From: an uncultured Acidobacteriota bacterium | Lineage (GTDB): Bacteria; Acidobacteriota; Thermoanaerobaculia; Gp7-AA8 | Direction of reading: 5' to 3' | Assembly: GCA_937870635.1 (NCBI GenBank) | Contig: CALMZP010000042.1 | Span: 1-46,219 of the forward strand | DNA: 46,219 nucleotides | Shown: positions 1-46,219 of the stretch, one piece after another | How the letters are laid out: each line of letters begins with the position of its first letter | Numbering within the stretch: the stretch's first letter is position 1 | Notes under the pieces: model-generated | The model's input: the letters and a program-made list of their open reading frames with translations, nothing else | Database searches by the model: none | Told to the model about the DNA's origin: nothing | Made by a program: the position numbers and the translations under genes

Positions 1-49
1 CTATGGTTCAGTCGGTTGCCGAAAGCCGCTGCCCCCTGAGTTCGCCGGT

Positions 50-625
50 TCAATCAACGTCGGTCGCGCAAATCACGGGGGCACGCGTCGAAGCGCTCCC
101 GGCCGCCATTGCGTACGATGGCCTCATGAGACACGCGATCGACGAGCGCGACGCCTTCCTGGCGAGCGGCGATGCCACCACGCCGCGGATGCCGCTCGCG
201 GCGGCCAGCTTCGCGAGCCGCACGACACTGGCCGACGCGCCGCCCGTCAATCCGATGGCGTCCAGATCGTCTTCACCGAGGCTGGTGAGGACGGTGACCG
301 CAAGGATGAGCGTGTTCTGGCTGCGAGCGGCGCCGAGCATCGCCGCGCCTCCCGTTGCATGGACGGTCAGCATCGCGATTCCCAGCTTTCCAGCCTCCCT
401 GACCGCGTGCTGAACGGTATTGGGGATGTCGTGGAGCTTGAGGTCGAGGAAGACACGATGCCCGGCAGCGATGACTTCCCTGACCAGCTCAGGCCCATTG
501 GCTGTGAATGCCTGGAGGCCGATCTTGAGAGCTCCTGCAATGCCGCGGAGGTCGTCGGCCAGCGCATGGATCTCGGCGGTTGAGGAGAGGTCGGCGGCGA
601 CGATCAGACGGTCACGAGCTTGCAT
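50..625 (-). CDS. pyrF: Orotidine 5'-phosphate decarboxylase, 3' end degenerate
   Basis: PyrF decarboxylates OMP to UMP in the cytoplasm, the last step of pyrimidine synthesis. The N-terminal two thirds are clear: MQARDRLIVAADLSS, KIGLQAF, the catalytic DLKLHDIPNT segment (D-x-K-x-x-D), VHATGG and GVVASPL. After about residue 150 the frame stops looking like PyrF. The phosphate-binding PGIR and terminal GR motifs are missing, and the protein ends at 191 residues instead of about 230-240. Segments resembling the lost part appear in the other two frames between about 150 and 5, so several small indels are likely. This could be a real pseudogene or poor sequence at the edge of the assembly. The ATG at 625 follows a TATCAT hexamer by 8 bases, so the transcript is probably leaderless. 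Confidence 0.8.
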   Translation of the reverse strand: MQARDRLIVAADLSSTAEIHALADDLRGIAGALKIGLQAFTANGPELVREVIAAGHRVFLDLKLHDIPNTVQHAVREAGKLGIAMLTVHATGGAAMLGAARSQNTLILAVTVLTSLGEDDLDAIGLTGGASASVVRLAKLAAASGIRGVVASPLARKASRSSIACLMRPSYAMAAGSASTRAPVICATDVD

Positions 626-633
626 CGTCTGTG

Positions 634-641
634 ATGATAAT
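634..641. promoter_or_regulatory. Overlapping divergent -10 elements of pyrF and polX
   Basis: The plus strand reads GATAAT at 636-641, five bases before the GTG at 647. The minus strand reads TATCAT at 639-634, eight bases before the pyrF ATG at 625. The two hexamers overlap almost completely, so one near-symmetric site could fire in both directions and give two nearly leaderless mRNAs. No clear -35 box is visible on either side. This is inferred from spacing and consensus only. Confidence 0.5.
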
Positions 642-646
642 TGGCC

Positions 647-2317
647 GTGGCAGATAAGTGGACCGTTGCACGCGCTCTCGACGAGATCAGCCGCTATCAC
701 GAGCTGAGCGATCCTCAACCATTCCGGGCCCGGGCTTTCGAGCGCGCCGCGCGGGCTGTGGAGGGCCTGGACAGAGATCTCGGCGAGGTGATCGCCTCCG
801 GCGATCTCTACAAAACGTCCGGGATCGGAAAAGCGATCGGCCCGATCATCGTCGAGCTCATGGAGAACGGCTCCTCGCCTTATCTCGACGACCTGCGGGC
901 CACGTATCCCCCCGGCATCTTCGAGCTTCTGCGCGTCCCGGGGCTTGGCCTCAAGAAGATCGGCGTTCTGCATTCGACCTTTGGGATCGGATCGCTCGAC
1001 GAGCTCGAGGAAGCTGCGAAGGAAGGCCGGCTGGCCAAGCTCCGCGGATTCGGAGCGAAGACGCAGGCGAAGATCCTCGAAGGCATCGAAAAAGCGCGGA
1101 CGCGGGAGTCGAAGTTCCTGCTCCCCACGGGGCTCGAGGTCGCGGAGCTCATTCGTGAGCGTCTCGCCGCGATCGACGCGGTGGAGGACGTCGAAGTCGT
1201 CGGCAGTGTGCGGCGGCGTCTCGAAGTCGTCCGCAACGTGAATCTCGCCGTCTCCACGACCGATCCCGCGGCGGTCATCTCCGTCATGAGCCGTTTCCTC
1301 GATCAGGGAGCGGGCGTCGGCGAGGACACATGGACGGGCGTTGCACGCAACGAGATCGCGGTGCTGCTTCACTTCGCCGAACCGAAGCAATTCGGGCACA
1401 TGGTCCTGCGCACGACGGGAACGCCGGATTTCGTGACGGCATTCGAAGAGGCGGCTGCGCGAATGCCGGCCGCGAAGACCGAGGAGGAGCTTTTCGAGAA
1501 GGCGGGAATTGCGTTCGTCGAACCTGAGCGACGAGAGAGCGCCGCTGATCTGAAGAAGAAGCGGCGGCCGAAACTCGTCAGTCCGTCCGATCTTCGCGGC
1601 ACCTTTCACGTCCACACGACGTTCTCCGACGGGCGAAACACCGTTCTGCAGATGCTCACGGCCGCGCGCGACCGCGGCTTCGATTACGTCGGGATCTCCG
1701 ACCATTCCAAGGCTGCCTATTACGCGGGCGGGCTGACCGAGGATGGTGTGCGCCAGCAGCAGGCCGAGATCAGGGAGCACGAAGGCTCGGTGGCGCCGAT
1801 GCGTGTTTTCCGTGGCAGCGAGGCCGACATCCTCCCCGACGGATCGATGGACTACGACAGAAAGACCCGCGAGAAATTCGACTTCATCGTCGCGTCCGTG
1901 CACTCGCGATTCAACATGAACCGCGAAGAGATGACCGAACGAATTCTCCGCGCGCTCGACGACCCGACCGTCACTTTCCTCGGCCACGTCACCGGCCGCA
2001 AGCTTCTTGTCCGTGACGGTTACACCGTCGACTTCGACCGAATCTTCGAGCGCGCCGCCGAGCGGGGCGTCATCATCGAGATCAACGGCAACCCCTACCG
2101 GCTCGATCTCGACTGGCGCCACATAGGCCGCGCCGTCGAGCACGGCGTGATCTTCAGCATCAACCCCGACGCGCATTCCATCGCCGAGATGTCGCACACG
2201 ATCAGCGGCACCTGGGTCGCGCGCAAAGCAGGCCTCACGGCAAAGCACATCTTCAACACGAGAAGCGTCGAGGAGGTCGCGGCGTATTTCGCGAAGCGGA
2301 AGGCCGTTAACCGTTAA
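647..2317 (+). CDS. polX: PolX-family protein: PHP phosphoesterase domain intact, polymerase site degenerate
   Basis: This is a bacterial X-family DNA polymerase homologue of about 556 residues, close to the usual 570. In order it has an N-terminal HhH 8-kDa-like region, a second HhH segment (VPGLGLKKIG, LRGFGAKTQAKI), the nucleotidyltransferase palm near residue 187 and a C-terminal PHP domain from about 320. The PHP metal ligands look complete: FHVHTTFSDG, GISDHS, GSEADIL, ASVHSRF, GHVTGR and NPDAHS. The polymerase site does not. The expected GS-x-RR-x6-D-x-D reads GSVRRRLEVVRNVNLAV, with Asn in both Asp positions, and the third Asp region reads NEIAVLL. The protein is therefore probably a nuclease or phosphoesterase without polymerase activity. 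GTG 647 was chosen for the upstream -10; TTG 641 is an alternative. The stop codon lies inside the heptamer array. Confidence 0.88.
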   Translation: MADKWTVARALDEISRYHELSDPQPFRARAFERAARAVEGLDRDLGEVIASGDLYKTSGIGKAIGPIIVELMENGSSPYLDDLRATYPPGIFELLRVPGLGLKKIGVLHSTFGIGSLDELEEAAKEGRLAKLRGFGAKTQAKILEGIEKARTRESKFLLPTGLEVAELIRERLAAIDAVEDVEVVGSVRRRLEVVRNVNLAVSTTDPAAVISVMSRFLDQGAGVGEDTWTGVARNEIAVLLHFAEPKQFGHMVLRTTGTPDFVTAFEEAAARMPAAKTEEELFEKAGIAFVEPERRESAADLKKKRRPKLVSPSDLRGTFHVHTTFSDGRNTVLQMLTAARDRGFDYVGISDHSKAAYYAGGLTEDGVRQQQAEIREHEGSVAPMRVFRGSEADILPDGSMDYDRKTREKFDFIVASVHSRFNMNREEMTERILRALDDPTVTFLGHVTGRKLLVRDGYTVDFDRIFERAAERGVIIEINGNPYRLDLDWRHIGRAVEHGVIFSINPDAHSIAEMSHTISGTWVARKAGLTAKHIFNTRSVEEVAAYFAKRKAVNR

Positions 2318-2355
2318 CCGTTAACCGTTAACCGTTAACCGTTAACCGTTAACCG
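2304..2355 (+). repeat. Tandem heptamer array CCGTTAA, 7 units
   Basis: There are seven perfect CCGTTAA units plus a partial eighth. The second unit supplies the TAA stop of polX. Because TTAA is its own complement and the period is 7, the array puts a TAA stop in all six reading frames. It is the left half of an inverted pair with 2515-2570. Confidence 0.97.
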
Positions 2356-2373
2356 CGGCGAGCATAACGTCCC

Positions 2374-2460
2374 CACGTCATCCTGAGGCGCGAAGCGCCG
2401 AAGGATCTCAGGTTACGCAACTTGAGACCCTTCGCCGTCTTCGCGGCTCAGGGTGACGTG
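2374..2460. repeat. Dispersed palindromic element, family A copy 1
   Basis: The element starts CACGTCATCCTGAGG and ends with the imperfect complement GCTCAGGGTGACGTG, with an internal repeat around AAGGATCTCA and TTGAGACCCTT. A second copy lies at 30764-30860, also near TTAACGG heptamers. It sits in the core between two inverted heptamer arrays and can fold into a long hairpin. The rest of the core (2461-2514) holds no gene. Confidence 0.85.
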
Positions 2461-2514
2461 ACAGCAACAGCGGCTGACGGCGCACTAAACGAGAGCGGCA
2501 ATGTGATAGGCCAC

Positions 2515-2570
2515 TTAACGGTTAACGGTTAACGGTTAACGGTTAACGGTTAACGGTTAACGGTTAACGG
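2515..2570 (-). repeat. Tandem heptamer array TTAACGG, 8 units, inverted
   Basis: There are eight perfect TTAACGG units, the reverse complement of the array at 2304-2355. The stop codon of the convergent gene at 2557 falls in the seventh unit, so both convergent genes end with Val-Asn-Arg-stop encoded by repeat. Confidence 0.97.
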
Positions 2571-3249
2571 TCTTCGCGCTGACCACGACCACCAGCGCAC
2601 GCTGGCTCTGCGGGTCGCGTGTCGCACCGAAGATCAGCGTCTGGCCGATCTTGAGATTGAGCGTGGTCTTGTAGAGCGCGGTGAGCTGATCGCCCTGAAG
2701 CTTCGAGAGCTTGAAATCTGCCAGGCTGATGGAATCGCTCTTCGAGTCGTACTCGCCGAAGCGGAAGTCGGCGCGATAGCCGCTGCCCAGTTCGACGATG
2801 CCCGGCTCGCCCTCGCGGCCGTCCACGTTGACGGCACCCAGGTGCTCGAAGGAATTGAAGCGCAGCATGGCCAGCTTCGGAGCGACATCTTTGAGCGTAT
2901 CGGGCACCTGACCACCGGCACCCTCGACCCTGGCTGCAGTGACGAGGCGGACGGTCAGCTGCACCGGCTGGGGCGGCGTGTCGAAGCGCTGCAGAGCGGC
3001 AGCGATGTTCTTGAGGTTCTCAGCACGGTCTGTGATCACGACCGAATTGGCCGCGGACTGGATGGCGACGGTTCCCTCCGCGCTGACGAGCGTCTTGATC
3101 GCCGTGGCAGCCTTCTCCGCGAGCTTGTGCTTGAACTGATACGTGAAGACGGAGAGCGTCTTCTCGTCAGTGGACGCAGCCTGGTCGGCCATGGCGGCGG
3201 CGCCGAAGCAGAGAAGGATGAGAGTCAGGAGAGCAATTCTTTTCGTCAT
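2557..3249 (-). CDS. Secreted protein with secretin N1/NolW-like domain
   Basis: This 230-residue protein has a typical Sec signal peptide (KRIALLTLILLCFGAAAMA). Residues of about 32-100 read like a secretin short domain: SVFTYQFKHKLAEKAATAIKTL, then VAIQSAANSVVITDRAENL, then a helix ending LQRFDTPPQPVQLTV. That alternation is typical of the N1 repeats of GspD and PilQ. There is no secretin barrel, so it is a stand-alone periplasmic domain, perhaps binding a pilus or type II secretion component. It overlaps the anti-sigma gene by ATGA and closes the sigma operon, so it may be a target or sensor of that regulon. Its last three codons come from the heptamer array. Confidence 0.75.
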   Translation of the reverse strand: MTKRIALLTLILLCFGAAAMADQAASTDEKTLSVFTYQFKHKLAEKAATAIKTLVSAEGTVAIQSAANSVVITDRAENLKNIAAALQRFDTPPQPVQLTVRLVTAARVEGAGGQVPDTLKDVAPKLAMLRFNSFEHLGAVNVDGREGEPGIVELGSGYRADFRFGEYDSKSDSISLADFKLSKLQGDQLTALYKTTLNLKIGQTLIFGATRDPQSQRALVVVVSAKTVNR

Positions 3250-3755
3250 AGATCCGCCGGAAGCGATTCGTCGAACACCATGACCACCTTCACGTCATCC
3301 ACGCCCTCGGTCGGCACTTCAACGATGGTTGCAGTTTCAGATTCGTAGTTTTCGATCACAGGTCTGGACATGAAGCTGGTCGGGTGCAGCGCGGCGCGCT
3401 CGATGTTGAGCGGCGTGCTCGTGAAACTCGTCTCATATTGATAGATGGCGGCGCCACCGAGGACGCCGATGGCAATCGTCGCCGCAATCGCCAGGCGGCG
3501 CGTCCACGAGACGGGCCGGCGCTCCATCGCCGTCTCGGTAGAGCGGAGCCGGACTTCGCGCATGACGTCGCCGACGAACGCATCGATGCCGCCGGGCGGC
3601 ACCAGATTGTCCGATCCCATCGAACGGAACAGAATCTCCGGATCGATCGCCAGCGCCACCGGAAGGCACGGGTCGCAGCTGCGGACGTGCTCGAGCAGCG
3701 CTGCGTCTTCCGTTGCGGCCGTGAACTGCGCGCGAAACGCGTCGCACGAGATCAT
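3246..3755 (-). CDS. Zinc-finger anti-sigma factor, membrane anchored
   Basis: This is a predicted anti-sigma factor that holds the neighbouring ECF sigma at the membrane. The N-terminus carries the zf-HC2 pattern, an early Cys (MISCDAF) then HVRSCDPC (H-x3-C-x2-C). A charged linker leads to one membrane helix, LAIAATIAIGVLGGAAIY, near residues 87-104, and a short periplasmic tail of about 60 residues. The start at 3755 is chosen because its ATG overlaps the sigma stop as ATGA and follows a GGAGGGG ribosome site; an in-frame ATG twelve bases upstream lies inside that site. It is translationally coupled to both neighbours. Confidence 0.82.
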   Translation of the reverse strand: MISCDAFRAQFTAATEDAALLEHVRSCDPCLPVALAIDPEILFRSMGSDNLVPPGGIDAFVGDVMREVRLRSTETAMERRPVSWTRRLAIAATIAIGVLGGAAIYQYETSFTSTPLNIERAALHPTSFMSRPVIENYESETATIVEVPTEGVDDVKVVMVFDESLPADL

Positions 3756-4369
3756 TGTCCCCTCCATAGCTGGGCGTACTCCGGATACCGTTGCCTGAGC
3801 TGCGCCTGCATCAGCTTCCTGGCGTTGAAGAGATGGTTACGAACAGTCGATTCGCGGCAGCCCAGAATCTTCGCGATCTCGGCCGACGGAAGGTCTTCCA
3901 TCTCGCGCATCACGAAGATCGTCTTCTGCTTGGGCGACAGGACGGAGGAGACCTCGTTGAAAACGGTCTCGATCTCTTTCCGCTGCATGACCACACCCTG
4001 TTCGGCATCCGTGGACGTTCGGACCAGGCGCAGCGTCGAGTTGACCGCGTTCTCGCGCGACTGGCGGTTGCGGATGAAATCGATGGCCACGTTCGTCACC
4101 ATGCGGTAAAGCCACGTGTCGAACGCGTACGCCGAATCGTATTTGCCGAGGTTCTCCCACAGCTTGATGAAGACGAGCTGGGCGATGTCTTTGGCATCTT
4201 CTGCATTGCCGATGATCCGGTAACAGAGGGCGTACACCTTGGGCGTCTTGCGGCGCACGAGCTGCTCGAACGCCTCCGCGTCGCCCCCGCGGATCGTCTC
4301 TACCAGGAGGCGATCGTCGGGCTGTACGGGGTCCTTGGTCGGGGTCATCAGGCGTAGTTCCGCGCCCAT
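3752..4369 (-). CDS. ECF RNA polymerase sigma factor
   Basis: An extracytoplasmic-function sigma-70 of about 205 residues. Region 2 is visible as YALCYRIIGNAEDAKDIAQLVFIKLWENL, followed by AFDTWLYRMVTNVAIDFIRNR (regions 2.3/2.4). Region 4 is LSPKQKTIFVMREMEDLPSAEIAKILGC, then the recognition helix REST-VRNHLFNARK. Its partner anti-sigma follows with an ATGA overlap. The start is uncertain: ATG 4369 was chosen, but GTG 4375 and ATG 4348 are in frame and none has a strong ribosome site. The gene diverges from purD across about 77 bases. Confidence 0.9.
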   Translation of the reverse strand: MGAELRLMTPTKDPVQPDDRLLVETIRGGDAEAFEQLVRRKTPKVYALCYRIIGNAEDAKDIAQLVFIKLWENLGKYDSAYAFDTWLYRMVTNVAIDFIRNRQSRENAVNSTLRLVRTSTDAEQGVVMQRKEIETVFNEVSSVLSPKQKTIFVMREMEDLPSAEIAKILGCRESTVRNHLFNARKLMQAQLRQRYPEYAQLWRGQ

Positions 4370-4429
4370 TGTCACTTAGTTACGCGGGTCCCACCGGAAA
4401 CGTCTAGCGGGGGTAACCGCTTCCCCTGC

Positions 4430-4435
4430 TAGAAT
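4430..4435 (+). promoter_or_regulatory. Candidate -10 of purD (TAGAAT)
   Basis: TAGAAT ends 11 bases before the purD ATG and no Shine-Dalgarno sequence is seen, so transcription would start about 4-5 bases before the start codon. This is inferred from sequence only. Confidence 0.45.
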
Positions 4436-4446
4436 TCGACGTATCG

Positions 4447-5736
4447 ATGAGAGTTCTGGTGATCGGCCAGGGTGGCCGCGAGCACGCCCTCTGCTGGAAA
4501 CTCAAGCAATCACCTTTAGTTAAAGAGGTTTACGCGGCTCCGGGCAATGCCGGAATCGCTACCGTCGCGGACTGCGTGCCCATCGGGGTCGCGGACATCA
4601 TCGAGCTGGCAGACTTCGCCGAGAAGCTCAAGATCGACCTGACCGTGGTCGGACCGGAGCTCCCCCTCACCCTCGGGATCGTCGACGAGTTCCAGAAACG
4701 GGGGCTGACCATCTTCGGCCCCAGCCGCCTGGCCGCCGAGCTGGAGGGGTCCAAAGTCTTCTCGAAGGAATTCATGCGGAAGTACAACATCCCGACCGCC
4801 GAATCGACAGTCTGCCAGTCGGTCGATGAAGCGCACGCGGCTCTCAAGAAGATCAAGTACCCCTCAGTCATCAAGATCGACGGCCTCGCCGCGGGCAAAG
4901 GTGTCGTCGTCGTCAACTCCAAGAAAGAGGCCGACGAGTACCTGCAGGTCGTCTTCGAGGAGAAGCGTTTCGGCAACGCCGCCACGCGCATCCTGATCGA
5001 GGAGTTCCTCGAAGGCGAAGAAGTGTCGTTCATGGTCATTACGGACGGAAAACGTTCCGTCCCGCTCGCCCCGGCCAAGGACTACAAAAAGGCTTTCGAC
5101 GGCGACACCGGGCCGAATACCGGCGGCATGGGCTCGCATTCGCCCGCGGTCGTGCTGAATGGAGAGACAGCCGGCGAGGTCATGAAGAAGATCATCCTCC
5201 CGACGATCGCCGGGATGGAAGCCGAGGGACGGACGTACTCCGGCGTCCTGTACGCGGGACTGATGCTGACGCGTCAGGGACCGAAGGTCCTCGAGTACAA
5301 CTGTCGCTTCGGCGATCCGGAGACACAGGTGCAGATGCTCCGGCTGGAAGACGATCTGGCCGACATTCTGCTCAAGGTCGCTCGCGGGAACCTCGGCGAT
5401 ACAAAGCTGAACTGGAAGAAAGAAGCTGCCGCCTGCGTGGTCATGGCCGTCGACGGCTACCCGGCCGAGTTCCCCAAGGGGCAGGAAGTCGTCATCGATC
5501 CGATCGACGACGATACCGTCGTCGTCTTCCACGCCGGTGTGATCCGGAAGGGTCCCAAGCTCGTGAACATGGCCGGACGCGTCGTGAATGTCTGCGCGCG
5601 CGCCGGAAGCCTCTCCGACGCTCTGGCGAAGGTCTATCAGGCCGTTCCGAAGGTGCGATTCGAAGGTGCGTGGTACCGCCGCGACATCGGTTACCGCGCC
5701 CTCGAGCATCTGGCGGCCACGGCCACGTCGCGGTAG
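4447..5736 (+). CDS. purD: Phosphoribosylamine-glycine ligase (GARS)
   Basis: PurD joins glycine to 5-phosphoribosylamine using ATP, the second step of purine synthesis. The 429 residues match the usual length. Family landmarks are the N-terminal MRVLVIGQGGREHALCWKL, the GPELPLTLGIVD segment, the ATP-grasp stretch KIDGLAAGKGVVVV, DYKKAFDGDTGPNTGGMGS and the metal-binding EYNCRFGDPETQ. The domains are complete from N-terminal to C-terminal barrel (HAGVIRKG, GRVVNVCARAGSL). It leads into purE 38 bases downstream, so two purine genes lie together. Confidence 0.97.
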   Translation: MRVLVIGQGGREHALCWKLKQSPLVKEVYAAPGNAGIATVADCVPIGVADIIELADFAEKLKIDLTVVGPELPLTLGIVDEFQKRGLTIFGPSRLAAELEGSKVFSKEFMRKYNIPTAESTVCQSVDEAHAALKKIKYPSVIKIDGLAAGKGVVVVNSKKEADEYLQVVFEEKRFGNAATRILIEEFLEGEEVSFMVITDGKRSVPLAPAKDYKKAFDGDTGPNTGGMGSHSPAVVLNGETAGEVMKKIILPTIAGMEAEGRTYSGVLYAGLMLTRQGPKVLEYNCRFGDPETQVQMLRLEDDLADILLKVARGNLGDTKLNWKKEAAACVVMAVDGYPAEFPKGQEVVIDPIDDDTVVVFHAGVIRKGPKLVNMAGRVVNVCARAGSLSDALAKVYQAVPKVRFEGAWYRRDIGYRALEHLAATATSR

Positions 5737-5774
5737 GGTGTGGAGCACTTCTGCGCTCGGGATAAACTTGGCGT

Positions 5775-6272
5775 ATGTCGAAACCTTGGGTTTGTATCGT
5801 CATGGGCAGCGACTCCGACGCGGAGGTCATGTCGCAGGCATGTGCCGCGCTCGACGAGCTCGGCGTGCCCTACCAGATGTCAGTCGCATCGGCGCATCGG
5901 AGTCCCGAACGCACACATCAGATCGTGACCGAGGGGGAGCGGGATGGCGCGGCCGTGTTCATCGCCGGAGCCGGGATGGCCGCGCACCTTCCGGGAGTCG
6001 TCGCATCCTTTACGACGAAACCGGTGATCGGCGTCCCGCTCAGCGGGAGCGCGCTGCAGGGTGTGGACGCTCTCTACGCAGTGGTGCAGATGCCACCGGG
6101 GATTCCCGTAGCCTCGGTTGCGATCGGTGGCGCGAGAAACGCAGGCATTCTGGCTGCGCAGATCGTCGCGACGGCCGACACAGCGGTGGCTTCGCGCTTG
6201 AAGGAGAATCGGACGGCGATGGCCGCTGCCGTCGCGAGCAAGTCGAAGCGCGTAGAGAAATCGACGCGCTGA
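5775..6272 (+). CDS. purE: N5-carboxyaminoimidazole ribonucleotide mutase
   Basis: Class I PurE converts N5-CAIR to CAIR in purine synthesis. The 165 residues show the standard signature: VMGSDSDAEVMSQA near the start, then SAHRSPERT with the catalytic His, then AGAGMAAHLPGVVAS and GVPLSG. The ATG follows TAAACT (5763-5768) by six bases with no ribosome site, so it may have its own leaderless promoter within the purD-purE gap. No purK is seen nearby. Confidence 0.96.
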   Translation: MSKPWVCIVMGSDSDAEVMSQACAALDELGVPYQMSVASAHRSPERTHQIVTEGERDGAAVFIAGAGMAAHLPGVVASFTTKPVIGVPLSGSALQGVDALYAVVQMPPGIPVASVAIGGARNAGILAAQIVATADTAVASRLKENRTAMAAAVASKSKRVEKSTR

Positions 6273-6282
6273 GGTAGAGCCG

Positions 6283-7230
6283 ATGGCTCACGCCCACCAT
6301 CATCACGATGCGCAAAGCGCCTCGGTTTCGCGAAAGCTGACGATCTCGGCCATCGCGACCGTCGCCTTCGTCGTCGTGCAGGTGGCCGTCGGATACTTCG
6401 CGAACTCCCTCTCAGTCCTCGGCGACGCCATTCACAACCTGACGGATGGCGTGGCGCTGGTTCTGGCGCTCGTTGCCGTCCGCCTGGCTCGACGGGCGCC
6501 AACCGACGAAAAGTCGTATGGGTATCACCGGGCGGGGATCCTTGCGGCCTTCGTCAACAGCGCGCTCCTCGTCGCCTTCACGGTTTTTCTCTTCATCGAG
6601 GCGAGCGAGCGTCTGCGGACGCCGCATCCGGTCAACGACGTGGCCATGATGATCGTGGCGGCAGGCGGCATCGCGCTGAATTTCGCGATCACGTTCGCGC
6701 TGCGCGAAGAAGGCAAGACGGATGTAAACGTGCGCAGCGCCGTCGTTCACATGTTCGGCGACACCATCTCCTCAGCGGGGATCATCGTCGCCGCAATTCT
6801 CATTCGCGTCACCGGCGCTCTCTACTGGGACGCGGTCGTATCGATCCTCATCGGCGTACTGATTCTCTGGAGCAGCTGGGAGATTCTTCGAGAGACGGTC
6901 AATCTGCTGCTCGAAGGGACACCGCGCGGGATCGATCCTGATGCCGTAGCGCGGTCACTTGCCGCGGTGGAGGGCGTGAACGGCGTTCATCACCTGCACA
7001 TCTGGGCGCTGGGGCCCTCCCTGCCCGCGCTCTCGTGTCACCTGATGGTGGGCGACGTCCCCGTGCGGACGACGAGCTCTCTTCTGGAGCAGATCACCCG
7101 AATGCTCGCGAAGGAGTACTCGATCGCTCACGCCACGATCCAGTTCGAGTTTGCGGGATGCGACCCGGATGATCCGTACTGCGTCCCCTACCCGGCGGCT
7201 ATCGGACGGCAAAGCTCTCCGGGTACGTGA
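6283..7230 (+). CDS. Cation diffusion facilitator (Zn/Cd/Co efflux), CzcD-like
   Basis: An inner-membrane proton-coupled divalent metal exporter of 315 residues. The His-rich N-terminus (MAHAHHHHD) and six hydrophobic segments fit CDF proteins. The two metal-binding H-x3-D pairs are visible: HNLTD (His51/Asp55) in TM2 and HMFGD (His156/Asp160) in TM5. The cytoplasmic domain includes VHHLHIWALGPS. It starts 10 bases after purE with a GAGG ribosome site. Its 3' end overlaps the convergent gene at 7199 by 32 bases, so no room remains for a separate terminator. Confidence 0.93.
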   Translation: MAHAHHHHDAQSASVSRKLTISAIATVAFVVVQVAVGYFANSLSVLGDAIHNLTDGVALVLALVAVRLARRAPTDEKSYGYHRAGILAAFVNSALLVAFTVFLFIEASERLRTPHPVNDVAMMIVAAGGIALNFAITFALREEGKTDVNVRSAVVHMFGDTISSAGIIVAAILIRVTGALYWDAVVSILIGVLILWSSWEILRETVNLLLEGTPRGIDPDAVARSLAAVEGVNGVHHLHIWALGPSLPALSCHLMVGDVPVRTTSSLLEQITRMLAKEYSIAHATIQFEFAGCDPDDPYCVPYPAAIGRQSSPGT

Positions 7231-8875
7231 ACGATACATTCGCTCTTGTCACGCCAGGAGGAAGCGCGATAGCCAGGTTCGGCGACATCGTGTAGAACGG
7301 CCTGAGATCGATCAGGTTCGACAGAAACTGGTTGCCCGATGTTGCGCACAGGTCGCCGAGGCGGATGGCGTTTTCGATCGGGCGCTTCGGCCGCATGGAG
7401 ACGTACATCCGGCTCACTTCTTCGCGCAACTCGCCGCGGGGGCGCTGGGCGTATGTCTTCTGGAACGACGCCAGCGTCAGGTCTTCCTTCACGAGACGGC
7501 CGGCCTCGTCGTAAACGTAGGCAATGGCCACCTTCCACTTCGTCGATGGCGCGCCTTCCGCGGGAAAACCGTCGTATCCGCCGTCGATTGTCGCGCTGGC
7601 GAGCCGGTCGTTGTCATAGGTGAAGTTCGCCGTCATCGAGATGAGATGGTTACACGCGGCGGTGTTGCGGTACGTCACGGTCTGGCTGGCGATGCGGCCC
7701 TCCGCGTCGAACGTGTACCGCGACGTGTACTTCTGTCCTTCGATGACGACGTCTTCGCGGTCGAGCAGCCACGCTCCATTCGGCCCGGCGTGCGATTCGA
7801 AGTCGAGGGTCTCGCCGGTCGAAGTGGAAACGATGCGCTCGAGGCGATCCGGACCCTGGATGTATCGGACCTGATTGCCGTGTCTGTCCGCCCACCCCTG
7901 AATGACTTCGCCCTGGTACGTCCACCCTTCGGCTTTCCGCGCGTCCTGAATGGAGCGCTGCAGTGCAGGCGAATAGCGAAGCGCCTCGCGCATCGTGCCG
8001 CCCGGAATCATGCAGGTCAGCGCGTCATTCTTGTGCAACCTGTTGTCGAGGAAGAAAGTCGAACGGGTCGCGGTCGCACCCTCGACACACGGCCGGCTGT
8101 TCCACACGGGAGACGATGCTGAATACGGGCCTCGCCAGCAGCGGTGACACCAGGTGGACCCCTCCGCGATGCGATGTCCACAGAACGAGCACACGAGCTT
8201 CGTTCGCATGTCGCCGATTTCGGCGTCGAGCGCGTAAATACGCTGATCGACATTGGCCTTCAGCTGAGGATCGAGCTCGAGCTCCGCATAGCGGCGGAAA
8301 CGTTCCACCGCTTTCACGAGATCGCCCTTTTTCTCGTAAACGACGCCCTGATTGAATGCGGCAGCCGGGTCGTTGGAGCGGCGCTGCTCCGCTTCCTGAA
8401 ACGTCTTGAGCGCCGCGTCGAGCTCGTTCCTGCCGTAGTGATACTTGCCACGGTTGAACAGCTCGACGTAGTCCTGGTTGGCCTGCCGCGTCTTCTCGAG
8501 CTCGCGCTGAAATTCGAGCTCGTACTGCAGCTTCGTCACCAGAGGCTTTTCGACACCGGCGGGATAGAGCTGGTTGTAGCGGTCGACCTTCACCTGCGCC
8601 TCGGCAAAGCGTCCCGCTTTGGCCAGGACGAGTGCCATGTTGTAGAGAACGGCGGGATGATCGGGGCGAATCGCTTCCGCTCTTGCAAATTGATCGAAGG
8701 CAGAACCATATTCTTTGAGATCGAAAAATTTCTTGCCGAAGAAGGCGGCCTTTTCAAACTCTTCGACGGTCGCATCGACGACGGCGGCAGGAGGGGGCGG
8801 CGACGAAGGCGGAGGCGGTTCCTGCGCCACTGCTGCCACGGCGAGCACGAAGAGGACGATCGGCACGATCCGCAT
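7199..8875 (-). CDS. Secreted TPR protein with zinc ribbon and YD-type repeats
   Basis: About 558 residues. The start at 8875 was chosen because it gives a clean signal peptide (MRIVPIVLFVLAVAAVAQ) behind GGAG; an upstream in-frame start would add a charged extension. A Pro-rich stretch follows, then TPR-like helices (YGSAFDQFARAEAIRPDHP and NDPAAAFNQGVVYEKKGDL), then a ribbon CSFCGHRIAEGSTWCHRC (C-x2-C and C-x2-C). The C-terminal half has at least three YD-like repeats: YTFDAEGRIASQTV, FTYDNDRLASATI and YVYDEAGRLVKEDL. It is eight bases downstream of the preceding gene, so the two form an operon. I do not recognise the function; envelope assembly or binding is a guess. Confidence 0.7.
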   Translation of the reverse strand: MRIVPIVLFVLAVAAVAQEPPPPSSPPPPAAVVDATVEEFEKAAFFGKKFFDLKEYGSAFDQFARAEAIRPDHPAVLYNMALVLAKAGRFAEAQVKVDRYNQLYPAGVEKPLVTKLQYELEFQRELEKTRQANQDYVELFNRGKYHYGRNELDAALKTFQEAEQRRSNDPAAAFNQGVVYEKKGDLVKAVERFRRYAELELDPQLKANVDQRIYALDAEIGDMRTKLVCSFCGHRIAEGSTWCHRCWRGPYSASSPVWNSRPCVEGATATRSTFFLDNRLHKNDALTCMIPGGTMREALRYSPALQRSIQDARKAEGWTYQGEVIQGWADRHGNQVRYIQGPDRLERIVSTSTGETLDFESHAGPNGAWLLDREDVVIEGQKYTSRYTFDAEGRIASQTVTYRNTAACNHLISMTANFTYDNDRLASATIDGGYDGFPAEGAPSTKWKVAIAYVYDEAGRLVKEDLTLASFQKTYAQRPRGELREEVSRMYVSMRPKRPIENAIRLGDLCATSGNQFLSNLIDLRPFYTMSPNLAIALPPGVTRANVSFTYPESFAVR

Positions 8876-8883
8876 GAGCACTC

Positions 8884-10110
8884 CTACTGGAGAAACGAGT
8901 CGACGACGGTGATGAGCCACAGCTGTTGCTCGGCGCTCGGCTGGGAACGGGACAGAAGCATGTAGAGCGCGCGTTTCTTCTGCTGCTCGTTGTATCTACC
9001 GCCGCGATCGCGAAGGACGCGCTCAGGTTCGGAGTCCGGATCGCCGTCAGGCGTCAGGATCACGTCGGCTGGCTTCCGCGGCGCCCAGTGAGGCGCGATC
9101 GCGTCTCCGAAGAGCGAGGACACGAGCGCCAGACGGTCCTCTTCGGAGTCTGCGTCACGCGCGGCGAGCGCGAGACGGCTTCGAACGCCCGACCCTTCTA
9201 TGAGAGTGCGCAGGTTTGACAGCACCTGCGTCCGCTGAAGCGTCGCCTCGAAGATCCTGTTCTTCACCGCCTCGTCCGTGACTTCGCTTGCCGCGGCGAG
9301 GAGATCCTGGATGCGCTGCGTCTCCTGCTCGATGAAGGCGGCCGCCGCATCCACGTCAGCCGTATTCGAGTCGGCGGAGATCTGCGGCCCGACGGCCGGC
9401 CCGGACGGCTCGCTCCCCGCGGCAACTTCGACCGCGGGGGCCACCGGCGCGGCCGGCGGTGGCGCTTCCGTGACATCGGCCAGCGGAAGATCCAGAGACG
9501 CGACTGCCGGCTTCGCCGAGTCGAGCGCCGCGGTCGACCGGAGATCGTCCGGCGAATTGGTGGCCGCGGCGGCGGCGGCCGTTTGCGGAAGGTTGACGAC
9601 CTTCGGGCCGCTCAACAGTGGAAGACTCGGCAGCGGCACGAGCAGGTTGCGCACGAGCTCATCACCGGTGGTGAGCCCCGAGTCCAGCAGCTTCTCGCGC
9701 ACGCGCAGCCGGACCTCTTCAACGGCCCTCACCTGGGCGTTGCGTTGCGCCTCGTTGAGAAACGCCGCGTTCGTCTTTTCACCGGTCAGATCACAGTGGC
9801 ACGGACCGAAGCGGTCGGCCTCGTACTGCTGTTCGTTTTTCGTCTTCCTGAAGTACTGCACGACCGCCGCGTTTCGCGCGACATGTGCTTCGCGCACCTT
9901 CTCGCAGACTGCCTGTGATGCGAATCGTGGCGTCGCCGTGGCGTCGACAAAGCCGCGCGGCTCGGGACGGAACAGCTGCACGTGGTAGTGAAACGCCTCG
10001 CATCCGCCGGCGGGCGTCGACGACGAGGGGGGACAGACCAGAGCCGGCTGGGCGAACGCCACGCCGGCCGCAAAGCAGCTTGCCAGGAGCACCGCGGTTG
10101 TGGGTTTCAT
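8884..10110 (-). CDS. Secreted hypothetical protein with Pro/Ala-rich linker
   Basis: About 408 residues, family not recognised. The ATG at 10110 gives a signal peptide (KPTTAVLLASCFAAGVAFAQ). The mature N-terminal region has several Cys (LVCPP, GGCEAF, CHCDL), then a low-complexity linker rich in Ala, Pro and Val (residues of about 190-250), then a helical C-terminal region (AAAFIEQETQRIQDLLAAA). TATAAT lies 14 bases before the ATG, suggesting a very short leader. It is the first gene of a two-gene operon with the TPR/YD protein, so both products probably act together outside the cytoplasm. Confidence 0.65.
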   Translation of the reverse strand: MKPTTAVLLASCFAAGVAFAQPALVCPPSSSTPAGGCEAFHYHVQLFRPEPRGFVDATATPRFASQAVCEKVREAHVARNAAVVQYFRKTKNEQQYEADRFGPCHCDLTGEKTNAAFLNEAQRNAQVRAVEEVRLRVREKLLDSGLTTGDELVRNLLVPLPSLPLLSGPKVVNLPQTAAAAAATNSPDDLRSTAALDSAKPAVASLDLPLADVTEAPPPAAPVAPAVEVAAGSEPSGPAVGPQISADSNTADVDAAAAFIEQETQRIQDLLAAASEVTDEAVKNRIFEATLQRTQVLSNLRTLIEGSGVRSRLALAARDADSEEDRLALVSSLFGDAIAPHWAPRKPADVILTPDGDPDSEPERVLRDRGGRYNEQQKKRALYMLLSRSQPSAEQQLWLITVVDSFLQ

Positions 10111-10124
10111 GCCGAAGTGGGGCA

Positions 10125-10130
10125 ATTATA
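10125..10130 (-). promoter_or_regulatory. Candidate -10 (TATAAT) of the secreted-protein operon
   Basis: A perfect TATAAT on the minus strand, 14 bases upstream of the ATG at 10110, with no ribosome site between. The predicted leader is under 10 bases. No convincing -35 was found. Confidence 0.45.
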
Positions 10131-10174
10131 CGGCGGCCGAAGGCGGCGCAACGTCGGTTCGGCCAGTAACTTCT

Positions 10175-10301
10175 GTCATCCCGAGCGTAGCGAGGGACCT
10201 GGGGCGGCGGGCGGCACGCAGTCTGATCTTCGCGCCCCCTTCACACCCAGGTCCCTCGCTACGCTCGGATGACAGTGGAGCGGGCGACCTCGCCCGCGTC
10301 C
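10175..10301. repeat. Palindromic element family B copy 1, with module C
   Basis: Arms of about 25 bases (GTCATCCCGAGCGTAGCGAG and its complement ending CTCGGATGAC) flank a GC-rich 47-base core, 10175-10273. Directly after it, 10278-10298 carries module C, the short palindrome GCGGGCGACCTCGCCCGC, which recurs at 21985, 30863 and 37430. It fills the space between cysK and the next minus-strand gene. No gene is seen inside. Confidence 0.88.
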
Positions 10302-10318
10302 CTCGAACCCACGGACTC

Positions 10319-11317
10319 TTACGGCGTGGGGTTCACGGTCTGCTGCGCCGCGAGCATCTGCGGTGTCGTCGCCGGCTGATTCACCAGGTCGGTGTACTCG
10401 AAGAGCGGCGTCGACAGATACCGCTCGCCCGTGCTCGGAAGCACGGCCACGACCCGCTTTCCGGGCCCCAGCTCCTTCGCGATCTCGAATGCCGCCCACG
10501 TCACGGCTCCGGACGAGATGCCGACGAAAATGCCTTCTTCCTTCGCGAGACGGCGCGCGATGTTGATCGCGTCGTCCGTCTTCACGTCGACGACCCTGTC
10601 GACGAGTTTCGCGTCGTAGATCGCCGGAACGAACCCAGCGCCGATTCCCTGGATCTTGTGGGGGCTGTGCGTTCCGCCTTTGAGCACCTGAGACTCGATC
10701 GGTTCCACGGCGACGATGAGAATGTTCGGAAGTTTTCCCTTGAGAAACTGTCCCGCGCCCGTCACCGTGCCGCCGGTGCCAACCCCCGCAACGAACGCAT
10801 CCACCTTCCCATCCGTGTCCCGGAACACCTCCGGACCGGTCGTCTCGCGGTGAACCTTGAGGTTGGCCGGGTTGTCGAACTGCTTCGACAGCCATGCGCC
10901 CGGGGTCTTCTGCGCATACTCGTTGGCGAGGCGCTGGGCCTCGCCGATTCCTTTCGGGCCGGGCGTGAGGATCAGCTCCGCTCCGAGCGCCTGCAGCAGT
11001 TTGCGGCGCTCGACCGACATCGTGTCCGGCATGACCAGCGTGCAGCGATAACCCTTCGCCGCGGCGACGAACGCGAGGCCGATTCCCGTGTTGCCGCTCG
11101 TCGCTTCCACGATGGTCCCGCCCGGCTTCAGCGCGCCGCTGCGCTCTGCATCCTCGACCATCGAGATGGCGATGCGGTCCTTCACAGATGAAAGGGGGTT
11201 GAATGACTCGAGTTTGACCACGACCTCCGCGGCCTTCTCAGGCACGATCCGGTTCAGCCGGACCAGAGGTGTGTTCCCGATGGTCTCCGTGATGCTTCCG
11301 TAGATTTTTCCGTGCAC
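10319..11317 (-). CDS. cysK: Cysteine synthase (O-acetylserine sulfhydrylase)
   Basis: A PLP enzyme that makes cysteine from O-acetylserine and sulfide. The 332 residues match CysK in length. Markers are IGNTPLVRLN, the PLP lysine in NPLSSVKDRIA (Lys46), the ATSGNTGIGLA loop, the phosphate cradle GVGTGGTVTG, and GISSGA near the end. The GTG start at 11317 is preferred because it sits six bases after GGAAGGAGAG; an in-frame ATG further upstream overlaps a terminator hairpin. The C-terminal tail is slightly extended (NQPATTPQML). The gene lies alone after the response regulator. Confidence 0.95.
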   Translation of the reverse strand: MHGKIYGSITETIGNTPLVRLNRIVPEKAAEVVVKLESFNPLSSVKDRIAISMVEDAERSGALKPGGTIVEATSGNTGIGLAFVAAAKGYRCTLVMPDTMSVERRKLLQALGAELILTPGPKGIGEAQRLANEYAQKTPGAWLSKQFDNPANLKVHRETTGPEVFRDTDGKVDAFVAGVGTGGTVTGAGQFLKGKLPNILIVAVEPIESQVLKGGTHSPHKIQGIGAGFVPAIYDAKLVDRVVDVKTDDAINIARRLAKEEGIFVGISSGAVTWAAFEIAKELGPGKRVVAVLPSTGERYLSTPLFEYTDLVNQPATTPQMLAAQQTVNPTP

Positions 11318-11330
11318 GGGGCTCTCCTTC

Positions 11331-11366
11331 CTCAAAACACAAGACCCGGATCTTGCGACCCGGGTC
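11331..11366 (-). terminator. Hairpin terminator between the response regulator and cysK
   Basis: On the minus strand GACCCGG and CCGGGTC pair as a 7-bp GC stem with a 10-base loop, followed by TTGTGTTTT. It lies 36 bases after the regulator stop and just before the cysK ribosome site. It could end the two-component transcript or attenuate cysK. No riboswitch aptamer was recognised here. Confidence 0.5.
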
Positions 11367-11401
11367 CGATCTGTCATCGATGGGGGGATTCTATACCCGC
11401 A

Positions 11402-12112
11402 TCACGAATGGACCATCGCGCTCGCCTGACCGAGGTAGCGATAGCCGATTTTGGCAACCGCGACGATGACCGCCGCATCCGTGCCGACGGCCTTCTGCAG
11501 CTTCCGGCGAAGACGGGTCACGTGTGTATCGACGGTACGGCTGTTCAGGTTGAGGTCGACCCGGTAGTTCCATACGCGGGAAAGCAGCTCGTCGCGCGGA
11601 ACGACGCGCTCCTTGTTCTTGAAGAGGTACATCAGAAGATCGAACTCTTTGGGCGAGAGCTTCAGCTTCTGGTTCGCCGCATGGGCTTCGCGGGTCGAGG
11701 GATCGAGGCGGATCAGCTGATCCTCGCAGACCGCTTTGGCCTGCGTGACGACGTCGCTCCGGCGCATGACGGCGTCGATTCGGGCGAAGAGCTCCTGCAC
11801 TCCGAACGGCTTCGTCACGTAATCATCGGCACCGGAGCGGAGGCCGCGAACCTTGTCGGTTTCCTGTCCGCGCGCGGTCAGCAGGATCACGGGAACCTTC
11901 GATACTTTGCGGATGTGATCGAGCACTTCAAAACCGCTCTTCTTCGGCAGCATCAGGTCGAGCAGCACGAGGTCCGGCTGCTCGGCGTGATAGAGGCGGA
12001 TCGCCTCTTCGCCGTCGGCGGCCGTCGCCGTATCGTAATTCTCGTGGCGGAGGTTGATCTCGAGCCCCTGCCGGAGTCCTGCTTCATCCTCAACGATAAG
12101 AATCTTTGTCAT
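11402..12112 (-). CDS. OmpR/PhoB-family response regulator
   Basis: A DNA-binding response regulator of 236 residues. The receiver has the acidic pair in VEDE, the phospho-acceptor Asp52 (LLDLMLP), the conserved Thr79 (LLTARG) and Lys101 (VTKPF). The C-terminal winged helix reads KLSPKEFDLLMYLF, then the recognition-helix segment NSRTVDTHVTRLRRKL and the wing IGYRYLG. It follows the sensor kinase by 33 bases in one operon and is presumably phosphorylated by it. Confidence 0.95.
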   Translation of the reverse strand: MTKILIVEDEAGLRQGLEINLRHENYDTATAADGEEAIRLYHAEQPDLVLLDLMLPKKSGFEVLDHIRKVSKVPVILLTARGQETDKVRGLRSGADDYVTKPFGVQELFARIDAVMRRSDVVTQAKAVCEDQLIRLDPSTREAHAANQKLKLSPKEFDLLMYLFKNKERVVPRDELLSRVWNYRVDLNLNSRTVDTHVTRLRRKLQKAVGTDAAVIVAVAKIGYRYLGQASAMVHS

Positions 12113-12145
12113 GAAGGTCTCCTCAACCGCTGCTCTATCTACGAA

Positions 12146-13711
12146 TTACGATGTTACGGGTTTCGACTGGCCGACCAGCCCGGAGAGAGCAACGCGCTCT
12201 TCGCCGGAAGCCCTCGGGAACAGAAGGCGGAACGTCGAGCCGGTTCCCGCCTCGGACTCGACCTCGATCCGGCCGCCGTGCGCGGCCACGATCTGCTGCA
12301 CCAGGGTCAACCCGAGCCCCGCCCCTCGGCGCGTCTGGGTGTCTGAGAAACGGGCCCGGTAGTAAGGATCGAAGATCCGGGAGAGATCGGCCGAAGCGAT
12401 GCCGAGGCCGCGGTCCCGGACTTCGAGGATCACGTGCTGATCGGTGTGCCTGACAGCGACCACGATCGTGCGATCGTCGGACGAGTACTTGATCGCGTTG
12501 TCGATGAGGTTCAGCAGGGCGCGCGAGACCGCGTCGCGATCCCACATCTGCGGCTCGACTCCATCCTCGACCTCGAGCTCCAGCGTGAAGCCCCTGCTGC
12601 GCACCCAGGACGCGTAAGTGCCGACCAGCGTCGTGACGAGGTCCCGCGGCGCAACCGGCGTGAACGCGAGTGCCTTGCTGCTGCGGTTCTGGATGCGCGC
12701 CACGTCGAGAACGTTTTCGACGAGATGCGAGAGGTGCAGTGTCTCCCGAAGGATCTGCTCGTGAATCTCTTCGCGCTCGCTCTCCTTGAGCCGTGACCCG
12801 AGCTTCAGTGTCTCGGCGCCGAGGCGGATCATCGAGAGCGGCGTCCGCAGCTCATGAGACACATTCGCAATGAGTGCGCCGCGGAGAGCCGTCGTCTCAG
12901 CTTCTCTGTTGAGGCCGCGCAACGCCAGGAATGCGCCGAGTGCCATCAGCCCGACCGCGGCGAGACTGACCCAGAAGCTGATGAGTCGCTGATTCTCCCA
13001 CCCCGATCCGACGTACGACGTCCGCACCACGGCGCGGACCGAATACTCGGCCATCGGAGCGCCGAGCGGTGCGTAGAACGCGAAACCGTCAGCGAGACGC
13101 ACGAGGCCGGAGACGCGCGGCGCGCGCACGACGATCACGTCGGCCTGCTGCTGGATGGGCAGGAAGTCGGCCGCGGTCGTCCTGATCAGCGGCTGCTGCT
13201 TCTGCACGACGCTCGCGACCTGCGTAAGAAGCCGCGCCGGATCGTAGGTGTAGGTGACCGTTCCGCTCGATGTGTAGAAGTCCCGGGTCGGAAGATCCGT
13301 GTCCCGCGAAGCACCGAGCTCGCTCGCGAAGATCGAGCTGGCCGGATCGTGATCGGGAATGTAGATCGCCTGAACGATCCACTCTTTCTTTCCGAGCCAC
13401 TCGCTGAGCGATGCCCGCGTCGGCTCTTCGATCCAGCGCTCCACCTGCTGCCAGTCGTCGACGGCACGGGTCATCTCGGTCCGAACCGCCGCATCGACAC
13501 GCCGCGCCGTGATGTCCGCCGCGTAACCGGCGTACTGCACCGCCAGCGTATTGGCGCCGCGCTCCATCCGGACCGACAGCTCGTACGAGCGCCAAGCCAG
13601 CACTCCGAGAGCGAAGGAGATGATCAGGAATGCGAGAACGATCGAAACGCGGCTCGGCCTGTCTCCCGACCGTGAGACCGGTCTGAACTTCGACACGAGT
13701 GCGCGAAACAT
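12146..13711 (-). CDS. Membrane sensor histidine kinase
   Basis: 521 residues. TM1 lies at about 23-41, a periplasmic sensor of about 200 residues follows, and TM2 is at about 244-264. The dimerisation/phosphoacceptor helix is ANVSHELRTPLSM, with His286. The ATPase domain has the N box LLNLIDNAIKYS, G1 DRGLGIA, the F box DPYYRA and G2 RRGAGLGLTLVQQ. There is no HAMP domain; TM2 joins the kinase by a short linker. It is second in the operon PDZ protein - kinase - regulator, so the small secreted PDZ protein may modulate sensing. The ligand cannot be told from sequence. Confidence 0.94.
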   Translation of the reverse strand: MFRALVSKFRPVSRSGDRPSRVSIVLAFLIISFALGVLAWRSYELSVRMERGANTLAVQYAGYAADITARRVDAAVRTEMTRAVDDWQQVERWIEEPTRASLSEWLGKKEWIVQAIYIPDHDPASSIFASELGASRDTDLPTRDFYTSSGTVTYTYDPARLLTQVASVVQKQQPLIRTTAADFLPIQQQADVIVVRAPRVSGLVRLADGFAFYAPLGAPMAEYSVRAVVRTSYVGSGWENQRLISFWVSLAAVGLMALGAFLALRGLNREAETTALRGALIANVSHELRTPLSMIRLGAETLKLGSRLKESEREEIHEQILRETLHLSHLVENVLDVARIQNRSSKALAFTPVAPRDLVTTLVGTYASWVRSRGFTLELEVEDGVEPQMWDRDAVSRALLNLIDNAIKYSSDDRTIVVAVRHTDQHVILEVRDRGLGIASADLSRIFDPYYRARFSDTQTRRGAGLGLTLVQQIVAAHGGRIEVESEAGTGSTFRLLFPRASGEERVALSGLVGQSKPVTS

Positions 13712-13723
13712 GTTGTCCTTCGG

Positions 13724-14191
13724 CTAAGGCTGAGCCCCCGCGGTTGCCGGATGTGCCTGCGACAGATGCGCGGAGATCGCCTTTTCGATGTACTCCTTCG
13801 GATACGGCTCCAGCCGCACCTCGATCCTTCTGAATGCGCCTCGCCGCAGGACGATCAACATGACCTTCCCGGTGTTGCTCTCCGCAAGGTGCTGTTTGAA
13901 CCGTCCCACGGTGGCTTTCTCCAGCGATCGCCCATTGACGGCGATCAGCCGGTCGCCGGCCTTCAGGTATGCCGTAGCCGGGCTGTCCGGAAGAACCGAC
14001 TTGATCACCAGCCCGGGCTTCAGCTCGACGATCTGGATGCCGAGGTAGCGGCGCGCCGAGAGCATCTGCCGGATCTGCTGCGTGCACTCGCGCGCTGGGG
14101 CGTGGCAGTCGCCCTCCCCTGCATGGAGAGCGAGCGCGGCGCCGGCGAATGCAGCGGCCCATGCGGTCGATTTCAGAAAAAGGAGTCTCAT
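13724..14191 (-). CDS. Small secreted PDZ-domain protein
   Basis: 155 residues with a signal peptide (STAWAAAFAGAALALHAG) and a single PDZ domain. The carboxylate-loop-like strand is YLGIQIVEL, followed by PGLVIKSVLPDSPATAYLKAGD and LIAVNGRSLEKATV, the usual PDZ order. No protease domain is present, unlike DegP or RseP. It starts the operon with the sensor kinase 12 bases downstream, so it plausibly binds exposed C-termini in the periplasm and informs the kinase. That role is inference from position. Confidence 0.8.
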   Translation of the reverse strand: MRLLFLKSTAWAAAFAGAALALHAGEGDCHAPARECTQQIRQMLSARRYLGIQIVELKPGLVIKSVLPDSPATAYLKAGDRLIAVNGRSLEKATVGRFKQHLAESNTGKVMLIVLRRGAFRRIEVRLEPYPKEYIEKAISAHLSQAHPATAGAQP

Positions 14192-14308
14192 CCCGAAAAA
14201 CGCGGCCCGTTCGGACCGGCGTCCACTGTAGCCTCCGAGCGCGACGGTGCGAATTACAAATCAGAAAATGTCAAACGAATTCCCTGTGGCGAAAGCCCTT
14301 AGGCCGCT

Positions 14309-14953
14309 TCAGGACTGGAATTCGATGACCCCGAACGCCCCCGGTACGTGAAAATCGGGCGGGGTTCTCATGGTGGGCCGCCAGGCGCTGTATTCATCGC
14401 CCCGCACCGGGTGCCGGTCGATCCGGAAAAAGTTCCCGAGCCACCGCTCCCCTGGCGAAGGAGCTCGCCGGCCCACGGCGGAGAAAGGGACGCGCAACAG
14501 CGTGTCCCAGGTCGTCGTCCCGTCCAGCTCGACCACCCGGCGCACGGCGGCGAGCGCTCCCGCATTCCAGTCACGATCGGCCTGCATCGTCTCGCGCTTC
14601 CCCTCGGGGGAGATGATGTGCGCGTCGAACATGGCTCCGATCGGATTTACTTCGATCTCGAAGTACTCCTCGCGCCTTTCCGGCGCCAGGAAGACCTCGA
14701 CGACATCCTCGTCATACAGCGGATCGTCATGCGCGGTGTACGTTGCGACGATGTGGTCGTCAGAGGCGGAAAAAATCAGCGACAGATAGTCGTCGTCGAA
14801 GTACAGGGCAACTGTCGTCGACAACTGTGGCGCGCCGCCGTCTCCGGAGAGCCGCAGACGTACGGGGAGGGCCGAGACAGGGCTGCGCCATGGGTCCTCG
14901 ATCGAGAACTCGGCGCGAACTGCGATCACGGTGTCGGCCGGCATCGGCGGCAT
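14309..14953 (-). CDS. CBM9-like carbohydrate-binding domain protein
   Basis: About 214 residues. The fold markers of family 9 carbohydrate-binding modules are present: TTVALYFDDDYLSLIFSA, then DPLYDEDVVEVFLAPER, YFEIEVNPIGAMFDAHI, and a terminal WLGNFFRIDR. No signal peptide is seen from the ATG at 14953, so it may be cytoplasmic or the annotated start may be wrong. Further upstream the frame runs through a GAATTGA heptamer array and is unlikely to be coding. It diverges from the Hpt gene; the regulated sugar or partner is unknown. Confidence 0.72.
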   Translation of the reverse strand: MPPMPADTVIAVRAEFSIEDPWRSPVSALPVRLRLSGDGGAPQLSTTVALYFDDDYLSLIFSASDDHIVATYTAHDDPLYDEDVVEVFLAPERREEYFEIEVNPIGAMFDAHIISPEGKRETMQADRDWNAGALAAVRRVVELDGTTTWDTLLRVPFSAVGRRAPSPGERWLGNFFRIDRHPVRGDEYSAWRPTMRTPPDFHVPGAFGVIEFQS

Positions 14954-14970
14954 TGTGCCTGTACCCCTTT

Positions 14971-14991
14971 GAATTGAGAATTGAGAATTGG
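14971..14991. repeat. Short heptamer array GAATTGA, 3 units
   Basis: Two perfect GAATTGA units and a third ending GG, in the divergent gap between the CBM9-like and Hpt genes. No inverted partner is seen. It shares the 7-base period with the other arrays in the window. Confidence 0.7.
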
Positions 14992-15031
14992 CCGGGCTCG
15001 CGGCACATTGCGTGCAAGAAGAGGCTGCCTG

Positions 15032-15355
15032 ATGGGCGGTCAATCAATGCAGGATCCCGAGCTCGACGAACTGAAAAAGGAATTTCTGACCGAGGCGCTG
15101 GACAAGGTCCGCGAGATGCAGACCGCTCTCGATGACAAAAAATCGTCCGATGCCATCGAACGTGTTGCGTACATTGCGCACCAGCTCAAGGGCGCGGGCG
15201 GGAGCTACGGTTATCAGCGGATTTCCTCCGAAGCCGCGCAGATCGAGAAGACGATCGAGTCATCGACCGGTACGGATCGGACCGATCCCGTCATCCGGCA
15301 GCACGTCACCAACCTGGCGGATGAGATCAACGAGCGGTTTCGCGAGCTGAGTTAG
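15032..15355 (+). CDS. Hpt phosphotransfer-domain protein
   Basis: 107 residues that are almost entirely one histidine phosphotransfer domain. The phospho-accepting motif is IAHQLKGAGGSYGY, with His50 followed by the standard KGA-x2. The flanking helices (ELKKEFLTEALDKVREMQ and ISSEAAQIEKTIES) complete the bundle. The start at 15032 has AGAGG about nine bases upstream. It converges on a GGDEF response regulator, and free Hpt proteins usually shuttle phosphate between hybrid kinases and receivers. That regulator's receiver is a plausible partner, by position only. Confidence 0.87.
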   Translation: MGGQSMQDPELDELKKEFLTEALDKVREMQTALDDKKSSDAIERVAYIAHQLKGAGGSYGYQRISSEAAQIEKTIESSTGTDRTDPVIRQHVTNLADEINERFRELS

Positions 15356-15359
15356 CTGC

Positions 15360-15402
15360 CCTCGCTCTCTGTGTCCTCCGTGGTGAATCCGAGAGAGGTT
15401 GA
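15360..15402. repeat. Intergenic hairpin between convergent Hpt and GGDEF genes
   Basis: CCTCGCTCTC near 15360 can pair imperfectly with GAGAGAGG near 15391-15398, with CTCTGTGTCCTCCGTGGT in between. There is no U-tract on either side. It may serve as a bidirectional terminator or be another dispersed element. Confidence 0.35.
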
Positions 15403-15417
15403 TTTGCGCCGTTCCGA

Positions 15418-16386
15418 TCAGCTGCCGGTCGCCGCGGCCTGAGTGGTCCGGTTCACATCACGCCGTTTTTCAGCCTGCACCTGATTGCGCCCGTTCCGCT
15501 TCGCGCGATAGAGCGCTTTGTCCGCCGCGACGATGACCTCTTTCGGCGTGTGGATCTTCGAGTGGGGAATGCTGGCGACACCGAGGCTGACCGTGATCTT
15601 GAGCGGGCCGGCCTGCGTCTGCATCGGCGTCTCCTCCACGAGCGCGCGGATTTTCTCGGCGAAGGTCAGGGCATCTTCGAGATTGGTCTCCGGCATCATC
15701 ACCGCGAACTCTTCTCCGCCGTAACGAGCGACCAGATCGGTGGCGCGGACGGACTCGCGATAGAGATTCGCGACGCCTTTGAGAATCTCGTCGCCGACTG
15801 CATGGCCGTAGGTGTCGTTCACCTTCTTGAAGTAGTCGATGTCGATCATCGCCAGCGACAGAGGACGGTCGTAACGCTCCGATTCCTCGAACGCGCGCAC
15901 GAGCTCGTCCTGGAAGTAGCGATGGTTGTGAAGTTTCGTGAGGCCGTCGGTGATGGACAGCAGCTCCAGCCGGCGGTTCGTCTCCATCAGTTCTTTCTGC
16001 AGGTCGACGATCCTCTTTCCCGCCCGCACGCGCGCAAGCAGCTCGGGCGACTGAAAGGGCTTGGTGATGTAATCGTCCGCGCCGAGCTCAAGCCCTTCGA
16101 TCTTGTCTTCCTGCTCGTCCTCGCCGGTGAGCATGATGATGTAGCGGGACCGGTAGTCGGGATTGGCCTTCAATTCCTGGCAGAGCACCACCCCGTCCAT
16201 ATCCGGCAGGCGGCGGTCGAGGATGGCCAGATCCCACGCCACCTTCGTCAGCGTTTCCCGCGCCTCCTGTCCGGTCGTGCACTCCACCACGTCGTAGCCA
16301 GCGCGCTTGAGAAAGAGGCGCACGAGCCTGCGGATGGCGCTGTCGTCGTCGACGACCGCAACTCGGAAGGGAACGGGATCCGGCAT
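15418..16386 (-). CDS. Response regulator with diguanylate cyclase (GGDEF) output
   Basis: About 322 residues. The receiver comes first (VVDDD, phospho-acceptor Asp57 in LAILDRRLP, Lys in ITKPF), then a coiled-coil linker (IVDLQKELMETNRRLELL), then a GGDEF domain. The active site reads RYGGEEF (223-227), so c-di-GMP synthesis should be intact, and the product-inhibition I-site RATD lies five residues before it. The domain order is PleD/WspR-like. The ATG at 16386 is preferred over an in-frame GTG at 16419. Confidence 0.95.
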   Translation of the reverse strand: MPDPVPFRVAVVDDDSAIRRLVRLFLKRAGYDVVECTTGQEARETLTKVAWDLAILDRRLPDMDGVVLCQELKANPDYRSRYIIMLTGEDEQEDKIEGLELGADDYITKPFQSPELLARVRAGKRIVDLQKELMETNRRLELLSITDGLTKLHNHRYFQDELVRAFEESERYDRPLSLAMIDIDYFKKVNDTYGHAVGDEILKGVANLYRESVRATDLVARYGGEEFAVMMPETNLEDALTFAEKIRALVEETPMQTQAGPLKITVSLGVASIPHSKIHTPKEVIVAADKALYRAKRNGRNQVQAEKRRDVNRTTQAAATGS

Positions 16387-16423
16387 TCTGTTTTCCAGCG
16401 AGCGCAACCTGTGTGCCACACTC

Positions 16424-16530
16424 GGGTGCTGGGTGCTTGGTGCTGGGTGCTGGGTGGGGTACCGGAAGGCCGGCTACGCCCGGATGTCAGCACCAAGCAC
16501 TGAGCACTGAGCACCAAGCACCAAGCACTG
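16424..16530. repeat. Inverted heptamer arrays GGGTGCT / AGCACCA
   Basis: 16424-16458 holds five GGGTGCT-type units (one TGGTGCT, one ending GGG). 16489-16530 holds six units of AGCACCA or AGCACTG, roughly the reverse complement. The core of about 30 bases (GTACCGGAAGGCC onward) is itself partly palindromic. The structure lies between the nadC stop (16537) and the GGDEF start, and matches the layout of the TTAACCG arrays in period and inversion but not in sequence. Confidence 0.93.
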
Positions 16531-16536
16531 GTTCTA

Positions 16537-17364
16537 TTAACTCCTGATCCTCATGGAGATATCCAGCGCTGTGACCGAATGTGTCAGCGCCCCGATCGAG
16601 ATCCGCTCGACACCGGTCTCGGCCACCTCGCGGACATTCTCCAGCGTGATGCCGCCCGAGGCTTCGAGGGGGACACGGCCGGCGACGGTGGCGACGGCGG
16701 CTTCGAGCTGCATGGTGCTCATGTTGTCGAGAAGGATGAAATCGGGATGCATCGCCAGAGCTTCGCCGAGCTCGCGCATGTCCCGCACTTCGATCATGAC
16801 CTTCTGAGGCATCCGGCGCGAGCGGATCCGTTCGACCGCGGCCCGGATCGACCCGGCCCGATCGATATGGTTGTTCTTGACGAGAAACATGTCGTGGAGA
16901 CCGTGCCGGTGATTTTGACCGCCGCCCGCGTGAACCGCGTACTTGTCGAGGTGCCGCAGGCCGGGGACCGTCTTGCGGGTGTCGAAGATCCTGGCCTTCG
17001 TGCCCTTCACGGCGTCGACATAACGGCGGGTGGCCGTGGCGATGCCCGAACCGCGCTGCATGAAGTTCAGCGCCGTCCGCTCGCCGGACAAAAGCGCAAT
17101 CACCGACGCGCTCACCTCGGCCACGACGTCTCCGGGGCCGACTGCGTCGCCATCCTTCATCTGCGGAGAGAAGACACTCGTCGGGTCGAGGGCGGCAAAG
17201 GTGGCCGCGGCAAAGTCGAGGCCGGCAAGAATGCCGTAAGCCTTGATGACGAACGCGGCCGTACCGCGATCGCGCGGGTCGAAGATGGATTCCGCCGTGA
17301 TGTCGGGAAGATCTTCTTCGAGGGCACGCTGGACGAGCGTATGGATGAGCTGGGGATCGAGCAT
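16537..17364 (-). CDS. nadC: Nicotinate-nucleotide pyrophosphorylase (quinolinate phosphoribosyltransferase)
   Basis: NadC makes nicotinate mononucleotide from quinolinate and PRPP in de novo NAD synthesis. The 275 residues from MLDPQ are of normal length. Motifs are ALNFMQRGSGIAT, RKTVPGLRHLDKYAV, GGGQNHRHGLHDMFLVKNNH and the C-terminal LEASGGITLENV and ISIGALTHS. ATG 17364 follows AAGGA by five bases. The open frame continues upstream for about 65 codons, but this runs into the 5' end of the tmRNA on the other strand and is not coding. nadA and nadB are not in the window. Confidence 0.96.
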   Translation of the reverse strand: MLDPQLIHTLVQRALEEDLPDITAESIFDPRDRGTAAFVIKAYGILAGLDFAAATFAALDPTSVFSPQMKDGDAVGPGDVVAEVSASVIALLSGERTALNFMQRGSGIATATRRYVDAVKGTKARIFDTRKTVPGLRHLDKYAVHAGGGQNHRHGLHDMFLVKNNHIDRAGSIRAAVERIRSRRMPQKVMIEVRDMRELGEALAMHPDFILLDNMSTMQLEAAVATVAGRVPLEASGGITLENVREVAETGVERISIGALTHSVTALDISMRIRS

Positions 17365-17428
17365 GTCCTTGTCGGCAGAAATTCTGCCAGTCCTTTCGCC
17401 GTTTCGATCGGCAGTTCGTTGACAAATT

Positions 17429-17778
17429 GGGGGCGCACCGGCTTCGACGGGATCAGTCGGGGTCATGGTTGCATGCCGAGCTGATTGCCTCGTAAAAACG
17501 ATCACCAACTGTAATCGCGAACAGCGAATACGCACTCGCAGCTTAATTGACTGCGACGCCAACTGACCGGCCGCTCACGCCGGTAAGACCTGGCGCCATG
17601 ATGTGAGCTAAGGACTCTCGACCGCCTCGCCGGGAGTCACGAAAATTCAGGGGCTGGTCCTTCGTCGTTCTCTGCTCTCCGGGCAGGCGTTGGACGAGAA
17701 CAAAAGCGAGAGACAAGCATGTAGTAGCCAGGCTGCCACGGGTTTCGGACGCGGGTTCAACTCCCGCCGCCTCCACCA
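17429..17778 (+). ncRNA. ssrA: Transfer-messenger RNA (tmRNA)
   Basis: A one-piece tmRNA of 350 nt that frees stalled ribosomes. The 5' end GGGGGCG pairs with CGCCTCC before the encoded ACCA at the 3' end (one G-U pair). The 5' region has the conserved GGCTTCGACGG and GGTTGCATGCCGAG. The T arm is GGGTTCAACTCCC. The tag frame opens at GCG 17517 after GTAATC and reads A-N-S-E-Y-A-L-A-A, then TAA at 17544-17546. The terminal ALAA is the usual protease-recognition end. 3' of the tag the sequence can form the expected GC-rich pseudoknots. It is divergent to nadC, and smpB is not in the window. Confidence 0.96.
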
Positions 17779-17791
17779 AACTTGCACTTCC

Positions 17792-17917
17792 GGCAATCGC
17801 GCCCCAGCGGCGCATCTGCTTCGTTGTCGGTCGTCTCGCCGGCTCGACGTAGCTCCGCTACGCCTCGCCGCCGCTCCTTCCTCCGCCTCGCATCTGCACC
17901 ACTGGATCGCGATTGCC
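17792..17917. repeat. 126-bp palindromic element just after tmRNA
   Basis: Bounded by perfect 10-bp arms GGCAATCGCG and CGCGATTGCC, with partial complementarity continuing inward (CCCAG/CTGG, GCGG) to a central GTAGCTCCGCTAC at 17849-17861. The whole segment can fold as one long hairpin. It starts 14 bases after the tmRNA 3' end. It could terminate tmRNA transcription or be an inserted mobile palindrome. No gene is seen. Confidence 0.8.
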
Positions 17918-17955
17918 TCGTCGTACCAGCGTTCGACCCCGTCGGCCGAATCCAT

Positions 17956-18110
17956 TCAATCCTTGCGTTTGAAATACTCCGTCCTCTGGTAGATCCGCAC
18001 GTAATCGATGTCGTGGAATTGCGGGAAGACCGTCGTCTCGACGGGATTGCCCGGCCACCCGCGCCCCACGGCCGTGTTCAGGATCAGGTAATGCGGAGTG
18101 TGCGGGATCC
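17956..18110 (-). pseudogene. Glycoside hydrolase family 16 C-terminal remnant
   Basis: About 50 codons read YLILNTAVGRGWPGNP, then ETTVFPQ, then DIDYVRIYQR and a TGA stop. That is the typical end of bacterial laminarinase-like GH16 enzymes (beta-glucan hydrolases). Nothing upstream in any frame continues the catalytic domain, and the E-x-D-x-x-E active site is absent. The fragment is therefore a remnant. The stretch 18111-18220 upstream shows no gene I recognise. Confidence 0.75.
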
Positions 18111-18220
18111 GCTCTTCTCTTTCTGCGTATCGGGTGTCTGGATGTTCGGGCGCGCGGGATCAGCGGTGCCCCTGGATATTTCGAAATTGCGCACATTCCA
18201 GCGCGACTGCCACCCGCGTC

Positions 18221-19009
18221 TTACGGCCGGCTCGTACTGGTAGCGCCAGAAACAAGCACCCGCAAGTCAGGCGTGTTCGCGATGCTCGTCACCCAGCTCA
18301 GGCTCGGTTGGTCGACGACAACCGTAACGTAGGTAAGGTAGGGTTTATCTGTTGCACAAGTCGTTGCCGTTGAGAGGCCGGTGACCTGTACCGCTGTATC
18401 GGCGGGGACATCGAAAAATCGCGCATCTACGATCTGGTTGTCGCAGAGTTGCCGCACCTCAACGCGTGCCGTTGCCGGCGCCGCTCCAGCGTTGTAGACA
18501 GTGACATTGTTGCGGGTCGGGATCAGCGACAAGTCCGTGCCGAGATGGATCTTGCCCACATTGGCCGGCTGCTGCGTCTCAAAGACTGGATACGTGATTC
18601 TCCCGCGTGCGCCATCCGCCGGGGGGGAACCCAAGGCGCAGGATTCTTCCCCGATTTCGATGCTGCTTTCCACGCTGACGGAGTCTGGTACGTCCATGTG
18701 AAGCACCCACACTCCTTCCGGAATTGCCCGCCTCCAGTCGACGTTCGCTGACAACGTCGTGCCGGCATGCGGTAGGATCACGAATTGCTGGGAAACGCCT
18801 GGTGCGGGCCCGCCGTTGCTGACGTTGCGCAGCATGATTACTTCCGGGGCTGACCCGTCGTTGTAGAACAAGACTTCGCCGACCCAGCGCAGCGCGATGC
18901 AATCATCAACGGGGCTGCCGGTCGCGCGTCCCTGCAAGGCGTACACATCGCGCGCCTGAACCGGCGTCACGATCAATAAGAGCAACACTGCGAGTCCGAG
19001 TCGCGTCAT
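18221..19009 (-). CDS. Secreted beta-rich hypothetical protein
   Basis: 262 residues from the ATG at 19009, which has GGAGAG six bases upstream. A clear signal peptide (TRLGLAVLLLLIVTPVQA) leads to a strand-rich mature protein with several Cys and Ig-like or CARDB-like segments (VTVYNAGAAPATARVEVRQL and YLTYVTVVVDQPSLSWVT). No enzyme motif is seen. It looks distantly like its upstream neighbour at 19112-19845 in length and C-terminal pattern (YVTVVVDQ versus YVSVIDN), so the two may be an old duplication. Surface or extracellular location is likely; function unknown. Confidence 0.65.
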   Translation of the reverse strand: MTRLGLAVLLLLIVTPVQARDVYALQGRATGSPVDDCIALRWVGEVLFYNDGSAPEVIMLRNVSNGGPAPGVSQQFVILPHAGTTLSANVDWRRAIPEGVWVLHMDVPDSVSVESSIEIGEESCALGSPPADGARGRITYPVFETQQPANVGKIHLGTDLSLIPTRNNVTVYNAGAAPATARVEVRQLCDNQIVDARFFDVPADTAVQVTGLSTATTCATDKPYLTYVTVVVDQPSLSWVTSIANTPDLRVLVSGATSTSRP

Positions 19010-19111
19010 AGAAGTCTCTCCGAAACAGCCACCACCGACACACACCGGTAGTGGCTGCAGTACGGTCTGTAGCCCTGATTCGTCGTCGTGACCGTGTTGA
19101 AAACGTTAGTT

Positions 19112-19845
19112 TTACTGTTGTGTCGGGCTGAGTATCGTCAAATGTTGTGTGACGTTGTCGATCACGCTCACGTACGCCCAGTACTCGCGGTCAGCTTGTG
19201 TTGGCGTGACTTCCACACGCAGCGCGTGGTACGGGTTGCCAAATGGCAGTCGGGGTAGCGCGAGTTCCGCGAACGCGGGACAGAGTGATGTGCGGCCGGG
19301 TGACGTCGGTGTGACCGTCTCCTCGGCGAGGAGCGTGTCCGCGCGAGCGTCCTGTTGCCGTGATGGGAGGGAGATCCGCGAAACTGCGCTTCCACCGGAA
19401 TGTCCGTGATCCCAATGGCTTGTGAGAACAATGCGCTTGGATAGACCACCGGAACGGTTGTTCCCCACGTTTCGAGCGCGCGCGAGTGATCCCGAGAACG
19501 CAGCGTGATGGCGATGTCGCGCGCGCGCGCGGCCTCCACGTAAAGAAACGCACCGCGTCCGCCGCAGTCAGGCGCGCCCTCAACCATGACAAATGATGCT
19601 TGCGGCGGCAGGGGTGGTGGTGGCGCACAAATCGGCAGGTGGCACGAGGGGTCCAAGGCCCCGTTAACTTGCGCTGGCGTATTGCCAGTGTTCGTGATCA
19701 GCGCGTGCGTTCGCCAGTCGCTCCCGTGGGCTCCAAGTACGCGGCTCGGCCCGACCGGAAGCAGCACGCGCTCGGTGACGACCTCCTGTGCGATGACAGG
19801 CGTGACGTAACAACCCAAAGCCAGAGCGAAGATCAGGTAACGAAT
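19112..19845 (-). pseudogene. Broken paralogue of the secreted protein: frameshift and lost start codon
   Basis: The coding frame begins with a signal-peptide-like IRYLIFALALGCYVTPVIAQ behind a good GGAGG, but the codon at the expected start (19845-19843) is ATT rather than ATG; the first usual start is a TTG at 19818. After DIPVEAQ near 19410 the frame is lost. It resumes in another frame as SRISLPSRQQDARADTLL and runs to AYVSVIDNVTQHLTILSPTQQ and a stop at 19112. Both lesions suggest a pseudogene, though one sequencing error would explain the frameshift. Mature features are WRTHALITNTGNTPAQVNG and a Pro-rich PPPPLPPQ. Confidence 0.65.
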
Positions 19846-20017
19846 GGCAAGCCTCCTGGTTACTCGTTGTAGCGCATGTTAGACCGCCTCCTTTGTGGTT
19901 CTCTCCCTCGTCGGTGCTCTCTTCTTCGTCTCTGGCAGCTGGCTCGGCTTTGGCTGGTCGATCGTTCCCCATGTGGCATAACCTCCGAAGGTGATCCATC
20001 TCAAGATCCATATTCGT

Positions 20018-21166
20018 ATGCGACTGACTGCGCTCGCCCTCTTTCTCTTCCCGATCCTGACTTACGCCGCCGATGAGCCACGCATCGAACTGCGCGTGGT
20101 GGCCACGGGGCTCGACCAGCCGGTGGCGATCACGCACGCAGGCGATGCGCGGCTCTTCGTCACGCTGCAGCGCGGCCGCATCCTCATCATCGACGCCGCC
20201 GGCACGCGCGAGTTCCTCAACATCACGCCCATCGTCCGCTCCGGCGGCGAGCGGGGGTTGCTCAGCGCCGCCTTTCATCCTCGCTACGCGGAGAACGGAT
20301 TCTTCTACGTCTACTACACCGATGCGGAGGGCGACATCGTCATTGCCCGATACCGGCGCGGCAACGATCCCGACCGCGCCGATCCGAATTCGCGAACGCT
20401 GATCCTCGAGATCCCCCACCGCGACTTCGCCAACCACAACGGCGGACAGCTCCAGTTCGGTCCCGACGGATACCTCTACATCGGAACCGGCGACGGTGGC
20501 GACGCGGGCGACTCCCTCGGCAGCGGCCAGCGTCTCGACACCCTCCTCGGCAAAATGCTGCGGATCGATGTCGACGGCGGCGCTCCATACGCCGTTCCCT
20601 CATCGAATCCTTTCATCGGCCGCGCAGGCGCCCGTCCCGAGATCTGGGCGTATGGCCTTCGCAACCCTTGGCGCTTCTCGTTCGATCGCATCAGCGGCGA
20701 TCTGTGGATCGCCGACGTCGGCCAGGGCGCTTTCGAAGAAGTCGACCTGCAACCCGCGACGAGCAGCGGCGGCGAGAACTACGGCTGGAATCGAATGGAG
20801 GGTGCGCACTGCTTCAGCCCCGCCTCCGGATGCAACGACGGTTCGCTGACGCTGCCGGTGCTCGAATACGGGCGCGAGAACAACGCGTGCTCGGTCACGG
20901 GCGGCTATCGCTATCGAGGCTCGAGGAACACGCGGTTGCGCGGCACGTACATCTTCGGCGACTACTGCAACGGCATCATCTCCGGCGCGACGCAGCAGCC
21001 CGACGGGACCTGGACCGCTCGCACCCTCATCGACACCACGTTTTTCATCAGCGCGTTCGGTGAGGACTTCAATGGCGAGATCTACGTGGCGGAGCACAGG
21101 GGCGCGATTTACCATCTGATCGACACGGCGCCTCTCCTCCCCCGGCGGCGCGCGGTCCGCCGTTGA
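20018..21166 (+). CDS. Secreted PQQ-dependent sugar dehydrogenase family protein (GSDH)
   Basis: 382 residues of the soluble glucose/sorbosone dehydrogenase (YliI-like) six-bladed propeller family, which oxidises aldoses with PQQ in the periplasm. After a signal peptide (MRLTALALFLFPILTYA) come the landmarks: VATGLDQPVAIT, GERGLLSAAFHPRY with its basic and His residues, NHNGGQLQFGPDGYLYIGTGDGG, AYGLRNPWRFSFD, DVGQGAFEEVD, NYGWNRMEG, and GGYRYRG. A GTG at 19991 is an alternative start that would extend the signal peptide. Its stop overlaps the next ATG (TGATG). No PQQ synthesis genes are here, so activity would rely on genes elsewhere. Confidence 0.88.
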   Translation: MRLTALALFLFPILTYAADEPRIELRVVATGLDQPVAITHAGDARLFVTLQRGRILIIDAAGTREFLNITPIVRSGGERGLLSAAFHPRYAENGFFYVYYTDAEGDIVIARYRRGNDPDRADPNSRTLILEIPHRDFANHNGGQLQFGPDGYLYIGTGDGGDAGDSLGSGQRLDTLLGKMLRIDVDGGAPYAVPSSNPFIGRAGARPEIWAYGLRNPWRFSFDRISGDLWIADVGQGAFEEVDLQPATSSGGENYGWNRMEGAHCFSPASGCNDGSLTLPVLEYGRENNACSVTGGYRYRGSRNTRLRGTYIFGDYCNGIISGATQQPDGTWTARTLIDTTFFISAFGEDFNGEIYVAEHRGAIYHLIDTAPLLPRRRAVRR

Positions 21167-21825
21167 TGAACCGACGCTTCGATGGCTTGATCTCCGAGCT
21201 GGCGTGCACCGTGGTCTCGGACCGCGCGTGCAATCAGTATTCGGAACTGACGGGAGACCTCGCCGCGAACGCGATCCGGCGCCGGAACCTGCGGCTCTAT
21301 CTCCAGGAGCTCGAGGCCATCGGTCCCGAGATGCTGCTCATCGGCGAAGCGCCGAGTCATCGCGGCGGACGGCTGACCGGCATCGCCTTCGTCAGCGAAA
21401 CGGTCCTGCTCGCCGGCGTGGAGATCCTCTCAACGCCCGGCCACATCCTCGGCTCGGGCGCGGGTTACCGGCGCGCGACGACGGGACCGCGGCTGTCGAC
21501 CGAGGCCAGCGCGACGATGGTGTGGTCGACGATTCGCGGGATCGCGCCACTTCCGATGTTGTGGAACGCGTTTCCCTTTCATCCCTTCCATCGGGGAACC
21601 CCGAACACGAATCGCATGCCCGACTCCGCCGAGCTCGCCATGGGGCGTCCATTCATCGAAATGCTCCTGGAGCTCTTTCCGATCAGAGAGATCGTGGCCG
21701 TCGGAAACCACGCGGCGGCCTCGATGACAAAGCTGGGACTCGCTCATACGAAAATCCGGCACCCGTCGATGGGCGGCAAGAACGAATTCGTCGCCGGAAT
21801 GGCGCGTCTGTCGCAGCGGGAGTGA
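21166..21825 (+). CDS. Uracil-DNA glycosylase superfamily protein
   Basis: 219 residues coupled to the preceding gene by a TGATG overlap. The order of motifs fits the UDG superfamily: LLIGEAPSHRGGRLTGIAF (motif A-like GEAP), PLPMLWNAFPFHPF (motif with the substrate-binding Asn), IREIVAVGNHAAASM, and IRHPSMGGKNEF (H-P-S motif). The four Cys of the Fe-S family 4/5 enzymes are lacking, and motif A has Ser where family 4 has Gly, so the exact class and base specificity are open. The pairing with a secreted sugar dehydrogenase looks accidental. Confidence 0.7.
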   Translation: MNRRFDGLISELACTVVSDRACNQYSELTGDLAANAIRRRNLRLYLQELEAIGPEMLLIGEAPSHRGGRLTGIAFVSETVLLAGVEILSTPGHILGSGAGYRRATTGPRLSTEASATMVWSTIRGIAPLPMLWNAFPFHPFHRGTPNTNRMPDSAELAMGRPFIEMLLELFPIREIVAVGNHAAASMTKLGLAHTKIRHPSMGGKNEFVAGMARLSQRE

Positions 21826-21893
21826 GCGGAGGACGGCATGCCGAAGAAAAGCCAGATTCATGACATCAAGGGTGGGCGGGAGTGAGGATGTCT

Positions 21894-22077
21894 TCATCCC
21901 GAGCGCGGCGAGGGATCTCCGGAAGCAACCTCGGCAGGATGAAAAGTCAGAAGCCGAGGAACCCCGCCGCGTGCTTGCGGCGGACGCGGGCGAGGTCGCC
22001 CGCGCTCCATTGATTCTCGCCTGTGGGCTTCATTCTGCCCAGTTGGTACCGGAGATCCCTCGCTTCGCTCGGGATGA
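21894..22077. repeat. Palindromic element family B copy 2, with module C inside
   Basis: Left arm TCATCCCGAGCGCGGCGAGG and right arm CCTCGCTTCGCTCGGGATGA flank a core of about 140 bases. The core holds module C in reverse orientation, GCGGGCGAGGTCGCCCGC (about 21985-22008). It fills the gap between the UDG-like and moaA stops (convergent). The core differs from those of copies 1 and 3. Confidence 0.87.
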
Positions 22078-22087
22078 AAACTCGAAG

Positions 22088-23092
22088 CTACCCTCCGATA
22101 TGCGACATCTCCACCTTTTTCAGGGCGGCCGTCGCTTCGGATCGGATCTCCGAGTAGCGGTCGTCGCGCTTCTGCCAGATGTTCGCGAGCACGGCGCGAA
22201 TCTCACTGTCCGGCGTGCCGTTTCGCAGCAGTGAGCGGAGGTCACGCCCCTTACCGGCGAAGAGACACGTGTAGACCTCGCCGGTTGCCGAGAGACGGAC
22301 CCGCGTGCAGCTCTGGCAGAACGGTTTCGTCACGGATGTGATCACGCCGAACTCTCCTGCGCCGTCCACATACCGGTACCGCGACGCGACTTCGCCGAAG
22401 TAGTTCGCTTCGACCGGCTCGACGGGCCACTCGCGCGCAATCAGCTCGACGATCTCGCGGCCCGGCACGACATCCTGGAGGTGCCATCCGTTCGTGTTCC
22501 CGACATCCATGTATTCGATGAACCGTACGATGTGTGCCATGTTGCGGAAGCGGCGGGCGACATCGACGACCGAGGTCGCGTTCAGGCCTCGCATGACGAC
22601 CATGTCGAGCTTGATCGGACCGAGGCCGGCGTCAGCGGCTCCTTCGATCGCGTCGAGCACGCGTTCGACCGGCGAATCGACGTCATTCATCCGGCGAAAC
22701 GTCTCGTCGTCCAGCGAATCGAGGCTGATCGTGACGCGGCGCAATCCGGCATCGGCGAGCAGACGCGATTTCAGCCGGGTCAGCAGCGAGCCGTTCGTGG
22801 TCAGGGCGATGTCGCGCAATCCTTCGATCGCTGCGAGCTGCGCGACGAGCCGCTCGAGATCGCGACGAAGAAGAGGCTCGCCGCCCGTCAGCCGGACTTT
22901 CTCGACACCAAGATCCGTCAGAATCCGGGCCACCCGCGTGATCTCCTCGAACGTGAGGAGCTCTTCGCGCGGTGCGAACGCGAAGTCACGGCCGAAGACT
23001 TCCTTCGGCATGCAGTACACGCAGCGGAAGTTGCAGCGGTCGGTGACTGAGATCCGCGCGTCGCGCAGCGGCCGCGCGAGGGTGTCCAACAT
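22088..23092 (-). CDS. moaA: GTP 3',8-cyclase (molybdenum cofactor biosynthesis)
   Basis: A radical-SAM enzyme that starts molybdopterin synthesis. It has the SAM cluster CNFRCVYC (Cys20, 24, 27), the GGEP stretch KVRLTGGEPLLRRD, and the second-cluster Cys motif CQSCTRVRLSATGEVYTC followed by LF. The essential C-terminal Gly-Gly is present (SHIGG). The length of 334 is normal. It is last in a minus-strand run with the esterase gene only nine bases upstream. No other moa or moe genes are seen. Confidence 0.96.
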   Translation of the reverse strand: MLDTLARPLRDARISVTDRCNFRCVYCMPKEVFGRDFAFAPREELLTFEEITRVARILTDLGVEKVRLTGGEPLLRRDLERLVAQLAAIEGLRDIALTTNGSLLTRLKSRLLADAGLRRVTISLDSLDDETFRRMNDVDSPVERVLDAIEGAADAGLGPIKLDMVVMRGLNATSVVDVARRFRNMAHIVRFIEYMDVGNTNGWHLQDVVPGREIVELIAREWPVEPVEANYFGEVASRYRYVDGAGEFGVITSVTKPFCQSCTRVRLSATGEVYTCLFAGKGRDLRSLLRNGTPDSEIRAVLANIWQKRDDRYSEIRSEATAALKKVEMSHIGG

Positions 23093-23101
23093 GGTTGCAG
23101 G

Positions 23102-23950
23102 CTACAACTGCACGGGCGGAAAGAGAAACTCCAGCATCGGGCGGGAGCGGGCGGCCCAGGCGCGCTCACTGTGATCGCCTCGGCGGTCTTCGTGGTAGGC
23201 GGTCTCTCCGTTGGCCCATCCCCTCGCCCGCAGCGCATCCCGCAGCGCCCTGGCCCCCTCCAGCGCCTCGGAACCCTCCCGTCCGCCGATGTCCACCCAG
23301 AGCCGCGGCTGCCTGCCCGCGAACGTCTGAAGATCTTTGAGGATGACCCGGCGATGCCACCAGATCGACGGAGACATCGCCGCTGCGCGGCTGAAAACCT
23401 CAGGGTGATGGAGGACGAGATAGAGCGAATTGAGGCCGCCCAGGGACGAGCCGCCGGCGGCGGTGTGAGAGGCGTCGTGGAGCGTGCGGTAACGCGCGTC
23501 TATGAGCGGCTTGAGCTCCTCGATCATCATCCGCGCGTACTCGGCGGCCCGGCCGCCGGCCCTCTTTTCGGGATCGTGAGTCGGCGTGTATTCGTCGATG
23601 CGGGCCTCACCCGCGTTGTCGACGCCGACGATGATCATCGGCTCCGCCGTTCGGTTGCCGATGGCCTGGTCGGCAGCTTCTCCGAGTCGCCAGTGATTTC
23701 CCGGAACGAAAGCGCGGTCGGGCTCGAAGAGATTCTGGCCGTCGTGCATGTACAGCACGGGATACCGCCGCTCGGGATGCTCGTCGTAGCCGGCCGGAAG
23801 ATAGACGACGACATCGCGGATGTTGCCGAGGATCGCGGACTCGAACTGCTCGATGTGGTCGAGACGTCCCGGACGGACGTTCGTGCGACGGTTCTCGAGT
23901 CCGAGCGCCCGGCGAAACGTGGAGCGAAGAGTCTCGCTGATCTCGCGCAT
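23102..23950 (-). CDS. Alpha/beta-hydrolase, putative esterase (esterase D / Fes-like)
   Basis: About 282 residues of the putative-esterase family. The core begins NIRDVVVYLPAGYDEHPERRYPVLYMHDGQNLF. The nucleophile elbow is GGSSLGGLNSLY (G-x-S-x-G), followed by AAAMSPSIWWH, an acid in DIGGREGSE and a His in EDRRGDHSERAW, completing a plausible Ser-Asp-His triad. No signal peptide is seen from the ATG at 23950, so it is probably cytoplasmic. Substrate unknown; relatives cleave siderophores or S-formylglutathione. It is the third gene of a four-gene operon. Confidence 0.82.
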   Translation of the reverse strand: MREISETLRSTFRRALGLENRRTNVRPGRLDHIEQFESAILGNIRDVVVYLPAGYDEHPERRYPVLYMHDGQNLFEPDRAFVPGNHWRLGEAADQAIGNRTAEPMIIVGVDNAGEARIDEYTPTHDPEKRAGGRAAEYARMMIEELKPLIDARYRTLHDASHTAAGGSSLGGLNSLYLVLHHPEVFSRAAAMSPSIWWHRRVILKDLQTFAGRQPRLWVDIGGREGSEALEGARALRDALRARGWANGETAYHEDRRGDHSERAWAARSRPMLEFLFPPVQL

Positions 23951-23970
23951 CTCAGGGGGATCGAGGGAAG

Positions 23971-24444
23971 TCAGACGCTGATCTGCCGATAACCGCTGCG
24001 GTAGTAAACGAGCGGTTTCCCTTCGCCGGTTTGTGCATCGACCACTTCGCCGATGAAGATCGAATGATCTCCGCCCGGCAGCTGCTCTTTGACACGGCAT
24101 TCGATCGTGCAGATCGCGCCTTCGATCAACGGCACGCCGGTCGATCCCCGTCTCACGTCCGTTCCCGTGAACTTGTCATCGGACTTCGATGCGAAGCGGC
24201 CGGAGATGTCTGCCTGGCTCTCTGCGAGGATACTCACGCCGAACGATTGCGCCGCGGCGATGGCGTCGTGCGATTTCACGTTCTTCTCGATGCAGACGAG
24301 AACGAGCGGCGGATTGAGTGAGAGCGACGCGAAGGAGGCGACAGTGAGCCCGTAGGGCCGCCCCTCGTGCTCGGTGGTCACGACGGTTACGCCGCTCGCG
24401 AAATGAGACATCGCCTGCTTGAACGCCGCATCGGTAATCGCCAT
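23971..24444 (-). CDS. Flavin reductase-domain protein
   Basis: 157 residues of the FMN-binding split-barrel flavin reductase family (HpaC/DIM6 type), which reduces FMN or FAD with NAD(P)H for partner monooxygenases. The pattern is MSHFASGVTVVTT, YGLTVASFASLSLNPPLVLVCI and FGVSIL, then GDHSIFIGEVV near the end. A TATACT hexamer (24461-24456) lies 11 bases before the ATG, inside the end of the upstream gene, suggesting an internal promoter. Its flavoprotein neighbour at 24464-25828 might use the reduced flavin, but that protein holds its own FAD. Confidence 0.88.
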   Translation of the reverse strand: MAITDAAFKQAMSHFASGVTVVTTEHEGRPYGLTVASFASLSLNPPLVLVCIEKNVKSHDAIAAAQSFGVSILAESQADISGRFASKSDDKFTGTDVRRGSTGVPLIEGAICTIECRVKEQLPGGDHSIFIGEVVDAQTGEGKPLVYYRSGYRQISV

Positions 24445-24463
24445 ATCGGTGGCGGAGTATATG

Positions 24464-25828
24464 TCACGGCTCAGCGAGGATCGCACGCGCCGCGGCGCGT
24501 GCGCTGGTGAGCGCGGCGTCGGCGAGAACTCCCTCGGCACCGACCCAGTCGCCGGCGAGATACAGGCCGCGGATCGGCGTCTGCGGCTGTGGCCGGTATG
24601 CCGAGGGCATCGTCACCGCGTTTGTCACTGCGAGCGAAGGAAGGAAGCGGCGGTGCCTCACCAGCTCTCTCCATCCGGGCTGCAGCTCATCGAGAAAAGC
24701 TTCGAGCTCTGCGAGATCGCGCTTCGCCTCGTCATCCAGCCGGATCGAGTCGCCGTCGTAATCGCGGCTGGTCATCTTCGAAGGTTTCGCACGGTATTTC
24801 GCGACGTGGATCAACGCGCCGCCCTGCGGAGTGAGCTGAGCCCATGCGGAGTGCACGGAGTAGTAGTAGGGCCGGTCGACGCTGATCGCGAAGATCTGCT
24901 TCGGATTCGGGAGACGGGAGAGCGCAACGTCGAGGCATGCCAGCGTCACCGGCTCGAGGGTGCGCCAGCAGCGGCTCACCTTCTCGTTGGAAAGGAGGCT
25001 CGCCGCGGTCGTGGGGTCGACGGCCAGCAGCACGGTGTCCGTCAGGACGCGCGCAGGGTTTCCTTCGACGTTCGCCTCGAGTGGGGGAAGGGCGGCTTCG
25101 ACCGTTTCGCTGCGCACCGTTTCCAGGCCTCCAAGCTCCAGCGCGGTCACGCGGCCGTTCGTCTCGACGCCGACGACCCGGGAGCTCGTCACGAAGTTCA
25201 CCCCTGCCGCAACGGCGGTGCTGTGCAGCGAATCGACGATCTTCTGCCAGCCCTCGTGCACGTAGACGACACCGAGCATGGCTCGCTTCAGCTGATCGAG
25301 CGCGACCGAAGCGCACTGCCGTTCGTCGGGCGAATACGTGACGACGCGACAAAGCGACATGAAGAACTCGCGGAGCCGCCGGTTCTCGATGTTGCGATCG
25401 GCCCACTCGCGAACGCTCATGAGCTCGAACGGCCGCGTGTTCAGCGTCGGCAGCCGCGCGAGCAGACGCACCGCCTCGAGCTTCCCGCGGAATGGCAGCA
25501 ACGACGAGCGGAGAATCGAAAAGGGCGTCACCGGCAGTTCGTGCTGGCGGCCTTCGAACATGACAGTGCCGCCGCGTTTCGGAACGCCGCCGCGGATGGG
25601 AATGCCGAGCTCGCGCAGCACGCGTGAGCCGGGACCGAACCTGTAGACGGCGTGAGGTCCGAGATTGAAACGAAAGCCGTGGCGGAGGTGAGTGACGGCG
25701 CGGCCGCCGAGGTGGCGGTTCTTCTCGAAGACGGTGACAGTGCGGCCGCCGCGCGCCAGATAGATCGCGGCCGTAAGCCCAGCGATGCCACCGCCAACCA
25801 CTGACACGTTCCGTGCCACCGCGCGCAT
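24464..25828 (-). CDS. FAD-dependent oxidoreductase, phytoene desaturase/amine oxidase-like
   Basis: 454 residues. The dinucleotide-binding motif VVGGGIAGLTAAIYLARGG and the following FEKNRHLGGRAVTH are typical of the CrtI / amine-oxidase superfamily. The C-terminal FAD motif is GLYLAGDWVGAEGVLADAALTSARAAA. In between are a substrate domain and ADRNIENRRLREFF. No carotenoid synthase or other crt gene is adjacent, so the substrate is unknown. It heads an operon with flavin reductase, esterase and moaA (gaps 19, 20 and 9 bases). Confidence 0.87.
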   Translation of the reverse strand: MRAVARNVSVVGGGIAGLTAAIYLARGGRTVTVFEKNRHLGGRAVTHLRHGFRFNLGPHAVYRFGPGSRVLRELGIPIRGGVPKRGGTVMFEGRQHELPVTPFSILRSSLLPFRGKLEAVRLLARLPTLNTRPFELMSVREWADRNIENRRLREFFMSLCRVVTYSPDERQCASVALDQLKRAMLGVVYVHEGWQKIVDSLHSTAVAAGVNFVTSSRVVGVETNGRVTALELGGLETVRSETVEAALPPLEANVEGNPARVLTDTVLLAVDPTTAASLLSNEKVSRCWRTLEPVTLACLDVALSRLPNPKQIFAISVDRPYYYSVHSAWAQLTPQGGALIHVAKYRAKPSKMTSRDYDGDSIRLDDEAKRDLAELEAFLDELQPGWRELVRHRRFLPSLAVTNAVTMPSAYRPQPQTPIRGLYLAGDWVGAEGVLADAALTSARAAARAILAEP

Positions 25829-25844
25829 CGTACCGCACCTGACT

Positions 25845-25906
25845 ATTTTGGATTTTGGATTTTGGATTTTGGATTAGGGACAAATCCAAAATCCAAAATC
25901 CAAAAT
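25845..25906. repeat. Inverted heptamer arrays ATTTTGG / CCAAAAT forming a hairpin
   Basis: Four ATTTTGG units (25845-25872, plus ATT) face three CCAAAAT units (25886-25906), separated by about six bases (AGGGAC). The arms are perfect complements for 24 bases, so this is a strong AT-rich hairpin between two minus-strand genes. It may block or terminate transcription. It is a third heptamer family with the same inverted layout. Confidence 0.95.
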
Positions 25907-25924
25907 CGATTACTGCCGCGTCCG

Positions 25925-27796
25925 CTAGGCTGGGGTCGCGCGCGCGCCGCTTTCCACCAGGCCGTCGAAGACCTGCAGGGCGAGATCGACACGGCCCAGC
26001 GGGGCGGAGACCTGCACGCCGGCCACTTCGCCACGAACCCGGGCGAGAGTTTCGCGCGCGATGGACACGCCTTCGCGCAAGCCGAACTCCTTGCCCTTCT
26101 CGCTCGCGACGCGCATCCGTTCCATCACGTCGTCCGGCACAGAAACACCGGGCACTTCGTTGTTCATGAATTGCGCATTCCGGTAGGAGAGCAGCGGCCA
26201 GATTCCGGCGACGACCGGAAGCTTCATCTGTTCGATCCGGCGAAGGAACGTCTCCAGTTGTCTCGCGTCGAAAACCGGCTGCGTGATCGCGTATTCAGCA
26301 CCGGCCTTCACCTTCCATTCGAGACGGCGGAGCTCGTACTCGAGGTCGAGATGGCCCGGATTGACGCCGACGCCGATCGTAAACTTCGTCGGTTCGCCGA
26401 AGGGGTTGCCGCCGAGATCGAGGCCTCGATTCATTAGGCTGACCATGTTGGTGAGGCCGATCGAATCGATGTCGAACACCGCCGTCGCTTCCGGATACGG
26501 TCCCATCTTCGGGGGATCGCCGGTGATGAGCAGCAGATTGCGCAGGCCCAGAGCGGCGCACCCGAGCAGGTCGGAGTGCATGCCGAGGAGATTGCGATCG
26601 CGGCAGCAGTAGTGGAGGACCGTCTCGATTCCGACGCGCTGCTGCAGGAGGATCGCGACGGCGATCGCCCCCATTCTGTTCTGCGCGCGCGGACCGTCCG
26701 GGACATTGACGGCATCGACGCCGGCGGCCTTGATCGACTTGACCGATTCCACCATCGCGTCCGGGTTCGGCCCCTTCGGCGGGGTGATCTCGATCGTCGT
26801 GACGAATTCGCCTTTCGCAATCTTGCTTCCCCAGTGCGAGCGTTCAGGCAGCGGGATGGGGTCGGTGCCCTTCTTCTGCTCTTCGGCGCCGTTGCGCTCG
26901 ACGACCACGAAACTGCGGCGCGGAGAGAGAGGCCGCACGGCATCGGCCATCACTTTGATGTGCTCCGGCGTCGTTCCGCAGCATCCACCGAGAAACTTAA
27001 CGCCCTTGTGAATCAGCCGTTTCGCGTACTTGGCCATGTAATCCGGTGAGGCCATGTACATCTGCCGTCCGTTGACCTCGCGCGGAAGACCCGCGTTGGG
27101 CTGACAGGAGATCTTTCGGGCGGTGACCGAGGCAATCTCCTCGACCGCGTCGAGCATCACGTCCGGACCTACGGAGCAATTCAAGCCGATGACGTCGGCG
27201 CCTGCGGCGTCGAGACGTTTGGCAATGTCCCGCGCGCGATCGCCGTACGTCGTGCGCATGTCCACGCCGACGGTCATCTGCGCGATGATCGGCAGGCTGC
27301 AGACATCGCGGATGGCGAGAATGCCCTGCTCGATCTCCGACACGTTGGACATCGTCTCGAGCACGAACAGATCGACTCCGCCGTCGCGCAGCGCCTCGGC
27401 CTGCTCGCGGAAGAACGCGCGCGCCTCTTCGAGCGACGTCGGCCCGTACGGCTCGATCCTGATTCCGAGCGGCCCGATTGCACCCGCCACGTAAACGGAA
27501 TCGCCCGCCGCCTGGCGCGCGACCTTCGCTCCCTGAAGGTTGATCTCGCGCAACTCGTCTTCGATTCCGAAGCTGTGGAGCTTCAGCCGGTTGGCGCCGT
27601 ATGTATTGGTCTCGATGATCTCCGCGCCGGCGCGCACATACTGGCGGTGCACTTCCAGGACGATCTCCGGGCCGCGGACATTGAGCTCGTCATAACACTT
27701 GTTGATGAACACGCCCTTCGAATAGAGCATCGTGCCCATCGCCCCGTCGAAGAGGTAGACGTGCTCGTCCGCGATCGCCTGAATGAAATCCTGCAT
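25925..27796 (-). CDS. Bifunctional homocysteine S-methyltransferase / methylenetetrahydrofolate reductase
   Basis: 623 residues, like B. subtilis YitJ (612). Residues 1-300 are the zinc-dependent homocysteine methyltransferase, with Cys207 in GLNCSVG and Cys272/273 in GGCCGTTP. Residues of about 330-600 are the MetF-type TIM barrel that makes 5-methyl-THF: FVTTIEITPPKGPNP, VPDGPRAQNRMG, LLLITGDPPKMG and AEYAITQPVFD. Together they would make methionine from homocysteine. No cobalamin-binding domain is present. A SAM-II riboswitch and terminator immediately upstream imply repression by S-adenosylmethionine. The ATG at 27796 follows AGGA. Confidence 0.95.
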   Translation of the reverse strand: MQDFIQAIADEHVYLFDGAMGTMLYSKGVFINKCYDELNVRGPEIVLEVHRQYVRAGAEIIETNTYGANRLKLHSFGIEDELREINLQGAKVARQAAGDSVYVAGAIGPLGIRIEPYGPTSLEEARAFFREQAEALRDGGVDLFVLETMSNVSEIEQGILAIRDVCSLPIIAQMTVGVDMRTTYGDRARDIAKRLDAAGADVIGLNCSVGPDVMLDAVEEIASVTARKISCQPNAGLPREVNGRQMYMASPDYMAKYAKRLIHKGVKFLGGCCGTTPEHIKVMADAVRPLSPRRSFVVVERNGAEEQKKGTDPIPLPERSHWGSKIAKGEFVTTIEITPPKGPNPDAMVESVKSIKAAGVDAVNVPDGPRAQNRMGAIAVAILLQQRVGIETVLHYCCRDRNLLGMHSDLLGCAALGLRNLLLITGDPPKMGPYPEATAVFDIDSIGLTNMVSLMNRGLDLGGNPFGEPTKFTIGVGVNPGHLDLEYELRRLEWKVKAGAEYAITQPVFDARQLETFLRRIEQMKLPVVAGIWPLLSYRNAQFMNNEVPGVSVPDDVMERMRVASEKGKEFGLREGVSIARETLARVRGEVAGVQVSAPLGRVDLALQVFDGLVESGARATPA

Positions 27797-27807
27797 GGTC
27801 TGTCCTG

Positions 27808-27840
27808 AAAAACAAAAAGCCCCACGACGGATCGTGGGGC
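27808..27840 (-). terminator. Intrinsic terminator in the methionine-gene leader
   Basis: The minus strand forms a 9-bp stem, GCCCCACGA with TCGTGGGGC, and a 4-base loop, followed by TTTTTGTTTTT. The U-tract ends only 11 bases before the start codon, next to the AGGA ribosome site. As it lies between the aptamer and the gene, it is probably the expression platform of the riboswitch. Confidence 0.88.
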
Positions 27841-27869
27841 CGAGTCGAAGTCGAAACGTTCTACCGGTG

Positions 27870-27928
27870 GCAATTTAGCTTTTTTTAGGCTGGTTGCAAG
27901 CGGCCCCAAATCAGTCCAGCGTGGGGCC
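27870..27928 (-). ncRNA. SAM-II riboswitch aptamer
   Basis: On the minus strand GCTGG (27920-27916) pairs with CCAGC (27893-27889) as P1. Between them lies CTGATTT and then CTTGCAA, and after them AGCTAAA (27880-27874). That order, with the GATTT loop able to pair with the downstream AGCTAAA as an H-type pseudoknot, is the SAM-II (metA) consensus. The poly-A connector CTAAAAAA is also typical. Upstream GGCCCCACG (27928-27920) could pair either with the aptamer's TGGGGCC or with the terminator 3' arm. Confidence 0.85.
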
Positions 27929-27953
27929 AATGTAGGCTCCGGCCCCGCGGAAG

Positions 27954-30107
27954 TCAATCGCCGAAGAGGCGGCGCATCCGCTCGAAGAAGCCCTCCACGT
28001 TCTGCCTGTTGCGGTCGACGTCGTTGGCCCAGCGGCGGAACTTGTCGAAGGTGATGGCAGCCGGCTCGTCGAAGTTCTCGGAGTCGAAGAGCACCTTACG
28101 GACGATGCGCCCGATGATCCCGCGAGGACACGTCCGCGTTGGCGCCGTGCCTTCGAGAAAGACATCGCGGACGGGCCCCGGACAGCCCTCCGCCCACACC
28201 ATCCCCGTCTCCGGGTCGATGTTCCGGAAGACGATGTCCGCGGGCGCCTCGGGCTCCTTCTTCGAGTGAGGAATCGACGACATGTAGTTCCCCCACACCG
28301 GAATCGCGGCCTCCGCCGAGGAGAGGCGCAGAGGAGAGCCTCTGTCGAATCCGACCCAGACCGTGGTGACCATGTCCGCCGTGTAGCCGACAAACCAGGC
28401 GTCGCGGTAATCGTTGGTGGTCCCGGTTTTTCCCGCGACGTAATTGAGACCGTAGCGCTTGAGGCGCGAGGCGGTGCCGCGGCGGACGACGCCTCGCAGG
28501 AGGGAGTGCATCACGTACGCGGGAGCAGCGTCGCAGACGCGCTTCTCGTCTCTTTTACTGGCGAACAGCACCTTGCCTTCGCGCCCGCGGATGGAAGTCA
28601 GAAGAAATGGTTCCACCCGGATGCCGAGGTTCGGAAAGGCTGTGTAGGCCGCCGTGAGCTCCCGGACCGTCACATCGGCTACTCCGAGTGGCAGCGCCGG
28701 GATCGGCTCGAGCCTCTTCGCAAACTCGAATTTTTCGGTGGTCCTCACCACTCGCCGCAGTCCGATCTCCTGCGTCAGACGAACCGTCGGGACGTTGAGC
28801 GATTTCTCGAATGCTTCGCGGAGCGTGACGCGGCCGCGGAACTTCTCGTCGTAGTTCTGCGGCTCCCATACTTCGTCGTTACCGAGGCGGACCTGGACCG
28901 GTGAGTCGAGCAGCAGCGTTGCGGTGGTTGCGCGTTTGGACGCGATCGCCGAAAGGTATGCGAACGTCTTGAACGCAGATCCGGGCTGCCGGCGCATGTT
29001 GGTCGTGCGATCGAACGCCGAACGGCGGTAATTCGAGCCACCCACGAGTGCCCGGATACCGCCGTTGCGCGGGTCGACCGACAGAACGGCGACCTGCAGC
29101 GGATCGGCCTGACGCCGGATCCACGAATACCGCGCCTCGAGTGACTGCGCACCATTGCGGGCGGCGCGTTCGGCGGCGCGCTGAGCGTCGGGATCGATCT
29201 CGCAGAGGATGGTCAGCCCACCCTCCACAATCCGCCGGAGGCCGATCTCCCTGACGATCTCCGAGCGGAGCGCCCGCATGTAGTAGGGATACGGCTGGGC
29301 GGGAACGGAACCTCCCTTGAACTCGATCGCGCGTGCGGCTGCTGCGCGCGCCTCATCCGCGGTCAGCCATCCTCGATCCTCCATGACCCTGAGAATGGCG
29401 TTCCGTCGCGCTCGCGCCAGGTCCGGACGCTTCTGAGGGTTGTCGCGATTGGGGGCCCGGACGATGCTGGCCAGAAGCGCCGCTTCGTCGGCGCGGAGCC
29501 GGGACGGCGTCTTGTCGAAGTAGATCCTCGACGCCTCGTCGATCCCGAGAATCGGCCTGCCGTCGTGATGCCCGAGGTAGACGTCGCTCAGGTAAAGCTC
29601 GAGGATCTCGTCCTTCGACAGCCTCGCATCGAGGACGACGGCGAGCATCGCCTCCACGATCTTGCGGCTCCATTTCCGTTCCTGAGAGAGGTAGCGCGTT
29701 TTGATGATCTGCTGATTGATGGTGCTGCCGCCCTGGGTGATCCCCCCGGCACGAACATTCCGAAACAGCGCTCTGGCGATTCCGATCGGGTCCACCCCGA
29801 GATGCGAACGGAACCGGACATCCTCGGCCGCCAGGAAGGCGTTGGGGATGTGCGGCGGGAGGGTCTCGATGGTGACCGGCGGGGTCATCCCCCAGCCGAC
29901 GCCGTAGACGCGCATGACTTCCCGCCCTTCCCGCCCCGCCGCGGAGCGGATGATCGTTGGCTCGGCCCAGCGCCGGTCCACCAGCTCGCGCGAGATCCGG
30001 CGGTTGAGCAGAAAGAGGTAAACGGAGAAGGTCTGGATCGCCGCGAAGATGATCACGGCGATGACAGCAGTCCATGGAGGCAGTCTTACACGTGACAATC
30101 GCGACAT
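27954..30107 (-). CDS. Class A penicillin-binding protein (transglycosylase/transpeptidase)
   Basis: 717 residues with one N-terminal membrane helix (residues 12-34). The GT51 domain has AEDVRFRSHLGVDP (catalytic Glu95) and TQGGSTINQQIIK. The transpeptidase has the S-x-x-K box SAFK (Ser377), S-L-N at 436-438 and KTGT at 560-563. It polymerises and crosslinks peptidoglycan in the periplasm, like PBP1a or PBP1b. It reads toward the methionine gene but is separated from it by the riboswitch leader. It diverges from the H1-like gene. Confidence 0.96.
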   Translation of the reverse strand: MSRLSRVRLPPWTAVIAVIIFAAIQTFSVYLFLLNRRISRELVDRRWAEPTIIRSAAGREGREVMRVYGVGWGMTPPVTIETLPPHIPNAFLAAEDVRFRSHLGVDPIGIARALFRNVRAGGITQGGSTINQQIIKTRYLSQERKWSRKIVEAMLAVVLDARLSKDEILELYLSDVYLGHHDGRPILGIDEASRIYFDKTPSRLRADEAALLASIVRAPNRDNPQKRPDLARARRNAILRVMEDRGWLTADEARAAAARAIEFKGGSVPAQPYPYYMRALRSEIVREIGLRRIVEGGLTILCEIDPDAQRAAERAARNGAQSLEARYSWIRRQADPLQVAVLSVDPRNGGIRALVGGSNYRRSAFDRTTNMRRQPGSAFKTFAYLSAIASKRATTATLLLDSPVQVRLGNDEVWEPQNYDEKFRGRVTLREAFEKSLNVPTVRLTQEIGLRRVVRTTEKFEFAKRLEPIPALPLGVADVTVRELTAAYTAFPNLGIRVEPFLLTSIRGREGKVLFASKRDEKRVCDAAPAYVMHSLLRGVVRRGTASRLKRYGLNYVAGKTGTTNDYRDAWFVGYTADMVTTVWVGFDRGSPLRLSSAEAAIPVWGNYMSSIPHSKKEPEAPADIVFRNIDPETGMVWAEGCPGPVRDVFLEGTAPTRTCPRGIIGRIVRKVLFDSENFDEPAAITFDKFRRWANDVDRNRQNVEGFFERMRRLFGD

Positions 30108-30208
30108 GTTCGTCTACAGTTTTCGCTGCAACCACATTGCCACGCAGCAAACGCTCTGCATTCAAGTAACGGCTCCCCGACCGAACTTCGAAAAAGGAGA
30201 TACCACCC

Positions 30209-30706
30209 ATGGCTGCATCGAAGAAGCGTTCTTCGAAGAAATCGTCGAAGAAATCCTCGAAAAAGGGCGGCGCGCGTCGAGCGTCTGCCAGCAAGAAGTC
30301 ATCCGCGAAGCGTCGCGGTGGTGCAAAGAAAGCCGGCGCGAAGAAGGGCGCTGTCAAGCGCGCCGTCAAGCGCCGCGTGGCCTCGGCCAAGCGCAGCGTG
30401 AAGCGCCGCGTGACATCGGCCCGCAAGTCTGCCGCCGGCAAGAAGGGCGGCAACGCGACCGCGCGTCGCGGCCCCGCCAAGAAGGCTGCGCGCCGCAGGA
30501 AGATCGCCGTCGCCGCCGCAACCGGTGCGGCAGCCGCCGGCGCCGGCGCAGCAGTTGCCGCCCGCAACACGGGCGTCATCAGCCGCGTCGTCGAGACGGT
30601 CAAGGATCGGGCGACCTCGCTCGGTTCGACGGTCGGCTCGTACCTCCCCGGCTCCTCGTCGTCCAACCGCGACGATGAAGGCGGCGGCGGAACCAGCGGG
30701 TTCTGA
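30209..30706 (+). CDS. Histone H1-like lysine/alanine-rich protein with hydrophobic segment
   Basis: 165 residues. The first ~96 are a Lys/Arg/Ser/Ala tail with KKSS, AKRR and VKRR repeats, as in bacterial H1-like nucleoid proteins (for example Hc1/Hc2). Then comes a 20-residue Ala/Gly/Val stretch (IAVAAATGAAAAGAGAAVAA) and a short Ser/Gly acidic tail (SSSSNRDDEGGGGTSGF). The hydrophobic stretch might cross a membrane or be a flexible helix. It has a good AAAGGAG nine bases before ATG. Low-complexity composition makes homology weak, but Lys-rich DNA binding is likely. Confidence 0.75.
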   Translation: MAASKKRSSKKSSKKSSKKGGARRASASKKSSAKRRGGAKKAGAKKGAVKRAVKRRVASAKRSVKRRVTSARKSAAGKKGGNATARRGPAKKAARRRKIAVAAATGAAAAGAGAAVAARNTGVISRVVETVKDRATSLGSTVGSYLPGSSSSNRDDEGGGGTSGF

Positions 30707-30763
30707 TTCCGGCATTCGGCGAGCGAAGCGAAGGACCTCGAGGCGCCTCGGGGCTCCTTCGCG

Positions 30764-30886
30764 CCACGTCATCCTGAGGCGCGTAGACGCCGAAGGACCT
30801 CAAAATGCGATTCACGTAGTTTGAGGCCCTTCGCCGTCTTTGCGGCTCAGGGTGACGTGGTGGAGCGCGGGCGACCTCGCCCGCGG
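30764..30886. repeat. Palindromic element family A copy 2, plus module C
   Basis: Starts CCACGTCATCCTGAGGCGCG and ends GGCTCAGGGTGACGTGG, like the copy at 2374-2460. An adjacent palindrome around 30722-30763 (GCGAAGCGAAGGACCTCG with GGGCTCCTTCGCGCC) precedes it. At 30863-30885 module C (GCGGGCGACCTCGCCCGC) follows. There is no gene here. Confidence 0.87.
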
Positions 30887-30909
30887 CATGTTTCGGCCGG
30901 GTACTTCGG

Positions 30910-30930
30910 TTGACGGTTAACGGCTGACGT
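30910..30930. repeat. Degenerate TTAACGG heptamers, 3 units
   Basis: TTGACGG, TTAACGG, CTGACGT follow one another directly after the family A element, repeating the association seen at 2374-2570. The units look like decayed copies. The stop of the next minus-strand gene is adjacent. Confidence 0.6.
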
Positions 30931-31980
30931 CTACCCCGCGCTTTCCTGGAAGGCCCGGCGGATCCGCCGCGAGAAATACTTCGAAGGCAGGCCGTCGCGG
31001 CCCCACTTTCCGTACTGGCGCGCTTTCTTGAAAGCGTCGAGCGCCTGGGTGCGGTACTGCTCGTCCGCTTCGAAGGCGTACTGCGAGTACTGCGACGCGC
31101 CGAGGAAGGCCCAGATCCACGCGTTGGTGGGCATGTCCCGCGCGAGACGGGAGAACTGCGATGCAGCCTCGTCAAAATCTCCGCGGAAATAGCTCTCCAG
31201 CGCGACGCGCACACGGCGGCTCGAATCGGCGAGCACCGTTGCCGTTGCAGCGTTCGGCCGTGTCGCGGCGATCGTCGGCTGAGGCGCCACCGCTGAATCG
31301 GCGATGAGCGCGGCGTTGTCCGCCATGGCGATCACGGCATTCAGATCGTCGTTCGACTTGGCCGTGGCGAATCTCGTATTGGCATCGGTGAATTGCTGCA
31401 GCGCGCGCTGATACTGCTGGGTGCCGGACGCATCGCGGTCCTGCGCTGCCTGCAGACGGGCGCGTGCCTGCTGGACCGCCCCCTGAGCGCGGCCTCTGAG
31501 GGCCGGGTCGATCACCGGGCCCGTGGGCTGAGGTACAGGAGCAACCGGTTGCGGGACGGGAGTTGGAGGGCGAACGGGCTGCGGTTCGGGCACCGGCGGT
31601 GCTGAAGCGCTCGCCTGCTCTGCGCGCGTCTTTGCCATCTGGATGAGCATGTCGATGGAACCGAGGTTTTCGGGTCCGGGACCGGTGGTCTTCTCGAGAT
31701 CGGCAATGGCCTGTTCGTACCTGCCGAGGTTGAGGTTCGCGGCGCCGCGGTAGTAGTACGGGTGGTAGTTGATGAAGATCGCACCGTACGTCCGCGCTTT
31801 GTTGTTCTCATTGGGGTTGCCGGCGATGGCCTTGGTCATGCGATCCGCGGCCGTCTTCCAGTCTCCCTTACGGACCGCGGTGAGACCGGCTTCGTAGTCG
31901 TCGTACCACGACGCCTCTGCAACACCGGCCGTCATGGCGACGGCCACCATCAGCACGACTGCGATTCTCGTGACTCTCAT
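30931..31980 (-). CDS. Secreted TPR-containing protein of the kinase cluster
   Basis: 349 residues with a signal peptide (RIAVVLMVAVAMTAGVAEA). The N-terminal region has TPR-like units (YDDYEAGLTAVRKGDWKTAADRM, YYRGAANLNLGRYEQAIADL), then a long Pro/Val/Gln linker, then a helical segment (QQARARLQAAQDRDASG) and a second TPR-like region near the C-terminus (ESYFRGDFDEAASQFSRLAR). Its ATG overlaps the kinase stop by four bases (31977-31980), so it is translationally coupled and probably a periplasmic partner of the PEGA kinase. I cannot name the ligand. Confidence 0.72.
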   Translation of the reverse strand: MRVTRIAVVLMVAVAMTAGVAEASWYDDYEAGLTAVRKGDWKTAADRMTKAIAGNPNENNKARTYGAIFINYHPYYYRGAANLNLGRYEQAIADLEKTTGPGPENLGSIDMLIQMAKTRAEQASASAPPVPEPQPVRPPTPVPQPVAPVPQPTGPVIDPALRGRAQGAVQQARARLQAAQDRDASGTQQYQRALQQFTDANTRFATAKSNDDLNAVIAMADNAALIADSAVAPQPTIAATRPNAATATVLADSSRRVRVALESYFRGDFDEAASQFSRLARDMPTNAWIWAFLGASQYSQYAFEADEQYRTQALDAFKKARQYGKWGRDGLPSKYFSRRIRRAFQESAG

Positions 31981-33746
31981 GGTCTGCTGACTTCCCTCGC
32001 GAGCTCCTCGTAATTCACCGTGCCGATGCTCACAGCCTTGCGCTCCACTTTGCCGGCTTCGATCTCGACGTTGAAGGTCTCGCTCTTGTTCGGGCCTTTC
32101 AGCGTGATCAGGTAACTTCCGGGATCGAGATCGAGACGTGTGGGTGTCGACCGCTTGTCGTCGCTGAGCGGGACCGCCTTCTGATTCGACGTATCGATGA
32201 TCTTCTCGATGTCACCCCACGGAGTGGCCGAGAGCAGCAGGACGCCCTGGTCGGGCGAAGCGGCAACGGCCGTCGTGGTCACCGTCGTGGTTGCCGTGGT
32301 GACGGGCGCTGTCGTGGTCGCGACCGGCGACGGCGTCTTGTCACGTGTCATGAAATACGCACCCACGGCGATCGCGATCACCACCGCGGCGGCGATGGCG
32401 GCGATCATCGGAGTGTTCTTCTTCGGCGGCGCCACCTGCCGTTCGAGGACGGTCGACTCCGCACCCGCGCCCCAGCCGCTCTTCGATTCGAGAACCGTCG
32501 CCGCCGCGGCGCCCGTGCCGCCGACCCGCTCGAGAACCGTCGCTTCGTTGCTGCCGGAGGGCTGCATGCCGCCGGCGGTGAGATTGCGCTCGAGGAGCGT
32601 GGCCTCGTTCGATCCTGTGCGGGTACCGGCCGGGCCGCCGCTCATCGTCTGCTGCGTCTGCTGCTGCGTCGAGCCCATGGTCCCGCCCGATGTCGGCGTG
32701 TACTTGGGAAGATCAGCGAGAGTCTTCGCCGCGGACAGCGTGACCATCCGCTCGCCGACTCCATATTTGACGTCGGGTGGAATGCTGGGGCGGACCTCTT
32801 CGAGGGCGGCGGCGAAGTCGCCTGCCGTCGCGAAGCGGCTGTCGCGGCTCTTCTCCAGCGATTTGAAGATGATCGATTCGAGCTGGGAAGGAACCTTCGC
32901 CTCCGGATTCAGCTCGGCGATGCTGAGCGGCTTTTCCGTGACGTGCTTGAGGATGTAGCCGTGCGGGTTCGTCGCCTGGAACGGCGCGCGCCCGGCGAGC
33001 ATCTCGTACATCACGATGCCGAACGAATAGAGGTCGCTGCGGGGATCGAGGTGCTCGCCCTCTTTGAGGAAACCGGCCTGCTCCGGCGACGCGTACTTCA
33101 GCTTGCCGAGGAACATGCCCGTCTGCGTCAGCCCCTGGCCGCCTTCGCCTTCGGACGTGAGCGCCTTGGCGATGCCGAAGTCGATCACCTTCACGAGCAG
33201 CTTCCCGTGATGATCCTGCGACAGCATGATGTTTTCAGGCGAGACGTCGCGATGGATCAGCCCCATGGAATGCAGATGCTCCAGTCCATGGAGGGCCTGC
33301 ACGGAGATCTCGAGGGTGAGACGCGGCGGCACTGGACCGTTCTGAGCGATCCATTTCTGAATGTTCGTCCCGTCGATGAACTCCCAGACCATGTAATAGG
33401 AGCCGTCATCGAGCTGCGCGAAGTCGTACAGCATCGCCAGGTTGCGATGCTTGATCATCGTGGACGTCCGCGCTTCCTGGAGGAAGCGCTGGAGCCCCTG
33501 GTCGTCCGCGGCCACATTCGGGCGCATGATCTTGATCACGCGCAACTCGTTCAGATGGATGTGGCGGACCTTGAAGATCTCGCCCATCCCGCCGACGCCG
33601 AGGCGATCGAGAATCTGATATTTCCCGTCGATGAGACGTGTCGCGTACGTCCGCTGGAAACTCGTCACACGCTCGCCGCAAGCCGGACATTGCTCGGCGC
33701 TCGCGTCGATCGGTTGTTTGCAGCGGAGACAGCTGATTTGCGACAT
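31977..33746 (-). CDS. Membrane Ser/Thr protein kinase with zinc ribbon and PEGA domain
   Basis: 589 residues. N-terminal zinc ribbon CLRCKQPIDASAEQCPAC (6-23), kinase domain of about 40-315 (Lys72, HRDVSPEN with Asp167, DFG at 189-191), a linker, one TM helix (446-466), and an extracellular PEGA domain of about 500-575. The catalytic loop has Ser where Lys is usual (HRDV-S-PEN), a variant common in myxobacterial kinases. The linker repeats E/A-[AS]-T-[LV]-L-E around Thr383, 403, 417 and 432, candidate phosphosites. The ATG at 33746 has GGAGG eight bases upstream. The next kinase gene ends 44 bases upstream. Confidence 0.93.
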   Translation of the reverse strand: MSQISCLRCKQPIDASAEQCPACGERVTSFQRTYATRLIDGKYQILDRLGVGGMGEIFKVRHIHLNELRVIKIMRPNVAADDQGLQRFLQEARTSTMIKHRNLAMLYDFAQLDDGSYYMVWEFIDGTNIQKWIAQNGPVPPRLTLEISVQALHGLEHLHSMGLIHRDVSPENIMLSQDHHGKLLVKVIDFGIAKALTSEGEGGQGLTQTGMFLGKLKYASPEQAGFLKEGEHLDPRSDLYSFGIVMYEMLAGRAPFQATNPHGYILKHVTEKPLSIAELNPEAKVPSQLESIIFKSLEKSRDSRFATAGDFAAALEEVRPSIPPDVKYGVGERMVTLSAAKTLADLPKYTPTSGGTMGSTQQQTQQTMSGGPAGTRTGSNEATLLERNLTAGGMQPSGSNEATVLERVGGTGAAAATVLESKSGWGAGAESTVLERQVAPPKKNTPMIAAIAAAVVIAIAVGAYFMTRDKTPSPVATTTAPVTTATTTVTTTAVAASPDQGVLLLSATPWGDIEKIIDTSNQKAVPLSDDKRSTPTRLDLDPGSYLITLKGPNKSETFNVEIEAGKVERKAVSIGTVNYEELAREVSRP

Positions 33747-33790
33747 AAGGGAAACCTCCGGCGGACGACTATCGCCCGCCCTCCATGGGC

Positions 33791-35008
33791 TCAAATCTCT
33801 TTCAATACGTAGCTGCACGACGGATCCGCTCCGAAGCGGACGACGTCGCCTGCTTTCAATTTCATCCGCTCTACGCGGTTGTTGTTCACATAGGTTCCGT
33901 TTGCAGACTTCAAGTCTTCGACGACCCAGGATGTTCCACTGAGCGTCATGCGCGCGTGCCGCCGGGACACCGCCGGATGCGAGAGGACGATGGAACAGGT
34001 GCGGTCGCGGCCGACCATCACGTTGTCGCCCTGAATCGGGTGCTTTTCGTTCGCCTCCGCACGTACATGGACCAGCGACCACTGCACGGAGCCGGAAGCG
34101 GAGACCGCTGCCGGAGAGGGGGCGGCCGCCGGAACGATGTTCGATCGGACAGGCTGCCTGGCGTTGTACTCCTCCAGCGCCTCGTAAAACTCGCGCGCGG
34201 ATTCGTATCTCTGTTCGTGCCGCGGATGCATCGATTTGAGCACGATCTCTTCGAGCTCGCCGTCAATTTCCGGTCGCAGAGAGCGGGGCATCGGTTTGTC
34301 GCCGCGATAGATCGCGTCGATCAGCTTCGGCAGGGAGCGGCTGTTGAACGGCAGCGTTCCCGTGAGCATCTCGTACAGCACCACTCCGGCCGAATAGATA
34401 TCGCACTTTGCGCCGGCGTCCTTCGGCTCACGGATCTGCTCCGGCGACATGTAATGCGGAGTGCCCAGCAGGAAGCCCGACTTGGTAAGGACAGTCTGTC
34501 CCGATACGCCGCCGCCTTCCTTGATCTTGGCGATCCCGAAATCGGTCACCTTCACGACGCCGGAGTTCTCCCGGATGAGGTTCGCCGGCTTGATGTCGCG
34601 GTGAACGATTCCCTTGCCGTGCGCGTAAACGAGCGCTTCGAGCATGCATTGTGTGATGGTGATGGCTTCCGCGAGCGGCAGCGCGCCTCGGTCGGCGATG
34701 AGCAGGTCGACCGGCGTTCCTTCGACGAACTCCATGACCAGCACAGCGCTCCGCGCGTCGTTGAGGAATTCGTAGAAACGGGTGATGTAGCGGTGACGGA
34801 GCTTCGAAAGGATCTGCGCTTCCTTCACGAAACGCTTCCGCGCCGTGACCTCTCCGGCCAGCTCCTCGGACATGACCTTGAGCACGACCTCGAAACCGGC
34901 AGGAAGTGCTTCGGTCGCGGCGAGGGTACGGCCGACGTACACGTGGCTCATTCCTCCTTCGCCGATCTCCCGTTCGATCCGGTAGTTGCCGAAGACCTGA
35001 CCGATCAT
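33791..35008 (-). CDS. Ser/Thr protein kinase with C-terminal FHA domain
   Basis: 405 residues, cytoplasmic with no TM. The kinase domain spans about 1-285: glycine loop GEGGMSHV, Lys44, catalytic HRDIKPAN (Asp138, Asn143), DFG 156-158 and an activation loop with TVLTKSGFLLGTP. A Pro/Ala linker leads to an FHA domain (about 315-405) with VMVGRDRTCSIVLSHPAVSRRHARM and the SANGTYVNNNR loop. A kinase fused to a phospho-Thr reader suggests processive or docking-based substrate choice. It overlaps the zinc-ribbon FHA gene by four bases. Confidence 0.94.
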   Translation of the reverse strand: MIGQVFGNYRIEREIGEGGMSHVYVGRTLAATEALPAGFEVVLKVMSEELAGEVTARKRFVKEAQILSKLRHRYITRFYEFLNDARSAVLVMEFVEGTPVDLLIADRGALPLAEAITITQCMLEALVYAHGKGIVHRDIKPANLIRENSGVVKVTDFGIAKIKEGGGVSGQTVLTKSGFLLGTPHYMSPEQIREPKDAGAKCDIYSAGVVLYEMLTGTLPFNSRSLPKLIDAIYRGDKPMPRSLRPEIDGELEEIVLKSMHPRHEQRYESAREFYEALEEYNARQPVRSNIVPAAAPSPAAVSASGSVQWSLVHVRAEANEKHPIQGDNVMVGRDRTCSIVLSHPAVSRRHARMTLSGTSWVVEDLKSANGTYVNNNRVERMKLKAGDVVRFGADPSCSYVLKEI

Positions 35009-35640
35009 TTCAGTGCACCTTCATCGTCCCAGTAGAAGCCGTCGTGACAGAGCGGCATGAACAGGAACCTGTGCGAGCCGATGCGGATGACGTCCTTGCC
35101 CGCGAGATCTCGGCGCGGCTCGATCTCGGCCTCGTTCACGTACGTGCCATTCGTCGAGTTGTGATCCATCAGAATGAAGCGGCGCTCTTCCGGGCGGAAC
35201 ACGAGATCGGCGTGATGAGAAGAAGCCTGATCGTCGTTGACGACGACGTCGGACCGCTTGTCGCGGCCGAGGATGTTTCTGCCGATCCGGATGGGGAAAG
35301 ACTCGCCGCGGCTGGATGCGTTCAAGCCGACCAGCCAGCCGACCACGTACCGCTTCGCCGACGCCCCCGTATCGAGTTTCTGCACGGCCACCGTGCGCTC
35401 CATGGGAGGCGGCTGCTGGGGCGGTGCTTCGCGGCGGGGGACCACCGGCGGGGGCGGAGGAGCGGAGCGCGGCGGGTCGGCCCGGGGAGGCTCGGCCTGC
35501 ACGGCCGCGGCCCGGCTGGGCCGGACGATGGGGATCTCGGGTTCCGACGGATGCTCCACCGGGCAGTAGGGACAGATGTCCCACGCCTCATCGATGAAAT
35601 GCCCGTTTTCACATCGTTTATCGGCCACGATCTCCCTCAC
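35005..35640 (-). CDS. FHA-domain protein with N-terminal zinc ribbon and Pro-rich linker
   Basis: 211 residues. The first 30 include a Cys/His ribbon-like CENGHFIDEAWDICPYC. A linker rich in Pro, Ala and Arg follows (residues of about 45-80), with ERTVAVQK at 81-88. The FHA domain (about 98-205) has IRIGRNILGRDKRSDVVV, the SSHHA phospho-binding Ser/His, and STNGTYVNEA. No TM segment is seen. ATGA-type overlaps occur at both ends. It is likely an adaptor that binds phosphorylated kinase or phosphatase. Confidence 0.88.
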   Translation of the reverse strand: MREIVADKRCENGHFIDEAWDICPYCPVEHPSEPEIPIVRPSRAAAVQAEPPRADPPRSAPPPPPVVPRREAPPQQPPPMERTVAVQKLDTGASAKRYVVGWLVGLNASSRGESFPIRIGRNILGRDKRSDVVVNDDQASSHHADLVFRPEERRFILMDHNSTNGTYVNEAEIEPRRDLAGKDVIRIGSHRFLFMPLCHDGFYWDDEGALK

Positions 35641-37265
35641 GCGTGGAACGCGACGGCCACGGCATTCCGGCCGCCAAAATGGATGATGTCGCCGTCTGTC
35701 AGAAAACGACGATCGATCTTCTGATCGTTCACGAACGTTCCGTTGGACGAATTACGGTCAATGAGCAGCACCTTGCCATCGATGGAAACCACCTCGGCAT
35801 GGAGCCGCGAGACTTTGGGATTCTGCAATACGATCTCACAGATCGCCGTTTCTCGGCCGATACGGATGCCCGATCCGCCGAGCGCGAGCCGCTCTCCGGC
35901 CCGCTCGCCGTTGAGAATCGTCAGCTTGCCGAGCACGGACGGGTCGGCCGGCTTGCCCCCCGGCGTGACCACCGATTCGACGGTGGTGGCTTTCAACACG
36001 TCCTTCGGGATTCGCCGCTTTCGCCCCGCGAAGAGCGCAACGGATCCGACCGCGGCGATGAGCATGGCCCCGCCCCCCACCGCCGCCACCGCGAGGTGAC
36101 GCTGCCAGAAGGGCACGCTCAGGAGGGCACGCTCGGCATCGCGGCGGAAACGAATGAGGTCGGGGGAATTCGGGAAAAGACGCGACGCGGCTGCGAGGTT
36201 TTTCCGCGCCGAATCCCAACGGCCCGTCGATGCCCCCTCGAGCGCGTCCCGGTAGTAGCGATTGAAATCTCCTTCGACATTCGCCGCGACGCCTGCCGAC
36301 TGCATGAGCGCGCGCGCCGCGTTCACCGGCACCAGGAACTTGATCTGTTCCGCATTCGTGTGGCCCCACGTGGAGATTCCGACGACGTCGCCATTCCGGT
36401 TCACGGCCGGCCCACCCGAGTTGCCGCGATAGATGGCGACGTTCGACTGAAAGACCATGGCGTTCGCCGAGTTCTTCTTGATCGCGGTGATGGTGCCGGG
36501 ATTGAACGTCGCTTCGAGGTCGCTTTCGCGGGAGAGCCAGCCGCCGATCACGTCGTCCGTGCTGCTCGCCACGGCCGGATATCCGATCGACCAGATCGAT
36601 TCGCCGACGCCCACGCCTTCTGAATCTCCGAGCTTCAAGGCGGGGAGTCCGCGGCGCTCGACGTGGAGGAGCGCGAGATCGCTCCCCTTCTGAGTCAGAG
36701 ACGGTTCGGATTTCCGGACTTCGAACGCGAGCTTTTCGCCGTTCGACAGCTCGACTTCGTTGATGCGCCGCATCTTCTCCAGCGATCCGCGGCTCGCGAG
36801 CTGATCGATGTATCCGTCGAGCGCGTCGTCGCGATAGATCGATCGCAGCTCTTCGACCGGGAAATGCCTCACCAGCGCGGCGATGGCTCCGTTGCGGCGG
36901 AGGTCATTCTCCAGCGCTCCGAGATCGCGCGTCGGAGCGATGACGTGGCTGTTCGTAAGAATGTATCCGTCGGGATGGACGATGAATCCTGTTCCCGAGC
37001 CGCCTGCACCGGTCTCGACCGCGGCGGTGCCCGCCGGGAGATTCCGCGACGCGACCTCATGACCCGCCGCGCGCATAGCGCCCTCGATGTCCTTGATCGC
37101 GGCCGCCTGGTATCGAAACTCCGCCGTGGCAAAAGCACTGATCCGGACGACCGCAGGCTTGACCTGATAGGCCATCTTCTGGACGTCGTCGAGTCGCGCG
37201 ACGTCCGTCCGGCATGCCGCGGCAACGACGAGAAAAAGCGCAGCGGTCAGGGAACGGATCCGCAT
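35637..37265 (-). CDS. Membrane trypsin-like protease with cytoplasmic FHA domain
   Basis: 542 residues from the ATG at 37265. The N-terminus looks like a lipoprotein signal (LFLVVAAAC, Cys18). The protease domain has His107 (ILTNSHVIAP), Asp196 (GSDLALL) and Ser283 (YRGNSGGPAV). A single TM helix lies at about 391-413, then basic RKRR, then an FHA domain of about 447-542 with RIGRETAICEIVLQNPKVSRLHAE and SSNGTFVNDQK. The protease would be periplasmic and the FHA cytoplasmic, linking an envelope event to phospho-signalling. No PDZ is present, unlike DegP. The linker carries KATTVESV (Thr427/428). Confidence 0.9.
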   Translation of the reverse strand: MRIRSLTAALFLVVAAACRTDVARLDDVQKMAYQVKPAVVRISAFATAEFRYQAAAIKDIEGAMRAAGHEVASRNLPAGTAAVETGAGGSGTGFIVHPDGYILTNSHVIAPTRDLGALENDLRRNGAIAALVRHFPVEELRSIYRDDALDGYIDQLASRGSLEKMRRINEVELSNGEKLAFEVRKSEPSLTQKGSDLALLHVERRGLPALKLGDSEGVGVGESIWSIGYPAVASSTDDVIGGWLSRESDLEATFNPGTITAIKKNSANAMVFQSNVAIYRGNSGGPAVNRNGDVVGISTWGHTNAEQIKFLVPVNAARALMQSAGVAANVEGDFNRYYRDALEGASTGRWDSARKNLAAASRLFPNSPDLIRFRRDAERALLSVPFWQRHLAVAAVGGGAMLIAAVGSVALFAGRKRRIPKDVLKATTVESVVTPGGKPADPSVLGKLTILNGERAGERLALGGSGIRIGRETAICEIVLQNPKVSRLHAEVVSIDGKVLLIDRNSSNGTFVNDQKIDRRFLTDGDIIHFGGRNAVAVAFHA

Positions 37266-37270
37266 AGGGG

Positions 37271-38374
37271 CTACCGGCTGGTTGACTGTGCCTGGCGCGC
37301 GAACCTCTGTTGTTGTGCCCAGAAAATGCCGGCGCCCGCAGCTCCGAGCACCAGAACGAAAATCAGCGTCCACTTGAGAATGGAGAAGCCGTGCGGAGCG
37401 CGGCCCGTCGCACCGGCCATCTCCTGCGGAGCGCGGGCGACCTCGCCCGCGACGTTCTGACCATCCGCTGGCGGGCGGGATCGCCCGCCCTCCACCGGCC
37501 CGCCCCCCACCGGTTGCTTTGCTTCCTCACGAATCGTGTCGTCGAAGAGCTCCTTGTCCGTTGTTTCGACGACTGTCGAGTCGGGATCGAAGCCGCCTTC
37601 GCGCTCGACGCGCGCAACGATGACGGTCACGTTGTCAGGCGCTCCCTTCTCGAGCGCGCGACGCAGAAACTCGTCCGCGGCGGCTTCGACAGAAAGCCTG
37701 GCAACCTGCTTCATCTCTTCTTCTTTGACGACGCCGTGCAGCCCGTCGCTGCAGATGATGAAGACATCCCCTTCCTGAAGGTCGATCGGGCCGCGAACGT
37801 CGACCTCCACCTCCTCGCTGACGCCCATGGACCGCTGGAGCACGTTTCTCCGAGGATGGTTCTCCGCTTCCTGCGCGGTCAGCAGTCCTTCACGAACCAT
37901 CGACGCGACGAGCGAGTGATCATCGGTGAGCTGCCGGATCTCCTGCCCACGCACCAGGTAGATTCGCGAATCGCCGACGTGAGCGAACCATCCCTTGCCT
38001 TCGCGCACGACGAGAGCCGACGTCGTCGTTCCCATCCCTCGGAGGTCAGGATTGGCCTGCGCCTGCGACCAGATCGTCGTGTTGGCCTTTTCCAGCGCGC
38101 TGCGCAGCACCTCGCTCAGATCGCTCGATGCGGCGGACAGAAACTGTTCCTTGACGGTTTCCGCGGCGAGGCGCGATGCCGTGGCGCCGCCGCGGTGTCC
38201 GCCCATGCCGTCTGCGACGATCATGAGCTGCCCCGGCGGCTTGTCAGCGGGCGCGGTCATCGTGCCGTAGTCCTGGTTCTCCGAGCGCACTTTCCCGACA
38301 TCGCTGCGCAGGATGGCGCGGATGGTCAATCGGCTGGGAGGAGCGGCAGGGTTCGCCGCCGGCGATTCGCTCAT
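37271..38374 (-). CDS. PP2C-family Ser/Thr phosphatase, C-terminally membrane anchored
   Basis: 367 residues. The PP2C catalytic domain spans about 15-258, with the metal Asp55 (VADGMGGHRGG), WFAHVGDSRIYL, Asp210 (CSDGLHG) and PDN (Asp247). A linker of about 75 residues contains DPDSTVVETTDKE (265-274) and an insert derived from a dispersed repeat (VEGGRSRP and VAGEVARAP). One TM helix lies at about 333-353 near the C-terminus, so the enzyme faces the cytoplasm. It is first in the operon, divergent from the cyclase gene, with TATAAT about 57 bases upstream. It should oppose the two kinases. Confidence 0.94.
   Translation of the reverse strand: MSESPAANPAAPPSRLTIRAILRSDVGKVRSENQDYGTMTAPADKPPGQLMIVADGMGGHRGGATASRLAAETVKEQFLSAASSDLSEVLRSALEKANTTIWSQAQANPDLRGMGTTTSALVVREGKGWFAHVGDSRIYLVRGQEIRQLTDDHSLVASMVREGLLTAQEAENHPRRNVLQRSMGVSEEVEVDVRGPIDLQEGDVFIICSDGLHGVVKEEEMKQVARLSVEAAADEFLRRALEKGAPDNVTVIVARVEREGGFDPDSTVVETTDKELFDDTIREEAKQPVGGGPVEGGRSRPPADGQNVAGEVARAPQEMAGATGRAPHGFSILKWTLIFVLVLGAAGAGIFWAQQQRFARQAQSTSR
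37428..37495. repeat. Module C repeat inserted in the PP2C coding sequence
   Basis: 37428-37451 is GGAGCGCGGGCGACCTCGCC-type module C, identical in core to the intergenic copies at 10278 and 30863. 37471-37495 is a variant (GGCGGGATCGCCCGCCCTCC). Both are translated in frame without stops, in the linker before the TM helix. Confidence 0.85.
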
Positions 38375-38430
38375 GAGTGGGACACTTCCGGACGCGTCGG
38401 TCGACTTTTTGCTGATTGCTGGACCGCGCG

Positions 38431-38488
38431 ATTATACGTTATTCGAATCACCGGACCGTCCGGGCGCATCGGCCTTGCGCGGTATAAT
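38431..38488. promoter_or_regulatory. Divergent promoters of the PP2C operon and the adenylate cyclase, with central palindrome
   Basis: Minus-strand TATAAT at 38436-38431 serves the PP2C operon. Plus-strand TATAAT at 38483-38488 lies 11 bases before the cyclase ATG, with no ribosome site. Midway is a perfect palindrome CCGGACCGTCCGG at 38451-38463, a candidate operator. No good -35 box is seen on either side. Confidence 0.6.
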
Positions 38489-38499
38489 CCCGCTTCCCG

Positions 38500-40158
38500 A
38501 TGCCCGAGCAGGTCCAACTCCATTACGTCGATCTGGGTGTGCCGCGCGTGACGGATCTCCGCGGAGAAACCTCCGTCGGAAGGACCGAAGGAAACGACGT
38601 CATCCTCAACCACCCGTCCGTCTCGCGCAAACACGCGCGGTTCGAAGCGCGCAACGACAAGTGGTGGATCATCGATCTCAAATCGACCAATGGCGTGAAG
38701 GTGAATGGGAACCTCGTCGCCGAGGCCCAGATCAACACGGGGGACAAGATTCACATCGGCTCGGTTCTCCTGGAGCTGAAAGCTCTTCCCTCCGTCGACT
38801 TCTCGGGCGACTCGATGTTCGACAACCCGTCAGGCACGGTCATCAGGCGCATCTCCGACTTCAATTCCGAGTTCGGCCTCGACGTTCTGGCCGAGGGTGG
38901 GGCGGCTGTCGTTCGTCCGCCCTCGGAGCCGGGCACGAAGGCGGCCCCCGGCGTCTCGAGAGAGAAGATCTTCCAGGTCCTCGTGCAGGTCGCGAAGGCG
39001 ATGCTGCAGAGCGAAGATCTCAACTCGCTCCTCGAGACCGTCATGGACATGATCTTCAAGTACCTCCCCGTCGAACGCGGGCTGATCATCCTGTTCGACG
39101 AGGAAGGTGTCCCCGTGCCGAAGCTGACGAAGTTCCTCGACGACGCCGACGCGCACGACATCCCGATCTCGCGAACGATCCTGAAGATGGTGGCCGAACA
39201 GCAGGTCGCCCTGATGACATCGAACGCACTCGAGGATGCCCGACTCCTTGGCGGCAAATCCATCGCCATTCACGGGATCCGATCGGCGATGTGTGTTCCA
39301 CTGTGGAACCGCCAGCACGTCATCGGCGCCGTCCAGGTGGACTCGCGCATCCACATCGGCCGGTTCACCGAGGAAGACCTCGACCTCCTCACAGCACTCG
39401 CGAACTTCGCGGCCGTGGCCATCGAGCGCGCCCAGCTCTCGGAGAAGATCGAGCACGAGCGCAAAATCCGCTCGAAGATGGAGCGCTACCACTCTCCCGC
39501 TGTGATCGACGAGATCGTCAGGGGTGTCGTCTCCGCTGACGGTGAAGAGATTCGGAACCGTGAAGTCTCGATCCTCTTTGCCGACATCAGCGGATTCACG
39601 TCGGTCTCCGAGACCAAAGCGCCCGAAGAAGTCGCGGAGTTCCTTTCCCACTTCTTCTCCTGCGCCGTGGAGTCGATCTTCGCCTACGGCGGAACGCTCG
39701 ATAAATTCATCGGCGACGCGGTCATGGCCTTCTTCGGCGCGCCGATCCCGCAGGACGATCACGCCGACCGGGCCGTTCTCGCCGGTCTCATGATGCAGCG
39801 CCTGGTCGGTGACTGGAACGCCGAGCGGGCGAAACAGGGGCTCGCCGAGGTGAAGATCCGCGTCGGCATCAACAGCGGACCGGCCGTCGTCGGCAACGTC
39901 GGCACCGAGAAACGCGTCGATTACACCGTACTGGGAAGCGCCGTGAACATCGCGTCGCGCCTCGAGAGCGGCGTCGCCAAGCCGGGTCAGCTGGTCATCT
40001 CGCAGAACACCCTGGACCGCACCATGGGCAGCTTCGAGACCGAGTCGCTCGGTGAGTTCGCATTGAAGGGCCTCCAGCAGAAGATGCCGGTCTATCAGGT
40101 GCTGGGAACGGGCAACGCCCGCGTCAACACAGACACGCTGCAGGCTGCGACGAACTGA
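38500..40158 (+). CDS. FHA-GAF-adenylate cyclase (class III)
   Basis: 552 residues, cytoplasmic. FHA at 1-98 (TSVGRTEGNDVILNHPSVSRKHARF, STNGVKVNG), a linker with SGTVIRRISD (Thr113), a GAF domain of about 150-325, and a class III cyclase of about 345-500. The cyclase has metal Asp362 (FADISGFTS) and Asp406 (IGDAVMAFFG), Lys402 (LDKFIGD), VDYTVLGSAVN and NIASRLES with the transition-state Asn and Arg. Lys402 and the downstream Asp predict ATP as substrate. It diverges from the phosphatase operon and would turn phospho-Thr binding into cAMP. Confidence 0.93.
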   Translation: MPEQVQLHYVDLGVPRVTDLRGETSVGRTEGNDVILNHPSVSRKHARFEARNDKWWIIDLKSTNGVKVNGNLVAEAQINTGDKIHIGSVLLELKALPSVDFSGDSMFDNPSGTVIRRISDFNSEFGLDVLAEGGAAVVRPPSEPGTKAAPGVSREKIFQVLVQVAKAMLQSEDLNSLLETVMDMIFKYLPVERGLIILFDEEGVPVPKLTKFLDDADAHDIPISRTILKMVAEQQVALMTSNALEDARLLGGKSIAIHGIRSAMCVPLWNRQHVIGAVQVDSRIHIGRFTEEDLDLLTALANFAAVAIERAQLSEKIEHERKIRSKMERYHSPAVIDEIVRGVVSADGEEIRNREVSILFADISGFTSVSETKAPEEVAEFLSHFFSCAVESIFAYGGTLDKFIGDAVMAFFGAPIPQDDHADRAVLAGLMMQRLVGDWNAERAKQGLAEVKIRVGINSGPAVVGNVGTEKRVDYTVLGSAVNIASRLESGVAKPGQLVISQNTLDRTMGSFETESLGEFALKGLQQKMPVYQVLGTGNARVNTDTLQAATN

Positions 40159-40203
40159 ACCATTGCGGAATGGGCGGCGGCCCCGTTCGTTTTCCCTGCT
40201 CGG

Positions 40204-40785
40204 ATGTCGCGCCGCAAATCTCTTTTCCGCATCGTCGCCGAACCGATTGTCGTCGCCTGCCTGCTCGCGCTTGCGGTGCGGGCCGTGGCTCGAATCTATT
40301 CGGTGCCCTCGGCTTCGATGTCGCCCACGCTGTGGCCCGGCGACCACATCGTCGTGACCCGATATCTCAGCGACCGGCCCGGCCGCGGTGATGTCGTCGT
40401 GTTTCATCACCCGGCGGGGAGTGAGCTGACCGTAAAGCGGGTCGTGGCCATCCCGGGCGATCTGGTCGAGGGGCGGGATGGCCAGCTGCGCGTCTCCGGC
40501 CGCGTTCTCCACGAACCATATGCGTCGGTGGCCGGAACGATGCACATTCCCCCGCGGCTGGTTCCAGCAGGGCATCTCTTCGTCCTCGGCGACAACCGGA
40601 GCGATTCCTGGGATAGCCGCCACTGGGGGCCGCTGCCGGATTCGCTGGTGGTGGGGCGAGCGCGTGTCGTCCTGTGGTCGTCACGTCCATCCGGATCGGC
40701 GACGATCGTGCGGGCGGATGCGGTATCGAACGGAGCGCCCGCGAAACCGGCGCGTTTCGGTCGCACCTTCAAATGGATCGAGTGA
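40204..40785 (+). CDS. lepB: Signal peptidase I
   Basis: 193 residues. One N-terminal membrane helix precedes the catalytic motif IYSVPSASMSPTL (Ser38) and the general-base motif VKRVVAIPGD (Lys78). Box E, LGDNRSDSWDSRHWGPLP, is clear. It cleaves Sec and Tat signal peptides at the outer face of the inner membrane. The extra domain of large Gram-negative LepB is reduced. It starts 45 bases after the cyclase stop and has a DUF4845-like gene 27 bases downstream, an arrangement also known in Proteobacteria. Confidence 0.94.
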   Translation: MSRRKSLFRIVAEPIVVACLLALAVRAVARIYSVPSASMSPTLWPGDHIVVTRYLSDRPGRGDVVVFHHPAGSELTVKRVVAIPGDLVEGRDGQLRVSGRVLHEPYASVAGTMHIPPRLVPAGHLFVLGDNRSDSWDSRHWGPLPDSLVVGRARVVLWSSRPSGSATIVRADAVSNGAPAKPARFGRTFKWIE

Positions 40786-40812
40786 CCTGCTAATCTGATG
40801 AGCGGAGGGCCT

Positions 40813-41175
40813 ATGCGCCGTTTTCGCAGTCAACGTGGGGAAGGTCAGTTAGGGTGTGTGTTCGGCTTAGTCCTTCTTCTGGCGGCCATCTTTGTCGCCT
40901 ACAAAATGGTTCCCATCAAGGTGAAGGCCGCCGAGCTTCGCGGGGAAGTCGTCGATGAGGCGAAGAGCGCCGGAAGCCGCACCGATACCCAGATCCTCAA
41001 CACCATCGTGAACAAGGCGCAGTCTCTCGCGCTCCCGGTGACCAAGGAAGACGTGACGATCTCACGCGCCGCGACGACGATTCACGTCTCGGTCGAGTAC
41101 ACGGTGCCGGTCGAATTCCCGGGGTTCACGTACCAATGGCACTTCAAGCACGTGGCTGAGAATCCGATATTCTGA
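40813..41175 (+). CDS. Small membrane protein, DUF4845-like
   Basis: About 120 residues. A basic N-terminus (RRFRSQRGEGQLGC) leads to one TM helix (VFGLVLLLAAIFVAYKMVP), then a periplasmic region with VKAAELRGEVVDEAK and a beta-strand tail (TTIHVSVEYTVPVEFPGFTYQW). The pattern resembles the pilin-like DUF4845 proteins found next to lepB. The ATG at 40813 was chosen for the GGAGGG seven bases upstream, while an ATG at 40798 in frame is weaker. Function unknown. Confidence 0.7.
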   Translation: MRRFRSQRGEGQLGCVFGLVLLLAAIFVAYKMVPIKVKAAELRGEVVDEAKSAGSRTDTQILNTIVNKAQSLALPVTKEDVTISRAATTIHVSVEYTVPVEFPGFTYQWHFKHVAENPIF

Positions 41176-41182
41176 CCCCGCC

Positions 41183-41395
41183 ATGGCCATCACGATCAAG
41201 ATCAAGGACAACGGGCCGTACCTGGTCGAGGGAGAGTTTCGCCTCGTCGACGCCGCCGGAGTGGAAGTGCCGATCAGGAAGCCGGCATTGTGTCGCTGCG
41301 GCGGGTCGACGATGAAGCCCTTCTGCGACGGAACTCATTCGAAGATCGGATTCCGCGGCGCGAATGAAGCCGTTCAGGAATCCGACCCGAAATAG
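41183..41395 (+). CDS. CDGSH iron-sulfur domain protein (mitoNEET-like)
   Basis: 70 residues with one CDGSH motif: CRCGGSTMKPFCDGTHSKIGF, giving the C-x-C-x2-S/T-x3-P-x-C-D-G-x-x-H ligand set for a [2Fe-2S] cluster. It starts 8 bases after the DUF4845-like stop, with TATTCT nine bases before ATG. Single-motif CDGSH proteins usually dimerise and take part in redox or iron transfer. No TM is seen. Confidence 0.9.
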   Translation: MAITIKIKDNGPYLVEGEFRLVDAAGVEVPIRKPALCRCGGSTMKPFCDGTHSKIGFRGANEAVQESDPK

Positions 41396-41526
41396 TCCCT
41401 TCTCTCCGGCAGCCTCTCGTCGTCTTCGAGTTCGAAGACGACCGTCTCCCACCCCGTCCGTTCCACGGGCGTGGTGCGCTCGCAGTCAGGCGACGAGAGG
41501 ATGAAGTCGAGGTCGCGCCAGTCCAT
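41374..41526 (-). CDS. Possible small protein, 50 residues
   Basis: A minus-strand frame from ATG 41526 reads MDWRDLDFILSSPDCERTTP then VERTGWETVVFELEDDE, with ordinary composition and no low complexity. It overlaps the CDGSH 3' end by 22 bases, converging. No clear ribosome site was seen. It could be the end of a decayed gene. From 41527 to 41628 nothing further is recognisable. Confidence 0.25.
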   Translation of the reverse strand: MDWRDLDFILSSPDCERTTPVERTGWETVVFELEDDERLPERRDYFGSDS

Positions 41527-41628
41527 CCGCGCGCGGAGGAATCAAGTTGCATACCTCGGCTTTCGTGTGAGGCGTGATCAGGGACCGCGTCAAAAGTTTT
41601 TGCCGCCCGGAGTGCGGCTGGAAAACAT

Positions 41629-41728
41629 GTCATCCCCAGCGTGAGCGAGGGATCTGGAGTGTGGGGGGCACGAGGCATGATGTGCGCGCCGCCCGCCCCT
41701 CAGGTCCCTCGCTCACGCTCGGGATGAC
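41629..41728. repeat. Palindromic element family B copy 3
   Basis: Arms GTCATCCCCAGCGTGAGCGA (41629) and CGCTCACGCTCGGGATGAC (to 41728) flank a core of about 45 bases unlike the cores of copies 1 and 2. It lies between the small frame and the siroheme decarboxylase stop. Confidence 0.86.
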
Positions 41729-41758
41729 AGCGGGGGCGGTCAGGCGCAGGGCAACCCC

Positions 41759-42778
41759 CTACGACGCGGCCATGGCCTGCGACGAGGCGTGTCCTGCTTC
41801 CCACTCGTCGGCCTCGGGGCCGAAGAATGTGAGGCGCGTCCTCTTGTACTCCCTGGTGGGATACAGGGCCTGCTTTTCGGTGAGACCGGTATCGATCGCC
41901 AGGTCGTTGATGATCGACTCGCATTCGTCCACCGAGCGGCCGTGCACGGTCGTGTAGATGTTGTAAGGCCAGTCGCTGTAGGTCGGGCGCAGGTAGCAAT
42001 GCGAGACGGAGCGATGCTGGGACAGCTTCGCCCCGAACTCCTCGGTCTGGTCCTCCGGAACTTTCCAGACGCCCATGGCCGTGGCGACGAAGCCACCCTT
42101 GCGGGACGGTATGACCGCGCCAAAGCGGCGGATCTGGCCGCGGACCACGAGGAGGCGCGCGGCGGCGAGCAACTCGTCGGGCGCGACAGAGGAACCGCGC
42201 GAGAGCGCGTCGAATGGACGGGGCTGCAGCGGAAGGTCGCGCTGGAGAAGGCGCACTGCTTCGATCTCGGACGGGGTCAGCGGCGTCGAGTCCGCGCCAG
42301 GCTCCTCCGATCCGTGGTGCTCGGAGGAATCGCCTGCGCCTTTGAACTGGCGGATCGTTGGAAGTGCACGCACGACCTCGCATCCTGCCTGTTCGCCGAG
42401 GAGGGCGATGGTTCGTTCGAGTCCGAGCCTGGAAGAGGGAGAGACGGCGATGGTGAACCAGAGGTTGAAATCGTGATTGCGTTTGTAATTCTGCGTCACA
42501 CCGGGGTGTGCGCCGACGATCGCCGCGGCGTCGTCAACCTTCTCGGGACGGACGCGGGCGGCGACGAGACACGACTTGTAGCCGAGGGCACGGAGATCGA
42601 AGGTCGCGGAAATCTGACGGATCAGACCTTCTTTCTTGAGTTTATCGGTCCGTTTGATCACCTCTTTTTCGGACATGTCGATCTGCTGCCCGATGACGGC
42701 GAACGGCGTGGAAACGAGCGGGAGCTCACCCTGCAGAGCCCCTAGGAGGTCCCTGTCCCGCTGGTCGTTATCCTGCAT
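41759..42778 (-). CDS. Fused siroheme decarboxylase (AhbA-AhbB / NirDL type)
   Basis: 339 residues made of two AsnC/Lrp-like halves. The first is DLLGALQGELPLVSTPFAVIG, then KLKKEGLIRQISATFDLRALGY and YKRNHDFNLWFTI. The second is RLLQRDLPLQPRPFDALS, then RRFGAVIPSRKGGF and RPTYSDWPYNIYTTVHG. This matches siroheme decarboxylases, which make 12,18-didecarboxysiroheme for heme d1 or the alternative heme pathway. Usually the two subunits are separate; here they are one chain. The ATG at 42778 follows AGGA. Heme d1 partner genes are not in the window. Confidence 0.85.
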   Translation of the reverse strand: MQDNDQRDRDLLGALQGELPLVSTPFAVIGQQIDMSEKEVIKRTDKLKKEGLIRQISATFDLRALGYKSCLVAARVRPEKVDDAAAIVGAHPGVTQNYKRNHDFNLWFTIAVSPSSRLGLERTIALLGEQAGCEVVRALPTIRQFKGAGDSSEHHGSEEPGADSTPLTPSEIEAVRLLQRDLPLQPRPFDALSRGSSVAPDELLAAARLLVVRGQIRRFGAVIPSRKGGFVATAMGVWKVPEDQTEEFGAKLSQHRSVSHCYLRPTYSDWPYNIYTTVHGRSVDECESIINDLAIDTGLTEKQALYPTREYKRTRLTFFGPEADEWEAGHASSQAMAAS

Positions 42779-42860
42779 TTTTTGTCCTCGTTCGTGAGGC
42801 GTTCGTTGGGATGAGGTGACAGCACCGATTGTATCGTGATCTCGGTTCGAGGCAAGACTT

Positions 42861-43274
42861 TCACCATCGCTCGGTTGGTGGTATGAGCGCGGTATCACCA
42901 ATGGTGCGACGCAACCGCGGATATTCGTGCGCCTCGAGTGTTTCTTTCGCGTCGCGTGCAAGCACGGACGCCGCCCATTCGCGATGCCCGCGCGCCGCGT
43001 CCTCGGCATCGGTACGGTCAATGCCGCAGTGACCCGCCGGAAAAGCCGACAGCCGTCGCAGCGACGCATCGAAAAGTCTGACTCCGCCTCGCAGAGTACC
43101 GCGCTGCATGTGGTGATACGCGGCAGCCAGCTGGATCAGGCCCTGAAGGTACTGTTCGACGTCGGATTCCGCGGCGAGCCAGATTTCTTCCCACGCCTCG
43201 TGGGCTTCCCAGAACTCGCGCGCGTTGAAATGCTCGACTCCGCGGGCGAGAGCGGCTGCGAAATCGGGCTTCAT
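42861..43274 (-). CDS. DUF309-family protein
   Basis: About 137 residues with the DUF309 pattern: GVEHFNAREFWEAHEAWEEIWL, then YLQGLIQLAAAYHHMQRGT and FDASLRRLSAFP. The family is of helical bundles with conserved H-E-x2-E and H-H residues that suggest metal binding, but its role is unknown. The start at 43274 is tentative; the frame remains open upstream into the isocitrate dehydrogenase end, and no ribosome site is clear. It follows that gene by 34 bases. Confidence 0.78.
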   Translation of the reverse strand: MKPDFAAALARGVEHFNAREFWEAHEAWEEIWLAAESDVEQYLQGLIQLAAAYHHMQRGTLRGGVRLFDASLRRLSAFPAGHCGIDRTDAEDAARGHREWAASVLARDAKETLEAHEYPRLRRTIGDTALIPPTERW

Positions 43275-43308
43275 GTCTGCACGCGGGAGCAAGGCCCGCA
43301 CTTCAGGG

Positions 43309-44337
43309 TCAATCGGTTCCGCGCGTTCCACGCCGGAGCACGTCGCAGATCGCCGTCGTGAAATCGGCTGTCGTTCCGGTGCCGGCAATGTCGCGCGTGC
43401 GGTGTTCCGGACCGGAGTCGAGAACCTTCAGGATCGCGCTGTGAATCCGTTTGGCCGCATCGAGCTCGCCGATATGGCGGAGCATCATGACTGCGGACTG
43501 CAGGAGCGCCAGGGGGTTGGCCTTGTTCTGGCCGGCGATGTCGGGCGCGCTTCCGTGCACTGCCTCGAACACCGCGCCGTTCAGGCCGATGTTCGCGCCG
43601 GCCACCACACCCAGCCCGCCTACGAGACCGGCGGTGAGATCGGAGACGATGTCTCCGTAGAGGTTCTCGAGCAGCAGAATGTCGAACTGATTGGGGTCCA
43701 TCACGAGCTGCATGCAGAGGTTGTCGACGATGCGATCGTCAGCCTCGATGTTCGGATAGTCGCGGGAGACATCGCGGAAGCACTTGAGGAAGAGCCCATC
43801 CGAGAGCTTCATGATGTTCGCCTTGTGCACCGCGGTCACGCGCTTCCGGCCGTGGGCGCGGGCGTATTCGAACGCGAACTTCGCAATGCGGGTCGATGCC
43901 TTCTCCGTGATGATCTTCAGCGACTCGACGACGCCCGGCACGACTTCGTGCTCGAGGCCCGCGTAAAGGCTTTCGGTGTTCTCGCGCACGACGATCAGGT
44001 CGATGTCCTCGTACCGGGTCTTGATGTTCGGCATCGAGTAAACCGGACGGAGGTTGGCGTAGAGGTCCAGTGCCTTACGCAGGCGGACGTTGATCGAGGC
44101 AAAGCCGGTTCCGACCGGAGTGGTCACCGGTCCCTTCAGAGCCACTTTGTTGCGGAGGATCGAATCGAGGACTTCCTGCGGCAGGGGATCGCCGTTGCGG
44201 GCGATGGCCTCCGAACCGACGAAATACTTCTCCCACTCGATCTCGACTCCGGCGCATTCGAGAATTGCCACGACCGCCGCGGTGACCTCCGGGCCGATGC
44301 CGTCGCCAGGGAGCAGTGTGATCTTGTGCTGAACCAT
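43309..44337 (-). CDS. NAD-dependent isocitrate dehydrogenase, IDH3-like
   Basis: 342 residues of the isocitrate/isopropylmalate dehydrogenase family. The segment SINVRLRKALDLYANLRPV and ENTESLYAGLEHE, plus the run VTAVHKANIMKLSDGLF and LENLYGDIVSDLTAGLVGGL, are closer to mitochondrial IDH3 than to LeuB. It oxidises isocitrate to 2-oxoglutarate in the TCA cycle. GDGIGPE at the start is the family marker. ATG 44337 has GGAG 11 bases upstream. It is five bases after the AmgK-like stop. Confidence 0.88.
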   Translation of the reverse strand: MVQHKITLLPGDGIGPEVTAAVVAILECAGVEIEWEKYFVGSEAIARNGDPLPQEVLDSILRNKVALKGPVTTPVGTGFASINVRLRKALDLYANLRPVYSMPNIKTRYEDIDLIVVRENTESLYAGLEHEVVPGVVESLKIITEKASTRIAKFAFEYARAHGRKRVTAVHKANIMKLSDGLFLKCFRDVSRDYPNIEADDRIVDNLCMQLVMDPNQFDILLLENLYGDIVSDLTAGLVGGLGVVAGANIGLNGAVFEAVHGSAPDIAGQNKANPLALLQSAVMMLRHIGELDAAKRIHSAILKVLDSGPEHRTRDIAGTGTTADFTTAICDVLRRGTRGTD

Positions 44338-44342
44338 CCCGT

Positions 44343-45332
44343 TCAAATCTCCTTCATTGCTTCAACCCGCCGGCGGGCCTCGTCCATCGAGAATTCCATC
44401 GGCAGCAGATCCGATATCGCCGCGAACTCCGGAAGCTCTTCGAGACACCGCCTCACGCTTTCGAGAGTCGGCGGGATGAACTCGAGATAGTGCAGCCGCC
44501 CGCGGGCAATCGGCTGCTTGCTGTATGTGCCGAGAATCTTGATCGAGCGCTGGAGCAGCGCTTCGAAATACCGGCGCCGGATGCCGTCCGGCGCCCCACA
44601 GCGCGCCGCATAGTACTCGATCAGCTCCAGTTCGGCCTCATCTCCGATCAGGCGCGCCACCCCGCGGTCGCGGAGCAGAGACGCCAGATCGTAGGTGTCC
44701 GGCCCGAGACGCAGATCCTGGTAATCAATCAGATATAACGTGCTATTAAGGATATGTAGATTCTGACCATGAAAATCACGATGGCAAAGCACGTAGGGAT
44801 GCCTTACCAGATTTTCACTCAGCTTTCTGAAGAACGGCTCCAGCCTCGAGGCGGTCACCGAGTCCACGCCCATGAGCTTCTCGGCGTAGTACTCCCGGGT
44901 CATGTCCATCTCCGCCAGGAAAAACCCGGCCGTGAACGGCGGATTGATCTCCCGCGCAGGCGCCCGCTGGAACCCGACCAGAAGCTCGATCGCCGCTCGA
45001 TACTGCCGCAACCCTTCCTCCCGGTCGGCGTGCAACAGATCGTAGAGCGTCCGGTCTCCGACGTCGTGCTGCAGGACCGCACAATCGGAGCTGCGGATCA
45101 CCTCCGGGACCTGGCTGTGCGGGGAAACGAGCTGATACGCATCGAGAAACCGGCGCAGCTGTTCCCTCACCTCTCCCGGATAATAGGCGAGCATGTAGGT
45201 CTGGCCGGGGCCCCGGACGCGATAGTACGCGCGCACCGAGGCGTCGCCGGCCAGCGGTTCGATGGCCCAGCCCTCGCCGAGCCACTCGCGGAGGACCGCG
45301 GATGCCTCTTCGGGGACCGTGCCGCTGTTCAT
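44343..45332 (-). CDS. APH-fold kinase, AmgK-like (amino sugar kinase)
   Basis: 329 residues of the aminoglycoside phosphotransferase fold. The catalytic loop is VLCHRDFHGQNLHI and the metal-binding motif YLIDYQDLRLGPDTYDLASLLRDRG, which closely follows AmgK, the MurNAc/GlcNAc anomeric kinase of cell-wall recycling. MurU, the usual partner, is not in the window. ATG 45332 with GGAG upstream was preferred over a GTG at 45356. Substrate is inferred by similarity. Confidence 0.78.
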   Translation of the reverse strand: MNSGTVPEEASAVLREWLGEGWAIEPLAGDASVRAYYRVRGPGQTYMLAYYPGEVREQLRRFLDAYQLVSPHSQVPEVIRSSDCAVLQHDVGDRTLYDLLHADREEGLRQYRAAIELLVGFQRAPAREINPPFTAGFFLAEMDMTREYYAEKLMGVDSVTASRLEPFFRKLSENLVRHPYVLCHRDFHGQNLHILNSTLYLIDYQDLRLGPDTYDLASLLRDRGVARLIGDEAELELIEYYAARCGAPDGIRRRYFEALLQRSIKILGTYSKQPIARGRLHYLEFIPPTLESVRRCLEELPEFAAISDLLPMEFSMDEARRRVEAMKEI

Positions 45333-45391
45333 GAGGATCGGCTCCACTGGATGCACTAACAGTGCACGGTGTGAGCCGACGCGGTCACGCC

Positions 45392-46087
45392 TCAGCGCGG
45401 CGCGGGGCCCTTCTCGGCATCGTTCGCGTCCCGGATCGTGATCGACGTGATCGAAACCGGATCATTCGGCCGGTCCTGCGCTCCCTTCGGCGCGTTCACG
45501 ATCGCGTCGGCGACCTCCATGCCCTTGGTGACCTGGCCGAACACCGTGTACTGGTTGTCCAGGAACGGGGAGTCCTTCACGACGATGAAGAACTGCGACG
45601 AGGCGCTGTTCGGATCCTGGGAGCGAGCCATCGAAACGATGCCGCGCTTGTGGGAGACGGTATTGAACTCCGCCTTGAGGCGGGTTTCCGATCCACCCAT
45701 GCCCCACGTGTCGGGCGATCCAGACTTTGTGTTCGGGTCGCCGCCCTGGATCATGAATCCGGGAATCACGCGGTGGAACTTCGTCCCGTTGTAGAAACCC
45801 TTCTGGGCGAGATCGATGAAATTTTTCACGTGATTCGGAGCCACGTCCGGGAAGAACCGGATCGTGATGTCGCCCCTGGTCGTCTTGATCTCTGCCACCT
45901 TCGCTGTATCCGTCATTGAATTCTCCTGGCTCGCCGCCGTGCCGGTCGCGCTGGGAGCGGCCGTCTCGGTGGTCGTGTTTTCCGTCGCGCTCGCGACTGT
46001 CTCAGTGGTCGTGGTCTCCGTCTCCCTCTGGGCCGGGCTGCAGCCCACGAGCACACCGATCAGAGCTGCATATAGAAAGGTTTTCAC
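45392..46087 (-). CDS. Cyclophilin-type peptidyl-prolyl isomerase, lipoprotein
   Basis: 231 residues. A lipoprotein signal (AALIGVLVGC, lipid-bearing Cys) is followed by a Thr/Glu/Ala-rich linker and a cyclophilin domain of about 65-220: FHRVIPGFMIQGGDP, SQFFIVVKDSPFLDNQYTVFGQVTKGM. The active-site Arg in FHRVIP and the FFI motif are present. It folds prolyl bonds in the envelope. GTG at 46087 is the start, with AAGGGGG upstream. A heptamer array lies just 5' of the gene. Confidence 0.94.
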   Translation of the reverse strand: MKTFLYAALIGVLVGCSPAQRETETTTTETVASATENTTTETAAPSATGTAASQENSMTDTAKVAEIKTTRGDITIRFFPDVAPNHVKNFIDLAQKGFYNGTKFHRVIPGFMIQGGDPNTKSGSPDTWGMGGSETRLKAEFNTVSHKRGIVSMARSQDPNSASSQFFIVVKDSPFLDNQYTVFGQVTKGMEVADAIVNAPKGAQDRPNDPVSITSITIRDANDAEKGPAPR

Positions 46088-46136
46088 TGCGGTTTCCCCC
46101 TTCGCAAAATCTGCGGGCGGATACTAGCATCGGGAT

Positions 46137-46206
46137 CGTTAACCGTTAACCGTTAACCGTTAACCGTTAACCGTTAACCGTTAACCGTTAACCGTTAACC
46201 GTTAAC
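46137..46206 (+). repeat. Tandem heptamer array CGTTAAC, 10 units
   Basis: Ten perfect CGTTAAC units, the same family as at 2304-2355. No inverted partner is visible before the window ends at 46219. Confidence 0.95.
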
Positions 46207-46219
46207 CCGGATTATTCAC

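Follow-up and report, generated by a model that had tools for sequence, protein, structure and literature searches.

Inverted heptamer arrays at a convergent gene junction of an uncultured acidobacterium and the many similar arrays of its genome

Introduction

How does a tandem repeat come to supply the last codons and the stops of two neighbouring genes? In an uncultured soil acidobacterium (Acidobacteriota; Thermoanaerobaculia; Gp7-AA8), two convergent genes run into facing arrays of one seven-base word. The locus lies at 2304–2571 of contig CALMZP010000042.1 (assembly GCA_937870635.1), of which positions 1 to 46,219 are called the window here. A sequence-only reading of this DNA had taken the arrays for a universal translation stop and possibly a barrier to transcription.

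Heptamer repeats as such are familiar. Cyanobacterial STRRs are tandem words of seven bases that lie between genes, with several words per genome. The heptamers GGGAATC and GGGGA(C/T)T of Xanthomonas and Nostoc are mostly intergenic, and Xanthomonas has 70–75 inverted pairs of convergent polarity that form potential stem-loops, divergent gaps being avoided; the over-representation of heptamers in bacteria has likewise been published (Rehm et al. 2015, PMC4692102). The TAACTGA repeats of marine Beggiatoaceae are also intergenic, carry stops in all three forward frames and in some cases overlap gene ends (MacGregor 2015, PMC4679880). For the length of seven, the only published explanation that we met is a polymerase footprint, which both papers cite (PMC4692102, PMC4679880).

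The metagenome-assembled genome measures 4.52 Mb in 171 contigs and shares its family with Acidobacteria 'gp7' assemblies. Arrays were surveyed in 1.37 Mb of it, taken in pieces; pieces L164–L195 were picked for holding arrays or the core palindrome, and the remaining 820 kb were mostly unselected for arrays, except that four of the first contigs came from a list of array matches. Gene contexts were obtained with a purpose-written gene finder rather than from published annotation.

Results

The sequence-only reading had described inverted arrays facing each other across a 159-base core that holds a palindromic element. TRF and direct reading reproduced this exactly: both arrays are 100% perfect, with 7.4 and 8.1 units and 159 bases between them, and the interval contains an 87-base palindrome at 2374–2460 (Table 1). 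In predicted RNA folds, the palindrome alone reached -65.1 kcal/mol (z -11), and the whole locus formed a 52-bp outer stem enclosing the inner palindrome (-176.4 kcal/mol, z -19). No T-tract was found 3′ of the hairpins, so neither the locus nor the hairpins in general have the form of intrinsic (rho-independent) terminators. In units of TTAACGG and AAAATCC, runs of G or C are no longer than two, short of the Xanthomonas-type G-tract of at least three per unit. An Rfam scan of the window returned tmRNA alone, leaving the core palindrome without a family. The tmRNA gene (17429–17778) follows an inverted GGTGCTT heptamer pair at a distance of about 900 bases, on its downstream side. Arrays of the locus family had also been reported as degenerate at 30910 and intact at 46137, and we found one perfect unit at the former and 10.1 perfect units at the latter.

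Table 1. Repeat features and array-flanking genes in the 46,219-nucleotide window.
Feature	Position	Strand	Remarks
PolX-like gene, 558 aa	641..2317	+	last codons V-N-R and TAA from array
Left heptamer array (CCGTTAA)7.4	2304..2355	+	5′ arm of outer stem; holds upstream gene's stop
Left spacer, array to core	2356..2373		partly alike in other TTAACGG-core composites (by eye)
Core palindrome CACGTCA...TGACGTG	2374..2460		87 bases; dispersed element
Right spacer, core to array	2461..2514		by eye
Right heptamer array, (TTAACGG)8.1 on + strand	2515..2571	-	3′ arm of outer stem; holds convergent gene's stop
Convergent gene, 230 aa, no assigned function	2557..3249	-	last codons T-V-N-R and TAA from array
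Lone short heptamer array GAATTGA x2.9	14971..14990		TRF/direct reading
Inverted pair, third heptamer group	16424..16530		GGTGCTT/GGTGCTG ... AGCACTG/AGCACCA
Inverted pair, different stop-free heptamer	25845..25907		(ATTTTGG)4.4 - 6 nt - (AAATCCA)3.7
Second core palindrome copy	30765..30859		convergent junction
Decayed TTAACGG array GGTTGACGGTTAACGGCTGACG	30908..30929	+	single perfect unit, degenerate neighbours; adjoins core copy 30765-30859
Perfect (CGTTAAC)10.1 array	46137..46207	+	at contig end

Both genes do end in ...VNR-TAA inside the arrays, as had been claimed. Orthologues of the upstream gene, which we call PolX-like from knowledge of the protein family rather than from a profile search, align up to residue 554–556 of 558 across ten genomes from the family of this bacterium. 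The convergent gene ends in ...SAK-TVNR*, and seven orthologues end in ...AKR*, ...ARR* or similar. Since the ends of the orthologues differ from those at the locus, both gene ends were rebuilt by the array, which took the place of the final codon and the stop that each gene originally had.

In the 1.37 Mb surveyed, 344 arrays of period 7 were detected, and no other true period between 4 and 20 had more than 34 (period 14, being twice 7, was set aside), so that period 7 exceeded every other period about tenfold or more. Three units of TTAACGG gave 194 + 189 overlapping matches in the genome and the reversed pattern none; these counts, together with the tenfold excess of period 7, exclude a chance origin. 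From 171 arrays in the 820 kb, about 940 per genome (or, rounded, about 900) were extrapolated. The commonest words were AAAATCC, AACCGTT (the locus word), AAGGATG, AAGGTCC, AAGGTCG, AAGCACC, AACGATG, ACCCTGG and AACATTC. AAAATCC led with 110 arrays and 463 overlapping three-unit matches; its hairpin, GGATTTT-loop-AAAATCC, is the commonest of the genome (compare 25845–25907 in the window; pieces L124–L203) and is missing from 40 relatives. Unit number differs between loci, the longest arrays reaching 12 units. With a seven-base unit and intergenic dispersal over many loci, the arrays belong to the heptamer tandem repeats (STRR, or long simple sequence repeats of period 7). That they are an artefact of assembling a metagenome bin is hardly credible: arrays often lie at contig ends, as at 46137–46207, but most are inside contigs between ordinary genes, with some ORFs ending in them, and the same period-7 phenomenon occurs in isolate genomes of other phyla.

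The arrays are predominantly paired. An inverted partner of the same word lay within 300 bp for 75 of 95 arrays (79%; first 437 kb), compared with 2 of 169 distant control stretches; among loci with the locus word fetched from other organisms and phyla, 20 of 179 (11%) had such a partner. The order in which the arms face each other is fixed for each word: AAAATCC pairs always read GGATTTT-loop-AAAATCC (48/48), and the order was equally constant for AAGGATG (9/9) and AACGATG (4/4). AACCGTT pairs with the core inside always read CCGTTAA...TTAACGG (13/13), the opposite order occurring in two short-loop cases. The loops of AAAATCC pairs measure 1–42 nt and are unrelated, except for one that holds the core palindrome. 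Of all observations in the data set, this constancy of polarity despite unrelated loops is the one least accounted for. Within a word, the lengths of the two arms showed no correlation. As to mirrored unit variants between AAAATCC arms, 5 of 6 informative pairs shared a type, which is not significant and too few to establish copying from arm to arm.

The core palindrome is an element of its own. Its 66 copies in the 1.37 Mb are about 70–107 bases long; 48 are flanked by a heptamer array on one or both sides, and 24 lie in a strict inverted pair, built from seven different words (the locus word and six others). Copies are also numerous in the sister genera G006, G007, G008 and G010, and among those read in G006 and G008 a heptamer array was nearby in only 2 of 27, on one side only. 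As the core occurs without heptamers in sister genera, core and arrays are separate things that have been joined in this genome. Several G008 copies (L260, L263, L265, L267 and L268, around position 3000) have long flanks in common (catttctcacag...ggcgtggagcaagtgtca), and the palindrome there seems to be embedded in a larger dispersed element. In the surveyed genome, core copies were enriched in convergent gaps (23/59 versus 119/628, p = 0.0007). Most copies end in CACGTCA...TGACGTG or CGTCA...TGACG, so the palindrome resembles the CGTC-tagged REPs in being dispersed and palindromic with CGTC near its end; those have stems of 8–9 bp and loops of 4–5 (PMC3733652), whereas this element, 87 bases at the locus, has an almost full-length stem (-65 kcal/mol).

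These features bring up mobility. The pairs could be miniature elements whose arms are terminal inverted repeats around a variable loop, the palindrome being a second, CGTC-ended element that jumps into or with them. A word polarity that stays constant over many loci with unrelated loops resembles inheritance by copying, some TTAACGG-core composites share spacers by eye, as if whole composites had been copied, palindrome copies sit inside pairs of seven words, and the genome has three Y1-transposase genes. We nevertheless regard this as rather unlikely, because no transposase is tied to the arrays, neither loops nor lengths are constant and fixed ends are missing, and most heptamer arrays of other phyla lack an inverted partner. 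A related and distinctly unlikely idea is that heptamer hairpins spread as a mobile class set only by word and polarity, the arms arriving in facing order and the loop not being inherited, through a seven-base copying step shared across phyla.

With respect to genes, 203 array sites comprised 9 inside genes, 41 in convergent, 99 in co-directional and 31 in divergent gaps, and 23 at sequence ends, so that 95% of the placeable sites were intergenic. Among the background gaps of at least 50 bp (119 convergent, 361 co-directional and 148 divergent), 167 of 628 (27%) held an array. Arrays overall were not significantly enriched in convergent gaps (41/171 versus 19%, p = 0.16); only the core palindrome was. 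Their proposed position at gene 3′ ends was borne out as some enrichment: 92 of 181 flanking 3′ ends, against 24 of 161 5′ ends, fell within -25 to +10 of the array site, and in co-directional gaps the array was nearer the 3′ end in a ratio of 62:35 (p = 0.008). In other genomes, too, an ORF stop lay in 10 of 51 TTAACGG arrays, compared with 9% for random intergenic placement.

That the locus word (AACCGTT, on both strands) stops all six frames is correct; the further claim, that the array is a universal translation stop, does not hold as a general function. Of the eight commonest words, five (AAAATCC, AAGGTCC, AAGGTCG, AAGCACC and ACCCTGG; 173 arrays) are stop-free in every frame and occupy the same kind of site, and stopping translation is therefore not the common purpose. 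Because TTAACGG stops every frame, it cannot sit inside a gene, which in itself accounts for part of its presence at gene ends. It is thus most improbable that arrays are kept for their stops, even though both locus genes end in one, forward-frame stops were noted for TAACTGA (MacGregor 2015, PMC4679880) and a flanking-gene stop lay inside 16 arrays of the locus word. These were only 16 of 67, and three units of a stop-bearing word would be enough where the arrays reach 12. We tentatively regard the stop codons as a by-product of the word TTAACGG and not the purpose of the arrays.

Canonical terminators are rare in this genome, occurring in about 8% of the gaps that contain a 3′ end; among co-directional gaps they were found in 7 of 97 with arrays and 21 of 264 without. 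Being equally frequent in both, they are not visibly replaced by arrays. Placement and folding together make a role of the hairpins at transcript ends plausible. The barrier suggested in the sequence-only reading could take the form of facing binding sites for a polar protein that halts RNA polymerase or the replication fork between genes. The fixed facing polarity of each word would suit such a roadblock, which is nonetheless very improbable: each of about ten words would need its own binding protein, many sites are co-directional or divergent, and no candidate protein is known.

The spread over all gap types bears on a simpler possibility, that slippage arrays and their fold-back copies have no function and pile up wherever genes and promoters are not disturbed. 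Convergent, co-directional and divergent gaps are all struck, words differ between genera (AAAATCC occurred in none of 40 other genomes) and arm lengths vary freely, so this neutral origin is a real possibility, if one that we hold below even odds; inverted pairing at 79% with fixed polarity is more order than drift alone leaves, and the core palindrome is enriched in convergent gaps.

Most relatives likewise have convergent genes at the polX junction, with a different inverted repeat in each. In G008 it carries the core palindrome without heptamers, in G009 a short ACTCAGC array and a hairpin, and in G007, G006 and G011 other, unrelated hairpins. In G010 (L209:3172–3263), an AAAATTG heptamer pair surrounds a classical bidirectional A-tract/stem/T-tract terminator; arrays can thus decorate a terminator rather than replace it. 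Judged by these comparisons, the junction retains a hairpin while the sequence turns over. AACCGTT was present in 2 of 60 relatives. Period 7 was the commonest in nearly all relatives sampled, and it is exclusive in other phyla too. Period-8 tandem arrays occur in G011 (7; L228–L230) and G008 (3; L231–L233), unlike the genome of the window.

Discussion

Our preferred reading, to which we give a probability of roughly 45% jointly with the mechanism that follows, is that two heptamer arrays in inverted orientation make up the locus, a pair with hundreds of counterparts in the genome, and fold into a long hairpin round an independently dispersed palindrome. Tandem heptamers would arise and change length by replication slippage in seven-base steps, as the exclusivity of period 7 suggests. 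Template switching by fold-back would then copy an array across a hairpin and so create the inverted arm of the same word, as the pairing suggests. Such hairpins would settle where harm is small, often just behind stop codons, and a stop-bearing word can then capture a gene's last codon and stop, as the orthologue comparison shows for both genes here. The RNA hairpin may finally mark and shield the 3′ ends of both convergent transcripts, a role suggested by its placement; other hairpins would fill it at the same junction in the sister genera.

This account, slippage and fold-back copying with hairpins tolerated or used at transcript ends, is favoured by the exclusive period, the pairing, the folds, the intergenic 3′ bias, the rebuilt gene ends, the junction hairpins and the convergent enrichment of the core. 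Against it stand the lack of a T-tract, the terminators that are not replaced, the uncorrelated arm lengths, the variants too few for copying and the 31 sites in divergent gaps, where no transcript ends. The fixed polarity (48/48) is left unexplained by local fold-back copying.

The feature is best read as a variant of known bacterial heptamer repeats, the STRRs and the GGGAATC repeats of Xanthomonas. Like the STRRs, its words are seven-base tandems scattered between genes, several per genome; the cyanobacterial loci carrying CCGTTAA that we fetched were largely unpaired, unlike those here. With the Xanthomonas and Nostoc repeats it shares mostly intergenic heptamer arrays and inverted pairs, but those have one G-rich, quadruplex-capable word, whereas here there are many words, mostly without G-runs, a majority of arrays is paired and some loops hold a separate palindrome (PMC4692102). 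The TAACTGA repeats of Beggiatoaceae are direct repeats that immediately precede start codons, only one case being inverted, while the present arrays form inverted pairs and lie more often behind stop codons (PMC4679880). A text search of the literature returned nothing for the array words and only unrelated papers for the core sequence. Novelty seems to lie in the extent of the pairing, in the number of words that each keep a fixed polarity and in the separate palindrome within pairs of different words.

The locus itself documents, with orthologues as reference, how a repeat has captured the final codon and the stop in each of two genes. It is an old question why a unit of exactly seven bases is so frequent among bacterial tandem repeats of such size. 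About 900 arrays, mostly mirrored and of fixed polarity, in some ten recurrent words, together with the words of sister genera at the same junction, offer ready-made material for distinguishing between slippage, fold-back copying and mobility.
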